From: Hyphomonadaceae bacterium
Lineage (GTDB): Bacteria > Pseudomonadota > Alphaproteobacteria > Caulobacterales > Aquidulcibacteraceae
Direction: 5' to 3'
Assembly: GCA_021731815.1 (NCBI GenBank)
Contig: JAKFWO010000016.1
Span: 1-49,062 of the forward strand
Length of the DNA: 49,062 nt
Shown here: positions 1-49,062 of the stretch, piece by piece
Layout: every line of letters starts with the position of its first letter
How positions within the stretch are numbered: the stretch's first letter is position 1
The notes under the pieces: generated by a model
Told to the model about the DNA's origin: nothing
Seen by the model: only the letters and a program-made list of their open reading frames with translations
Databases searched by the model: none
Made by a program: the position numbers and the translations under genes

Positions 1-210
1 ATGGGCGGAGGGATCGGCGGTGCGCCGGGAGGTGGCATGGCAGGCCCGACGGGCGGGGCCCTTGGCGGTCCAAATCTCGACGCGCTCAAGGCGCTTGGCC
101 AACGCAAGAACGATGCGCCACCTGCAGGAGGTGGGCTTCCCGGCCTCCCGGGACTTTCCGGCCTGCCGGGTTTTCCAGGCAAACCGCCGCCCGAAAAACC
201 GAAAAAATGA
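1..210 (+). CDS. ffh: Signal recognition particle protein Ffh, C-terminal end (partial)
   Basis: Open at the left edge; only the last 69 residues are present. They are almost entirely Gly, Pro, Leu and Ala, with GGLPGLPG-type runs and a Lys-rich end (PPPEKPKK). This is the usual flexible tail after the Met-rich M domain of alphaproteobacterial Ffh, the GTPase that binds 4.5S RNA and signal sequences at the ribosome. The NG and M domains lie outside the window, so the call rests on tail composition and on rpsP following 95 bp downstream, a conserved order in Alphaproteobacteria. Another Gly/Pro-rich protein cannot be excluded from the tail alone. Confidence 0.75.
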   Translation: MGGGIGGAPGGGMAGPTGGALGGPNLDALKALGQRKNDAPPAGGGLPGLPGLSGLPGFPGKPPPEKPKK

Positions 211-305
211 GTCCCGCGAAGAACTGCCTTATCCGCCTTTATTGACTTTCGATTCGACGCCGAAACCCCGATTAACCGAGTATTCGACTTTACAGGAGAA
301 AGAAA

Positions 306-659
306 ATGTCGCTAAAGATCCGGCTGGCCCGCCACGGGGCCAAGAAAAAGCCATATTATCACATCGTCGTGGCCGACAGCCGCTCCCCGCGCGACGGGCG
401 TTTCATTGAAAAGATCGGCCATTTCAACCCGATTCTTCCCAACGAAAATGCCGAACGGGTGAAGATCATCGAAGACAAAGCCAAGGAATGGCTCGCCAAA
501 GGCGCCCAGCCCACCGATCGCGTCGCGCGCTTTCTCGGGCAGATGGGAATCATCGACTGGAAGCACGGCAACAACCCGAACCGCGCCGAGCCCGGAAAAA
601 AGGCATTGGAGCGCGCAAAGGAAAAGGCCGACAAGGCCGCTTCCGCCGTCGAAGCGTAA
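306..659 (+). CDS. rpsP: Ribosomal protein bS16
   Basis: 117 residues. The N-terminus [18 protein letters not shown] and the following [18 protein letters not shown] block are diagnostic of bS16, a small-subunit protein that binds 16S rRNA early in 30S assembly. A clean Shine-Dalgarno (AGGAGAA, 294-300) fixes the ATG at 306. The protein is longer than the roughly 80-residue E. coli form because of a C-terminal Lys/Glu/Ala tail (from about residue 90), common in alphaproteobacteria. It lies between ffh and rimM. Confidence 0.97.
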
Positions 660-783
660 CCGCACAGATTTTGCGGCACAAAGTGTTTTCCGTTACCTGC
701 GCCATCGGTGCTGTTTGCGGCAGATGTGCTTGGCCGCCTGTGCATGTCCCGTAAGTCATGCGGGGTAGCTGCCGCGTGATCGC

Positions 784-810
784 GACCGGAGCGGGCAACC
801 CGCTTCGGTC
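784..810 (+). terminator. Hairpin between rpsP and rimM
   Basis: Arms GACCGgAGCGGG (784-795) and CCCGCTtCGGTC (799-810) pair along 12 positions with one mismatch around a CAA loop. A pyrimidine stretch (CTTTCTCCGTTTCT) follows, but there is no clean T-run. It could be a weak terminator or attenuator that lowers rimM relative to rpsP, or an RNA-stability element. Confidence 0.5.
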
Positions 811-824
811 CTTTCTCCGTTTCT

Positions 825-858
825 GAACCCTTGTTCGTTTCGAACCATTGTTCGTTTT
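825..858. repeat. 17-bp direct duplication in the rimM leader
   Basis: Two adjacent 17-bp copies, GAACCCTTGTTCGTTTC (825-841) and GAACCATTGTTCGTTTT (842-858), sit directly upstream of the rimM Shine-Dalgarno (861-866). They belong to the same size class as the other short arrays in this window. Confidence 0.7.
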
Positions 859-873
859 GCAAAGGACTATCCC

Positions 874-2778
874 TTGAACAACCGATCCGGGCCGCCCAAA
901 GGCCCTCGTGGCCCCTCCGGCCCGAAAGGCCCGCGTGGCCCCCGCAAATTCGATGACCGCCGTCCGGGCGGGTTTGGCGGCGGTGCCGGCGGCGGCGACC
1001 GTCCGTTCCGCGCGCGCGAAGACCGCGGCTTTGAAGACCGCCCGCGGCGCCCGCGCTTTGAGGATCGCGATGCCGGTCCCTCGGATCGGCCGGCGGGTGA
1101 GGCCCCGGCGGGAGATCGGCCCATGGGAGACCGGCCGCAAGGTGATCGGCCGCAAGGTGATCGGCCCATGGGGGATCGCCCCTATGGCGACCGCCCACGC
1201 AGCGACAGGCCCTATGGCGACCGCCCGCGCAGCGATCGCCCCTATGGCGACCGCCCGCGCAGCGATCGCCCCTATGGCGACCGCCCACGCAGCGATCGGC
1301 CTTATGGCGACCGCCCGCGCAGCGACAGGCCCTATGGCGACCGTCCGCGCAGCGATCGTCCCTATGGGGATCGCCCGCAAGGTGATCGGCCTTATGGGGA
1401 TCGCCCGCGTGGGGATCGGCCCTATGGCGACCGCCCGCGTGGGGATCGGCCCTATGGCGACCGCCCGCGTGGGGATCGGCCACAGGGTGATCGTCCTTAC
1501 GGCGACCGCCCGCGTGGCGACCGGCCACAGGGTGATCGTCCTTATGGCGACCGCCCACGGAGCGACCGGCCCTATGGCGACCGCCCACGCAGCGACCGGC
1601 CCTATGGCGACCGTCCAGGCGGGGATCGGCCGCGTGGCGACCGGCCCTATGGCGACCGTCCAGGCGGGGATCGGCCGCGACCCGAGAGCGCGGAGCGGCA
1701 ATGGGACAGCATGCGTTCCTTTTCCAGCGATGCCGACAAAAGCGGTCGCAGCGCCGACAAGCGGCCTGAACGGCCCGCGCGGCCGCGCGAGGCCGCACCT
1801 GAAACGGCTTTTGGTGCCGCGCAAATCGGGGCGGACGAAAAGCTCATTGTGGTGGCGGAAATTGCCGGCGCCTTCGGGGTCAAGGGCGAGGTGCGCCTGC
1901 GTGTGTTCACCGACGAGCCCGAGGCCGCTTTCCAATATGGACCGCTGCTGGATGGACTCGGCCGCGTCGTTCTCACTCCGGTCAAATGGCGCGCCCATGA
2001 GGGTGTCTATGTAGCGAACACCAGCGAGGAACGCAGCCGCGAATTCTGGGAAGGACTGAAGGGGCTGAAGCTGCATGTTCCGCGCGCCTCGCTGCCCGCA
2101 CTTGAGGACGGCGAGTATTATTTCGAGGACCTGATCGGGCTCGCCGTGGTTCACACCGACCAGCGCGCGCTCGGCAAGGTAATTGCCGTGCACAATTTCG
2201 GGGCGAGCGATCTTCTGGAGATTGCTGCAACTCCCGGTTTTGAGGCTGCCTGGTTCCTGCCTTATTCCGACGATTTCGACATGGAAATCGATCTGGCCGC
2301 CGGCACGATCATCGTCGATGCGCCGGAATCCTTCCTGCCCTTTGGCGAGGAAGAGGACGATGAACTCGATGAGGAATTGCTGGCTGAACTCGCGGCCGAA
2401 GAAGACGATTCCGAAAGCGGTGGGGACGAAGAAGACGACGAAGACGACGAAGACGATGTAGAAGATGAAGAAGATGAAGATGAAGAAGACGGTGATGAGG
2501 CGGGGGAAGACGATTTCGACGTGCTCGGTGACGGCGAAGAAGACGAGGACGAAGACGAGGACGAAGACGAAGACGAAGTCCCGGGGGCGGACGAGGACGA
2601 CGGAGAAGCAGAGGCCCCGCCGCCGGCAGCGCGTGCGAAAGCGGCGCCGGTTTCCGAACCGGCTCCGAAAAAGGCTGCGGCTGCAAAGAAGCCGAAGGCC
2701 GAAGTCGCGCCGACCTCTGACATCCCCGACGAAACGCCCGTCAAACCGGCGCGCAAACGCAAAAAGGCGGATGATTGA
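874..2778 (+). CDS. rimM: Ribosome maturation factor RimM with very large low-complexity extensions
   Basis: 634 residues, against about 165-180 for ordinary RimM. The start is TTG at 874, with an AAAGGA Shine-Dalgarno at 861-866; no ATG fits. Residues 1-315 are a disordered Arg/Asp/Pro/Gly segment that includes about 38 pentapeptides of the form x-G/S-D-R-P (residues 79-268). Residues about 320-490 are the RimM core: VAEIAGAFGVKGEVRLRVFT, then the PRC-barrel part EDGEYYFEDLIGLAV and SDLLEI. Residues 490-583 are a run of Asp/Glu, and residues 584-634 a Lys/Ala/Pro tail. RimM binds uS19 and helps mature the 30S head. The core looks intact, so the protein is probably functional. The two oppositely charged tails are unusual and may bind RNA or phase-separate (inference). 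The usual downstream trmD is absent. Confidence 0.93.
   Translation: MNNRSGPPKGPRGPSGPKGPRGPRKFDDRRPGGFGGGAGGGDRPFRAREDRGFEDRPRRPRFEDRDAGPSDRPAGEAPAGDRPMGDRPQGDRPQGDRPMGDRPYGDRPRSDRPYGDRPRSDRPYGDRPRSDRPYGDRPRSDRPYGDRPRSDRPYGDRPRSDRPYGDRPQGDRPYGDRPRGDRPYGDRPRGDRPYGDRPRGDRPQGDRPYGDRPRGDRPQGDRPYGDRPRSDRPYGDRPRSDRPYGDRPGGDRPRGDRPYGDRPGGDRPRPESAERQWDSMRSFSSDADKSGRSADKRPERPARPREAAPETAFGAAQIGADEKLIVVAEIAGAFGVKGEVRLRVFTDEPEAAFQYGPLLDGLGRVVLTPVKWRAHEGVYVANTSEERSREFWEGLKGLKLHVPRASLPALEDGEYYFEDLIGLAVVHTDQRALGKVIAVHNFGASDLLEIAATPGFEAAWFLPYSDDFDMEIDLAAGTIIVDAPESFLPFGEEEDDELDEELLAELAAEEDDSESGGDEEDDEDDEDDVEDEEDEDEEDGDEAGEDDFDVLGDGEEDEDEDEDEDEDEVPGADEDDGEAEAPPPAARAKAAPVSEPAPKKAAAAKKPKAEVAPTSDIPDETPVKPARKRKKADD
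1108..1677 (+). repeat. 15-bp in-frame minisatellite encoding DRP pentapeptides in rimM
   Basis: About 38 consecutive 15-bp units encode YGDRP, RSDRP, RGDRP, QGDRP, MGDRP and GGDRP. Alternating pairs (YGDRP then RSDRP) create a 30-bp higher-order period in the first half. Synonymous differences between units (gat/gac, cgg/cgc) show the array is not freshly amplified. It also produces long spurious open frames on the minus strand. Confidence 0.95.
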
Positions 2779-2786
2779 CCCGATTT

Positions 2787-2812
2787 CCGGGCCCGATACA
2801 TTTCGGGCCCGG
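2787..2812 (+). terminator. Rho-independent terminator of rimM
   Basis: Perfect 10-bp stem, CCGGGCCCGA (2787-2796) with TCGGGCCCGG (2803-2812), 6-nt loop TACATT, followed by AACCTTTTT. It begins 8 nt after the rimM stop. Confidence 0.85.
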
Positions 2813-2814
2813 AA

Positions 2815-2879
2815 CCTTTTTGGCCAGAATCCTTTGGGGCTAGAATCCTTTTGGGCCAGTATCCTTTTGGAGAGAGAAT
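2815..2879. repeat. 16-bp tandem array after rimM
   Basis: Four copies of a CCTTTTgGGCCAGAAT-like unit: 2815-2830, 2831-2846, 2847-2862, and a diverged 17-bp copy 2863-2879. The first copy overlaps the T-run of the rimM terminator. The GGCCAgAATC core resembles the arrays at 28408 and 34748. Confidence 0.85.
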
Positions 2880-2961
2880 CCCGCACCACAAATTCCCTCG
2901 TCATGAGAGTTCGCGGATCGGGGAATTTGCCGCGTGCGGGGGAGCCGGGGCCCGGCCTGGT

Positions 2962-3636
2962 CTATTCCCGACGCAGCACGCGGTCGACGATGAAATTTCC
3001 CAGCATTCCCGCGCGGTAATCGCGCTTGAGGGCGACCGGGTCATATTCGCTCGCCGCCCATTCGAGGAAGCTCAGGCCGCTTCTGGCAAAGGCGGCTTCA
3101 TAGGCGTCGCAAAAGGCGTCCAGCACGCCGGTCTTGCCAATCTTTATGTGCAGATAGCGCGCCGATAATTGCCTGCGGGCCTCGCTGAACGGCTGATTGA
3201 GCCGGAACAGGCAATACAGCAGGGCCCCCATGCCGGCGCGGTCTGCCCCGCTCTTGCAATGCATGAGTGCGGGATATTCGATGCGCTCAAACAGGTCGCG
3301 CGCGGCACGCAGGGTGGCGAGATCGGGCGGCTCGCGCGACAACAGGCGCAAATCCACCATATCGATGCCGTGGCTGGCGCAGGCCGCGCGCTCCAGCCGA
3401 TAATGGGCCGCCGTGCTCGGCCCGCGCAGATTGATCACGGTGCGGATCCCCTTGCGTGCGGCCCAGGCGATATCGCCCGGCGAGGGCTGGTTCATGCGCA
3501 GCATTTCGGGTGAAATGGCGTGCCGGTTCTTGAATATCAGGCGCAAAAACCCATGATCTTCGAACAAAAGCGCGCTATGGGCTCTCAACCGGGCGCCGGC
3601 GGTGGACAGCCCGGCACTCAAGGGTTCGATGGTCAT
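2962..3636 (-). CDS. Tyrosine/dual-specificity phosphatase family protein
   Basis: 224 residues. The active-site loop HCKSGADRAG matches the HCx5R signature of cysteine phosphatases (Cys127, Arg133), and MRMNQPSPGDIAWAARKGIR plus TVINLRG is the usual strand leading into the fold. No signal peptide is seen, so it is probably cytoplasmic. The start at 3636 is chosen over 3687 because ACGAGGACCCCCATG gives a GAGG ribosome site, and 3687 would overlap the divergent acyltransferase. It is divergent from the lipid A operon; the substrate (phosphotyrosine, phosphoinositide or other) cannot be told from sequence. Confidence 0.8.
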   Translation of the reverse strand: MTIEPLSAGLSTAGARLRAHSALLFEDHGFLRLIFKNRHAISPEMLRMNQPSPGDIAWAARKGIRTVINLRGPSTAAHYRLERAACASHGIDMVDLRLLSREPPDLATLRAARDLFERIEYPALMHCKSGADRAGMGALLYCLFRLNQPFSEARRQLSARYLHIKIGKTGVLDAFCDAYEAAFARSGLSFLEWAASEYDPVALKRDYRAGMLGNFIVDRVLRRE

Positions 3637-3686
3637 GGGGGTCCTCGTAGGATCGGTTCGGGGCTGCCGGCGGGAGAATTGTCTCA

Positions 3687-4406
3687 ATGCTCAAGGCGAT
3701 CCTCGCCCACGAAATTGTGCAGCAGGTTCTTGGCAGGACAATCGATCTCGCCTTGCGACTGCTCGCTGCCAGTATACGCTGGCACATCACGGGGCAAATG
3801 AATCTGGCGGCGGCGGCGCAGAGCGGGGCACCGGTGATTCTGTGCCTCTGGCATGGGCGCCTTGCCATGGCCCCGCAGATCTGGGCGGAGGCGGGTCCCT
3901 TGCGCGGGCTTTCAGCCGCCTTTGTGGTGTCGCGCTCGCGCGATGGAAATATCGGTGCCCGGATCGCCACCCGCCTGAACATCGCGCTTATCCGCGGTTC
4001 GGGTTCGAAGCCCGGAAACGGAAAGCGGAACAAGAGTGACAAAGGCGGGATGGACGCATTGATCGGGATGGTCGAACATCTGTCGGGCAAGGCCATTCTG
4101 GGCCTGACGCCGGATGGACCCCGCGGTCCCGCCCGGCAGGTGGGGCCGGCGCTGGTTTTGCTGGCCGAGCGCACGGGCGCGGTGATCGTGCCCGTGGCGT
4201 GGTCGGCACGGCGGGCGCGGCAGCTCAGGAGCTGGGACGGGTTTCTGCTGCCCTGGCCCTTCACCCGTGGTGCGATCTGTTTCGGTGCCCCGATCGCGCC
4301 AGTGCGGGGAGAGCGCAGCACCCGTGCGGCCCGCGGCCTCGGGATCGCAGCCGCCCTGGATGGGGTCACACGCGCCGCCGACGAATTCTGTGATCGCCGC
4401 GCATGA
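3687..4406 (+). CDS. DUF374-type lysophospholipid acyltransferase family protein
   Basis: 239 residues with an N-terminal hydrophobic stretch. CLWHGRLAMAP (His56) corresponds to the acyltransferase His block, and LTPDGPRGPARQVGP is the DUF374 signature. The family is usually encoded beside waaA and lpxK and is thought to act on membrane or lipid A precursors, but its reaction is not settled. It is the first gene of a four-gene operon: its TGA overlaps the waaA ATG (ATGA at 4403-4406). Confidence 0.85.
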   Translation: MLKAILAHEIVQQVLGRTIDLALRLLAASIRWHITGQMNLAAAAQSGAPVILCLWHGRLAMAPQIWAEAGPLRGLSAAFVVSRSRDGNIGARIATRLNIALIRGSGSKPGNGKRNKSDKGGMDALIGMVEHLSGKAILGLTPDGPRGPARQVGPALVLLAERTGAVIVPVAWSARRARQLRSWDGFLLPWPFTRGAICFGAPIAPVRGERSTRAARGLGIAAALDGVTRAADEFCDRRA

Positions 4407-5695
4407 GTGCTTTTGCCCTCGCCGCCTATGGTCTCGTCGCATGGATGCTCAATCCGGCGCTGCCGCTGTTCCTTCGATGGCGCGCGCGGCGAGGGAAGGA
4501 GGATCCCGCCCGCCTCGGCGAGCGGCTGGGCCGCGCATCGCTGCCGCGACCGGAGGGCATGCTTGTCTGGCTACATGGGGTGAGTGTCGGCGAAAGCGGC
4601 GTGGCCCGGATGCTGGCGCTCGTTTTGGCCGAGCGGCAGCCGGGGCTGAATTTCCTCGTCACCTCCGCTACACGGACATCGGCTGCCCAATGGAGCGAAT
4701 TCTGCGCGTGCGATCCGCTTTTCCGTCACCAATTTGTCCCGCTCGATTCGCCGCAATGCGTCCGAAAATTCCTCGATCACTGGCAACCGGACCTTGGGAT
4801 ATTCATTGAATCTGAAATCTGGCCCAATCTGTTGCGCGCCAGTGCGCGACGGGGGATTCGTCTTGCGCTGGTCAATGCGCGGATGAACGCCCGATCGCGC
4901 CGCTTCTGGCGCAGCGTTCCGGGTGCCGCCCGCGCGATATTCGGAGGCTTTTCCTTTATCGGCGCGGCTGATTCTGAAACAGCCGAAATGCTCGGGAAAT
5001 TCGTGATATCTCCACCGATCCTCACCGGAAATCTCAAGGCAGCCGGTTCGGCGACGGGGCGTAATCAGGCCTGGCACGATCGTCTTGCTGCGGACTGGCA
5101 GGGCCGGTTCGTCTGGATCGGGATCAGCACCCATGACGGCGAAGAGGAAATTCTGCTCGCCGCCCATCGCCGATTGCGCGCGCGGCATGGGAACAGCATC
5201 CTCATTCTGGCGCCGCGCCATCCAGAAAGGGCGGACCGGGTGGCAGAGATCGTCACTCACGCGGGCTTCACTGCCAGCAGATGGAGCGGGATATTGGCGG
5301 GCGCATCCCAGCCGGGCGGGAATGACATTCTGCTGGCCGATCGGCTCGGCGATATGGGATTATGGCTCGGCCTCGCACAGGCGGCGTTTATCGGCGGCTC
5401 GCTGCACCCGGATTACAAGGGGCATAATCCGATGGAGGCGGCGGCGGTCGGGGTTCCAATCCTCGCCGGCCCGCATGTTTCGAGCTTCGCGCCGCTTTAT
5501 GCCCAATTGCGGGAAGCCGAGGCGATGATCCTCGCAGAAACAGATGAAGCGATCGCGATGGCCCTTGTCCGCCTCGCCGGCGATCCGGCTTTCGCCCGGA
5601 CTCTGGCCGATGCCGCCCAAAAGATGCGCGCACAAGCCGCCGCCGGGCTCGACGTCACCATCGCCGCTTTGCTCGCTTTACTGGAGCGGAAATAG
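4403..5695 (+). CDS. waaA: 3-deoxy-D-manno-octulosonic acid (Kdo) transferase
   Basis: 430 residues. It has an N-terminal membrane anchor and the catalytic motif WLHGVSVGESG (Glu64 is the equivalent of the catalytic base in WaaA/KdtA). Later come SRRFWRSVPG, LAPRHPERADRV and GGSLHPDYKGHNPMEAAAVG, the last being the Kdo-transferase nucleotide-sugar site. The enzyme transfers Kdo from CMP-Kdo to lipid IVA at the inner membrane. It is translationally coupled to the upstream acyltransferase, and lpxK starts 3 nt after its stop. Confidence 0.96.
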   Translation: MSAFALAAYGLVAWMLNPALPLFLRWRARRGKEDPARLGERLGRASLPRPEGMLVWLHGVSVGESGVARMLALVLAERQPGLNFLVTSATRTSAAQWSEFCACDPLFRHQFVPLDSPQCVRKFLDHWQPDLGIFIESEIWPNLLRASARRGIRLALVNARMNARSRRFWRSVPGAARAIFGGFSFIGAADSETAEMLGKFVISPPILTGNLKAAGSATGRNQAWHDRLAADWQGRFVWIGISTHDGEEEILLAAHRRLRARHGNSILILAPRHPERADRVAEIVTHAGFTASRWSGILAGASQPGGNDILLADRLGDMGLWLGLAQAAFIGGSLHPDYKGHNPMEAAAVGVPILAGPHVSSFAPLYAQLREAEAMILAETDEAIAMALVRLAGDPAFARTLADAAQKMRAQAAAGLDVTIAALLALLERK

Positions 5696-5697
5696 GC

Positions 5698-6804
5698 ATG
5701 CGCGCACCGGAATTCTGGGATCATGTTCATGGGCGCGCCTCCGCCCCGACCATCCGGGCGCTGCTGACCCCGGTGGGCTGGATCTGGCATGCGCGCCGGC
5801 GGGCCCGCATGGCGCGCGTGACGCCTGAAAGGGTTGCGGCACCCGTTCTGTGCGTGGGCGGGGCGACATTGGGCGGGGCCGGCAAGACCCCGGTCCTGCG
5901 CGCCATTGCTGAAACCCTGCGCGCCAGGGACATCTCCCTCGCGACGCTGGCGCGCGGCTATGGCGGGCGGGTGAAGGGCATCCTGCGGGTCGATCCCGGG
6001 CATCATGATGCGCGCCTGGTAGGCGACGAGGCTTTGCTGCTCGCCCGGGACGGCATGCATTTCATCGGGGCGGATCGCGTGGCCGCAGCGCAAGCGGCGA
6101 TCGCTGCGGGTGGCCGGATGCTGGCGCTCGATGACGGCTTTCAGAACCCGCATCTGCACAAGGATCTGAGCTTGCTCGCGGTGGATGCCAGCAGCCTGTT
6201 CGGCTCGGGCCGGCTGTTTCCGTGCGGCCCCTTGCGCGAAACGCTTGCGGAAGCTTTTGCGCGCGCCCATGCCATCGTACTGGTGCATGCACGGGCCGAC
6301 GATATGGACAGATCGCCACCTGCTGAACTCGCCGGGTTTCGCGGACCGATCCTGCGGGCATTTCGCGAAATCGGGCCCGTTCGGGGGCCAGAAATCCTTG
6401 CGCCAGGTGCGCGGATATGCGGCTTTGCCGGCCTTGCCCGGCCGGAGCGGTTTTTCGATTCCCTGAAGGCGCAGGGTTTCGACATCGTTGATTTCACGCC
6501 ATTTCCGGATCATCATCTGTTTCGGCCCGGGGCGCTGGAAGCACTCGCCCGCATCGCCGCCGGCGGGAAGGCTGCCTTGATCACCAGCGAGAAGGATTGG
6601 GTCCGGTTGACGCCGGAATGGCGCGCGCGGGTCCATGTTCTGCCGATGCGGATCCGGTTCGGGTCGGAAACCCTGCTGCACGATGTGCTGGGGCCAGTAA
6701 CCGGCCCAGTAACCGGCCCAGTAACCGGCCCAGTAACCGGCCCAGTAACCGGGCCAGTGACCGGGCCAGTGACCGGGCCAGCGATTGACGGGGCGCGCCA
6801 ATGA
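5698..6804 (+). CDS. lpxK: Tetraacyldisaccharide 4'-kinase LpxK with a GPVT-repeat C-terminus
   Basis: 368 residues; most LpxK are about 320-340. The P-loop GGATLGGAGKTP lies at residues 54-65, followed by TLARGYGGRVKG, GDEALLLAR, LDDGFQNPHL and TSEKDWVRL, all standard LpxK blocks. It phosphorylates the 4' position of the lipid A disaccharide at the inner membrane. The last 37 residues are seven GPVT units plus GPAIDGARQ, encoded by a 12-bp array. The extension is beyond the conserved fold, so activity is probably kept. The stop overlaps the lpxL ATG (6801-6804). Confidence 0.96.
   Translation: MRAPEFWDHVHGRASAPTIRALLTPVGWIWHARRRARMARVTPERVAAPVLCVGGATLGGAGKTPVLRAIAETLRARDISLATLARGYGGRVKGILRVDPGHHDARLVGDEALLLARDGMHFIGADRVAAAQAAIAAGGRMLALDDGFQNPHLHKDLSLLAVDASSLFGSGRLFPCGPLRETLAEAFARAHAIVLVHARADDMDRSPPAELAGFRGPILRAFREIGPVRGPEILAPGARICGFAGLARPERFFDSLKAQGFDIVDFTPFPDHHLFRPGALEALARIAAGGKAALITSEKDWVRLTPEWRARVHVLPMRIRFGSETLLHDVLGPVTGPVTGPVTGPVTGPVTGPVTGPVTGPAIDGARQ
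6691..6780 (+). repeat. 12-bp in-frame tandem array at the 3' end of lpxK
   Basis: Seven and a half copies of GGCCCAGTAACC or close variants (first copy 6691-6702), encoding GPVT. Copies 1-5 carry GTAACC and the last two GTGACC, so the array was built by at least two expansion steps. The period is a multiple of three. Confidence 0.95.
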
Positions 6805-7691
6805 AGACCTCCCGCATGAAAAACTGGATCTGGAAGGCCGAAGCCATGGGCTTTTCGTCGCTGAAGCACGCATTGCTTGCCCGCAGCATCGAGGATGCCT
6901 CCGATCTGGGGGCGGCCCTTCTGGGTGCGATCGGCCCGCGCCTGCCCGCCCATCGCACCGCGCTCGACAATCTTGCGCAGGCCTTTCCGGAATTGTCGCC
7001 GAAAGCGGTGCGGGATCTGGCCGGACGGGTCTGGCGCGAAATCGGGCGGACGATGGGCGAAATTCCACATCTGCCGGGCCTGTCGGTGTTTACCCGGGAT
7101 AGCCGCTTCACACTCATTGGTGGCGAATTGCTGGAAAGCCTCAAGGCGGAACGGCGGGCCGCGATATTTATCTCGGGCCATTTCGGCAATTGGGAGGCGA
7201 TGGCGGCGGTGCTCTGCCAGAGCGGGCTCGATTGCGCGATCACCTATCGCCGGGTCAATAATCCATTGATCGATGCCGAAATCATGGCCATCCGCCGTGG
7301 CTATGGTGTGCGGACGCTGACGGCGAAATCACCCGAGAGCATTCGCGACCTCTATCTTGCGCTCAAGGATCGCCGGTCGGTCTCCATTCTCAACGACCAG
7401 AAGCTCAATGAAGGGGTCAAGGTGCCTTTTTTCGGTCGCGGGGCGATGACGGCACCAGTGGCCGTGCGACTCGCGCATAAATTCGGCGTTCCACTTGTGC
7501 CGTCCTCCACGTTTCGTACCGCGCCGGGCCGGTTCCATATCACGGCGCATCCACCGATCGCTTTGCCCGGGACCCTCGATTCCGACGGCGTTTACGAGAG
7601 CCTGTGCGCGGTGAACCGCTTCCTCGAAGACCGCATCCGCGAGCGCCCTGAGCAATGGTTCTGGGTGCATCGCCGCTGGCCGCGGGGATAG
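6801..7691 (+). CDS. lpxL: Lipid A biosynthesis (lauroyl-type) acyltransferase
   Basis: 296 residues of the LpxL/HtrB family. The acyltransferase dyad is in SGHFGNWEAM (His127, Glu132, HX4E). Further blocks are AITYRRVNNPLID, SILNDQKLNEGVKVPFFGR and FWVHRRWPRG, the normal C-terminal motif. It adds a secondary acyl chain to Kdo2-lipid IVA or its equivalent at the inner membrane. Last gene of the acyltransferase-waaA-lpxK-lpxL operon, overlapping lpxK by 4 nt. Which acyl chain it adds is not evident. Confidence 0.93.
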   Translation: MKTSRMKNWIWKAEAMGFSSLKHALLARSIEDASDLGAALLGAIGPRLPAHRTALDNLAQAFPELSPKAVRDLAGRVWREIGRTMGEIPHLPGLSVFTRDSRFTLIGGELLESLKAERRAAIFISGHFGNWEAMAAVLCQSGLDCAITYRRVNNPLIDAEIMAIRRGYGVRTLTAKSPESIRDLYLALKDRRSVSILNDQKLNEGVKVPFFGRGAMTAPVAVRLAHKFGVPLVPSSTFRTAPGRFHITAHPPIALPGTLDSDGVYESLCAVNRFLEDRIRERPEQWFWVHRRWPRG

Positions 7692-7697
7692 GGCACG

Positions 7698-8102
7698 TCA
7701 CGCTTCCCGCCGGAACAGGACTTCGATCCCGGCGGCGGCGGCGTCAGGAATGGCGTGCGGTTTCTCGAGCCGGATGCGCACTTCCACCACACGGGCATCG
7801 GCGAACATGGCCACGGCCAATTGTCCGGCAAAGGTCTCGACCAGTTTGAGATGGGCCGCCCCGCCCAGCCGGCGGGCCTCGGCGGCAATCCAGTCGTAAT
7901 CGAGCGCCTCGCTCATCTGGTCCCGGGCGGGCGTGAGCGACGGATCAAGCACGAGTTCCACGTCGAGCAGCAGCGGCTGGGCCGCCAGCTCCTCATGGGC
8001 ATAGACCCCGATCCGCGCAAGGATCGTCAACCCGCGGACAAATACCGTCCGGCGAGCGCAATCGGGCGCAGCAAGGCCAGGCTCTGGGGGCGAGGCAGAC
8101 AT
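7698..8102 (-). CDS. folB: Dihydroneopterin aldolase
   Basis: 134 residues. IGVYAHEELAAQPLLLDVEL is the FolB substrate-binding segment with the conserved Glu of YAHE. LKLVETFAGQLAVAMF and LEKPHAIPDA carry the C-terminal conserved residues including the active-site Lys. The enzyme converts dihydroneopterin to 6-hydroxymethyl-dihydropterin in folate synthesis. It starts 12 nt after the folM-like gene on the same strand, with an AGGA ribosome site, so the two pterin enzymes are probably co-transcribed. The stop is only a few bases from the lpxL stop (convergent). Confidence 0.92.
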   Translation of the reverse strand: MSASPPEPGLAAPDCARRTVFVRGLTILARIGVYAHEELAAQPLLLDVELVLDPSLTPARDQMSEALDYDWIAAEARRLGGAAHLKLVETFAGQLAVAMFADARVVEVRIRLEKPHAIPDAAAAGIEVLFRREA

Positions 8103-8114
8103 GGTTGGTCCTGA

Positions 8115-8894
8115 CTATTCGGTAATGCCCTCGATATCGGGCGTGCGCCAGGCCAGATGCTGGCCACCATCGACTGCGATCGTCTGGCCGGTGATGGATT
8201 CAGCACCGACCAGAAACACCACAGCCGCCGCGATTTCGGCCGGCCAAGGCCCCTCTTCCAGCAGGATCGCCGCCTGTTGGCGGGCGAAGTCCTGCTCGCT
8301 CTGGCGGCGATTGCGCATTGTGGGGCCCGGTGCGATTGCATTGACCCGTACGGCAGGTGCGAGGGCCTGCGCCATCGCCGGCAACGCCGCATGCAACGCC
8401 GATTTAGACAGGCTGTAGGAGAAAAACAGCGGATTGGGCCGCAGGACCCGCTGGTCGAGAATGTGAATCACATCGCCGCGTGTCCCGGGTGGCAGGCGGT
8501 TGGCGAGCGCCTGGGCGAGAAAGACCGGGGCGGTCACATGCAAGGCGAGGTGCCGGTTATAGAGTGCGGGCGACACATCGCGCAGATCGTCGGGCTCAAA
8601 GACCGAGGCATTGTTGACCAGCACCCCGACCGGTCCACCGGCCGCGCTTTCGGCGCGCGCCCAGAATGACGAAAATTCGCCTTTTTCTGCAATCGCTTCC
8701 AGATCTCCGGCGAGAATATCGGCCTCGCCTCCGGCGGCGGCGATATCAGCAGCGGTCGCGCGGGCTTCTTCGATGGCGCTCTGGTAATGGATCACCACCC
8801 GATAGCCGGCCGCCGAAAGCGCCAGCGCGATCGATCGGCCAATTCGCCGCGCGGCCCCGGTTACCAATGCGGTTTTCAGCCGGGTCTGCGCCAT
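8115..8894 (-). CDS. folM: FolM/PTR1-like pteridine reductase (SDR family)
   Basis: 259 residues with a Rossmann fold: VTGAARRIGRS (NADP site, residues 11-21), VLVNNAS (91-97). The catalytic set fits pteridine reductases: Asp147, Tyr160 and Lys164, the same 13- and 4-residue spacing as Asp181-Tyr194-Lys198 in PTR1, with Asp where other SDRs have Ser. It probably reduces dihydromonapterin or dihydrofolate. The start at 8894 is one base after the antiporter stop (TGA-C-ATG). Its place directly before folB supports a pterin role. Confidence 0.82.
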   Translation of the reverse strand: MAQTRLKTALVTGAARRIGRSIALALSAAGYRVVIHYQSAIEEARATAADIAAAGGEADILAGDLEAIAEKGEFSSFWARAESAAGGPVGVLVNNASVFEPDDLRDVSPALYNRHLALHVTAPVFLAQALANRLPPGTRGDVIHILDQRVLRPNPLFFSYSLSKSALHAALPAMAQALAPAVRVNAIAPGPTMRNRRQSEQDFARQQAAILLEEGPWPAEIAAAVVFLVGAESITGQTIAVDGGQHLAWRTPDIEGITE

Positions 8895-8895
8895 G

Positions 8896-9891
8896 TCAGA
8901 TCCCGGGCGTCCAGTTCTGTTCCTGCAGAACCGCTCCGACGAGATACGCCCCATAGGCCGTCAGCATGACGATTCCTGTCAGAAACCCGATCTTGCGGCG
9001 CAGGATGACAAAAGTGGACAAGGCGAGCACGCAGGCCAGCATGATCAGGCTGTCAAAGCCCACAAGCCGCGCCGGAGCCTCGATGCCCCCCGCAAGCGCT
9101 GCTGCACCGCCAACCCCCAGCACATTGAACACCACCGAGCCAAGCACATTGCCGATCGCGAGATCGGGCCGCTTGCGGAAGGAAGCCACCAGCGAGGCCG
9201 CGAGTTCCGGCAGTGAGGTGCCAATGGCAAGCAGCGACAGCCCGATCCGTTCATCCGACACGCCCAGAACCTTGGCGAGCGCGATGGATTGTCCCACCCC
9301 GAAATGGCTGGCCAGAGTCAGTGCGGCCGCACCAAAAATGATCGCCCCAAAGGCTGAAAAGAAATTCGTGGGCAGGCCGGGCATGTCCTTGATGTCGCGC
9401 AATTCCACGATGTCAGGGTCGCTGGATTTGGGGTTGCGCGAGATCAGCGCGAGGATCAGCACATAGGCAGCCAGGCCGCCAAGCAGAATATACGCCTCGG
9501 TCCGGGTGAAGGGATTGGGACCGAAATTGAGAAGGCCGACCCATAAAGCGGCAGCCGCAACGGCCGCCAGCGCGCCCCGCGTCAGGCCCGGCACGGCGGT
9601 GGCGAGCGGGGCAATCAAAGCGGCGATCCCGACGACGAAGAAGCAGGAGGCAATGGTCGAACCGGTGATATTGCCCAGTGCCTGACCCGGTGCGCCCTTG
9701 GCGATTGCCTGAAGCGCGATCGCGAGCTCTGGCGCTGAAGTGCCGAGCGCCACCAGGGTCAGCCCGACGAGAAGCGGGGAGATTTTCAGCGACCGCGCCA
9801 CCCCGATCGCCCCGCGGATCAGCGCATCGGCGGCCAGCACCATGACGATCAGGCAGGCGATGACGATCGCACCGCTCATGTAAACGGTCAT
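8896..9891 (-). CDS. Calcium/sodium antiporter (CaCA family, YrbG-like)
   Basis: 331 residues and about ten predicted membrane helices. The two inverted alpha-repeats characteristic of the Ca2+/cation antiporter superfamily are visible as ALGTSAPELAIALQA (first half) and AIGTSLPELAASLVA (second half), each with GN..GS followed by ion-binding residues (GNITGSTIAS, GNVLGSVVFN). An excellent ribosome site, GGAGG, lies 7 nt before the ATG at 9891. First gene of a probable antiporter-folM-folB transcript. Ion choice (Ca2+, K+-dependence) cannot be told. Confidence 0.92.
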   Translation of the reverse strand: MTVYMSGAIVIACLIVMVLAADALIRGAIGVARSLKISPLLVGLTLVALGTSAPELAIALQAIAKGAPGQALGNITGSTIASCFFVVGIAALIAPLATAVPGLTRGALAAVAAAALWVGLLNFGPNPFTRTEAYILLGGLAAYVLILALISRNPKSSDPDIVELRDIKDMPGLPTNFFSAFGAIIFGAAALTLASHFGVGQSIALAKVLGVSDERIGLSLLAIGTSLPELAASLVASFRKRPDLAIGNVLGSVVFNVLGVGGAAALAGGIEAPARLVGFDSLIMLACVLALSTFVILRRKIGFLTGIVMLTAYGAYLVGAVLQEQNWTPGI

Positions 9892-9930
9892 TTTCCCCTC
9901 CCCGGTCGCTTCGTCAAAAATCGCGTGATT

Positions 9931-10011
9931 TCAGTCGATACGGCCATATTCGACGAGATTGAGCAAGACCAAAAATGCGACGAAACTGAAAATGACAAGA
10001 ATTGGGGTCAT
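9931..10011 (-). CDS. 26-residue membrane peptide
   Basis: Encodes MTPILVIFSFVAFLVLLN followed by LVEYGRID. It is one hydrophobic helix (residues 3-20) followed by a short polar Glu/Arg/Asp tail. A strong Shine-Dalgarno (AAGGGAAAG) lies 5-6 nt upstream of the ATG at 10011. It sits alone between ispZ (upstream) and the antiporter (downstream), all on the minus strand. Not recognised; the helix-then-charged-tail form resembles small subunits of membrane complexes. The good ribosome site and the strongly hydrophobic reading frame argue against chance. Confidence 0.6.
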   Translation of the reverse strand: MTPILVIFSFVAFLVLLNLVEYGRID

Positions 10012-10110
10012 GATACTTTCCCTTATTGTCGAAACCCTCGCGCCCGGTGGAGGGACGCACTGACTTGGGACCGCCACCACATGCCGGTGGATCGCGATAT
10101 CGTGTTCTTC

Positions 10111-10998
10111 CTAAACCGATCTTTTCTCATCGTCCATCTCATGCCGCATGGGGCGTGGCTGGGCGGCGAGCCCGGAATCCGCGTCGCGCCCGGTTTTCTC
10201 CGCCTCGTAATCGGCATTGGTCTTGCCGAGCCATTTGAAGGTGAGTGGCAGATGGATGAGAATGAACACAAATGTCAGGGGAATGATTCCAAGCAGCTTG
10301 AAATTGACCCAGAACGCTTCCGAAAAATTCCGCCACACCACTTCGTTCAGCCCGGCAAGGAACAAATAAAACAGCCCCCAGCGCACCGCGAAAACATGCC
10401 AGATCGCATCGGGAAAACTGAACGCCTGGGCAAACAACAGCCGCCAGACATTGCGCCTGAAGGCCAGTCCACCGAAAATGGCTGTTGCAAACAACAGGTT
10501 GATGATGGTCGGCTTGACCTTGATGAAAAGATCGCTGTGAAGCGCAATTCCCAGCCCGCCAAAGGTCAGCACCACCACTGTCACCACGGTCAGGAGTATC
10601 GGAAGGCGCTTTTCCACAAAGACGGCATAGATCAGCGCCGCAAGGGTCGCGGCCATGAAAACGGCGGTGGCGAGATAAATCGGCTCTCCCCAGATCCCGC
10701 CCCAGCTTTTCAGCGTGTTCCTGTTTCCGGCGGCAAGATTATAGGTGACCATGAAAATGAGCGCCGGAATGAATTCGAGGATAGCGCTGTTTTGCCGGAT
10801 CTTCAGTTTCTCGGGTTCGGAGGCAATGACGGGAGGAAGAGGATGTTCTTCTTCCAGAAGCCCGGTCTGCTCTTTGGGCAGGGTTGTGTCCTCGGCGGGC
10901 TCCGCGGGGGATTCCATGGGCGTTTCCGGGCGCGCTTCCGGAAACAGGATGTCCCGATCCGGCGGAGGCGGCGGAGAAGGCGGGTTGGCCTCGGTCAT
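10111..10998 (-). CDS. ispZ: IspZ/YciB inner-membrane septation protein with N-terminal extension
   Basis: 295 residues; YciB is normally about 180-200. Residues from about 72 match the family: EFIPALIFMVTYNLA, LTFGGLGIALHSDLFIKVKP, the WRLLFAQAFSFPDAIW segment and WVNFKLLGIIPLTFVFILI, with about five membrane helices. The family is linked to cell-envelope integrity and septation. The first 70 residues are a Pro/Glu-rich, probably disordered cytoplasmic segment (PPSPPPPP near the start) not found in E. coli YciB. No clearer later start is apparent, since the extension shares the frame without interruption. Confidence 0.88.
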   Translation of the reverse strand: MTEANPPSPPPPPDRDILFPEARPETPMESPAEPAEDTTLPKEQTGLLEEEHPLPPVIASEPEKLKIRQNSAILEFIPALIFMVTYNLAAGNRNTLKSWGGIWGEPIYLATAVFMAATLAALIYAVFVEKRLPILLTVVTVVVLTFGGLGIALHSDLFIKVKPTIINLLFATAIFGGLAFRRNVWRLLFAQAFSFPDAIWHVFAVRWGLFYLFLAGLNEVVWRNFSEAFWVNFKLLGIIPLTFVFILIHLPLTFKWLGKTNADYEAEKTGRDADSGLAAQPRPMRHEMDDEKRSV

Positions 10999-11082
10999 AG
11001 GGATACCTGATCATGGAGCGATCACACGGAAATAGCCGCAATCGCTGCGCGCTTCAAAGCCAAATTGCGCCTCGGTGGACCC

Positions 11083-11130
11083 GGGCGGGAGCGAAATCGG
11101 GCGGAGAGGAAATTGCGCGGGAGCGAAATT
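11083..11130. repeat. 16-bp tandem array between ispZ and recR
   Basis: Three 16-bp units: GGGCGGGAGCGAAATC (11083-11098), GGGCGGAGAGGAAATT (11099-11114), GCGCGGGAGCGAAATT (11115-11130). They lie in the leader between the divergent ispZ and recR genes. Confidence 0.8.
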
Positions 11131-11191
11131 GCGTTTGGCCGGCTTTGGGTTCAGGCTCTGGCGCAGTGACGAATCAGGCTTGGGTGTGAGG

Positions 11192-11797
11192 ATGAAACGA
11201 CAGACCGCTGGCCCGGAACTCGAGCGCCTCGTGACGCTCATCGCCAAACTTCCCGGGCTTGGCCCGCGCTCGGCGCGGCGGGTGGCGCTGTTTCTCCTGA
11301 AAAAGCGCGACGTGCTGATGATTCCCCTGGCAGAAGCCCTGATGCTGGCGGCCGAAAAAGTGCGGCCCTGCGGGACCTGCGGCAATTTCGACGCAATCGA
11401 TCCCTGCGCCGTCTGCATGGATTCCGGCCGGGATCCGGGGCTGATCTGTGTTGTCGAAGACGTCGCTGATCTCTGGGCGCTGGAGCGCGCCAGCGCCATC
11501 CGCGGGCGTTATCATGTGCTGGGGGGCGTGCTGTCGGCGCTCGATGGCGTGCGCCCCCAGGATCTGCGCATCGACAGCCTTGTCGCCCGCGCCACTCTGC
11601 CCGAAATGCGCGAGATCATCCTCGCCATGAATGCCACCATCGATGGCCAGACCACCGCGCTCTATCTTACCGAACGCCTCGCTTATCTGCCGGTCAGGAT
11701 CACGCGTCTCGCGCAAGGCGTGCCGGTCGGGGGCGAACTCGACCATCTCGATGAAGGGACGCTGCTCGCGGCTCTGACCAGCCGCCGCGAATTCTGA
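11192..11797 (+). CDS. recR: Recombination protein RecR
   Basis: 201 residues. [20 protein letters not shown] is the helix-hairpin-helix, [16 protein letters not shown] the four-Cys zinc finger (C-x2-C...C-x2-C), and [26 protein letters not shown] the Toprim domain, ending with [19 protein letters not shown]. RecR acts with RecF/RecO in loading RecA at gaps. The ATG at 11192 gives the standard N-terminus ([12 protein letters not shown]); its ribosome site is poor, with GTGAGG directly adjoining. The usual upstream neighbours dnaX and ybaB are absent. Confidence 0.96.
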
Positions 11798-11803
11798 TCA
11801 TGT

Positions 11804-11821
11804 AAGGGCGGCGGCCCTTTT
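11804..11821 (+). terminator. recR terminator
   Basis: AAGGGC-GGCG-GCCCTT hairpin followed by TT, 6 nt after the recR stop. Short stem but correctly placed. Confidence 0.65.
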
Positions 11822-11887
11822 GTCGAATGGAGAAACAGGCGGGGCCCAAACGAGTGAAGGAACAGACCCCGGGGAAATGGATCAATG

Positions 11888-11925
11888 AGGGCGACGCGTT
11901 CAGGGCGACGCGTTCAGGGCGACGC
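11888..11925. repeat. 14-bp tandem array spanning the kinase stop codon
   Basis: AGGGCGACGCGTTC repeated 2.7 times (11888-11901, 11902-11915, 11916-11925). The stop codon of the minus-strand kinase (TGA, 11916-11914) is inside it; the next unit repeats TGA 14 nt further, in another frame. Confidence 0.9.
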
Positions 11926-12804
11926 ACGCCGGGCAGGGAGGGACGCAACCGGCAGGCCCGCCAGAATCAGCGCCCCGTCGAGGCCATCGCCCAGCGGCTC
12001 ATCGAGCTGCGCCACAATCCGCTGGCGCAGCCAGGGTTTCATGCGCCCGGCGAGTCCTCCCATCAGCACACAGCGTGGTGCACCACGGGCGACGATCGTC
12101 TCGATGAAGCGTTCGACGTGAAGGCTGGCCTCGCGCAGGATCGAGACGGCGATTTCGTCGCCATTCTCGGCGTAATCCATGACCAGCGGCGCAAAGCGCG
12201 CATAATCCCCGGGACTGGCACCGTCCATCCATGCGATCACCGAAGGGATCGCGTGATCGAACTGTTTCGTCACGGCCTGGCTGAGCGGGGTGGGCCGCGT
12301 GCGTCCGTCCAGCGCGCGCAAAGCGTGCCGGATAGCGCTTAGCCCAAGCGCGGCGCCGCTTCCCTCGTCGGAAATGGGAAAGCCGTAGCCGCCAATGCTG
12401 ACACTGTCCTCGCCGCGCTTCACCAGCCCGATACTGCCGGTTCCGAGGATGAGAATGGCCCCATCCTTGCCCAGATGCGCCCCCAGATTGGCGATCACCG
12501 CATCGCTGCTGAACTGAACACTGGCCAATGGGAAATCGAGGGACTGGATCAACGCCTTCATGCCCGTGCGATTGATTCCCGCGATCCCCATGCCGCCTTT
12601 GGTGGCCGCGACATCCTTCGCTGAAAAACCGGCGGTGTTGGTGGCGGCCTGACAGACTTCCATCAGCCGCGCATGCAGCGCCTCGGCGCCGATCCGCGCA
12701 TTGGCGGGCCCGTCGGACGCCTCGGCGAGCACCTTTCCGGTCGCGTCAGTGAGCCGCGCTTTCGTCGCCGTTCCGCCGGCATCGATCCCCAGATAAAATG
12801 TCAT
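11914..12804 (-). CDS. N-acetylglucosamine kinase-like (BadF/BadG/BcrA/BcrD ATPase family)
   Basis: 296 residues of the ASKHA fold. LGIDAGGTATKARL is the phosphate-1 motif near the N-terminus, ILILGTGSIGLVKRG phosphate-2, and GGYGFPISDEGSGAALGL is typical of GlcNAc kinases. The ATG at 12804 (GAAGG upstream) is preferred to the longer frame from 12891. It probably phosphorylates GlcNAc or a related amino sugar, perhaps from peptidoglycan turnover. It is not in a nag operon, but a paired TGGTAT element lies about 130 bp upstream. The last residues (LPARRASP) are encoded by a tandem array that contains the stop. Confidence 0.8.
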   Translation of the reverse strand: MTFYLGIDAGGTATKARLTDATGKVLAEASDGPANARIGAEALHARLMEVCQAATNTAGFSAKDVAATKGGMGIAGINRTGMKALIQSLDFPLASVQFSSDAVIANLGAHLGKDGAILILGTGSIGLVKRGEDSVSIGGYGFPISDEGSGAALGLSAIRHALRALDGRTRPTPLSQAVTKQFDHAIPSVIAWMDGASPGDYARFAPLVMDYAENGDEIAVSILREASLHVERFIETIVARGAPRCVLMGGLAGRMKPWLRQRIVAQLDEPLGDGLDGALILAGLPVASLPARRASP

Positions 12805-13128
12805 GCTGCCTTCCACAATGGGCTGATCCTGCTTGTCGGGTCCCGGACGGGAGCTCGCCCGGATTTGCACGCGTTGGAAAGGAAATCTCACTCCCGACCG
12901 CCGGGAGCCGACCAGGATTCGTTCCGGTTACGATTAAGTGGTATGCAAGTGGTATCTAGCGGTTTCCGGCTTTTCTGTCCATGGCCATTCAGATCGTCCG
13001 GTTCGGTCGCTATGAAAAGCCCCGGTGCGCAGACACGAACACATTCCCTCAAACCAGTGATTCCATCTCTGCGGAAAACGCGTTAACCAGGCATAGCGCC
13101 GCCGCGTGGTGCCGGGTTCCGGAACCGA
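12805..13128. other. Divergent intergenic region, amino-sugar kinase / CPA2 antiporter
   Basis: 324 bp without a gene. It holds the TGGTAT direct repeat at 12936-12957 and a single TTAACC word (13083-13088) that could be a CtrA half-site. No convincing -35/-10 pair is visible to me. Confidence 0.5.
12936..12957. promoter_or_regulatory. Paired AAGTGGTAT direct repeat, candidate operator
   Basis: AAGTGGTATGC (12936-12946) is followed directly by AAGTGGTATCT (12947-12957), giving two TGGTAT words 11 bp apart, one helical turn. TGGTAT-type half-sites are known for GntR-family amino-sugar regulators such as NagQ. Placement upstream of an amino-sugar kinase makes this a candidate operator; no regulator gene is in the window. 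Confidence 0.4.
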
Positions 13129-14880
13129 ATGGCGATTGGGGTACACCGCGTGGATCACGGAACGGGATTGTTTGTTGTTCAGGTCTGCGTGTTTCTGGCC
13201 GCGACCAGCCTGCTCGTGCCCGCTTTTCGCCGGCTGGGCTTCAGCTCGGTCATGGCTTTTCTGGTCATCGGGATTCTGCTCGGGCCGAATGTGCTCGGCT
13301 ATCTTGCCGGATTTGCGCCCTGGCTTGCGCCGGTCGCGCTTGATCCGGAGGGGCCCGCGCGCTGGTTCGCCGAGCTCGGCGTGGTGTTTCTGCTGTTCAT
13401 GATCGGGCTCGAGGTCTCCCCCGAACGCCTGTGGGCGTTGCGGCGGCTGGTGCTCGGGCTTGGAATGTCGCAGGTCGTGGTCTCGGCCCTGGTGATCGGT
13501 TTCTTTGCGCTGGCCTTTGGAAACAGCGTGGCGGGGGCGGTGGTTACGGGCCTCGCACTGGCACTGTCATCAACCGCGGTGGTGCTGCAATTGCTGGCCG
13601 AGCGTCGCCAGCTCGCAGGAGGGGTCGGCCGGGCGAGTTTTTCGGTCCTGCTGCTACAGGACATTGCGGTCATTCCCATCCTGTTTGCGGTGGCTGCGAT
13701 CAGCGAGGGACCCCAGGCGGGCGCGGCGAAACTGCCCATCGCCCTTGCCGCGGCGCTGGCAACCATTGCGGGGATCCTGATCGTCGGCCGTTTCCTGTTG
13801 CGGCCATTTCTGCGCTGGGCGGCGGGAGTGGGCAATCGCGAGGTGTTCGTTGCGGCCACCTTGCTCGTGGTTCTGGCGACAGCCTCCTTTGCCGCCTTTG
13901 CCGGCCTGTCCATGGCGCTCGGGGCATTTCTCGCGGGGCTGTTAATTGCGGAGACCGAGTTTCGGCACGAGATCGAAACCGATATCGAGCCCTTCAAGGG
14001 CCTGTTTCTCGGCCTGTTCTTTGTCACGGTCGGTATGCAGATCGAGCTTGGCCTGATCGCGGAATCTCCGGTTCCGGTGCTTGCCGGCCTTGTCGGTCTG
14101 TTTCTGGTCAAGGCCGGCGTGATTGCCGGTCTCGCGCGGTTGTTTGGCCTCAAATGGTCCCAGGCGATCGAGCTCGGATTCCTGCTGGCGCAAGCGGGCG
14201 AGTTTGCTTTCGTCGTCGTCTCGCTGGCGCAACGGGGCGGGATTTATCCCGATGCAATTGCTGAATATATGCTGTTGATCGTGGCGCTGTCGATCTTTCT
14301 GGCACCGATCGTCGCGATCCTTGGCGCGCGTCTGGCCCGGATGGTCAGCGAGCGCGCGGAAAGCGGCGACGAGCACGCGCCCGAAACCGCCGAAGGCCAT
14401 GTCATCATCGCCGGCTATGGGCGGGTGGGACAGTCGATCGGGGAAATCCTCCAGCACCAGGAAATCGCACATGTGGCGATCGATTCCGGGGCGGAACTGG
14501 TGGGCGAGCTGCGCCGTCGGGGCTGGCCGGTGCATTTCGGCGATGCCAGCCGCAAGGAGGTGCTGGCGCGTATGGGGGCCGAGCGCGCCGCCGCGATCGT
14601 CGTGACAATGGGGGCACCGGAGGCCGTCGAGCGGCTGGTGAAACTGGTGCGCGAAACCTGGCCGAATGTGCCGGTCTTTGCGCGCGCGCGCGACCCCTCG
14701 CAGGCGCGGCGCTTTCACGAGGCCGGCGCGTCCTTTGCAAGCCCCGAAACCATCGAGGCCTCGCTTCAGCTTGGCGAGGCATTGCTCAACAGCCTCGGCT
14801 TTCCCGACGAGGCCGCGCGCAAGGTGATCGATGAGCGTCGCGAAAGCGAACGGGCGAAAGCGCTGCTGCTTCCGGACTGA
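13129..14880 (+). CDS. CPA2-family monovalent cation:proton antiporter with TrkA-N domain
   Basis: 583 residues. Residues 1-400 form a Na+/H+-exchanger-type membrane domain of about 12 helices (VVFLLFMIGLEVSPERLWAL, ALALSSTAVVLQLLAE, FAAFAGLSMALGAFLAGLLI). Residues 423-540 are a Rossmann TrkA-N/RCK domain beginning VIIAGYGRVGQSIGEIL. This is the KefB/KefC layout: K+ or Na+ efflux gated by a nucleotide or glutathione ligand. No KefF/KefG partner is adjacent. The ATG at 13129 has only a weak ribosome site; a GTG at about 13153 is possible. Confidence 0.88.
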   Translation: MAIGVHRVDHGTGLFVVQVCVFLAATSLLVPAFRRLGFSSVMAFLVIGILLGPNVLGYLAGFAPWLAPVALDPEGPARWFAELGVVFLLFMIGLEVSPERLWALRRLVLGLGMSQVVVSALVIGFFALAFGNSVAGAVVTGLALALSSTAVVLQLLAERRQLAGGVGRASFSVLLLQDIAVIPILFAVAAISEGPQAGAAKLPIALAAALATIAGILIVGRFLLRPFLRWAAGVGNREVFVAATLLVVLATASFAAFAGLSMALGAFLAGLLIAETEFRHEIETDIEPFKGLFLGLFFVTVGMQIELGLIAESPVPVLAGLVGLFLVKAGVIAGLARLFGLKWSQAIELGFLLAQAGEFAFVVVSLAQRGGIYPDAIAEYMLLIVALSIFLAPIVAILGARLARMVSERAESGDEHAPETAEGHVIIAGYGRVGQSIGEILQHQEIAHVAIDSGAELVGELRRRGWPVHFGDASRKEVLARMGAERAAAIVVTMGAPEAVERLVKLVRETWPNVPVFARARDPSQARRFHEAGASFASPETIEASLQLGEALLNSLGFPDEAARKVIDERRESERAKALLLPD

Positions 14881-14930
14881 TCCCGGCCGGGTTCCATGCG
14901 GCCAGCATCAAATCCGATATGAGTGCCCAT

Positions 14931-14954
14931 CCCCCGGGTTTGGCCCCCCGGGGG
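14931..14954. terminator. GC hairpin between convergent genes
   Basis: CCCCCGGG (14931-14938) pairs with CCCGGGGG (14947-14954) around an 8-nt loop, between the antiporter stop (14880) and the receptor stop (14965). No T-run on either strand; a structured barrier rather than a classical terminator. Confidence 0.4.
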
Positions 14955-14964
14955 GCGGGGTCGA

Positions 14965-17409
14965 TCAGAAGCGCCGGCGCAAAGTCACGCCGAAGGCGCG
15001 CGGCTGGTTGGTGGCAAAGCCGAGCCGGGCGCGTCCGCCGCGTTCGCGGTCGAAGGCGAGCTGGGCGTTCTCATCCAGCAAATTATTGATATAGGCCGAG
15101 AGTTCCCAGGCGCCGCTATCGATCCCGGCATTGATATTGAGGATCTGATAGGCGTCGAGCTCGAGATCAAGCGCTGTGATTTCATTTCCGCTCGCCCCGC
15201 CAAAGGGCAGGCCGGAGACGAAATTGCCCGCATTGCCCAATTGGTCCGAAGGCTGGGTAAAGCGCGTGCCGACATATTGAAGCGAGAAGCCGAAATATCC
15301 CTCGCTTTGGGTGTTGAACACTTCCACCGGGAAGGAATAATTGCCGCTGACCGCCACCTGGAATTCCGGAACGGAGGCCAGGCGATTGCCTGATTCGACA
15401 CCGCCGAGAACGGCACCGGCGTTGGAGATGACGCTCGAATCGAAGCGCGATTCGAGGATGGAACCGGCGACAGACAGATTCAGGCCCTTTAACGGGCTGG
15501 CGGACAATTCGAACTCGACGCCGCCGGTATGGGCTTCCGGCACATTGAAAGTGATGCGCGAGGAGCAGGAACCGGCATCGAGCGTGACCTGCAAATCCGA
15601 AATATCAGTATAAAACACCGCAGCGTTAAAGGTTACGCCGCCTGATTGCGCCTTGAGCCCGAGTTCATAATTCCACAGCCGCTCGTCGCCGAAGGACTGG
15701 AACGCGCCGAAAGTCGCGAGGTCAGAGCCCTGGCACAGGGGCACGTTGAGTGGATCGTTCACCCCACCCAGCCGGAAGCCGCGTGCGGCCTGGGCGTTGA
15801 CCGAAATGGTTTCATTGACCTTGTAATCAAGGATGAAACGCGGGGTGAAGCCGTCGGAGGACGTATTGTCCTCCCGCCCGCTATCGCCATTGGCAAACAG
15901 CCCGCCCGAGGTAATCGTGCGGTCCTCGTCGAAATTATAATAGCGCACTCCGGCCGTGAAGGTCAGGCGTTTGGTCAGATCGAGCGACCCTTCCCCAAAA
16001 AACGCATATTGTTCCAGCGCGAAGGGCAGATCGGAATTGAATGGGCTGTTGGCGGGGAAACCATTGGCGGCTTGCGCTGCTGTCGGAAGATTGTTGTTGG
16101 GAATCGCATCGGCATTGACGATCGCCGCCCGTGCGTTCTGGAACGCGTCATAACCCGGCGTCGGCAGACGCTGCGAATAATTGCGCTGGGTATTGGCGTA
16201 ATAGGCACCCACCAACCATTGCAGCCGCCCGTCGCCGGTGGAGGTGAGGCGAATCTCCTGGGTGAACTGGCCCAATTGCGTCCGGTCGAGCAAATTGGAC
16301 GGCAACAGAGCGCTGGCGGCGGGAAAGCCGAGATCGAGCGACACCGAACCGGTCAGCGCGCTGGCGTCGCGGCTGACCAGGATATTGCGGTCGGTATAGC
16401 TCGACACCGAAGTCAGTTCGACGGGGCCGAAATTATAGCTGAGCACGGCGTCGCCGATCAGCGTCTCGTCGGAGAATTGCTCCCCCAGCAGCAGAAATTG
16501 CTGACGCTCGGCGAATTCAACCGCCGGGCGGGTCGTCGTGAAGGGATTGGCGAAGAGGTTGAAATTCTCCTGCCGGTTGAAGCCGTCGGCGATCACGCGC
16601 TGATAGAGAATCCGCGGTGTGAAGCTGAAACGGTCACCGGGTGTGAATTTGACCGCGACCCGACCGCCGAAGCGCCGGCCGCTATTGACATTTTCATTGA
16701 CCTCCCCGGTTTCGGTCAGGGCATCGATGAAGCCGGCAAACTCGGTGTAATACCCCACCGCGCGCACGGCGAGCTTGTCCTGAACAATCGGGATATTGAC
16801 CGCACCCTTGCCATGGAAGCCGACGCCGCCCTGGGAGAGCACATTGACATTGGCCTCGACCTGACCGCTGAAATCCGACGCATTCGGCTGATTGGTGATA
16901 TAGCGGATCGTGCCGCCGACCGAGCCCGAGCCAAACAGCGTGCCCTGTGGCCCGCGCAGGGTCTCGACACGGCTGATGTCGAAGAGATCGATATCGGGCG
17001 TGAACAGCGACAGGGAAATAACGGATTCGTCGAGATAGATCCCGACCTGTTCCTTGACGCCCGGTTGGTCGCGGACGATCTGGCCGGCCGACACGCCGCG
17101 GATGGACACCTGGCTCTGTCCCGGCCCGAGATTTTGCACGACGAGGCCGGCAACATTGCGTGAAATGTCCTCGATCGAGGTCAGGCCCTGGCGGGCGATT
17201 TCGGTCTGGCCGAGTGCATTGATGGAAAAGGGCACGTCCTGAAGGGCAGTCGAGCGCTTGGTGGCGGTGACGATCACCGTCTCGGGCTCGCCATCCTGGG
17301 AATCGGCATCTGCCTGCTGGGCGAAAGCCATCCCCGGCGCGAGGAGCAGCGCCAACGCTGCGACGCCCGACAGCGCCCAACGGCGCAGATGTTTCGTGGT
17401 GGCCATCAT
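14965..17409 (-). CDS. TonB-dependent outer-membrane receptor
   Basis: 814 residues from the ATG at 17409 (AGGGG upstream). Signal peptide LSGVAALALLLAPGMAFAQQ, a TonB-box-like ETVIVTATKR, then the plug (VPFSINALGQTEIARQGLTS, VSIRGVSAGQ, VETLRGPQGTLFGSGSVGGT). The remainder is a 22-strand-type barrel ending RARLGFATNQPRAFGVTLRRRF, with the usual final aromatic residue. It imports a large or scarce substrate across the outer membrane using TonB-ExbBD. The plug resembles the IroN/CirA-like receptors that are abundant in sphingomonads and caulobacters. No linked enzymes or regulator reveal the substrate. Confidence 0.93.
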   Translation of the reverse strand: MMATTKHLRRWALSGVAALALLLAPGMAFAQQADADSQDGEPETVIVTATKRSTALQDVPFSINALGQTEIARQGLTSIEDISRNVAGLVVQNLGPGQSQVSIRGVSAGQIVRDQPGVKEQVGIYLDESVISLSLFTPDIDLFDISRVETLRGPQGTLFGSGSVGGTIRYITNQPNASDFSGQVEANVNVLSQGGVGFHGKGAVNIPIVQDKLAVRAVGYYTEFAGFIDALTETGEVNENVNSGRRFGGRVAVKFTPGDRFSFTPRILYQRVIADGFNRQENFNLFANPFTTTRPAVEFAERQQFLLLGEQFSDETLIGDAVLSYNFGPVELTSVSSYTDRNILVSRDASALTGSVSLDLGFPAASALLPSNLLDRTQLGQFTQEIRLTSTGDGRLQWLVGAYYANTQRNYSQRLPTPGYDAFQNARAAIVNADAIPNNNLPTAAQAANGFPANSPFNSDLPFALEQYAFFGEGSLDLTKRLTFTAGVRYYNFDEDRTITSGGLFANGDSGREDNTSSDGFTPRFILDYKVNETISVNAQAARGFRLGGVNDPLNVPLCQGSDLATFGAFQSFGDERLWNYELGLKAQSGGVTFNAAVFYTDISDLQVTLDAGSCSSRITFNVPEAHTGGVEFELSASPLKGLNLSVAGSILESRFDSSVISNAGAVLGGVESGNRLASVPEFQVAVSGNYSFPVEVFNTQSEGYFGFSLQYVGTRFTQPSDQLGNAGNFVSGLPFGGASGNEITALDLELDAYQILNINAGIDSGAWELSAYINNLLDENAQLAFDRERGGRARLGFATNQPRAFGVTLRRRF

Positions 17410-17875
17410 GTCCGTCCCCTGATCCGTTTTTCCGACGCATTCATTGACCGCATGCGGGGGGAGACCTCCCCAAGCGAGACAATAAATGCGTGCATGATTG
17501 CGCAATGGAACGGCTTTAATGGCGCGCGTCAACGGGTTTGAAAGGTTAACGGGCCGCCGGAACGAAGTTTTTCTGCCGATGCGGCCGAAATGCATCAGAT
17601 TTTGGAAGGGCATCGCGTGCCGGTTGTGGCGGTCGGTTATGCAGGCCGGCACTGCGGGGAGGGAGTCCGGGGATTATCCTTGCGTTCACGCGTAAGTTGG
17701 CTTCGCAATGATATGCCGGCGGGAGATTTCATTTCGCAAGGGCCGCCTCATCACAAGAGCATAAAGGTTTGGTGAATTGTTTTGAATTAAGCGATAATTA
17801 ACAATATTGATTGCGTCATACTGAATTGAATTCAGAGGGCGTGCAATATTGACCACAAAATGTTTGGAGGAAGAG
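17410..17875. other. Divergent intergenic region, TonB receptor / secreted protein
   Basis: 466 bp. The right third (about 17758-17875) is strikingly AT-rich and contains the CtrA box at 17787-17802. The left part is G+C-rich with no recognisable gene. A GGAGG site at about 17866 serves the secreted protein. Confidence 0.6.
17787..17802 (+). promoter_or_regulatory. CtrA-type binding site (TTAA-N7-TTAAC)
   Basis: TTAA GCGATAA TTAAC is a perfect match to the CtrA full site of Alphaproteobacteria, 74 bp before the ATG of the secreted protein at 17876 and within an AT-rich promoter-like stretch. It suggests cell-cycle or CtrA-dependent control of that gene, and possibly of the divergent receptor. 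Confidence 0.65.
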
Positions 17876-19360
17876 ATGCGGTTCACGCAAGGAATACGCT
17901 TGCCCGCCCGGTCGGCGCGGCAGGAACTGGCGGCCAATGCCCATCGACTATGGAAAACATGTGTCGTGCCCCTGCGCGCGGTTTTCCTTTCCATGATTGG
18001 CGCAGCAGCTTTGACGGCACCTGCGGCCCTCGCGCAGGTGCCTGCCGACACCCTGTTCATGCGCAGTGCCGTGGAAAATGTCGACGGCACGGTGACCCTG
18101 CCCTTGTTCCGCGGCTCGAGCGGCGGGCAAACTGTCTATTACATCATCACCGAAACGTCTGATGCGGCCTTGTCCAACGCATTGGGTGTGAATTTTGCGC
18201 CTGCTTTGGCCGAGGCCCAAAATAGTGCCGCAGTGCAATTTGTGGGCAGCAATTCGACGGCGAATTTCGCGTTTCCGGCCACGGTGACGTTCAATACCCG
18301 ACCCGATCCGAACACACCGGCCATTTCGCCGGCCGATGGTTCGCTCGAGCCGATCCCGACCGGCACGCCCCCGGCGCGTGGCAATGCCGGCTATAGTCCG
18401 CTGGTACAATTGCCCAACGGGATCATTGTCAACGCGCCGCATATCCAGAACAATAGCGGGCGGCACCCCCGATCTGTATCGGTCAATACTTCGACCCTTC
18501 GGGTGGTGTATGACGAGACCGACGGGTTTGAAGGCAATCAGCCGGTGCGTTATATCTCGACCGATGCCTCGACGGAATTTCTGGCCGCCGCCGAAAACGT
18601 GATCTTTGCACCAGCCCTCGGCAATATCCGGGGGCCGGCTACGGCTGGTCTTGCATTGCTCGATGACGGTCAGGTCGGGCGCAACAATATCCAGCGCCAG
18701 GGCTTTGATTCGGCGGTTGCTGATCGCCTCGATCCGCTCAATGTGCTGGAATTTAATCCGTTTGAAGCAGGCTATAGCCCGATCTGGGAAACCGAACCGC
18801 ATCGCTGGGCTCCCGGACTCAATGACGGTATCCGGAATATTCGCCAGCGTGATTATGACGTCGTCGAGGAAAAGGAAGCTGCCGGACAATTGCTCTCCCC
18901 GGTTGAAGATCCCAATGCTCCGGAAAAAGTCGTGAATTGTCCTATCATCAGCCGGAGATCTGACAGCGTGCCGCCAAGCTTCACGCCGGTGCTGGCGTCG
19001 CTGAATCCGGGCAGCCAACTGGAATTGTATCGCTCAACACGTTCACCCGAATTGTTGGTGACAGAACCAGATGGCTTCGAGGTGTTTCCAGATGGAACAG
19101 AGTCGACGACGCCTGTGGCGACAATCACTAATGTTGAGATTCGCATTGTGTCGCAAACCGGAACTGCTGCCAATGGTGTTTTGGTAGCGGTTACGGAAAA
19201 CCCCGCAAATGGCACCCGCCAATGTACAACAGGATCAAATGGTATCTGCAGCGTCAGTATTTTTAAAAACATCGCCGATCCAGTCGTCACTATTCAGGTT
19301 GTTGCTCTGAACAGAGTGGCAAGCTTCGTTCGCCACACAAACAAAATTGAAATCAATTAA
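17876..19360 (+). CDS. Secreted protein of unknown function with C-terminal Ig-like domain
   Basis: 494 residues. The ATG at 17876 has a GGAGG site 6 nt away; the TTG at 17849 has none. An N-terminal segment of about 35 residues precedes a signal peptide (FLSMIGAAALTAPAALAQ). The body has VYYIITETSDAALSNALGVN, APALAEAQNSAAVQFVG, YSPLVQLPNGIIVNAPHIQN and EAGYSPIWETEPHRWAPG, which look like a conserved but uncharacterised secreted fold. Residues from about 410 (VATITNVEIRIVSQTG, then TCTTGSNGICSVSIF-like alternation) look like a Big-1 or carboxypeptidase-regulatory beta-sandwich. Probably periplasmic or surface-exposed. Function unknown. The last 250 bp are visibly richer in A+T than the neighbours. 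Confidence 0.8.
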   Translation: MRFTQGIRLPARSARQELAANAHRLWKTCVVPLRAVFLSMIGAAALTAPAALAQVPADTLFMRSAVENVDGTVTLPLFRGSSGGQTVYYIITETSDAALSNALGVNFAPALAEAQNSAAVQFVGSNSTANFAFPATVTFNTRPDPNTPAISPADGSLEPIPTGTPPARGNAGYSPLVQLPNGIIVNAPHIQNNSGRHPRSVSVNTSTLRVVYDETDGFEGNQPVRYISTDASTEFLAAAENVIFAPALGNIRGPATAGLALLDDGQVGRNNIQRQGFDSAVADRLDPLNVLEFNPFEAGYSPIWETEPHRWAPGLNDGIRNIRQRDYDVVEEKEAAGQLLSPVEDPNAPEKVVNCPIISRRSDSVPPSFTPVLASLNPGSQLELYRSTRSPELLVTEPDGFEVFPDGTESTTPVATITNVEIRIVSQTGTAANGVLVAVTENPANGTRQCTTGSNGICSVSIFKNIADPVVTIQVVALNRVASFVRHTNKIEIN

Positions 19361-19365
19361 AATAC

Positions 19366-20277
19366 TCACCCGCCCCATGCCTGGATCTGTTCCAGCAGGA
19401 ATGTCCGAAATGCCTCGATCCGCTTGGACCGTCGCAATTCGGCGGGATAGGTGAAATAGACTTCGAAGCTTGGGCCCCTGAGATCGGGAAGCACCCGGAT
19501 CAGGGGCCCTTTGTCTTCGATCATATATTCGGGCAGCGGGCCGATCCCCAGCCCGGCCTCGATCGCCTTCATCATGGCCTGGACATTGTTGACGACGATG
19601 GCCGCGACGCGCGGGGGCCGGTCGTCACGACCGATCCGCGCCGCCCAGTCGAGCTCGCGCATCGGGCTGGCTTCGCCCGAAGACCAGGCGATGATCTTGT
19701 GCCGGTCGAGATCTTCCGCGCTTGCCGGCGCGCCGCCATTGGCATCGAGACAGGATTTCGACGCAAACAGACTGGTGCGCACCGTCATCAATTTGCGCTG
19801 CACCACTTCGGGATCGGTCGCCGCCCACAGCCTTATGGCGGCCTCGGCCTCAAAGCGCGACAGATCGAGCGCCCGGTCGTCCAGCACCAGATTGAGCCGC
19901 ACATCGGGAAAGGCCCGCGTAAAGGCCGGCAGGCGCGGCACCAGCCATTGCGTGCCGAGCGCCACGGGGGCCGTGACCTTGAGCTCCCCCTGGGGGCGGT
20001 CATGGGCGTCCTTGATCGCCGAATCGGCGAAAGCGGCGGCGGCCGCCATGTCATTGGTCGCCCGTTGCAGGGTCTGCCCGGCCGCGGTCAGCGCCAGCCC
20101 GCGTGCATGGCGGTGAAACAGCATGACACCGATGGAGTGCTCGAGTGCCGCAATATGCCGCGACACGGCCGATTGCGACATGCCAAGGGCTTCGGCCGCC
20201 GCGGTCAGCGACCCGGCCTCGGCCGCGGCATGGAAGCTGCGCAATTTGTTCCACTCGATTCCGGCAAGGCCCGCCAT
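19366..20277 (-). CDS. LysR-family regulator next to trxB (LsrB/VtlR-like candidate)
   Basis: 303 residues. Winged HTH at residues 5-65 (LRSFHAAAEAGSLTAAAEAL, MSQSAVSRHIAALEHSIG), then a LysR effector domain (LKVTAPVALGTQWLVPRLPA, GIGPLPEYMI). The ATG at 20277 is 4 nt after the trxB stop on the same strand, so the two are probably co-transcribed. In Rhizobiales the order lrp-trxB-lsrB is conserved and LsrB/VtlR is a redox-responsive LysR regulator; the context makes this a candidate ortholog (inference). Only 5 bp separate its stop from the stop of the convergent secreted protein. Confidence 0.87.
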   Translation of the reverse strand: MAGLAGIEWNKLRSFHAAAEAGSLTAAAEALGMSQSAVSRHIAALEHSIGVMLFHRHARGLALTAAGQTLQRATNDMAAAAAFADSAIKDAHDRPQGELKVTAPVALGTQWLVPRLPAFTRAFPDVRLNLVLDDRALDLSRFEAEAAIRLWAATDPEVVQRKLMTVRTSLFASKSCLDANGGAPASAEDLDRHKIIAWSSGEASPMRELDWAARIGRDDRPPRVAAIVVNNVQAMMKAIEAGLGIGPLPEYMIEDKGPLIRVLPDLRGPSFEVYFTYPAELRRSKRIEAFRTFLLEQIQAWGG

Positions 20278-20281
20278 CGCG

Positions 20282-21274
20282 TCATTCGGCGGCGGTGTCG
20301 TGCCGCGCCATCCTTGCTGTCTCCGGTTCCGCATTGCGCGCATGGTGCTGGAGAAAGCGCTCGGCATCGAGTGCGGCCATGCAGCCCAGCCCCGCCGCCG
20401 TCACCGCCTGGCGGTAGATGTCGTCGGCGACATCGCCGGCCGCGAACACCCCGGGAATGACCGTGCGGGTGGTTCCGGGCTCGACCAGCAGATAGCCATT
20501 GTCCCGCATGGGCAAATGGCCGGCGAAGATGGCGGTCGCCGGCTGGTGGCCGATGGCCACGAACACGCCATCGAGCCCCAATTCGCTGACTGTCCCGTTG
20601 GTCGTGTCGCGCAAGGCAATTCCGGTCACTCCGGACGGTTCTCCTCCGCCCAGGATTTCCACCACCTCATGGTTCCAGCGCAGGGAAATTTTCGGATGGG
20701 CAAACAGGCGTTCCTGAAGCACTTTTTCGGCGCGCAGATGATCGCGGCGGTGGATGAGCGTCACTTTCGACGCGAAATTGGCGAGATATAGCGCTTCCTC
20801 GACCGCCGTATTGCCGCCGCCGATCACCGCCACCTCCCGTCCGCGAAAGAAGAAGCCGTCACAGGTGGCGCAGGCCGAAACGCCGAAGCCCTGGAATTTC
20901 CGCTCGCTCTCGAGTCCCAGCCATTTGGCCTGGGCCCCGGTCGCAATGATCAGTGCATCGGCCGTGTAGAGCATCCCGCTTTCGCCGATGAGCCGGAAGG
21001 GACGGATGGACAGATCGACGCTTGCGATATGGTCCTCGACAAATTCGGTACCGACATGAAGCGCCTGGGCACGCATCTGCTCCATCAACCACGGCCCCTG
21101 AATGACCGAGGCGAAGCCGGGATAATTCTCGACATCGGTAGTGATGGTCAATTGGCCGCCCGGCTGCATCCCGGAAACGACCAGAGGCTTGCGCAAGGCG
21201 CGCGCGGCGTAGATCGCGGCCGACAAGCCGGCCGGCCCCGAACCGAGGATCAGGATTTCGCTGTGGCGGATCAT
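20282..21274 (-). CDS. trxB: Thioredoxin-disulfide reductase
   Basis: 330 residues. FAD-binding [20 protein letters not shown], redox-active [13 protein letters not shown] (Cys-Ala-Thr-Cys), NADPH-binding [16 protein letters not shown], and the closing FAD motif [18 protein letters not shown]. It reduces thioredoxin with NADPH. The ATG at 21274 has AAGGGA 8 nt upstream. It is the first gene of a probable trxB-LysR operon. Confidence 0.97.
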
Positions 21275-21758
21275 GGCTGCGTCCCTTCTGAGGGGGTGGA
21301 AGCGGCGGAACGTGGCAGGGACATCGGGGGCTATCCGGTTTGGAAAGGCAATGGGGTGGTTTTGGCGCATGGCCCCAGGAGAGCGATCACTCCCTGCCAT
21401 CGCAGAAATTGCGGTCGGGGAAAAGGGTGGCCGGAGAAAAGGGTGGCCGAGGAAAAGGGTGGCAGGGATCAAGAATTTCGCCATCAGGGGATTTGCCCCC
21501 GGATCGGCCCGCACCTTCCTGCCGATGCCCGGCCGTTTGAGAGATGGGAAATGCGAGGCGCGCAATCAAGCCCGGCCCTCGAATGCCCCGGGCGGGGGAT
21601 GCAACAACTCACCGGGCCAGCGCATTTTCATCAAAAGTGTAACCGCGGTCTTGTATGCGAAAATCCGCAGATTCAAATACCGGGAGCATCCACGAGGTGC
21701 CCATACTGGCCGGGATGGTTGCGTGGCCGGGTTTTCGTCCTTATAAGCCGCCTCCTGT
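21275..21758. other. Intergenic region, trxB promoter / tRNA-Pro promoter
   Basis: 484 bp with no convincing gene. It carries the 16-bp tandem array at 21421-21464. On the minus strand a reading frame runs through it in phase with trxB, but its composition is repetitive and trxB starts normally at 21274. Confidence 0.6.
21421..21464. repeat. 16-bp tandem array upstream of trxB
   Basis: Three AAAAGGGTGGCCGGAG-like units (21421-21436, 21437-21452, partial from 21453), about 150 bp upstream of the trxB start. Not linked to a stop codon. Confidence 0.85.
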
Positions 21759-21836
21759 CGGAGCGTGGCGCAGCCCGGTTAGCGCACTAGTCTGGGGGAC
21801 TAGGGGTCGTGGGTTCGAATCCCGCCGCTCCGACCA
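21759..21836 (+). tRNA. tRNA-Pro (anticodon GGG)
   Basis: Full cloverleaf with CCA encoded: acceptor CGGAGCG/CGCTCCG; D arm GCGC..GCGC; anticodon arm CTAGT-CTGGGGG-ACTAG, giving anticodon GGG; T arm GTGGG-TTCGAAT-CCCGC; discriminator A then CCA. It reads CCC/CCU proline codons. Confidence 0.97.
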
Positions 21837-21868
21837 TTCTTGCGGGCCCGTTCTTGCAGGCCCGTTCT
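21837..21868. repeat. 14-bp duplication starting directly after the tRNA CCA end
   Basis: TTCTTGCGGGCCCG (21837-21850), TTCTTGCAGGCCCG (21851-21864), then TTCT. It starts at the first base after the tRNA 3' end and so lies in the precursor trailer. Confidence 0.85.
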
Positions 21869-21921
21869 AACGGGGATGTAACAATTTCGGCAAATGCCGG
21901 CTTTCAGCTGCCATGCGCCGA

Positions 21922-22818
21922 TCAGGAAAAATGCGTCTGATCGGGTGACGAGCATGCCGTGAGATGCGGTGGCTGCGCGGGCTCCAACGGATTGAGAGCC
22001 CCGCCCTCGCGCGTGGCATGGTGCGATGTCACCCGATTGAACAATGTCTCATAATTCGGGTGCAGTGTGCCGAAGATCCGGTCCCAGATCAGGCTATAGA
22101 GGCCGAAATTGTAATTGATGCTGCGGTGGTGCTGGTTGTGGCTGGTCGATGTATTGATCCAGTTCAGTGCCGGTGACCGGATGAATCCCTGCGGGAACAA
22201 TTCATAGCCCAGATGCCCGAGCACATTGCTCAACAGGGAATAGAACCCGATCAGAGCCAGAGCGATCGGATGGACCGGAAACAGGGTCGCGAACAGCAGG
22301 ATCCCGCCGAGTTCAATCAATGCCTCGATCGGATGGAACGCAAAGGCGGCCAAAGGCGAGGGATTGGTCGACAAATGATGCACGCGGTGGACGCGCTCAA
22401 AGACCCCGGGCAGATGCATGAAGCGATGGGCCCAATAGAAATAGAAATCGTGGAATACGATGCCCGCCGGGATGGAAAGCCAGAACCACCACAGGCCGAA
22501 AGCGCCAATGTCAGGATAGAGTTTGAGGGTCGGTCCCCCGTCCCGCAACAGCAGCATCCCGGCGACTGCCAGGCCAAACAATCCGATACTTGACAGCGAC
22601 CACAGGAATTCCCGTCGCAATTGCACGGCGGTGAAGGGTGCGGCCTGGATCCGGCGGGTCGCGAGAGGTTTGCGGAACAGGGTGACGAGCCCGAGCGCTA
22701 TTCCCGCCACCACAAGGTAACGGGCGAGAATCAGGCCCCCGACGACCAGGAATGCCACCGGAAACAAGGGCAGGCCGGCATTTTCGGCCAATCCGCGCGC
22801 AAGCCCGGTCTGGAGCAT
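21922..22818 (-). CDS. Fatty acid hydroxylase / sterol desaturase family protein
   Basis: 298 residues with four to five membrane helices. The di-iron histidine clusters are clear: FHDFYFYWAHRFMH, then RVHRVHHLSTNP, then TSTSHNQHHRSINYNFG, matching HX3-4H / HX2-3HH / HX2-3HH. These integral-membrane oxygenases hydroxylate or desaturate fatty acids, sterols, carotenoids or lipid headgroups. The substrate is not indicated by neighbours. A GGAG ribosome site precedes the ATG at 22818. Confidence 0.88.
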   Translation of the reverse strand: MLQTGLARGLAENAGLPLFPVAFLVVGGLILARYLVVAGIALGLVTLFRKPLATRRIQAAPFTAVQLRREFLWSLSSIGLFGLAVAGMLLLRDGGPTLKLYPDIGAFGLWWFWLSIPAGIVFHDFYFYWAHRFMHLPGVFERVHRVHHLSTNPSPLAAFAFHPIEALIELGGILLFATLFPVHPIALALIGFYSLLSNVLGHLGYELFPQGFIRSPALNWINTSTSHNQHHRSINYNFGLYSLIWDRIFGTLHPNYETLFNRVTSHHATREGGALNPLEPAQPPHLTACSSPDQTHFS

Positions 22819-22918
22819 GGACGTATCTCCTCTCGTCGAGCGATGATCCAGCCATAAAGGGGCCGGATAAAGCCGGGATTACGAATGCGGGTGCCGGTGA
22901 TCTGCGCGGTGCGCCCCC

Positions 22919-22966
22919 GGGGCGTTTTCAGCAAAGATCCGGTCGGGATTTTGCTGAAAACGCCCC
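22919..22966. repeat. Long perfect inverted repeat (17-bp arms), REP-like
   Basis: GGGGCGTTTTCAGCAAA (22919-22935) and its exact complement (22950-22966) enclose a 14-nt loop, GATCCGGTCGGGAT. It lies between two minus-strand genes, 47 nt past the stop of the low-complexity protein. No T-run follows. The GCNTTTTCA...ATCCG pattern resembles the palindrome at 48319. Confidence 0.85.
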
Positions 22967-23013
22967 GACGGGTGGGGAGGGGCGTCGCCGCGCGGACCGC
23001 GGTCCGGTCCGGC

Positions 23014-23667
23014 TTACCGCGGGCAGGCCACCACTGCGCCTGCGCTGTTGGTGCAGGTCGTGCTGCGGGTGATGCCCGTGGCGCTGTCGAAGCTGGTTTC
23101 CGCGCGGATCGTGTTGCCGGCCGCGTTGGTTGCTTCGCTGCTACGCTGGGCGGCAACGGTTCCGTCGGCGTTGCGGGTGAGATTGCCGGAAGTCCCGGCC
23201 GTACCACCATTGGCACCGGTGACCGATGCATTGCCGCTCCGGGTCGCCGAACCGTCAGCATTCACCACTCCTGTGGTCTCGCGCTGACCCGCAGCACCCT
23301 GGGCGGTTGTGAAAGCCCCGTCTGTGTTGCGCGTCGTGTTGCCCGCACCGTCGGAGGTGATGGTTCCCGTCCGCGTCGCACGGCCACCATCGGGACCAAC
23401 AGCCGTCGCCGCCCGGCCGCAGGTTCCTGCCCCGTTGCTGCCCCGGCATCCGCGGGCGCGGGTGACCGAGCCGCCATTTTCACCGGTTGAACGGCTCACA
23501 CGACCCACGGCCGCGCCTTTTTCGTTAATGGCACCCGCCGCTACGCCGCGTTGTGTGCGGGCAGCTGCGCGTTCGCGCGCCTCGGCCACGCCGCTGATGC
23601 ACAGGACACCGATCGCGAGGCTCATGCCAAGGGCGGCGAGAGAGGTTCCATTCAGTTTGAGAGACAT
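23014..23667 (-). CDS. Secreted Gly/Thr/Asn/Ala-rich low-complexity protein
   Basis: 217 residues from the ATG at 23667 (MSLKLNGTSLAAL...). Signal peptide to about residue 26 (LAIGVLCISGVAEA). After an Arg-rich stretch the rest is irregular repeats of the kind NTDGAFTTAQGAAGQ, NADGTVAAQRS, NADGSATRSGN. Four Cys, two near residue 70 (ARGCRGSNGAGTCG) and two at the end (TTCTNSAGAVVACPR), could form disulfides. Such N-x-DG repeats suggest a beta-structured, perhaps cation-binding, surface or periplasmic protein, but I do not recognise the family. It is divergent from an OmpR/EnvZ-type system that may control it (inference). Confidence 0.75.
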   Translation of the reverse strand: MSLKLNGTSLAALGMSLAIGVLCISGVAEARERAAARTQRGVAAGAINEKGAAVGRVSRSTGENGGSVTRARGCRGSNGAGTCGRAATAVGPDGGRATRTGTITSDGAGNTTRNTDGAFTTAQGAAGQRETTGVVNADGSATRSGNASVTGANGGTAGTSGNLTRNADGTVAAQRSSEATNAAGNTIRAETSFDSATGITRSTTCTNSAGAVVACPR

Positions 23668-23876
23668 ATTGATTGACACAGGCTTGCTCCATCCAGGATT
23701 TTGCCGCTTCTGCAGCAGCGATGAGAGGCTTTTGCACCCGACCCGTTGCATGGTGATGTCGGATGCAGACAAAGTTGTTTCAAACTGTTTCGTTCAAAGG
23801 CGTCTGTAACGCCATGAAATATAGTTCTGCTTTGTCGGGGTGGCAAATCACCATGGCTGGATCCACAGGTGCCCGC

Positions 23877-24596
23877 ATGAGCGAATTGCCCGCCCAGGTG
23901 CTGATCGTTGATGATGAGGCCGAGCTTCGCGCCTTGTTGCAGCGTTATCTGGGCGAAAATGGCTATTCCGTTCGCGCGGTGGCCGATGCCAAAGCCATGG
24001 ACCAGATCCTCATGCGCGAACGGATCGACGCGATCGTGCTCGATCTCGTTATGCCGGGCGAGGATGGTCTGGCCATTTGCCGTCGGCTGCGGGCCGCAGG
24101 TGATGACACGCCGATCATCATGCTGACCGCGCGCGGGGATCCGGTGGACCGCATTCTCGGAATCGAGATGGGGGCCGATGATTATCTCGCCAAACCCTTC
24201 ACGCCCCGGGAATTGCTGGCGCGACTCAATGCCATTGTCCGGCGTGCGCGGCGCGGGAGCACCCGTTCGGGCCCGGGCGGGAAATTCCGCTTCGGGCCCT
24301 TTGAACTCGACAGCCAGACCATGCGCCTGACCCGTAACGACCAGCCCGTGGAATTGTCATCGCGCGAATATGCGCTGATCGCCTGGCTTGCCGCCCATGC
24401 CGGACGACCCCAGTCGCGGGCAAGGATCATTGACGGGGCCTTTGGCCGCGATGCGGAAGTGACCGACCGCGCCGTCGATGTCCAGGTCACGCGCCTGCGC
24501 AAGGCGCTGGGGGAGGATCCGGATTCCCCGCGCTGGCTCAAAACGGTCTGGGGTGTGGGCTATGTGCTCGCGGTGGATGATGAAGGGCCCGCATGA
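23877..24596 (+). CDS. OmpR-family response regulator
   Basis: 239 residues. Receiver domain 8-122: acidic pair in LIVDDEAEL, phospho-acceptor Asp56 (IVLDLVMPGEDG), Thr84 (IMLTARG) and Lys106 (DYLAKPF). C-terminal winged helix from about residue 135 (FELDSQTMRLTRNDQPVELS ... VDVQVTRLRKALGEDP ... VWGVGYVLA). The ATG at 23877 is chosen because the receiver begins 8 residues later and AGGTG precedes it; 23853 is an alternative. Overlaps the kinase gene by ATGA. Targets unknown; the divergent secreted protein is a candidate. Confidence 0.93.
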   Translation: MSELPAQVLIVDDEAELRALLQRYLGENGYSVRAVADAKAMDQILMRERIDAIVLDLVMPGEDGLAICRRLRAAGDDTPIIMLTARGDPVDRILGIEMGADDYLAKPFTPRELLARLNAIVRRARRGSTRSGPGGKFRFGPFELDSQTMRLTRNDQPVELSSREYALIAWLAAHAGRPQSRARIIDGAFGRDAEVTDRAVDVQVTRLRKALGEDPDSPRWLKTVWGVGYVLAVDDEGPA

Positions 24597-25939
24597 ATTC
24601 AGTGTGGTCTCCATTCCCGTTCCTGCGGCAGAACGATCATGGATCGGGAAAGCCCGCTTCTGCCAGCCTGTTCCGGCGCCATGCCGCCCTGCTCGTGATT
24701 ATCGTCCTTGCGACCCAGATCGTCAGCCTCAGCCTGTTTGCATCCCTGTTGATTACACCGAGGGCGCGACAAGTGGCCTTCATCATCGGGGATCTGGTTG
24801 AAACTCTCGCGCAAACCGCCGATTCGACAAATGTCGACCAAAAGGCCGTTCTGATCGACAGGCTCAATGCGACGCCCGATTTGCGGCTGCTTCCGGTCGG
24901 CAGCGACCCGCCGGCCCTGGGACGCCGATTACTGGCCAGCGAGCGCATCTTTATCAGGACAATGACCCAAAGGTTACTGGCGGGACGGCTTTTGGATTCG
25001 GGCGGCAGCGCACATGGTATCATCTGGCTTCAGGTCGAATTTGCCGGCGAGCCGCGCTGGATCTCGGTTCGCGGCCAGGGTGGGGTCAGTCCCTTCGCGA
25101 CCTTTGTTCTGGCGTGTCTGGTCATCAGTATCCTCGCGATCCTTTCGGGGTTGATGCTGGCCAACCAGATCGTGCGGCCGCTCCGCAATCTTCAGGCGGC
25201 GGCGGACAAATTGTCGCTGGGCCGCAGCCCCGAACCGCTTGAAGCCGGCGGCCCGCGGGAGATCGGGGCGCTCGCCGAAAGCTTCAATCGCATGATGCGG
25301 CGGCTCGAAACTGCCGAAACCGACCGGAATCTGGTGCTGGCCGGGGTTTCACATGATCTGCGCACGCCCTTGTCCAAATTGCGGCTCGCGCTGGAAATGA
25401 TGCCGGCCGATGATGATTTGCGCGCGTCCTCGATCCGGCAGGTCGAACGCATGGACCGCCTGTTGCGGCAATTTCTCGATCTCGCGCGGGGATTTGAGGC
25501 TGAGCCGGTCCGGGAAACCGACCTTTCGGAACTCGTGCGCTTTGCCGTGCATGACAGTGGCGAGGCCGAGGTAAAACTCGTCGTGCCTGATGAACCGCCA
25601 ATCGTCGCCGTGCGGGCCGATGCATTGCGCCGCGCCATTGTCAATCTCATCGAAAACGCCGCCGCCCATGGAACCAGGCCGATCGAAATCCGGCTCGGCG
25701 CGGTTGCCGCCGGCGTGTCCATCGCAGTTCGCGATCACGGGTCTGGCATGGCCCCGGACCTCATCCCGCATGCGGCGACGCCCTTCCGTCGCGGCGATGC
25801 AACGCGCAGCCAGGGCTCCGGTCTCGGCCTTGCGATCGTCGAGCGCATTGCCATCCTGCATGGAGGCGGGCTGCGCCTGTCCAATCATCCGGGCGGCGGG
25901 CTTGAGGCCGCAATCGACATAAAACCGGCACCCATCTGA
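24593..25939 (+). CDS. EnvZ-like sensor histidine kinase
   Basis: 448 residues. Membrane helices at about 31-53 and 165-187 flank a periplasmic sensor of about 110 residues. HAMP follows (NQIVRPLRNLQAAADKLSLG), then HisKA with LAGVSHDLRTPLSKLRLALE (phospho-His), the N box NLIENAAAHG, and the G boxes DHGSGMAPD and GSGLGLAIVERIA. All catalytic motifs are intact. Translationally coupled to the response regulator, forming an EnvZ/OmpR-type pair. The ligand is unknown. Confidence 0.94.
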   Translation: MNSVWSPFPFLRQNDHGSGKPASASLFRRHAALLVIIVLATQIVSLSLFASLLITPRARQVAFIIGDLVETLAQTADSTNVDQKAVLIDRLNATPDLRLLPVGSDPPALGRRLLASERIFIRTMTQRLLAGRLLDSGGSAHGIIWLQVEFAGEPRWISVRGQGGVSPFATFVLACLVISILAILSGLMLANQIVRPLRNLQAAADKLSLGRSPEPLEAGGPREIGALAESFNRMMRRLETAETDRNLVLAGVSHDLRTPLSKLRLALEMMPADDDLRASSIRQVERMDRLLRQFLDLARGFEAEPVRETDLSELVRFAVHDSGEAEVKLVVPDEPPIVAVRADALRRAIVNLIENAAAHGTRPIEIRLGAVAAGVSIAVRDHGSGMAPDLIPHAATPFRRGDATRSQGSGLGLAIVERIAILHGGGLRLSNHPGGGLEAAIDIKPAPI

Positions 25940-25961
25940 GCCGCGCCGCTTCTTTCCGTAC

Positions 25962-26666
25962 TCATCGGGTGTCGCGGCCGGATTTTTCCGCGTTCCGGTG
26001 GGCGGTGACATAATTCCACAGGATCAGGGCGGCAGCGGTCCGAAAGGGCCGCCAGCGTTCGGCACGCGGGGCGAATTCCGCCGGGCGCATCCGGGTTTCC
26101 GCGCCGGTGAGGATCCGAAAGGATTCGAGAAGCGCCAGATCATTGTCGGGGATCAGATCGTCGCGCTGGTCGCAGAACATGAGATAGAGGCGGGCCGTCC
26201 ATGGGCCGATGCCCCGGATAGTGCACAGGGTGGCGAGCGCGTCGTCATCCATCATCGCCGAAATCCGCGCGAAATCGAGGGCACCCGAAATTTCTGCTGC
26301 CGCGACCGATTTGAGATGCGCGACCTTCGGGCGCGACCAGCCGCAGGCGCGCAATGCCTCCGGGTCAGCCGCGGCGATGCCCTCGGCCGTCACCGGGGCC
26401 GGATCGGCCTCGACCCGTCGCCACAGGGCCTGCGCCGCGCCGGTGGAAATCTGCTGGGCGGCGATGAGCCGGCAAATGCCCGCAAAGCCGCCTGGCCATT
26501 CGCGCCATTCAGGTTCACCCGCAAATGCCAGCGCTTTTGCGAGGATTTCATCGCGCTCGGCGAGACTGGCGAAGGCCTGTTTGCGCGCAAATTCGCGCCC
26601 GATTACAGATTCCGCGATTTCGGATGATGGATTTCCCGGCATCGGTGCTGTTTCACGGAAACTCAC
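25962..26666 (-). CDS. DNA-3-methyladenine glycosylase (AlkA-like HhH-GPD protein)
   Basis: 234 residues. Helix-hairpin-helix TIRGIGPWTARLYLMF followed by the catalytic Asp region LIPDNDLALLES. The N-terminal ICRLIAAQQISTGAAQALW block is typical of this group. It excises alkylated purines in base-excision repair. It lacks the AlkA N-terminal TBP-like domain, as in the short bacterial Mag/AlkA forms. The ATG overlaps the S49 peptidase stop (ATGA at 26666), so the two are coupled. Confidence 0.88.
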   Translation of the reverse strand: MSFRETAPMPGNPSSEIAESVIGREFARKQAFASLAERDEILAKALAFAGEPEWREWPGGFAGICRLIAAQQISTGAAQALWRRVEADPAPVTAEGIAAADPEALRACGWSRPKVAHLKSVAAAEISGALDFARISAMMDDDALATLCTIRGIGPWTARLYLMFCDQRDDLIPDNDLALLESFRILTGAETRMRPAEFAPRAERWRPFRTAAALILWNYVTAHRNAEKSGRDTR

Positions 26667-27490
26667 CAGCCCCGGGTCATGGCCCGGAACTGGCCGGCCG
26701 CCATCCGGTCGAGGATCGTATTGGCGGCTCCCGCTCCCATTGAAAAGCCCAGCGCCTGCAAGGCACCCGGCTTGCGCGCGGGAATCCGGCGAAAACGCGT
26801 CTTGCGGCCATAACGCGCGCGGATGGTGGCGTAGAGGCCGCCCAATTCATCGACCAGGCCGAGCGCCCTCGCCTGTTCCCCGGTCCAGAAATCGGCATTG
26901 AACAGGATGTCGTCCGATGCTTTCAGCGCGTCGCCGCGCCGTTCCCGCACGAGGGCCTTAAAGCTGTCATGGGTGGCACCGATCACCGCCCGCAGCTTTT
27001 CGGCCCCTTCCGGGTTCTCGGGCAAAAAGGGATCGAGTGCCGCCTTGTGGGCTCCGGCCGAATAGACCCGGCGCTCCACCCCCAATTTGTCCAGCAATCC
27101 GACAAAGCCGAAACCGCCCGCGATGACACCGATCGAGCCGACCAGCGACATGGCATCGGCATGGATTTCATCGCCGGCCAGCGCGATCATATAGCCACCC
27201 GAAGCGCCCATATCCTCGATGAACACGAAGACCGGCAGGCCGGTTTCCTCTGCCAGATCGCGGATGCGGTCGTGAATGAGCCTGGACTGAACCGCCGCCC
27301 CGCCGGGGCTGTTGACCAGGATCGCCACCGCCTTGGCGCGCGGCAGGAAAAAAGCGCGTTCGAGGGCATGTTCGATTCCCTCAAGCGTCAGCGCATTGGG
27401 TGCGGCAGCTCCGATCGGCCCCTCGAGCCGAATGACCGCCACCCGCGGCGGCGGATGCCGGAACCGACGCCACATCCCGATAATATTCAT
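26663..27490 (-). CDS. S49 family serine peptidase (SohB/SppA-like)
   Basis: 275 residues, the short single-domain form. VAVIRLEGPIG begins the fold, ILVNSPGGAAVQS follows, the nucleophile Ser is in EDMGASGGYMIALAGDEI, and the general-base Lys is in SAGAHKAALDPF. The AAGGATT site places the start at 27490. One possible N-terminal amphipathic segment, but no strong membrane anchor. The family degrades signal peptides or membrane-associated peptides. It sits in the DUF2007-methyltransferase-S49-alkA series on the minus strand. Confidence 0.92.
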   Translation of the reverse strand: MNIIGMWRRFRHPPPRVAVIRLEGPIGAAAPNALTLEGIEHALERAFFLPRAKAVAILVNSPGGAAVQSRLIHDRIRDLAEETGLPVFVFIEDMGASGGYMIALAGDEIHADAMSLVGSIGVIAGGFGFVGLLDKLGVERRVYSAGAHKAALDPFLPENPEGAEKLRAVIGATHDSFKALVRERRGDALKASDDILFNADFWTGEQARALGLVDELGGLYATIRARYGRKTRFRRIPARKPGALQALGFSMGAGAANTILDRMAAGQFRAMTRGW

Positions 27491-27561
27491 GACCAATCCT
27501 TCGCGACGCTGCAAAAGCTTAGCGCGCGCTGCAAGCCCTGTGCAAGCACCATGATCGCGCG

Positions 27562-27607
27562 AATCAGGGAAGTGGATCAGGGAAGTGGATCAGGGAAGTG
27601 GATCAGG
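27562..27607. repeat. 13-bp tandem array spanning the tRNA methyltransferase stop codon
   Basis: AGTGGATCAGGGA repeated about 3.5 times (partial 27562-27570, then 27571-27583, 27584-27596, 27597-27607). Read on the minus strand each unit holds TGA. The true stop is 27592-27590, followed by TGA at 27579 and 27566, so all three frames are closed. Confidence 0.92.
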
Positions 27608-28516
27608 CATCGGAACGGGTGCAGGACTGCGCGTCCAGTCAAATGCGCCGCCCGCCTGGATCATTACGGCTTCCGGGCTATGGATCCATTTGCCCATCGC
27701 CGAATTGTCTGGTGACGGGGCAGGAATATGGAGGAAAAGTGGCGGCAGGATTTTGGGTGCCGCCCTGGAATCGCGTCGGGCGCGCAGCAGGATCCGCCGG
27801 GCCGGTTGATCGGGCCGGGAAAAGACAAAGACCAGTTCCACCGCCCCCCAGCCATTTGCGAGCCCGGCAAGCAGTGCCCCCACATGGTCGGCACGATGGA
27901 TGAGGGTCAGGATGCCTTTGGGTGCGAGGGCCCGTGCGGCGGCCCTGATCCAGAATGCGACCGGAATTTCGGTAACGAGGCTGGCGCGCCGGGCGGGGGA
28001 GGGCAGGCGCAAATTCCCGGCATTTTCGATGAAAGGCGGATTGGCGAACACCTGGTCGAACCGGCCTGTGAATTCCCTCGGTAAATGCGCGACATCTCCG
28101 GCAAATGCCTCCACCCGATCATCAAGCCCGTTGAGCGCTATATTGGAATGCGCGCGGGCAAGCGCTTCGGAAACACGCTCAAGACCGGTGAACCGGGCAT
28201 CGGGCGCGCGCGACGCAGCGCAGATGAGGGCCGCGCCCGCACCGCAGCCCAGCTCCAGCGACCGGGTTCCGGGGGCCGCGGCGAGCGCAGAGGCGAGCAG
28301 GACCGAATCCATTCCGGCCCGAAAGCCTTTGACAGGCTGGAGCAGCCGGATCCGCCCGCCATGGAAGAAGTCAATGGTCTCTTCCTCCGCGGGGATTTGA
28401 CTTTCTGCCAAATCATTTTTGGCCAAATCATTCGTGGCCAAATCATTCGTTGAATGCGTCAATGCCGCTGGAATTGTTTTCACAGGAAAATCAGCCAAGA
28501 GGATCGTGCCTGTCAA
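27590..28516 (-). CDS. TrmN6-like tRNA1(Val) (adenine-N6)-methyltransferase family protein
   Basis: 308 residues. The catalytic part starts near residue 48: TIDFFHGGRIRLLQPVKGFR, SAM motif SLELGCGAGAALICAA, and the N6-adenine methylase motif QVFANPPFIENAG (NPPF). These match the YfiC/TrmN6 group, which modifies A37 of tRNA1(Val), though DNA or protein targets cannot be excluded. The ATG at 28516 overlaps the DUF2007 stop (ATGA). The first 47 residues are an extension with three NDLA units from a 15-bp array. A second array holds the stop codon. Confidence 0.85.
   Translation of the reverse strand: MTGTILLADFPVKTIPAALTHSTNDLATNDLAKNDLAESQIPAEEETIDFFHGGRIRLLQPVKGFRAGMDSVLLASALAAAPGTRSLELGCGAGAALICAASRAPDARFTGLERVSEALARAHSNIALNGLDDRVEAFAGDVAHLPREFTGRFDQVFANPPFIENAGNLRLPSPARRASLVTEIPVAFWIRAAARALAPKGILTLIHRADHVGALLAGLANGWGAVELVFVFSRPDQPARRILLRARRDSRAAPKILPPLFLHIPAPSPDNSAMGKWIHSPEAVMIQAGGAFDWTRSPAPVPMPDPLP
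28408..28452. repeat. 15-bp in-frame tandem array near the N-terminus of the methyltransferase
   Basis: CCAAATCATTTTTGG, CCAAATCATTCGTGG, CCAAATCATTCGTTG (28408-28422, 28423-28437, 28438-28452), encoding TNDLA/KNDLA on the minus strand. The word GGCCAAATCATT also occurs in the array at 34748. Confidence 0.9.
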
Positions 28517-28728
28517 AAATCATATTCCGTCCGCAGATCGGCGAGGGCTCCCTCGGCCGCCGCGCGATCGGCGTGGCGCACGCAGACGCGGCGGGGAAAG
28601 AGCACCGTCACGCCCTCGGTCACGGACATTTGTTCGTCAAAAACAAAAGGCTCAACCCCGCAATCGCGCAAAACCGCCAGCGCAAAGCTCAGGAAAACCA
28701 CATCATTGGTGCGAAACAATTCGATCAT
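28513..28728 (-). CDS. DUF2007 domain protein
   Basis: 71 residues: MIELFRTNDVVFLSFALAVL, FVFDEQMSVTEG and FPRRVCVRHADRAAAEGAL. This is the normal size and pattern of DUF2007, a small alpha/beta protein of unknown role that resembles signal-transducing PII-like folds. A strong AGGAAGG site precedes the ATG at 28728. It is the first gene of the minus-strand series and is divergent from ispB, an arrangement common in alphaproteobacteria. Confidence 0.88.
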   Translation of the reverse strand: MIELFRTNDVVFLSFALAVLRDCGVEPFVFDEQMSVTEGVTVLFPRRVCVRHADRAAAEGALADLRTEYDF

Positions 28729-28858
28729 GATCCTTCCTGACCCCGGGATCGGGCGCAACAGGGCGCTTGCACCCTTGCCAGCCCGCGCCTTGACCCTCGC
28801 GCTCCCGCGCCGGTAGGATGGGACGGTATTTTACGAATTGGCAAGGGGTTCTGACCGG

Positions 28859-29884
28859 GTGCGCGCTGAGGCCGAAACAACCATTCCGCGGGTCGCGACG
28901 GAAGATCTGGCGCGTTTGCTGGAATCCGATCTGCTGGCGGTTGAGGCCACTATCGCGGCCCGCATGCAATCACCGGTCGGTATCATTCCTGATCTCGCGG
29001 GACATCTCGTTGGGGCGGGCGGAAAACGCGTTCGCCCGATGGTGACGCTCGCTTCGGCGCGGGCGGCGGCGGCCACGATGGGTGTGCCGCTGGCGGTCGA
29101 GAATGTGGCGTGCCTGGCGGCGGCGGTCGAGTTCATCCATACCGCCACCCTGCTGCATGACGATGTCGTGGATGAGAGCAGCCTGCGTCGCGGCAAGGCC
29201 GCAGCCCACCGCATCTGGGGTAATTCGGCGAGTGTGCTGGTCGGCGATTTCCTGTTTGCCCGGGCCTTCAATCTGATGGTCGAAACCGGATCGATGCGGA
29301 TCCTCGACATCCTTGCCTTTGCCTCGGGGGTGATTGCCGAGGGCGAGGTCCTGCAATTGGCCAATGCCGCCAATTGGCGCATGACGCGCGAGGCCTATTT
29401 TGCGATTATCGAGGCGAAAACCGCGGCCCTGTTCGCCGCCGCCGCCGAGGCGGGTGCAGAAGCTGCCGGAGCCTCCCCACCGATTGCTGCCGCCTTGCGC
29501 GATTATGGCCGGCATCTGGGTCTCGCTTTCCAATTGGTCGACGATGCGCTCGATTATGATGGTACCACGACCACACTCGGAAAAAATGTCGGCGATGATT
29601 TGCGCGAGCGGAAGATGACGCTTCCCATCATCATCGCCCGCGATGCGGGTGGGGCTGAAGCCGAGGATTTTGCGGCCCGCGTCTTTGGAGAAGGTCTGCA
29701 GCAGGCTGCCGATCTCGACCTCGCGGGTCAGCTCATCCGGAAGACCGATGCGATTGCGTTGACCATGACGGAAGCCATGGCCCAGGCGCTCGCTGCCAAG
29801 CGCGCCATTGCCGGGCTCGCACCTGGCCCTTATCGGGACGGCTTGTTCGATCTCGCGGATTTTGCTGCGGCGCGCGTCCAGTGA
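28859..29884 (+). CDS. ispB: Polyprenyl (octaprenyl/decaprenyl) diphosphate synthase
   Basis: 341 residues from a GTG at 28859 (AAGGGG 10 nt upstream); a TTG at 28838 is the alternative. It has the substrate loop GGKRVRPMVTLASARA, the first aspartate motif LLHDDVVDESSLRRGK and the second LAFQLVDDALDYDG, with GKNVGDDLRERKMTLPII. The enzyme makes the ubiquinone side chain. The absence of bulky residues just before the first DDxxD fits a long-chain product; the length cannot be read. The stop overlaps the GTG of the RNase T2 gene. Confidence 0.94.
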   Translation: MRAEAETTIPRVATEDLARLLESDLLAVEATIAARMQSPVGIIPDLAGHLVGAGGKRVRPMVTLASARAAAATMGVPLAVENVACLAAAVEFIHTATLLHDDVVDESSLRRGKAAAHRIWGNSASVLVGDFLFARAFNLMVETGSMRILDILAFASGVIAEGEVLQLANAANWRMTREAYFAIIEAKTAALFAAAAEAGAEAAGASPPIAAALRDYGRHLGLAFQLVDDALDYDGTTTTLGKNVGDDLRERKMTLPIIIARDAGGAEAEDFAARVFGEGLQQAADLDLAGQLIRKTDAIALTMTEAMAQALAAKRAIAGLAPGPYRDGLFDLADFAAARVQ

Positions 29885-30741
29885 AGACCTTCATGGCCAA
29901 ACTCTTTTGGGGAAGATATCCAATCCTCGCCGCGCTGGTATTGGGTCTCGCTTCCTGTGCGCCTGCGCCCGCTTCCGTTGGGCGCAAGGAGGAAACAGAC
30001 CCCCGCGCGACCGCAGGGCCGGGCAACGCCGGACAAGGCGGCGGGGCAACAGGGGAAGAGAGCGTCCGTGTTTCGCGGGATGAGGGCGCATCCGCCGCCG
30101 ACCAATCCGGGGAAGGCGGCCGCGAGCGGGAAAATGCGCGGCGGTCCGGCTTCGATTATTACGTGCTTGCGCTGTCCTGGTCGCCCGCCTTTTGTGCCGA
30201 TCCCGAAAATGCCGGGCGTTCGCCAGAGCAATGCGCGGCCGGGCGGCCCTATGATCTGGTCGTCCATGGGTTGTGGCCGCAATATGAGAAGGATTATCCG
30301 ATCGATTGCCCGACGGATGGCGAGCCATCGCCCGAACTCGTGACAAAAATGCTCGATATCATGCCCTCGCCCCGGCTGGTCGCGCATGAATGGCGCCGGC
30401 ATGGTGGCTGTTCGGGGCTGGATCCCGAAGGCTATTTCGCCGCAACGCGCAAGGCGCGGAATGGCGTGAAGTTGCCGGAATTGCTGCGCGCGGTCACCAC
30501 ATTGCGTCGGGCCAGCGCATCCGAAATCGAAAGCGCGTTTCTCAGCGCCAATCCCGGGCTCGGGGCGGATGAAATCACGCTGCAATGCCGGAAAGGCCGC
30601 TTTCAGGGGGTGCGGATCTGTCTCGACAAGGCCTTCAAATCACGGGTCTGCAGCGCAGATATACGCGAGACCTGCCCCGAAGGGCCCTTGACCATCGCCG
30701 CGATTCGCGCCGGCAAATCCCGGCCTGCCAGTCGCCCGTAA
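29881..30741 (+). CDS. RNase T2 family lipoprotein
   Basis: 286 residues. A GTG at 29881 overlaps the ispB stop (GTGA); ATG at 29893 is possible. The leader ends in the lipobox LGLASC (Cys26), so the protein should be lipid-anchored. A low-complexity linker (residues 27-85) follows. The catalytic domain has both active-site segments: LVVHGLWPQYEK (CAS1) and HEWRRHGGCSGL (CAS2), each with its His. It should cleave RNA non-specifically to cyclic phosphates outside the cytoplasm. Most bacterial RNase I are soluble periplasmic proteins; the lipoprotein form is less usual. Confidence 0.9.
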   Translation: MKTFMAKLFWGRYPILAALVLGLASCAPAPASVGRKEETDPRATAGPGNAGQGGGATGEESVRVSRDEGASAADQSGEGGRERENARRSGFDYYVLALSWSPAFCADPENAGRSPEQCAAGRPYDLVVHGLWPQYEKDYPIDCPTDGEPSPELVTKMLDIMPSPRLVAHEWRRHGGCSGLDPEGYFAATRKARNGVKLPELLRAVTTLRRASASEIESAFLSANPGLGADEITLQCRKGRFQGVRICLDKAFKSRVCSADIRETCPEGPLTIAAIRAGKSRPASRP

Positions 30742-30879
30742 TGGGCCAACAAGGGCCCGGCAACCAAATGGAGGGCGGTTTCGAACCTCCATGCGTTTGT
30801 TACGAACGGCTGATTCCCTTCAGGACGAAAAAACTCTAGATTGCTGTCCGAATCAGGCCATGGGCGTCGGGGTGGCAAA

Positions 30880-31821
30880 ATGGACAATCCTGCAATACCG
30901 GCAGGCAGCGATTCGTTGTTGCCGACGCTCAGCCCGGCGCTGGCCGAGGTCGAGCAGCAACGGCGAAAGCTGATCACGCGCTGGCGGTGGAGCGTCCTCG
31001 GGGCGCTGGTGCTGATGCTGGCGGTGTTCGGGCTTTCCGGTGGCCCGGTTCTGCCGGGCTGGGCGGGACCCTTTGCCATTCCTGTGGGGATCGGGCTCGT
31101 TCTTCTGGGATTGCGGCCGTTATTTGCTGTGCGCGAGCGCATTCGCGGCGAGATCTATCGCGCCGCCGCCGATGCTTCGGGTCTTGCCTATGCCCCGGGT
31201 GCCCCGCATTCGGAAGAAAACGCCCGGGATATGGACTTGTCGCGGCTGGTCTATTGGGGAATGTGCCCGCGGCACCAGTGGATCGAGATCGAGGATTCCT
31301 GGCACGGTGTGCGTAACGGCCGGGATTTTGCCCTGTGTCATCTGCGATTATACGAAAAACCCCGGCGCGGCGGGCGCAATGCGCGAATCGCTGACCTGCA
31401 ATATGTGGAAATTCGATTTCTGCGCCGGTTCGAAGGGACAAGCCTGTTCCTGACTGGTGCTGCGGCGGGTCTCGATTCCGGAAATCTGCCCAATCAGGTG
31501 GCACTGATCGATGTCGAGCGCACGCACCCGGCGAATCTGCGGGCAAGTCGGGAATTGGAGGCGCGGTTCTTCTTCGACCAGAAGCTCCGCCAGTGCCTGC
31601 TGGCGCTCGAGGAGGCGCTGGCGGGCACGAATCTCCGCGCGCTGCTGGAGGGTGATCGCTTCCTGATTTTGCTCGATGGCAAGCGCCTGTTCGAGCCGGG
31701 ATCGGTCTTCAGTGCGATCGAGGGCGAAGCCCAGGCGCGCGCCGTTATCGCCCAATTGGCGGAGCTGCTGGCAATGCTCGATGCGCTGGCCGATCCGCCG
31801 CGCCCGGTTCCACCATTATGA
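30880..31821 (+). CDS. DUF3137-like membrane protein
   Basis: 313 residues. Two helices near the N-terminus (VLGALVLMLAVFGLSG and FAIPVGIGLVLLGLRPLFAV), then a soluble domain: YRAAADASGLAYAPGA, DLSRLVYWGMCPRHQWIEIE, SWHGVRNGRDFALCHLRLYE, TLRASREL-type FEARFFFDQ and LLEGDRFLILLDGKRLFEPG. The layout (two helices, then a domain ending in a phosphatase-like LVDGxxLF block) fits DUF3137, whose role is unknown. The ATG at 30880 is chosen for GGGGTGG 5 nt upstream. It is convergent with the UrcA gene. Confidence 0.65.
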   Translation: MDNPAIPAGSDSLLPTLSPALAEVEQQRRKLITRWRWSVLGALVLMLAVFGLSGGPVLPGWAGPFAIPVGIGLVLLGLRPLFAVRERIRGEIYRAAADASGLAYAPGAPHSEENARDMDLSRLVYWGMCPRHQWIEIEDSWHGVRNGRDFALCHLRLYEKPRRGGRNARIADLQYVEIRFLRRFEGTSLFLTGAAAGLDSGNLPNQVALIDVERTHPANLRASRELEARFFFDQKLRQCLLALEEALAGTNLRALLEGDRFLILLDGKRLFEPGSVFSAIEGEAQARAVIAQLAELLAMLDALADPPRPVPPL

Positions 31822-31826
31822 GACGG

Positions 31827-31868
31827 CCAAAGGCCTCGCGCAGGTCAAACCCGTTGCGAGGCCTTTGG
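31827..31868. terminator. Bidirectional hairpin between DUF3137 and urcA-like genes
   Basis: Perfect 13-bp arms CCAAAGGCCTCGC (31827-31839) and GCGAGGCCTTTGG (31856-31868), loop 16 nt, between convergent genes. There is no T-run, but the position suits a two-way terminator. Confidence 0.6.
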
Positions 31869-31926
31869 TGAGTGGGCTGATGATCAGATAGCCAAATCCG
31901 CCCGGGCTTTCGGGAAGCGGGTGATA

Positions 31927-32232
31927 TCAATTCGCGACCTTGTAGCGGTCATTGCTCGAAAGGCCGGCATGCCAGGTCTTCAATTGGGCGGCGGCATTGG
32001 AGCTGATGGCCCGGTCAACGGCTTCGCGAATGCAGACGCGGAGGTCTGACGGCGCGGTATTGCCGGCGGCCTTGCACACTTTTTCTGCGGTCCGCACAAT
32101 GGCCTGGTGGAGCTTTGCCACTTGCGCGGGATCGGACAGATCCATGCCTGACAGGGAAACCGCGCCGGAATTGGCGAAAGCGGGTCCCGACAGGGTGAGC
32201 AGGGCGGCGGCGAAAGCAAGCTTGCGAATCAT
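31927..32232 (-). CDS. UrcA family protein
   Basis: 101 residues: signal peptide KLAFAAALLTLSGPAFA, then SLSGMDLSDPAQVAKLHQAI, RTAEKVCKAAG and SDLRVCIREAVDRAI, the UrcA pattern with two conserved Cys that probably form a disulfide. Small periplasmic proteins of this family are frequent in sphingomonads and caulobacters; function unknown. The ATG at 32232 has GGGAG 8 nt upstream. Confidence 0.85.
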   Translation of the reverse strand: MIRKLAFAAALLTLSGPAFANSGAVSLSGMDLSDPAQVAKLHQAIVRTAEKVCKAAGNTAPSDLRVCIREAVDRAISSNAAAQLKTWHAGLSSNDRYKVAN

Positions 32233-32679
32233 GGATGTTCTCCCTTTGGTGGTTTTACTGGCCTTGGCAATTTTACTGGTTCGTGATCCGGCATTGGCCA
32301 GGTCGTTTCCGAGGTCGAACAGCGAATATTCCTCCGTCTGTTCGGATAGTGTCATAGCTTCCCGGCGGTTAAATTGAGGTGTGGGCAATCCACCGCCAAA
32401 AGGCGGGTGAATTATTGAATTGTTTACACTAATTGCAAATTTGTCCTTGATCGGGCCATTGTCGGACACACGACTCGCGTCATCCGACGGGCATTGGTTC
32501 GCGCAATGTCAGGAGAATCAGGATCGGGTTCCAACCCGAAAATCCCTGGATTCAGTCTTCGGGGGCGCATTCCGACACCAGCGGGACTCCACTTTTGGAT
32601 CATCCCGCTTCAGGGTAAACATGGCCATTTCGATTGGACCATTTGTCGAATTTCCACGCGACGGGGCAGCGGGCACTCC
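32233..32679. other. Intergenic region, urcA-like / HAD gene
   Basis: 447 bp. An imperfect TTTTACTGG repeat (about 32248-32280) and an AT-rich stretch (about 32408-32446, GAATTATTGAATTGTTTACA) that may carry promoters for the divergent genes. No credible gene. Confidence 0.45.
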
Positions 32680-33528
32680 ATGCAGATCATCGAACGGTTT
32701 TCGGGTTTGGCCGAACATTATGATGCGCTGTTATGCGATGTCTGGGGGGTCGTCCATAATGGACGAATTGCCTTTGACCGCGCCACCGATGCCCTTGTCC
32801 GCTTCCGTGCCATGGGCAAGCAGGTGATCCTGCTGACCAATGCCCCGCGGCCCGGCTTCATCATTCCGCCGCAGCTCGACCGGCTTGGCGTGCCGCGCAC
32901 CGCATGGGATGCCGTGGTGACCTCGGGCGATGTCTCCCATACCGAAATCGCCGCCCGCGCGCCGGGGCCGATGTTCAAGCTCGGCCCGGAAAAGGACCTC
33001 GAACTTTATACCGGGCTCGCGGTGGATTTTGTTTCCGGGATGAGCGCGGCGAAAACCATCGTCTGCACCGGTCCCTTCGATGAGGCCCGCGAAACGCCGG
33101 AGGATTACCGCGCGCGCTTTGTGGAAGCGATTGCGGCGGGTGCCGAAATGATCTGCGTCAATCCCGATAAGATCGTCCGTTTCGGCGACCGGCTGATCTA
33201 TTGCGCAGGGGCGCTGGCCGAACTCTATGCCGAACTCGGCGGTCGGGTGGTGACCGCGGGCAAGCCGCATGCGCCCATCTATGACGCGGCCTTGCGCATG
33301 CTTGCGGGGATCGCCGGGCGGCCAGTCGATCCCGCCCGGGTGCTGGCGATCGGCGACGGGCACGAGACGGATATTCTGGGGGCCAATCGCGCGGGGCTCG
33401 ATTGCCTGTTCATCGCCACGGGCATCCATGCCGAGCGGCTGGCCGATTTTTCCGTCGCAAATCTCGAGGCGATCCTTGCCGAGGCCAATGCGCAGGCGCA
33501 ATATGCGGCCCGGGAACTCATCTGGTAA
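32680..33528 (+). CDS. TIGR01459-type HAD hydrolase
   Basis: 282 residues. HAD class IIA: motif I ALLCDVWGVVHNG (the DxWGx variant with the nucleophile Asp), VILLTNAPRPG, the Lys region TAGKPHAPIYDAALRML and motif IV LAIGDGHETDILGANRAGLD. It is probably a phosphatase of a small phosphorylated metabolite, as in the NagD/PGP group; the substrate is unknown. The ATG at 32680 starts just before the conserved region, and the upstream in-frame 62 codons are not family-like. pgsA follows 76 bp downstream. Confidence 0.88.
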   Translation: MQIIERFSGLAEHYDALLCDVWGVVHNGRIAFDRATDALVRFRAMGKQVILLTNAPRPGFIIPPQLDRLGVPRTAWDAVVTSGDVSHTEIAARAPGPMFKLGPEKDLELYTGLAVDFVSGMSAAKTIVCTGPFDEARETPEDYRARFVEAIAAGAEMICVNPDKIVRFGDRLIYCAGALAELYAELGGRVVTAGKPHAPIYDAALRMLAGIAGRPVDPARVLAIGDGHETDILGANRAGLDCLFIATGIHAERLADFSVANLEAILAEANAQAQYAARELIW

Positions 33529-33604
33529 CAGATCGGTACGCGACGGATGGCGGCGCTGCATTATTGCTCTGCCCGGACTGCGTGCCTTCCTCTATAATTT
33601 GCCC

Positions 33605-34198
33605 ATGATCATGTCTGCGCTGCGCCTCTTTCCCAATGGGCTGACCCTTTTGCGGCTGTTGCTTGCCGTGTTCATCCTGTGGGCGGTGCTGCGCGGGCAT
33701 ACTGCCTGGGCGTGGTGGGCGATTGCGGCGGCCGGGCTGAGCGATCTGCTCGATGGCATGATCGCGCGTGCGCTGAAGGCGGAGAGCGCCTTTGGCCAAA
33801 AGCTCGATCCGATCGCCGACAAGGCTGTGGTTACGGCGGCCCTCCTGCCGATTGCCGCTTCTTATTTCGGACAGGTGGCCATGCCAGGCGTGCTGATTTT
33901 TACCGCAGCCGCGATCATCATGATCCGCGACTGGGGAATCGAGCTTCTGCGCCTCATCGCCGCGCGCAAGGGGCACGCGATGGTGCCGGGCCGGCTCGCC
34001 AAGATCAAGACGGCCGTCGAATATGCAGCCTTGCTCACCATCTATGGTGCGAGCGCTTTTGGTGCCCTCAATGCAGCCATCGGGCCCGATCTGCTGCGTT
34101 ATGGCATGTTCATTCTGCTGTTGGCCGCACTGCTCGCCGTGATTACCGGAGCAGGCTATGTGGTTGGATTCATGCGCCGGCCACTCACAGACCGGTAG
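33605..34198 (+). CDS. pgsA: CDP-diacylglycerol-glycerol-3-phosphate 3-phosphatidyltransferase
   Basis: 197 residues and about five membrane helices. The CDP-alcohol phosphotransferase signature is complete: SDLLDGMIARALKAESAFGQ followed by KLDPIADK (D-G-x2-A-R-x8-G-x3-D-x3-D). N-terminus LFPNGLTLLRLLLAV is normal for PgsA. It makes phosphatidylglycerophosphate at the inner membrane. Starts at 33605 or 33611 are both possible, with weak ribosome sites, so translation may depend on the upstream HAD gene. Confidence 0.93.
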   Translation: MIMSALRLFPNGLTLLRLLLAVFILWAVLRGHTAWAWWAIAAAGLSDLLDGMIARALKAESAFGQKLDPIADKAVVTAALLPIAASYFGQVAMPGVLIFTAAAIIMIRDWGIELLRLIAARKGHAMVPGRLAKIKTAVEYAALLTIYGASAFGALNAAIGPDLLRYGMFILLLAALLAVITGAGYVVGFMRRPLTDR

Positions 34199-34220
34199 AA
34201 TGCCCGTGACGGGATTCCGG

Positions 34221-34598
34221 TCAGTATCCGTGCAGGGTCAATCGGCAGCTTTCCCCAAGCGAGGGACGCGCCACACTGACCCATACGAGGCCGGGAAGCG
34301 CCGCTGCAAGGCGCCCGGCCACGAACGCACAGATGCGCTCCAGGGTCGGGGTTTCGAGACCGGGGATCTCGTTAAGCAGGCGATGGTCGAGATCTGTGCG
34401 AACTTGCTCGAGCGCCGCACCAAGGATGGCGAAATCCTCAACCCATTCCTTGTCAGGATCAAGCGGACGCGCGATCGCGGCTTCCAGCCGGAAGGAATGT
34501 CCGTGCAGGCGACGTCGCGAATCATCTGCGCCGCCGCTCACGAGATAATGTGCGGCCTCGAAATGGACGGCTTTGGCGATTTCACACTTCCCGATCAT
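34221..34598 (-). CDS. 6-carboxytetrahydropterin synthase (QueD/PTPS)-like protein with altered active site
   Basis: 125 residues. The three zinc His are present (FEAAHYL and LHGHSFRLE), as is the LDHRLLNEIPGLETPTLERI segment with the Asp-His pair. When aligned to E. coli QueD, the catalytic Cys of the CGRLHGHS motif is Arg here (SRRRLHGHS), and the Glu of VKET appears replaced (VARP). So it is probably not a standard QueD. It could be a PTPS paralogue with other chemistry or an inactive binder. It is convergent with pgsA. Confidence 0.75.
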   Translation of the reverse strand: MIGKCEIAKAVHFEAAHYLVSGGADDSRRRLHGHSFRLEAAIARPLDPDKEWVEDFAILGAALEQVRTDLDHRLLNEIPGLETPTLERICAFVAGRLAAALPGLVWVSVARPSLGESCRLTLHGY

Positions 34599-34747
34599 CA
34601 GGAAATTCCGGTGGATTCAGAAGGATTGCTGCCCTCGAAACGGGGCAGGGGCGGGGCATAGGCCAGACTTCGCCCGAATGGAAGCCTTTTGCCGGGATTT
34701 GGAGCAGGTCAATGACGGCTCTGCCCGAATCCTCGCCGAATGGGCCA

Positions 34748-34811
34748 AATCATTTGGCCCGAATCATTTGGCCCGAATCAATTGGCCCGAATCAATTGGC
34801 AAGAATCATTC
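34748..34811. repeat. 14-bp tandem array spanning the acyl-CoA dehydrogenase stop codon
   Basis: AATCATTTGGCCCG-like units at exact 14-bp spacing (AATC at 34748, 34762, 34776, 34790, 34804). On the minus strand each holds TGA; the gene stop (34808-34806) is the first of five, falling in all three frames. Confidence 0.93.
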
Positions 34812-36101
34812 CGCCGCATTCGCCCGCATGGCTTTCGGGTCCACGCCCATCCGCGCCATCGCCTTGCCCAGTTCGATCCGGGCGATGGTCCGACAATGGA
34901 CCTCATCCGGACCATCGGCGAGGCGCAAAGTGCGGATCCCGGCATAGGCCCGCGCAAGGCCGACATCCCCCGACACCCCCGCCCCGCCAAAGGCCTGAAT
35001 GGCATCATCGATCACCTTGAGCGCCATGCGGGGCGCGGCGACCTTGATCATGGCGATTTCCGAGCGCGCCACCTTGTTTCCGGCCACATCCATCATCCAC
35101 GCCGCCTTGAGGCACAGAAGACGGGTCATGTCGATCTCGATCCGCGCCTCGGCAATGCGCTGCTCCCAGATCGAATGCTCGGCGATGCGCTTGCCAAAGG
35201 CACTGCGCGACAGGAGACGTTCGCACATCAGTTCCAGCGCCCGTTCGGCCGCCCCGATGGTGCGCATGCAATGATGGATGCGGCCCGGCCCCAGCCGGCC
35301 CTGGGCGATCTCGAATCCGCGGCCCTCGCCAAGGATGAGATTTTCCGCCGGCACCCGGACATTGTCGAGCACGATCTCGTAATGGCCATGCGGGGCATCG
35401 TCATAGCCGAAGACCGGCAAAAAGCGCTTGCGTGTCACGCCGGGCGTGTCGAGCGGCACCAGGATCTGGCTCTGCCGCGAATATTTATGCGCGGTGCGGT
35501 CGGTCTTGCCCATCAGAATGGCGATCTTGCAGCGCGGATCGCCCGCGCCGCTGCTCCACCATTTCACGCCATTGATGACATAATCATCGCCCTCGCGGCG
35601 GATGTCGGTCTCGATATTGGCGGCGTCCGAGGAGGCAACGCCCGGCTCGGTCATGAGAAAGGCCGAACGGATCTCCCCGTTCATCAGGGGCGCGAGCCAT
35701 TCCCGCTTCTGGGCGAGCGAGCCATAACGCTGCAATACTTCCATATTGCCGGTATCAGGGGCCGAGCAATTGAATACTTCGGAAGCCCACAGGACCCGGC
35801 CCATGATCTCGGCCAGCGGGGCATATTCGAGATTGGTGAGCAGTGGCCCCTCGAACCCGAATTCGCCGGCATTGTCGCCTGCATGATCATTCGGCCCGGG
35901 CGGCATGAACAGGTTCCACAGCCCGGCGCGGCGGGCGAGCGGCTTCAATTCCTCGATGATCGGCACCACCTGCCAGCGATCGGCCCCGAAATCAGCCAAT
36001 TGCTGTGCAAAGACCGGCTCATTGGGATAGATATGCGCCGCCATGAAGGCTTCGAGCCGCGCAATATAATCCGCGGTTGTATCGCTGTGCCCGAAATGCA
36101 T
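34806..36101 (-). CDS. Acyl-CoA dehydrogenase, ACAD10/11-like
   Basis: 431 residues. [18 protein letters not shown] (flavin/substrate site), [40 protein letters not shown] and [20 protein letters not shown] follow the acyl-CoA dehydrogenase order, with [20 protein letters not shown] and [20 protein letters not shown] at the C-terminus. The closest match in style is the ACAD10/ACAD11-type group. It should oxidise acyl-CoA with FAD; chain length unknown. It probably shares a transcript with hemB and def upstream (gap 70 bp). The stop lies in a 14-bp array. Confidence 0.92.
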
Positions 36102-36171
36102 GGGAGATCGCTTTCAATGGAGAGTGGTGCGATCGTTTATCGCCATTTTTCCGCCGAAAGCAAAGGTCGCG

Positions 36172-37173
36172 TCAGCTTCCGGCCAGAATCTCCGCGGCCT
36201 CGGGTGCCCAATAGCTGATGATCGCGTCCGCCCCGGCGCGCCGGAAACAGGTGAGCGATTCCATCATCACCCGAGGCCCGTCGAGCCAGCCATTGGCGGC
36301 CGCGGCCTTCATCATCGCATATTCGCCCGACACCTGAAACACGACGACCGGCACCCCGAAGGCATGCTTGATGCGCCAGACCATATCGAGATAAGGCAGG
36401 CCCGGCTTGACCATGATCATGTCCGCCCCTTCGGCGAGGTCGAGCGCGGCCTCGCGCAGGCCTTCATCGCCATTGGCGGGGTCCATCTGATAGGTCTTCT
36501 TGTCGCCCCGGAGGGCCTTGGCCGAGCCGATCGCGTCGCGATAGGGGCCATAAAAGCCCGAGGCATATTTGGCCGAATAAGCAAGGAGCATCACATTTTC
36601 GTGACCTGCCTGGTCGAGTGCCCGGCGGATCGCACCCACGCGGCCATCCATCATGTCGGAAGGCGCGATGACATCGGCCCCGGCCCGGGCCTGCATCAGC
36701 GCCTGGGCGACGAGGCATTCCACCGTCGCATCATTGGGGATGACATTGCCCTCGAGCAGCCCGTCATGGCCATGATCCGTAAAGGGGTCGAGCGCCACAT
36801 CGCAGACCACGCCGATATCGGGGACCGCATCCTTGATCGCCCGGATCGACCTGGCCACGAGCCCATCGGGATTATTGGCTTCGGAACCGCGCGCATCCTT
36901 TTTCGCCGGGTCGATATGGGGAAAGATTGCCAGTGCCGGAATGCCCAGTGCGCGCGCGCGTCTGGCCTCTGCGGCGGCGGCCTCCGGTGACAGCCGAAAT
37001 ACGCCGGGCATTGAGGGGACGGGGATCCGCGCCTCCGCACCGTCATGCACCACCATGGACCAGATCAGATCGGCGGGCGCCAGCCGGTTCTCGCGAACAA
37101 GGCTGCGCACCCATTCGTGCTGGCGCAACCTGCGCATGCGGGTATCGGGAAAGGCCTGTGGAAAATGCGGCAC
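36172..37173 (-). CDS. hemB: Delta-aminolevulinic acid dehydratase (porphobilinogen synthase)
   Basis: 333 residues. The two active-site Lys lie in LLAYSAKYASGFYGP and ADMIMVKPGLPYLDM, with DAIGSAKALRGDKKTYQMDP between. The metal loop LDPFTDHGHDGLLEGN is Asp-rich rather than Cys-rich, so it is the Mg2+-type rather than Zn2+-type enzyme. It makes porphobilinogen for haem and related tetrapyrroles. Lies 63 bp after def on the same strand. Confidence 0.97.
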   Translation of the reverse strand: MPHFPQAFPDTRMRRLRQHEWVRSLVRENRLAPADLIWSMVVHDGAEARIPVPSMPGVFRLSPEAAAAEARRARALGIPALAIFPHIDPAKKDARGSEANNPDGLVARSIRAIKDAVPDIGVVCDVALDPFTDHGHDGLLEGNVIPNDATVECLVAQALMQARAGADVIAPSDMMDGRVGAIRRALDQAGHENVMLLAYSAKYASGFYGPYRDAIGSAKALRGDKKTYQMDPANGDEGLREAALDLAEGADMIMVKPGLPYLDMVWRIKHAFGVPVVVFQVSGEYAMMKAAAANGWLDGPRVMMESLTCFRRAGADAIISYWAPEAAEILAGS

Positions 37174-37236
37174 GCGACCTCCCCTGATCCCGGATCAGTT
37201 CATCATTCAAAGGAAAATTTGGCGGATCGGCCGGCT

Positions 37237-37782
37237 TTATTCCGCAGCGACCCGGGAGCTTTTCTTCGCCCGGTTGCGCTCGGCGACACCTTTTTTCACC
37301 TTCTCCACGGCGCGGCTGCGCTTGATCCGGGTGAGGTAATCGATGAACACTACGCCTTCGAGATGGTCCATTTCGTGCTGGATGCAGACGGCATAAAGCC
37401 CGTCGGCCCATTCCTCGATCAGGTTTCCGTGGTAATCGAGATAGCGAATTTTCACGCGCGCGGCGCGCTCGATATCGTCCCACACATCGGGAACAGACAG
37501 GCAGCCTTCTTCGAAGCTCGCGACTTCCGCAGAGCTTTCAAGGATTTCCGGATTGGCGAAGAAGCGCGGGGCCGGTGGCTCGTCCTCGCGCGCCAGATCC
37601 ATGACGATGACGTTGCGCAACACCCCCAATTGCACCGCAGCGAGCCCGATGCCGGGGGCGGCATACATTGTCTCCAGCATGTCATCCATGAGCGCGCGAA
37701 TGTCATCATCCACCCGCTCGACGGGCAGTGATTTTTCCTTCAGGATCGGGTTGGGAACCGTAAGGATGGGACGAATGGCCAT
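37237..37782 (-). CDS. def: Peptide deformylase
   Basis: 181 residues. All three motifs: GIGLAAVQ (I), EGCLSVPD (II, metal Cys) and QHEMDHLEG (III, HExxH metal site and catalytic Glu). It removes the formyl group from nascent N-termini. The ATG at 37782 ([12 protein letters not shown]) fits the family; its ribosome site is weak. A Lys/Arg-rich C-terminal tail is present. The usual partner fmt is not adjacent; hemB follows. Confidence 0.97.
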
Positions 37783-37957
37783 GGCTTTGCAGTCTGTCTC
37801 GTTTCCGGCGGCGCGCGTGTCTGGCGGCAAAGACCAGCATCATATCTCCGGGAGATTTAAGCCCGGTGAAGCTCCGGCGCAAGACCCTCATGGCTCAGGG
37901 GAGCGCCTTTGGCCTCCTGTGAGCGGAGTGGTTGGAAAAACTGATTCGAGGACCCGT

Positions 37958-38632
37958 TTGGGCGAAATCTTTGTGCGGCTCGGTCTGTGGTGCAGTGCGG
38001 GTGCTTTGCTGGCAGCCTGCGTGACCGTTCCGGAATCACCGCCCGCCGCCGGGCGTGACCGCGCCGGCCCGCCCGCTCCCTTGCGAACCGAACGCCAACG
38101 CCCGGCCCAGGGCTTTTCCCCGGGCCGGACACTCGCGCTTTGCCCCGGTTCGCGGGCACCCTCGGGATTTACGATTGCATCCGACCGGACAATTACCGGC
38201 TATTCACCCTTTATCGCCACGCAAGCGGGGCCCCTGATGCGGGCGCCGGTCGATGCCGCCTGCCTGTCTTCGCCGTTTGGGCACCGACCTGGTGTCGGGG
38301 CTGGCACATTTCACCGCGGCCTCGACCTCGCCAATCGCGCCGGCAGCAATATCCGGGCGGCGGGCGACGGACGTGTCATATTTGCGGGCGAGGCGGGCGA
38401 TTACGGGCGCATGGTGCGCATCCTGCACGGCGCGGGCCTTGAAACTCTCTACGCCCATCTCGGTCCGGAATTGGCGCTTCCTGAAATCGGTGCCCAAATC
38501 TTCGCTGGCGAAATCATCGGGCGCATGGGTCAGACGGGCAATGCGACCGGTATCCATTTGCATTACGAGGTCTATGTGGATGGCGAACCGGTTGATCCGA
38601 TATCCTGGGGCCCTTCACCGGCCGGGGCGTGA
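37958..38632 (+). CDS. M23/LytM-family peptidoglycan hydrolase lipoprotein
   Basis: 224 residues from a TTG at 37958, with GAGG 6 nt upstream; this start yields a lipoprotein leader with lipobox ALLAAC (Cys21). After a Pro/Arg-rich linker the LytM domain begins at about residue 85. Zinc ligands are present: FHRGLDLAN (HxxxD) and GIHLHYEVYV (HxH), so it should be an active endopeptidase. The lipid anchor suggests a role at the outer or inner membrane in septal or side-wall hydrolysis. It is divergent from def. Confidence 0.85.
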   Translation: MGEIFVRLGLWCSAGALLAACVTVPESPPAAGRDRAGPPAPLRTERQRPAQGFSPGRTLALCPGSRAPSGFTIASDRTITGYSPFIATQAGPLMRAPVDAACLSSPFGHRPGVGAGTFHRGLDLANRAGSNIRAAGDGRVIFAGEAGDYGRMVRILHGAGLETLYAHLGPELALPEIGAQIFAGEIIGRMGQTGNATGIHLHYEVYVDGEPVDPISWGPSPAGA

Positions 38633-38658
38633 GCCCTGCCGGCTTCAGATGAACCCCT

Positions 38659-38814
38659 TCAGGCGACACGGCGGAGCGGTGCCGTCCGGCGCGCATTTTC
38701 TGCAGCCGCAAGGCGCGCATTGTCCGTCAGACGCGTGAGTTCGCGCTCGGGATGAAACAGGTCGGGACTTTCGCCGACCCGTGAGATGATATGCGGCGCA
38801 GCAAGGAAAAACAT
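38659..38814 (-). CDS. Small protein of unknown function (51 residues)
   Basis: MFFLAAPHIISRVGESPDLF then a helical, Arg/Ala-rich tail (RLTDNARLAAAENARRTAPL). Good ribosome site: AAAGGA 8 nt before the ATG at 38814. The codon pattern and amphipathic tail look real. About 100-120 bp upstream are two LexA-box-like words (38914-38950), so it may be damage-inducible (inference). Not recognised. Ends 26 bp from the stop of the convergent M23 gene. Confidence 0.5.
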   Translation of the reverse strand: MFFLAAPHIISRVGESPDLFHPERELTRLTDNARLAAAENARRTAPLRRVA

Positions 38815-38913
38815 GCAGGCATCCTTTCGCCGGCAGAAGCGGGAGGTCTTCCCCGGCAGTCCGGGAAGCACCGCGTCAGCAACGGTTCACATTCTGCCCG
38901 CTTCACAAGGCTT

Positions 38914-38950
38914 GTTCTTGTTTTTGTCTCAACGAGAACAAATCAAGTAC
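38914..38950. promoter_or_regulatory. LexA-box-like pair
   Basis: GTTCTTGTTTTTGTC (38914-38928) and GAACAAATCAAGTAC (38936-38950) resemble the alphaproteobacterial LexA box GTTC-N7-GTTC (or its complement). The second is one mismatch away at the half-sites; the first fits only with a shifted spacer. They also form a 7-bp inverted repeat, TTGTTCT/AGAACAA. Confidence 0.35.
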
Positions 38951-39071
38951 ATCCCTGTATTTGCCGGACAAGTGCCTGCAGAATGATTCGTTACCCCTAA
39001 CAAAAGGTAAAGTTCCGGGAAATTGCCCTTTGGGCGTTTCCCCGGTTGGACCGCAGCCCGGGGTTTCCGCG

Positions 39072-40910
39072 TCAGAGCGACAGCCGAAGATTGCGGATGC
39101 TCTCGCCGATTTCACGAAAAACATCCTCGAGCTGGGACCGGCTGGCGGCCGAATATGCATGTGAGGCCGACGTCGCACAGCGCTCATAGAGATCGAGCGT
39201 GGGCGCATCATTCACCCGAAAAATCACGGTATAGATCGTCACCCCATCGGCTTTCGCATTCCGACAGGTCAGCTCGAGGCGCTCATTCACATAGCCCACA
39301 AGCGCAGGGGCGTTCGTGATCCCGGTGCGGTTGAAGCGGAGAAAGCCGAGACCATGATAGTCGGAAATCGTCGGCTGGGCGGCACCGGTGAAGTGGTTTG
39401 CGGTCACCACCTCATTCTGGCCATCGGTCATCAGCACCATGATCTTGCGGGCGCGATCAAGGCCGAGCCCCTCGGTAAAGGGCGGACGCGGGGACAGTAC
39501 TTTCCAGCCCCAGGACGCACCGATCTGGGTATTGGTTCCACCCGCATTCCACGGCACCATCGCATTGATGCGGGCACGGACGGCATCGAAATCATCCGTC
39601 AGCGGCAAAATTTCGGTCGGGCAGGTGGCATTGGGGCCCGAGCCGATATAGCCAGTGCCCAAAGGTGGAATGGGCGTACCGCTTTCGGCCAGTGGGTTTA
39701 CATTGGCGTTGTTATATTTCACGATGTTGAACGATTGATAGTTGATGCGCTGGGCAAGCGTCAGCGGCTGAACACCATTGGTGGTCGTCCGGTTCAGATG
39801 GCGGACGGCATTCGCACCATTCGTGTTCCAGTAATTATCAAGATCGCCGACCCAGGAATTTCTTCCATCAACCAGCGACACAATTCCACTGTTGGCCGAA
39901 TTGACGAGCTGATTTTGTGGTCCATCGACGATAGCGGCGTCCGGTCCGAAATAGGGCACGAATTTCGTATCGGGGTCGCCTGACGGCGTAACGTCCTCCA
40001 CGTCATAGGGCTCGGGCAGGGCTTCGACGCAGCCTTTCCAGTCGGTATTGCGCAGGCCATTGAACAGGTCGAACACATTGACCTTGGCCGGATTGACGAT
40101 GAAGCAGGTGCTGCCGGCCTGGCGGATGGTGTATCCGGGCGGCAGCGACGGCGGATTGGCACAGCTGCTGAGCTGGGCAACATCGCGCCCCTCGAACCAT
40201 GCGCCATGATGCATGCTGTCGGCGCTGGTATCGAGAAATTCGGTCGGAAATTCATCACCGACATTGACTGTGGTGACAAAAGGCACCACGGCAAATTTCA
40301 GGAGGCCGGAAGGTGCACCTTCCTGCACCGCATCGACAAGGTCATTGGCCGCATCGCGCAAGGACTGGATATCATTGCGCATGGAGCCCGTATTGTCGAG
40401 CACAAGCGCGATCTCATGCGTATATTGCGCGCCGCTTTCGGCAAGCGCGACCACATTGACACCCACCGACTCGACCCCGGCGAGCGCGCCCACGGTTGTC
40501 AAAAGCCTGCCCGATGCCTCGACGACCAATTCCTGTTCTGGCGTAACATCGATACTGACTTCAAGATCGAGAAACCTGGCCCTCTCGTTAATGATCGCAT
40601 ATTGTGCGTCAAATACCTTCTCCGCAATTTCGGTCGCGGAGGTCGAGCGCCGGGCCAGCGGCAGATTGATATTGGTGTTCAGGTCCCGCGCACCAGCCAG
40701 CGCGGCGGCATCGGCCGCGTTTTGCAAGGACACCCGGAAAGAGATAGATCGGTTGTAGTCGATCGCAAAACCGCTCAGCGACAGGACTGCCGGCAGCGCG
40801 ATGACGAAAATGATCGCAAGGTTTGCGCGCCGGTCTTGCGCGAGGCGTCGCCAGAACCTGCCAAAAGCGTTTGCAGGTACGTTCCTCTGATCGCGTTCAA
40901 TCGATTGCAT
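39072..40910 (-). CDS. TadG-like pilus-assembly protein with von Willebrand factor A domain (copy 1)
   Basis: 612 residues from the ATG at 40910. N-terminal TadE/TadG segment: DRRANLAIIFVIALPAVLSL, one membrane helix, then GFAIDYNRSISFRVSLQNAA and DAAALAGARD. The vWA domain has the MIDAS-like start EIALVLDNTGSMRNDIQ and RKIMVLMTDGQNEVV late. Between them is a long insert rich in Asn/Gly/Pro (about residues 300-480) with DPDTKFVPYFGPDAA and PNATCPTEILPLTDDFDAV. Probably periplasmic, membrane-anchored, in Tad/Flp-type surface assembly, but no other tad genes are here. It is a tandem duplicate of the 41269-43104 gene. Confidence 0.88.
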   Translation of the reverse strand: MQSIERDQRNVPANAFGRFWRRLAQDRRANLAIIFVIALPAVLSLSGFAIDYNRSISFRVSLQNAADAAALAGARDLNTNINLPLARRSTSATEIAEKVFDAQYAIINERARFLDLEVSIDVTPEQELVVEASGRLLTTVGALAGVESVGVNVVALAESGAQYTHEIALVLDNTGSMRNDIQSLRDAANDLVDAVQEGAPSGLLKFAVVPFVTTVNVGDEFPTEFLDTSADSMHHGAWFEGRDVAQLSSCANPPSLPPGYTIRQAGSTCFIVNPAKVNVFDLFNGLRNTDWKGCVEALPEPYDVEDVTPSGDPDTKFVPYFGPDAAIVDGPQNQLVNSANSGIVSLVDGRNSWVGDLDNYWNTNGANAVRHLNRTTTNGVQPLTLAQRINYQSFNIVKYNNANVNPLAESGTPIPPLGTGYIGSGPNATCPTEILPLTDDFDAVRARINAMVPWNAGGTNTQIGASWGWKVLSPRPPFTEGLGLDRARKIMVLMTDGQNEVVTANHFTGAAQPTISDYHGLGFLRFNRTGITNAPALVGYVNERLELTCRNAKADGVTIYTVIFRVNDAPTLDLYERCATSASHAYSAASRSQLEDVFREIGESIRNLRLSL

Positions 40911-40995
40911 GGTAATGGCCTGTTCTCGGGTTGCAATGTGCAAACCAAGGACATCATCACCCGAATTATTTAAAATGGTGCTGAAAAAGTTCCGT

Positions 40996-41011
40996 CAATT
41001 TGAATCAGTTG
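40996..41011 (-). promoter_or_regulatory. Upstream element shared by the two vWA genes (copy 1)
   Basis: CAATTTGAATCAGTTG lies 86 bp upstream of the copy-1 ATG; CAATTTGCATCAATTG lies 85 bp upstream of copy 2. The spacing match supports both start choices and suggests a shared promoter or regulator site, or simply duplicated leader sequence. Confidence 0.45.
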
Positions 41012-41118
41012 ATTTGCGCAATGCCTTGGCCGTTTCCTCGACCTGACACATTTTCAACGCACTGATGCGCATTCGGACGAGAACCGGATCAGGTTTCGGA
41101 TTAGTCTATGTCCCTGCT

Positions 41119-41210
41119 CATATTGGGTCCCTGCTCATATTGGGTCCCTGCGCATATTGGGTCCCTGCGCATATTGGGTCCCTGCGCATATTGGGTCCCG
41201 CGCATTTTGG
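41119..41210. repeat. 17-bp tandem array between the two vWA genes
   Basis: CATATTGGGTCCCTGCT/G repeated about 5.5 times (units start at 41119, 41136, 41153, 41170, 41187, with a partial CATTTTGG at 41203). It lies about 60 bp beyond the copy-2 stop. Units are nearly identical, so the array is young. Confidence 0.95.
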
Positions 41211-41268
41211 ACTTGCGCCCCGGTTGAGCCACCGTTGACCCGGCGCAATTTCGCGAATACCGCGCGAC

Positions 41269-43104
41269 TTACAGCGTCAGCCGCAGATTGCGGATGCTCT
41301 CCCCGATTTCGCGGAACGCTGACTCGAGTTGGGCCTGGTCCGTGGCGATATAGGCGTGCGAGGCAGAGGTCGCGCAGCGCCGATAGAGATCAAGCGTCGG
41401 CGCATCCGCAACCCGGAAGATCACGGTGTAAATGGTGAGGCCGTCGGCCTTGGCGTTCTGGCACGTAAGTTCCAGGCGCTGGTTGACATAGCTCACCAGA
41501 TCGGGTGCCGAGGCAATACCCGTGCGATTGAACCGCAGAAATCCCATGCCGTTATAGTCCGAGATCGTCGGCTGCACCGCGGTAAAATGAGTCTGGGTCA
41601 CAACATCATTTTGGCCATCGGTCATCAGAACCATGATCTTGCGCGCAACATCGAGACTCTGCCCCTGGGTAAAGGGCGGTCGCTGGGACAGCACTTTCCA
41701 GCCCCAGGACGCACCGATCTGGGTATTGGTGCCGCTGGCATTCCACGGCACCATTGAATTGATGCGCTCATGCACGGCATCGAAATCATCGGTCAGGGGC
41801 AGAAGCTCGGTCGGGCAGGTCGCATTCGGCCCCGCACCGATATAGCCGACCCCCAAAGCCGGGATTGGTGTCCCGCTCTCTGCAAGCGGATTTGCAGTCG
41901 CGTTGTCATATTTCAGGAGATTGAAGGACTGATATTCGGCGCGCTGGGCCGTGGTCAGCGGTTGGACGCCTTTTTGGGTTGTTCGCTCGAGATGGCGTAC
42001 CGAATTGGGGCCTTCCGTGGGCCAATAATTATTGGTGTCATGGAGCCAGGAATTGCGTCCGTCAACCCGGGTCTCGAGGCCATTTGACCCGCCGATATAG
42101 AGTTCGTCGACATGGGCTTCCACCACGGCGGCGTCCGGCCCGAAATAGGGCACGAGTTTCGTATCCGGATCGCCGTTGGGGGTAATATCCTGGACGTCAT
42201 AAGGCTCGGGCAGGACTTCGACGCAGCCTTTCCAATCCGTATTGGCAAGGCCGGTGAACACGTCGAACATGTTCACCTTGGCGGGACTCACAACATAACA
42301 GGTGGTGCCATCCAGACGTATCGTGTAGCCGGGCGGCAGTGCTGGCGGCTCGGCACAATCATTGAGCTGGGCCACATCGCGGCCCTCGAACCAGGTCGCG
42401 TGATGCCGGTTGTCGGCACTGGTGTCGAGATATTGGGCCGGAAGCGAATTGCCGACATTGACCGTTGTGACAAAAGGGACCACGGCAAATTTTACGAAGC
42501 CGGGAGGGGCCCCTTCCAGAACCGCATCGACGAGATCATTGGCGGAATCCCGCAAAGCCTGAATGTCGAATCGCATGGAGCCCGTATTGTCGAGCACGAG
42601 CGCGATTTCCTGCGCGAAAATAGTACCGCTCTCGGCAAAGGCCACGACATTGATATTGACCGCCTCGACCCCCGCGAGGGCACCAATCGTTGTCTTGAGC
42701 CGGCCCGAGGCAGTAACAGTCACTTCGGCACCGTCGGTAATGCCGTAGGAAGTCACGGGATCCAGAAAACTGTCTTTTTCACTGATGAGTTCAAATTGCG
42801 CGCCGAACACTTTTTGAGCAATTTCGATCGCTGAGTCCCTGCGTTCGGTGGCTGGCATACCAATATTGTTGACATAATCCCGCGCGCCAGCCAGCGAGGC
42901 TGCGTCGGCAGCATTCTGCAGGGACACACGGAATGAAACCGAGCGGTTATAGTCGATCGCAAACCCGGTCAGCGACAGAATCGCGGGCAGTCCGATCACA
43001 AAGATCATCGCAATATTGGCGCGCCGATCCGCCGCGAGGCGTCGCCAGAATCCACCGAAACCCATTGCTGATATTTGATTGAACATTGGCCAAGTGATCC
43101 GCAT
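41269..43104 (-). CDS. TadG-like pilus-assembly protein with von Willebrand factor A domain (copy 2)
   Basis: 611 residues from the ATG at 43104 (43086 is an alternative). Same order as copy 1 and clearly homologous throughout: DRRANIAMIFVIGLPAILSL, GFAIDYNRSVSFRVSLQNAA, EIALVLDNTGSMRFDIQ, DPDTKLVPYFGPDAAVV, RKIMVLMTDGQNDVV, ending IGESIRNLRLTL against IGESIRNLRLSL. The N-terminal 75 residues and the last 150 are the most alike; the middle insert differs most. The two genes arose by tandem duplication and have since diverged. Confidence 0.88.
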   Translation of the reverse strand: MRITWPMFNQISAMGFGGFWRRLAADRRANIAMIFVIGLPAILSLTGFAIDYNRSVSFRVSLQNAADAASLAGARDYVNNIGMPATERRDSAIEIAQKVFGAQFELISEKDSFLDPVTSYGITDGAEVTVTASGRLKTTIGALAGVEAVNINVVAFAESGTIFAQEIALVLDNTGSMRFDIQALRDSANDLVDAVLEGAPPGFVKFAVVPFVTTVNVGNSLPAQYLDTSADNRHHATWFEGRDVAQLNDCAEPPALPPGYTIRLDGTTCYVVSPAKVNMFDVFTGLANTDWKGCVEVLPEPYDVQDITPNGDPDTKLVPYFGPDAAVVEAHVDELYIGGSNGLETRVDGRNSWLHDTNNYWPTEGPNSVRHLERTTQKGVQPLTTAQRAEYQSFNLLKYDNATANPLAESGTPIPALGVGYIGAGPNATCPTELLPLTDDFDAVHERINSMVPWNASGTNTQIGASWGWKVLSQRPPFTQGQSLDVARKIMVLMTDGQNDVVTQTHFTAVQPTISDYNGMGFLRFNRTGIASAPDLVSYVNQRLELTCQNAKADGLTIYTVIFRVADAPTLDLYRRCATSASHAYIATDQAQLESAFREIGESIRNLRLTL

Positions 43105-43188
43105 GTTTTCGGTATTCCCAAGGGATGCTTCCTGCAAACCCTGACACCTTTGCCGAAAATGCTTAAATTGCCGCTGACAAACTCTCTG

Positions 43189-43204
43189 CAATTTGCATCA
43201 ATTG
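43189..43204 (-). promoter_or_regulatory. Upstream element shared by the two vWA genes (copy 2)
   Basis: CAATTTGCATCAATTG, 85 bp before the copy-2 ATG; partner of the element at 40996-41011. Confidence 0.45.
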
Positions 43205-43348
43205 CCCCGAAATCCAATCGGATCAGGCTGGTTCCGCCATTGGTCCGGCGTCATTTTCATCACCGGATTTGCAATGGCGAAGGGCAAAGAACGAAGATCG
43301 CCGGCATGACCGGGAACATCACCATCTTCTACTGCCTCATGCCCCCGA

Positions 43349-43402
43349 ACGGCCCGGAAACGGCCCGGAAACGGCCGGAAACGGCCCGGAAAACGGCCGG
43401 AA
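43349..43402. repeat. 11-bp tandem array upstream of ftsZ
   Basis: ACGGCCCGGAA repeated about five times with 10- and 11-bp variants, between vWA copy 2 and ftsZ. A period near one helical turn. Not at a gene end. Confidence 0.9.
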
Positions 43403-43918
43403 ACGGAAAGGCCGCGCCAATCGCAGGTGTGAGTGGCTTTCCCCGCTTCCCCGTCCGTCGCCAGGAAATCGCGGGAATGTGGCGGTGGCCCACTGACGGA
43501 GTCAGAAATTCAGCCGGTGCGAATTCCGTCCAGGCGATTCCTGACCAAATTGCTAATCCTTTCTTGACGCACCGGGCTGTAACGAAGAGAATTGCGATCG
43601 CTTCAGCCCAAATCTGATTGTTGATCACGAAAATATTCGGGATTGGGCAAAGGGGTCCCGATACAAGGATCCGCGGCGTCTCGTTCGAGGACATTCGAGG
43701 ACAGGTAATCGCAGAACGCCCTGCGCGATAACCACTACTGGTTGAGGCGCTTGGCGACATGCCGATTCGGCGTCATGTTGCGCTGACCAGCCGGGGGATT
43801 CGGCCGAAAAACCGCCTGGCCGCCGCGGTTTCGCCACATCTGCATTATCTGCTGCTTGACGGCGCACGAATTGCCCGCGAAAGCGGGTTCGGATGAACAC
43901 CAACAGATTGGGAATTCC

Positions 43919-45265
43919 ATGCCTGAACTGAATTACTCCCAGCGGATCGTGGTGATTGGCGTTGGTGGCGCGGGCGGCAATGCCGTGAACAACATGATCG
44001 CGTCCGACATCAAGGGCGTGGAATTCGTGGCGGCCAATACCGATTATCAGGCGCTGCAGGCGGCCAATGCCCCGGTCAAAATCCAGTTGGGAACCAGCCT
44101 GACCGGCGGCCGCGGGGCGGGCATGAATCCGGAAATCGGACAGCGCGCCGCCGAAGAAAGCGCTGCCGAGATCGAGGCCCTGGTCAAGGGTGCCGACATG
44201 GTCTTCGTTGCCGCCGGAATGGGCGGCGGTACCGGCACGGGGGCAGCTCCCATTGTCGCACGGATCGCGCGCGCCTCGGGTGCGCTGACTGTGGCGGTGG
44301 TAACCAAACCCTTCGGATTTGAAGGCTCGAGGCGCGCGGCCTATGCCGAGCAAGGGGTCGAGGACATCCGGGGCCATGTCGATGCCCTGATCGTCATTCC
44401 CAACCAGAATTTGCTGCGACTGGCTTCCGCCCAACTGACCGTCGCCAAGGCCTTTCAGCTCGCCGACAATGTGTTGCAGCAGGGCGTGCGGGGGATCACC
44501 GATCTCGTCACTTTGCCCGGGCTGATCAATCTCGATTTTGCCGATGTGCGCACGGTGATGACCGATATGGGTCACGCCTTGATGGGCACGGGCGAGGCCG
44601 AGGGCGATAACCGCGCCGTGGAAGCCGCCCGTTTGGCGATTGCCAATCCGCTGCTCGACGATCTGGCGCTCGAGGGCGCACGCGGGCTGCTCATCAATAT
44701 TTCGGGAGGCGAGGATCTTTCGCTGATGGAAGTCGACCAGGCGGCCAATTTCATTCGCGACCTCGTGAAAACTGAATCGACCATCATTTTCGGCGCGGCC
44801 CTGTCGCCGGAACTGACCGGCCGCGTGCGGGTGTCGGTGGTTGCAGCGGGGCTCCGTCAGCAGGCACTTCCGGTTCCCGCGGCTGAAACGGTATCGGTTC
44901 CGGTTGCTGCGCGGGAGATCATCGAACCTGCGGAGGCCCCTGCCGCGCGCAGACCGCTCATCGTCACCCATCCGGTGGAAGAGCCCGAGGCCTTCGAGGA
45001 CGAGCCCGAGGAAGGCGATTACGGGGCCGACGAGACTCTACCGCCCGTCGCGCCCACGCTCTCGGCGATGTTTGGGGCGGCAGGCACCCTGATGGGCGGC
45101 AACCGGCTGGGTGTTTCGAGTTTCGCCGCCGATTCCGCGCCGGCCGAAGGGGACAATTCAGCCAGCACCGCCGAGGAAAAGCCCGCGAATCCGGCGCCCG
45201 AGCGGGCAGATGCTTCCGATGAGCTCGAGATTCCGGCGTTCCTGCGCCGGACTTTTAAACATTAA
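43919..45265 (+). CDS. ftsZ: Cell division GTPase FtsZ (isolated locus)
   Basis: 448 residues. VIGVGGAGGNAVNNMI, the tubulin signature AGMGGGTGTGAAPIVA, ALIVIPNQNLLRL, the T7 loop PGLINLDFADVRTVM (catalytic Asp) and LLINISGGEDLSLMEVD are all present. An acidic/Pro-rich linker (about residues 325-435) leads to the C-terminal peptide DELEIPAFLRR that binds FtsA and other partners. The T3 loop reads GGRGAGMNPEIG where most FtsZ have GLGAGANPEVG. It polymerises into the Z-ring. No ftsQ/ftsA lie upstream, so this is either a relocated single gene or a second ftsZ. The stop lies in a 14-bp array. Confidence 0.95.
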   Translation: MPELNYSQRIVVIGVGGAGGNAVNNMIASDIKGVEFVAANTDYQALQAANAPVKIQLGTSLTGGRGAGMNPEIGQRAAEESAAEIEALVKGADMVFVAAGMGGGTGTGAAPIVARIARASGALTVAVVTKPFGFEGSRRAAYAEQGVEDIRGHVDALIVIPNQNLLRLASAQLTVAKAFQLADNVLQQGVRGITDLVTLPGLINLDFADVRTVMTDMGHALMGTGEAEGDNRAVEAARLAIANPLLDDLALEGARGLLINISGGEDLSLMEVDQAANFIRDLVKTESTIIFGAALSPELTGRVRVSVVAAGLRQQALPVPAAETVSVPVAAREIIEPAEAPAARRPLIVTHPVEEPEAFEDEPEEGDYGADETLPPVAPTLSAMFGAAGTLMGGNRLGVSSFAADSAPAEGDNSASTAEEKPANPAPERADASDELEIPAFLRRTFKH

Positions 45266-45291
45266 CGGGCAAACATTAACGGGCAAACATT
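45257..45291. repeat. 14-bp tandem array spanning the ftsZ stop codon
   Basis: AAACATTAACGGGC (45257-45270), again at 45271-45284, and AAACATT at 45285. The ftsZ stop TAA (45263-45265) is in the first unit and is repeated at 45277-45279 in another frame. The array also encodes the last residues of FtsZ (KH). Confidence 0.92.
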
Positions 45292-45521
45292 GGCAGATAA
45301 CCATAAACGGGTGGCGGGCAATCAATGCCGGTTTCCCTCGGTGCCTCACAGTTTGTTCGCGAGCTAACAAAGAAATTTGTCCAGATGGCGTCTGTTTTCA
45401 GCGGAGGCAGCGCCGCCTGCGCTGAGAAACGCAGATCATTCCCCGATTCACTCAAACGTCTGCCGAATCTTCGATACAGCTCCGCCTCGCCCCTGCAAAC
45501 CTCCCTGATTCGAAACCCGCC

Positions 45522-46115
45522 ATGACCATTACCAAGCCTCCTTTTTCCATATGCGTCTATTGTGGCGCAAGTTTTGGAGCCGAACCCGCTTATACGGCAC
45601 TGGCGGCGAGCCTCGGCACCGAGATTGCGCGGCGCGGCATGCGGCTGGTCTATGGCGGCGGCGCGGTCGGGTTGATGGGGGTGGTCGCGCGCGCGACCCA
45701 GGCCGAAGGCGGCCCGGTCCTGGGCGTCATTCCGCGTTTTCTGGCCGAGCGCGAGATCCTGCTCAAGGACATCGCCCCGGTCATTGTTGAGACCATGCAC
45801 GAGCGCAAGGCATTGATGTATCACGAGGCCGATGCCTTTGCCGTGCTGCCGGGCGGCGTCGGCACGCTCGAGGAGGCAATCGAAGTGATTTCCTGGGCGC
45901 GGCTCGATCTGCACGCCAAGCCGATCATCTTCATCGACCCTGACGGCTTCTGGGCCCCCTTGCTCGATCTGCTCACCCATTTCGTGGAACAGGGCTTTGC
46001 CGCGCCCGATCTCAGCCTGTTATGGGAGAGCGCCCCGAATGCGGCGGCCGCGCTCGACTGGATCGAAATCCACACCGCCACCCGGGGCGAGGGCACCGAC
46101 GGGTCGGTTATTTAG
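45522..46115 (+). CDS. LOG family protein (cytokinin riboside 5'-monophosphate phosphoribohydrolase-like)
   Basis: 197 residues. ICVYCGASFGAEPAYT, LVYGGGAVGLMGVVARA, MHERKALMYHEADAF and LPGGVGTLEEAIEVISWARL give the two LOG signatures (MHxRK and PGGxGTxxE). These enzymes split nucleoside 5'-monophosphates into base and ribose 5-phosphate; in bacteria a purine-salvage or unknown role is likely. Located 256 bp after ftsZ with its own leader. Confidence 0.93.
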   Translation: MTITKPPFSICVYCGASFGAEPAYTALAASLGTEIARRGMRLVYGGGAVGLMGVVARATQAEGGPVLGVIPRFLAEREILLKDIAPVIVETMHERKALMYHEADAFAVLPGGVGTLEEAIEVISWARLDLHAKPIIFIDPDGFWAPLLDLLTHFVEQGFAAPDLSLLWESAPNAAAALDWIEIHTATRGEGTDGSVI

Positions 46116-46118
46116 GGA

Positions 46119-46156
46119 TTTGTTCCGATCCAGGTGAATCATTCGCTCGGAACAAA
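46119..46156. terminator. Hairpin between LOG gene and convergent unknown gene
   Basis: Perfect 10-bp arms TTTGTTCCGA (46119-46128) and TCGGAACAAA (46147-46156) with an 18-nt loop. The A/T ends give short U-runs in both directions, so it can serve both convergent genes. Confidence 0.6.
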
Positions 46157-46166
46157 AGTCCTGATT

Positions 46167-48218
46167 TCAGTTATTCGGAGCGTCGGCCCCCGATCGAACT
46201 GATCCTGTTTGATTGCCAGCTTGACCCGCCACTGTCCGGGAAACCGTGATCCAGATCGCTACAGACAAAACAAGCATAGCAATAAAAACAACAGGCTCCA
46301 AACTCACAATTTGCTCCACTGCGCAGAGCGCACCAGGTATTATCATGGGACTGCCACACAAAGTGAGTAATTGTGCTTCGCCTGTTACGTAATTGGCCGT
46401 TTTTTGGTCCAGATCGAAAGCGTTGGAAACAATTGGCGTCAGCGCCGCCGGCAGCCCGATGACGGCAACGCTGGTACCGATCCTCTGCAAATTGACCGAT
46501 GACTGCGCCTCGACCGCCTCCATCCTGGTGCGGATGATCGACCAGAGCCGGTCATAGCGCTCCACAATCGCCCCGATCTTGGCATAGGTGTTGACAAGCC
46601 GACGATTGACGAAGGCCGAATAGGATTGCCAGCCCGGGATACGGACGATTTCGAGATCCGCTAGTTGACGTTGCATATGCAAATAAGCCAGCCGGTTTTC
46701 GTGGACGCGAAGCAGCAAGCTGCCACTATTCCCGGAAGAAATTTGGGTGAGCCGGCGGATCATCGTGGTGAGCGCCGAGTAATTTTTGGCAGGTGAACGG
46801 GTGCTTTGTTCGCCCTCCAGCTCCTCGACGTCCTTTTCGATGCCCGCCAGCTTTTCGCCGGCCTCGTAGATGTCTTTCAGGTCGCGCAAGGCTTTGACAC
46901 GCATCGTGCCGGCGCTCAGCAGGCGGTGGATGAGCCGGCCCAGCCACCAGCGCCGGTTTTCATGGGCCGGTGACGAGGGGTCGAGATAAGGTCCTGAATT
47001 GGGGTAGATAATCAGAAACCTCAACGGATCCCTGGAGGATGGGCTGCGTTGTGATCCAATATTCGACATGTAAATTGCAGACCCGCGGCGCAAATAACAG
47101 GCGATTACATCCGCACCGCCGGATCGGAACACCGAAAAATAGAAGGCCCGGGACATTTTTTCGAGATATGACAGGGTTGCCCTGAACCTGAAGATACCGC
47201 TGATTTCGGCGTTCGACGAAAAGCGCACGAAGGCAGGGCCTTTCAACCCTGGCGGACGAACCATGTCTTCGGGCAGTAGGATGCCGACAAAATCGGTAAA
47301 CACCTTCAGTGGCTTCGTGGCAGCGGAAGTTTCGGCTTTCCGTTTTCTGGCTTTGCCACGCCGGATAGTTACGGATGTCGAACCCGTTTTCGGGTTCTCG
47401 GCAGCGCTGCCGCTGATATATCCTCGGAAATCGGCAACGAGGGCGCACAAATGTCCGAGGGTGTCGGCCGCATCCCGGCCCCACGTGCGCATTGCTCTGC
47501 AGGCCAGGGTGTCGACAACCGATTCGTAGAACCAGTTCAGCACCTCCCCCCAGGTGCCGGGATCCGCCGCCTGCCTGAAGCTGGCTTCAAGAATGGGCGA
47601 GTGCCGGTGCACCATTTGGCAGCGGACGACGTCGTCACGACATTCGGCAGCAATGGGCAGAAACATCGTCAAGGCGAACCAGGCTTTGTGAATCTCCACC
47701 CGGACAATGACATCGCGCGGGCGATCACCGGGGGGGTGATCGGTTTGCAGTTGTGGGCTGTTGCCGGGCGGAACGGCCTCGAAAGACAGGACTTCCGAAC
47801 CACTCGTTTCGTCAGCCAGATATTCGGTGAATCGCCGCAAGAAGTAGGGCTCGAACGGCTCGAGTGTGAAAGGATCGAAGGACGAAAAGGGATTGTCCTG
47901 TAACGCAATGACCCGGCGCGACCAGCCGGCAAACGCGGAAGTCAGGAAAATGAGCAGACGTTCCGCAACGTCCGGTCCTTTGGAGTCGAAATAGACCGCT
48001 TCCTGGATCACGAGGCACGGCCAATCGGCAATAGTCGGATAGCGTCGATGGGGTTCCGACGAAATCTCGAAATAGTCGCTGATCAAAAAATCCGCGGGTG
48101 CAATCGAGTGGCGCCAACGTGTCACAGTAATCGTACCCCCCGGTTTACTCGTTATTCTCCCAACGCCGCGCCCACCGCGTGCCCGTTGGTCAGTTTCCTG
48201 TTGCGCCATTCCTTCCAT
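46167..48218 (-). CDS. Large protein of unknown function with two C-terminal membrane helices
   Basis: 683 residues if the ATG at 48218 is used; GTG at 48260 and ATG at 48209 are alternatives and none has a good ribosome site. Residues 1-430 are soluble and Arg/Pro-rich with no motif I recognise. Residues about 440-600 are helical (GEKLAGIEKDVEELEGEQ, LADLEIVRIPGWQSYSAF, VERYDRLWSIIRTRMEAVEA), followed by membrane segments TSVAVIGLPAALTPIVS and SLEPVVFIAMLVLSVAIWIT. A long coiled helix leading to two helices at the C-terminus recalls the layout of DUF3422 and CorA-like proteins, but no CorA GMN motif is present. Function unknown; possibly acquired, since its base composition is milder than its neighbours. 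Confidence 0.75.
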   Translation of the reverse strand: MEGMAQQETDQRARGGRGVGRITSKPGGTITVTRWRHSIAPADFLISDYFEISSEPHRRYPTIADWPCLVIQEAVYFDSKGPDVAERLLIFLTSAFAGWSRRVIALQDNPFSSFDPFTLEPFEPYFLRRFTEYLADETSGSEVLSFEAVPPGNSPQLQTDHPPGDRPRDVIVRVEIHKAWFALTMFLPIAAECRDDVVRCQMVHRHSPILEASFRQAADPGTWGEVLNWFYESVVDTLACRAMRTWGRDAADTLGHLCALVADFRGYISGSAAENPKTGSTSVTIRRGKARKRKAETSAATKPLKVFTDFVGILLPEDMVRPPGLKGPAFVRFSSNAEISGIFRFRATLSYLEKMSRAFYFSVFRSGGADVIACYLRRGSAIYMSNIGSQRSPSSRDPLRFLIIYPNSGPYLDPSSPAHENRRWWLGRLIHRLLSAGTMRVKALRDLKDIYEAGEKLAGIEKDVEELEGEQSTRSPAKNYSALTTMIRRLTQISSGNSGSLLLRVHENRLAYLHMQRQLADLEIVRIPGWQSYSAFVNRRLVNTYAKIGAIVERYDRLWSIIRTRMEAVEAQSSVNLQRIGTSVAVIGLPAALTPIVSNAFDLDQKTANYVTGEAQLLTLCGSPMIIPGALCAVEQIVSLEPVVFIAMLVLSVAIWITVSRTVAGQAGNQTGSVRSGADAPNN

Positions 48219-48318
48219 GGTTTTTGGCGGCTGCCAAGATGGGTGGCCGAATGCCTTCACCAGGGTCCGGCCTGCGCCGCAGGCGCTGCTGTGGGCACGC
48301 CCGGTTCCGCTCGGCCTA

Positions 48319-48366
48319 GAGCATTTTCAATGAAATCCGAGCCGAATGCCTGAATTGAAAATGCTC
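48319..48366. repeat. Palindrome 1 (GAGCATTTTCAAT)
   Basis: Perfect 13-bp arms, 48319-48331 and 48354-48366, with a 22-nt interior. It is of the AGAGCATTTTC type of alphaproteobacterial intergenic palindromes. Confidence 0.9.
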
Positions 48367-48380
48367 AGATTCAATGATTT

Positions 48381-48430
48381 AGAGCGCGTTCAGGCGAAAA
48401 ACCGGACTCCACTTTTTCTGAATGCGCTCT
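48381..48430. repeat. Palindrome 2 (AGAGCGCGTTCAG)
   Basis: Arms 48381-48393 and 48418-48430 with one G:T-type difference. The interior AAACCGGACTCCACTTTT is typical of a REP family common in Rhizobiales and relatives. Confidence 0.9.
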
Positions 48431-48431
48431 A

Positions 48432-48502
48432 GTGGTTCGATTCCGACATTTGCATCCCATTGATACCTCCCGGCGAGCAAATGTCGGAATCATGAGAACC
48501 AC
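48432..48502. repeat. Palindrome 3 (GTGGTTcgATTCCGACATTTGC)
   Basis: Arms 48432-48453 and 48477-48502; the right arm has a 4-nt insertion (ATGA) before AACCAC. The interior is 23 nt. Confidence 0.88.
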
Positions 48503-48503
48503 C

Positions 48504-48550
48504 AGAGCATCGGTCGATCAAACAGGTTCAGTTTGATCGACCGATGCTCT
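48504..48550. repeat. Palindrome 4 (perfect 20-bp arms)
   Basis: AGAGCATCGGTCGATCAAAC (48504-48523) and its exact complement (48531-48550) with a 7-nt loop AGGTTCA. The absence of any mismatch suggests it is recent or under selection. Confidence 0.95.
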
Positions 48551-48564
48551 GAATATCTGAAACA

Positions 48565-48615
48565 AGAGCTTTTTATTGCGGCCGAATGATTCCATTCGAC
48601 CGGAAAAAAAGCTCT
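48565..48615. repeat. Palindrome 5 (AGAGCTTTTT)
   Basis: Arms 48565-48574 and 48606-48615, plus an inner CGAATG/CATTCG stem (near 48584-48598). It lies 25 bp beyond the ubiE stop and may serve as its terminator. Confidence 0.85.
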
Positions 48616-48639
48616 GGCAAATTATTGATTGAAGTGGAT

Positions 48640-49062
48640 CTATTGAATTTGACTTTCGCTTGCTTGTCTGATGTCGAACGGGATGTAAATGTCAAAGAGG
48701 ATCCACTGGCATGCCCAGCCGGTATGAAGGGCGGCGACCCCCATGGAAAAATTTTCCCAGCTGACCCGGGAAAAGCCGGCATTTCGCACCATGGCGGCGA
48801 ATTCCCCCTGGGCGGGGAAGCGGCGGATCGATTGCACCAGATATTCATAGGGCTGGCGCTGGCCCGCCGCCAGCGCGCCGAGCCGCGGGATGACATCGAA
48901 CGAAAAGCGGTCATAAATCGCTTCGAACGCGCCATTGACGGGCTTTGAGAATTCAAGGCACGCGAAGCGTCCGCCCGGTACCAGCACCCGCCGCATTTCG
49001 CCGAGCGCGCGGTCGATATGGGTAACATTGCGGATCCCGAAGGCAATGGTCAGGCAATGGAC
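48640..49062 (-). CDS. ubiE: Ubiquinone/menaquinone methyltransferase UbiE, C-terminal part (partial)
   Basis: Open at the right edge; 140 residues visible. [65 protein letters not shown] and AALHTGW are the C-terminal UbiE blocks. It methylates the quinone ring with SAM. The family usually ends soon after ALHxGW; here about 24 more residues ([20 protein letters not shown] and a few more) run on in A+T-rich DNA, right up to the palindrome cluster. Confidence 0.95.

Follow-up and report, generated by a model that had tools for sequence, protein, structure and literature searches.

The window analysed here is a stretch of 49,062 nucleotides that starts at the first base of its contig, in a genome of 2.53 Mb (48 contigs, 99.8% complete). 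Near this contig edge lies rpsP (306..659, forward strand), which encodes ribosomal protein S16 (PF00886, 98.6 bits; TIGR00002, 103 bits), and 214 nt behind it the gene that concerns us, rimM (874..2778, forward strand)—a complete open reading frame of 634 residues, about 70 kDa, that begins with TTG. A Shine-Dalgarno-like AAAGGA can be read from the sequence at 861..866 on the same strand, 7 nt upstream of TTG 874. Directly 3' of rimM, a consensus match on the forward strand marks an intrinsic-terminator-like hairpin of 12 pairs with a T tail (2785..2824; there are seven such matches in the region against 3.5 expected), and the next gene examined, which is phosphatase-like (2962-3687), lies on the strand opposite to rimM. 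Given the hairpin behind the stop codon and the opposite orientation of this neighbour, rimM is probably the last gene of its transcription unit. Unlike the window, three loci of genus g11, from the same family, have trmD-like motifs 3' of rimM.

By all sequence tests made, length excepted, the protein is a genuine single-copy RimM. It scores 119.2 bits against the equivalog TIGR02273 (cut-off 66.2), its domains PF01782 (46.0 bits) and PF24986 (44.2 bits) both lie above cut-off, and it is the genome's sole RimM, encoded 3' of rpsP. The nearest solved structures of the core are 2f1l, which is the closest, and 3h9n; its two named relatives, at 42-46% identity, come from an Alphaproteobacteria and a Sphingomonadales metagenome bin, from which an alphaproteobacterial source can be guessed at. 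The PRC barrel holds an EYY motif (residues 414-416) that is invariant in an alignment of three rows; it is probably the equivalent of the Tyr-Tyr that E. coli RimM needs for 30S binding. Compared with standard RimM (TIGR02273; 2f1l, 3h9n), the protein has the same two domains, the same single copy behind rpsP and the EYY motif, but it adds about 320 N-terminal and 148 C-terminal residues; a compact two-domain size of 170-220 residues, which is typical of RimM rather than defining, is thus not found in this protein of 634. RimM stabilises the 16S rRNA head domain and acts alongside S19, which it binds through its PRC barrel (PMC9032327, section 2.6).

From its N-terminus, the protein consists of an R/G/P/D-rich leader read from the translation (residues 1-80; 874..1113), an array of 38 consecutive DRPxx pentads in exact and unbroken five-residue register (81-270; 1114..1683), a linker that holds ATG 1711 at codon 280 (271-321; 1684..1836), the RimM core with its N-terminal domain PF01782 and PRC barrel PF24986 (322-486; 1837..2331), an acidic tail (487-581; 2332..2616), and a K/A/P-rich end (582-634; 2617..2775), all on the forward strand. 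A sequence-only reading of this DNA had proposed a single frame from 874 to 2778 with 38 DRP pentapeptides on a RimM, and these coordinates are exact, from TTG to stop; the Arg/Asp-rich extension that it described is there as well, with a length of about 321 residues rather than 315, and with an array that covers 190 of them. The pentads comprise 15 DRPYG, 8 DRPRS, 5 DRPQG, 5 DRPRG, 2 DRPMG, 2 DRPGG and 1 DRPRP; there are 41 DRP tripeptides in the protein, 38 of them in the register of the array.

The charge of these segments agrees only in part with the sequence-only reading. The array contains 14 RPR and 15 Tyr, with 52 positive and 38 negative residues, for a net charge of +14 over 190 residues, and the whole N-terminal extension has a net charge of +20 over 321 residues—close to a balanced polyampholyte, not a basic block. 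The picture of alternating charge blocks therefore suits mainly the acidic tail, the DRP arm being nearly neutral. The acidic tail has 63 D/E in 95 residues and lacks K/R altogether; it is an acidic region of the expected size, but not the unbroken run of 94 Asp/Glu that had been described, since its longest pure D/E stretch is 14. The Lys-rich basic end turns out to be mildly basic, with a net charge of +6 over its 53 residues.

In the disorder check that had been suggested, charge-hydropathy analysis places every extension segment on the disordered side of the boundary, but not the core. A real RimM core is flanked at both ends by low-complexity charged arms. AlphaFold, run on an alignment of three rows, gave a mean pLDDT of 42.8 with the core only partly modelled; an alignment this shallow makes such low confidence weak evidence for disorder. 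In the model, residues 1-321 have no secondary structure, and the acidic tail has one helix (498-508). A Pfam match to Extensin_1 at residues 72-184 (23 bits, far below the cut-off of 105) was set aside as low complexity. With its two disordered arms this RimM reaches about 70 kDa, against 21 kDa for the small two-domain protein of E. coli (PMC9032327, section 2.6).

The DNA of the array indicates that the repeat arm is translated. The frame is open into the core, the 38 repeat units occur in 26 distinct DNA versions that give only seven peptide versions, and the differences between units i and i+2 fall 22/13/85 at codon positions 1/2/3—a third-position bias as expected of coding sequence. D, R and P are invariant in 38/38 pentads. 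In the coding frame, three of five columns are invariant across the array and stops are absent; a frame on the minus strand comes close to this regularity, with two invariant columns, but it contains 15 stops, and the other four frames are irregular. An assembly or frameshift artefact might be suspected in a repetitive array of a gene near a contig edge, but its 38 units, in 26 distinct versions, measure exactly 15 bp each and so keep the frame, which then runs on into the core with no stop between; this makes the explanation very improbable.

The distribution of start codons, which also bears on translation of the arm, limits where else RimM could begin. ATG, GTG and TTG are absent from codon 281 through 325; a compact RimM started beside the core is therefore not encoded, nor is initiation near residue 315, the point at which the sequence-only reading had considered a possible internal start. 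A start at GTG codon 326 or 327 would remove part of the first core strand (324-333 in the AlphaFold model), and ATG 1123 and ATG 1168 (codons 84 and 99), both with purine-rich bases upstream, would retain most of the array. This leaves ATG 1711 as the only ATG, GTG or TTG between array and core, and a start there, or clipping, would yield a near-normal RimM with an acidic tail, with the arm rarely made or else removed. E. coli offers a parallel in its three IF-2 isoforms, whose disordered region varies in length (PMC11838494); however, TTG 874 has a well-placed Shine-Dalgarno-like site and the third-position bias along the array indicates translation, so we regard an arm that is seldom present as improbable.

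The arm was then compared with RimM of related genomes. Relatives with a DRP-armed RimM, for which a search had been proposed, were not found among the sampled family, order and class genomes; this genome is the only one in which a DRP-armed RimM is known, the relatives sampled all belonging to other genera. In the family, 57/60 genomes have a RimM match, and the core nearest to the window's by identity (G008, 50%) is compact, at 172 codons. The class sample has a RimM match in 134/144 genomes, among which the window frame is the longest (669 codons stop to stop). The ten next-longest class frames (all >295 codons) and six shorter ones were read and none is repeat-armed, and the four long order-level frames read, among the matches listed, have no DRP repeats. 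On reading, the N-terminal stretches of many long RimM frames proved to be rpsP in the wrong frame, and others were not recognisable as coding. Among individual loci, L095 has RimM and, by reading, TrmD in a single frame of 486 codons, and L104 may carry a basic leader, some 75 residues long, before RimM.

Long N-terminal arms as such are not restricted to the window. In genus g11, RimM is matched in 28/30 genomes, 27 of them with frames of 383-472 codons and one of 101 codons, and the N-terminal arms are Lys/Ala/Pro-rich (8 + 15 loci read, in overlapping sets; examples are L033, L034 and L036). In the 13 loci measured, these arms span 249-305 residues, counted from the upstream stop, with a net charge of +41 to +59; TTG or GTG lies no more than about 10 nt from the rpsP stop in 13/15 loci, and most differences between genome pairs fall at third codon positions in 5/5 pairs. 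By these signs the g11 arm also looks translated and constrained. It resembles the arm in the window in being N-terminal, of low complexity and of similar length, but it is strongly basic where the window arm is near charge balance, it has no DRP, and the 13 measured loci lack the acidic tail. Among the genomes sampled, it is the DRP arm that this genome alone has on RimM, and not a long N-terminal arm as such, of which g11 has another kind.

A shared origin of the two arms was considered and rejected, as the window is placed apart from g11 and a one-clade constraint is weakly disfavoured. The clade of window and g11 had an AU p of 0.062 in a first RimM tree of 52 rows, which included the wrong-frame row L075, and 0.032 in a second with L075 removed and S16 added (37/51 rows, the others gapped); the window is a long branch in these trees, so its placement is weak evidence. 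Borrowing of the DRP arm from another protein was likewise rejected—residues 1-80, the linker and the C-terminal tail have no blastp match at E<=1e-3 against the frames, of 80 codons or more, of the fetched loci. A third kind of addition occurs in genus g8, where DUF559 stands in frame before RimM in 2/3 genomes (L013:931-1989, forward strand; L029:1228-2340, reverse strand). In both loci it lies between rpsP and RimM with no ATG, GTG or TTG from the end of the DUF559 match to the core, which makes an apparent DUF559-RimM fusion. To judge by these loci, the RimM N-terminus seems to have gained extensions on more than one occasion in the family, from different material each time; in this one bacterial family at least three distinct kinds of segment precede the RimM core.

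The repeats themselves are better represented on other proteins. The repeat segment was searched against 60 family genomes (E<=1e-8), 144 class genomes (1e-10), 387 class genomes (1e-14) and 398 order genomes (1e-14), in samples that overlap and that all include the window's genome. Most genomes have no DRP match; those that do, the window's own included, number 10/60, 9/144, 14/387 and 11/398. At least 34 other genes have at least four DRP, not necessarily consecutive, in their matched or most DRP-rich frame—a lower bound, since for the 398 order and 387 class genomes at most eight candidates per genome were scored, and one that uses a four-DRP limit chosen after the matches were known. RNA or translation proteins make up 32/34 of these carriers, as assigned through Pfam or, in the case of five DEAD helicases, through near-identity with a scanned one. 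They are 14 DEAD-box helicases, with the repeats in the C-terminal tail (including seven cases in genus g5 with 4-9 DRP each), 7 IF-2 with 15-24 DRP N-terminal to the G domain (L127, L128, L130, L136, L142, L145, L152), 5 S4/pseudouridine synthases, 3 cold-shock-domain proteins and 2 RsmB/F methyltransferases, with N-terminal repeats in both kinds, and 1 Suv3-like helicase. The remaining carriers are L135, which by reading has a lipoprotein-like leader, and L155, which has no Pfam match; none of the 34 is a RimM. Part of this proportion of 32/34 may reflect how often any Arg-rich repeat falls on RNA proteins, and many of the carriers are mutual orthologues, so that, counted independently, the evidence comes closer to six kinds of RNA protein set beside two unknowns.

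Several matches were dropped from this count: L047 and L048, which are the window's own gene (one antisense, one a low-scoring match); L049, in the own genome, with TGA in the matched frame; L088, whose matched frame has 3 TGA; L129, a 2-oxoacid dehydrogenase with DQP repeats; L131, a pseudouridine synthase with 1 DRP; L132, ribosomal protein S2, with a C-terminal tail of DKPRG/DKPRS repeats; L133, with 1 DRP and no family; and L137, a subtilase with 0 DRP. The own genome matches only in L047, L048 and L049 and has no further accepted DRP gene outside rimM. Its DEAD-box helicase L115 (contig C13) has a charged tail of different sequence, RSARPESKARSESKARSESKAK.

With 38 pentads on a RimM core, the window protein is a fitting member of a grouping that its sequence suggests, the DRP-tailed RNA proteins of the class. 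The repeat type is already present in the class and what is new is its place on RimM; within the samples searched, the architecture is new for this protein. The titles and abstract openings of the best matches in the literature searched describe neither long-armed RimM nor DRP arrays. An RNA-related role, as the sequence-only reading had suggested, is plausible because RNA or translation proteins account for 32/34 of the other carriers of four or more DRP.

The main rival is that the arm is a tolerated expansion, in which slippage lengthened a short Arg/Asp/Pro leader and RimM works despite a functionless arm. At the DNA level the array indeed has a 30-bp period with 82% matches and 15.7 copies, DRP on RimM is confined to this genome among the 60 family genomes and the order and class samples, and RimM takes up unrelated material at its N-terminus, such as DUF559 in two genomes of g8. 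An S16-RimM hybrid reportedly keeps both functions in E. coli (reference 99 of PMC9032327), which we also count in favour of a tolerated expansion. On the other hand, the third-position bias and the unchanged D, R and P of all 38 copies suggest constraint on the peptide since duplication—a signal that recent homogenisation could yield in part—and multi-DRP genes mostly encode RNA proteins (32/34). We consider a functionless arm a possible but somewhat doubtful explanation.

We favour a reading, with a probability of about one half, in which a working RimM carries a disordered RNA-contact arm of a kind that recurs in the class, together with an acidic arm, and so probably raises its dwell time on pre-30S RNA. 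The architecture, the coding nature of the array and the pattern of carriers are observed; RNA contact and the roles of the two tails are inferred. The folded core would do the ordinary job of RimM in helping S19 and the 16S head domain, while the DRP arm would make weak multivalent contacts with rRNA through Arg and Tyr that keep RimM near the nascent pre-30S. The acidic tail would most likely oppose the arm by shielding it, or the client S19, and by aiding release, like the acidic tip of Hfq. Points against the favoured reading are that the arm is nearly charge-neutral, that it is known from one genome, and that 2/34 carriers are not recognisable RNA proteins; the long-armed g11 loci, 13 of them measured, count against a conserved pair of arms, as they have no acidic tail.

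Known systems provide partial parallels for each arm. Loc1p and other PUN-motif proteins also join disordered repeats to a ribosome-biogenesis factor (PMC11662656); however, PUN motifs are basic, whereas DRP pentads have one Asp each, with 14 RPR and a net charge of +14 over 190 residues. Acidic residues close to the basic motifs of Loc1p reduced its affinity for RNA (same source); given this and the one Asp per pentad, modest RNA tethering seems to us likelier than strong binding or condensation. The acidic C-terminal domain of Hfq, which autoregulates RNA binding (PMC5606850), is likewise an acidic disordered tail on an RNA chaperone; the core protein is different, and the likeness drawn here is one of architecture. 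DRP-bearing IF-2 likewise has its repeats N-terminal in a translation factor that acts on the 30S, but IF-2 is a GTPase of unrelated fold and most of these proteins mix DRP with other units. The N-terminal disordered region drives phase separation of purified E. coli and C. crescentus IF-2 with RNA, more strongly in the cold for the E. coli protein (PMC11838494, a preprint). Condensate formation by the armed RimM is possible and is the least certain step.

In a different division of labour, what is functionally new would lie in the acidic tail, as an S19 chaperone built into RimM, and the DRP arm would be a solubility spacer. With 63 D/E in 95 residues, the tail directly follows the PRC barrel, which in RimM binds S19 (PMC9032327, section 2.6), and the RimM of G013 (genus g14; L042) is also acidic-tailed. 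However, with L042 excepted, the family RimM tails examined are <=31 residues, so S19 handling needs no such tail, and we think this division of labour unlikely. A wider proposal sees DRP arrays as a common tag of the RNA machinery in the class, able to pass from one protein to another, which would gather factors with nascent rRNA in a nucleolus-like zone, with the acidic RimM tail as a release switch. It would cover DEAD helicase, IF-2, pseudouridine synthase, RsmB/F, cold-shock protein and RimM together, and we regard it as a long shot.

Should the arm of the favoured reading contact RNA, this RimM would be a natural experiment in how a disordered tail tunes 30S assembly. The recurrence of a single repeat type across six kinds of RNA protein also gives a concrete sequence-level entry point to bacterial RNA condensates. 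Elsewhere in the window there are short tandem arrays, their units 11-17 bp long, at 2815-2881—adjoining the 3' side of the terminator-like hairpin of rimM—and at 11085-11133, 21416-21467, 27563-27607, 34741-34810, 41110-41210, 43348-43406 and 45257-45291.
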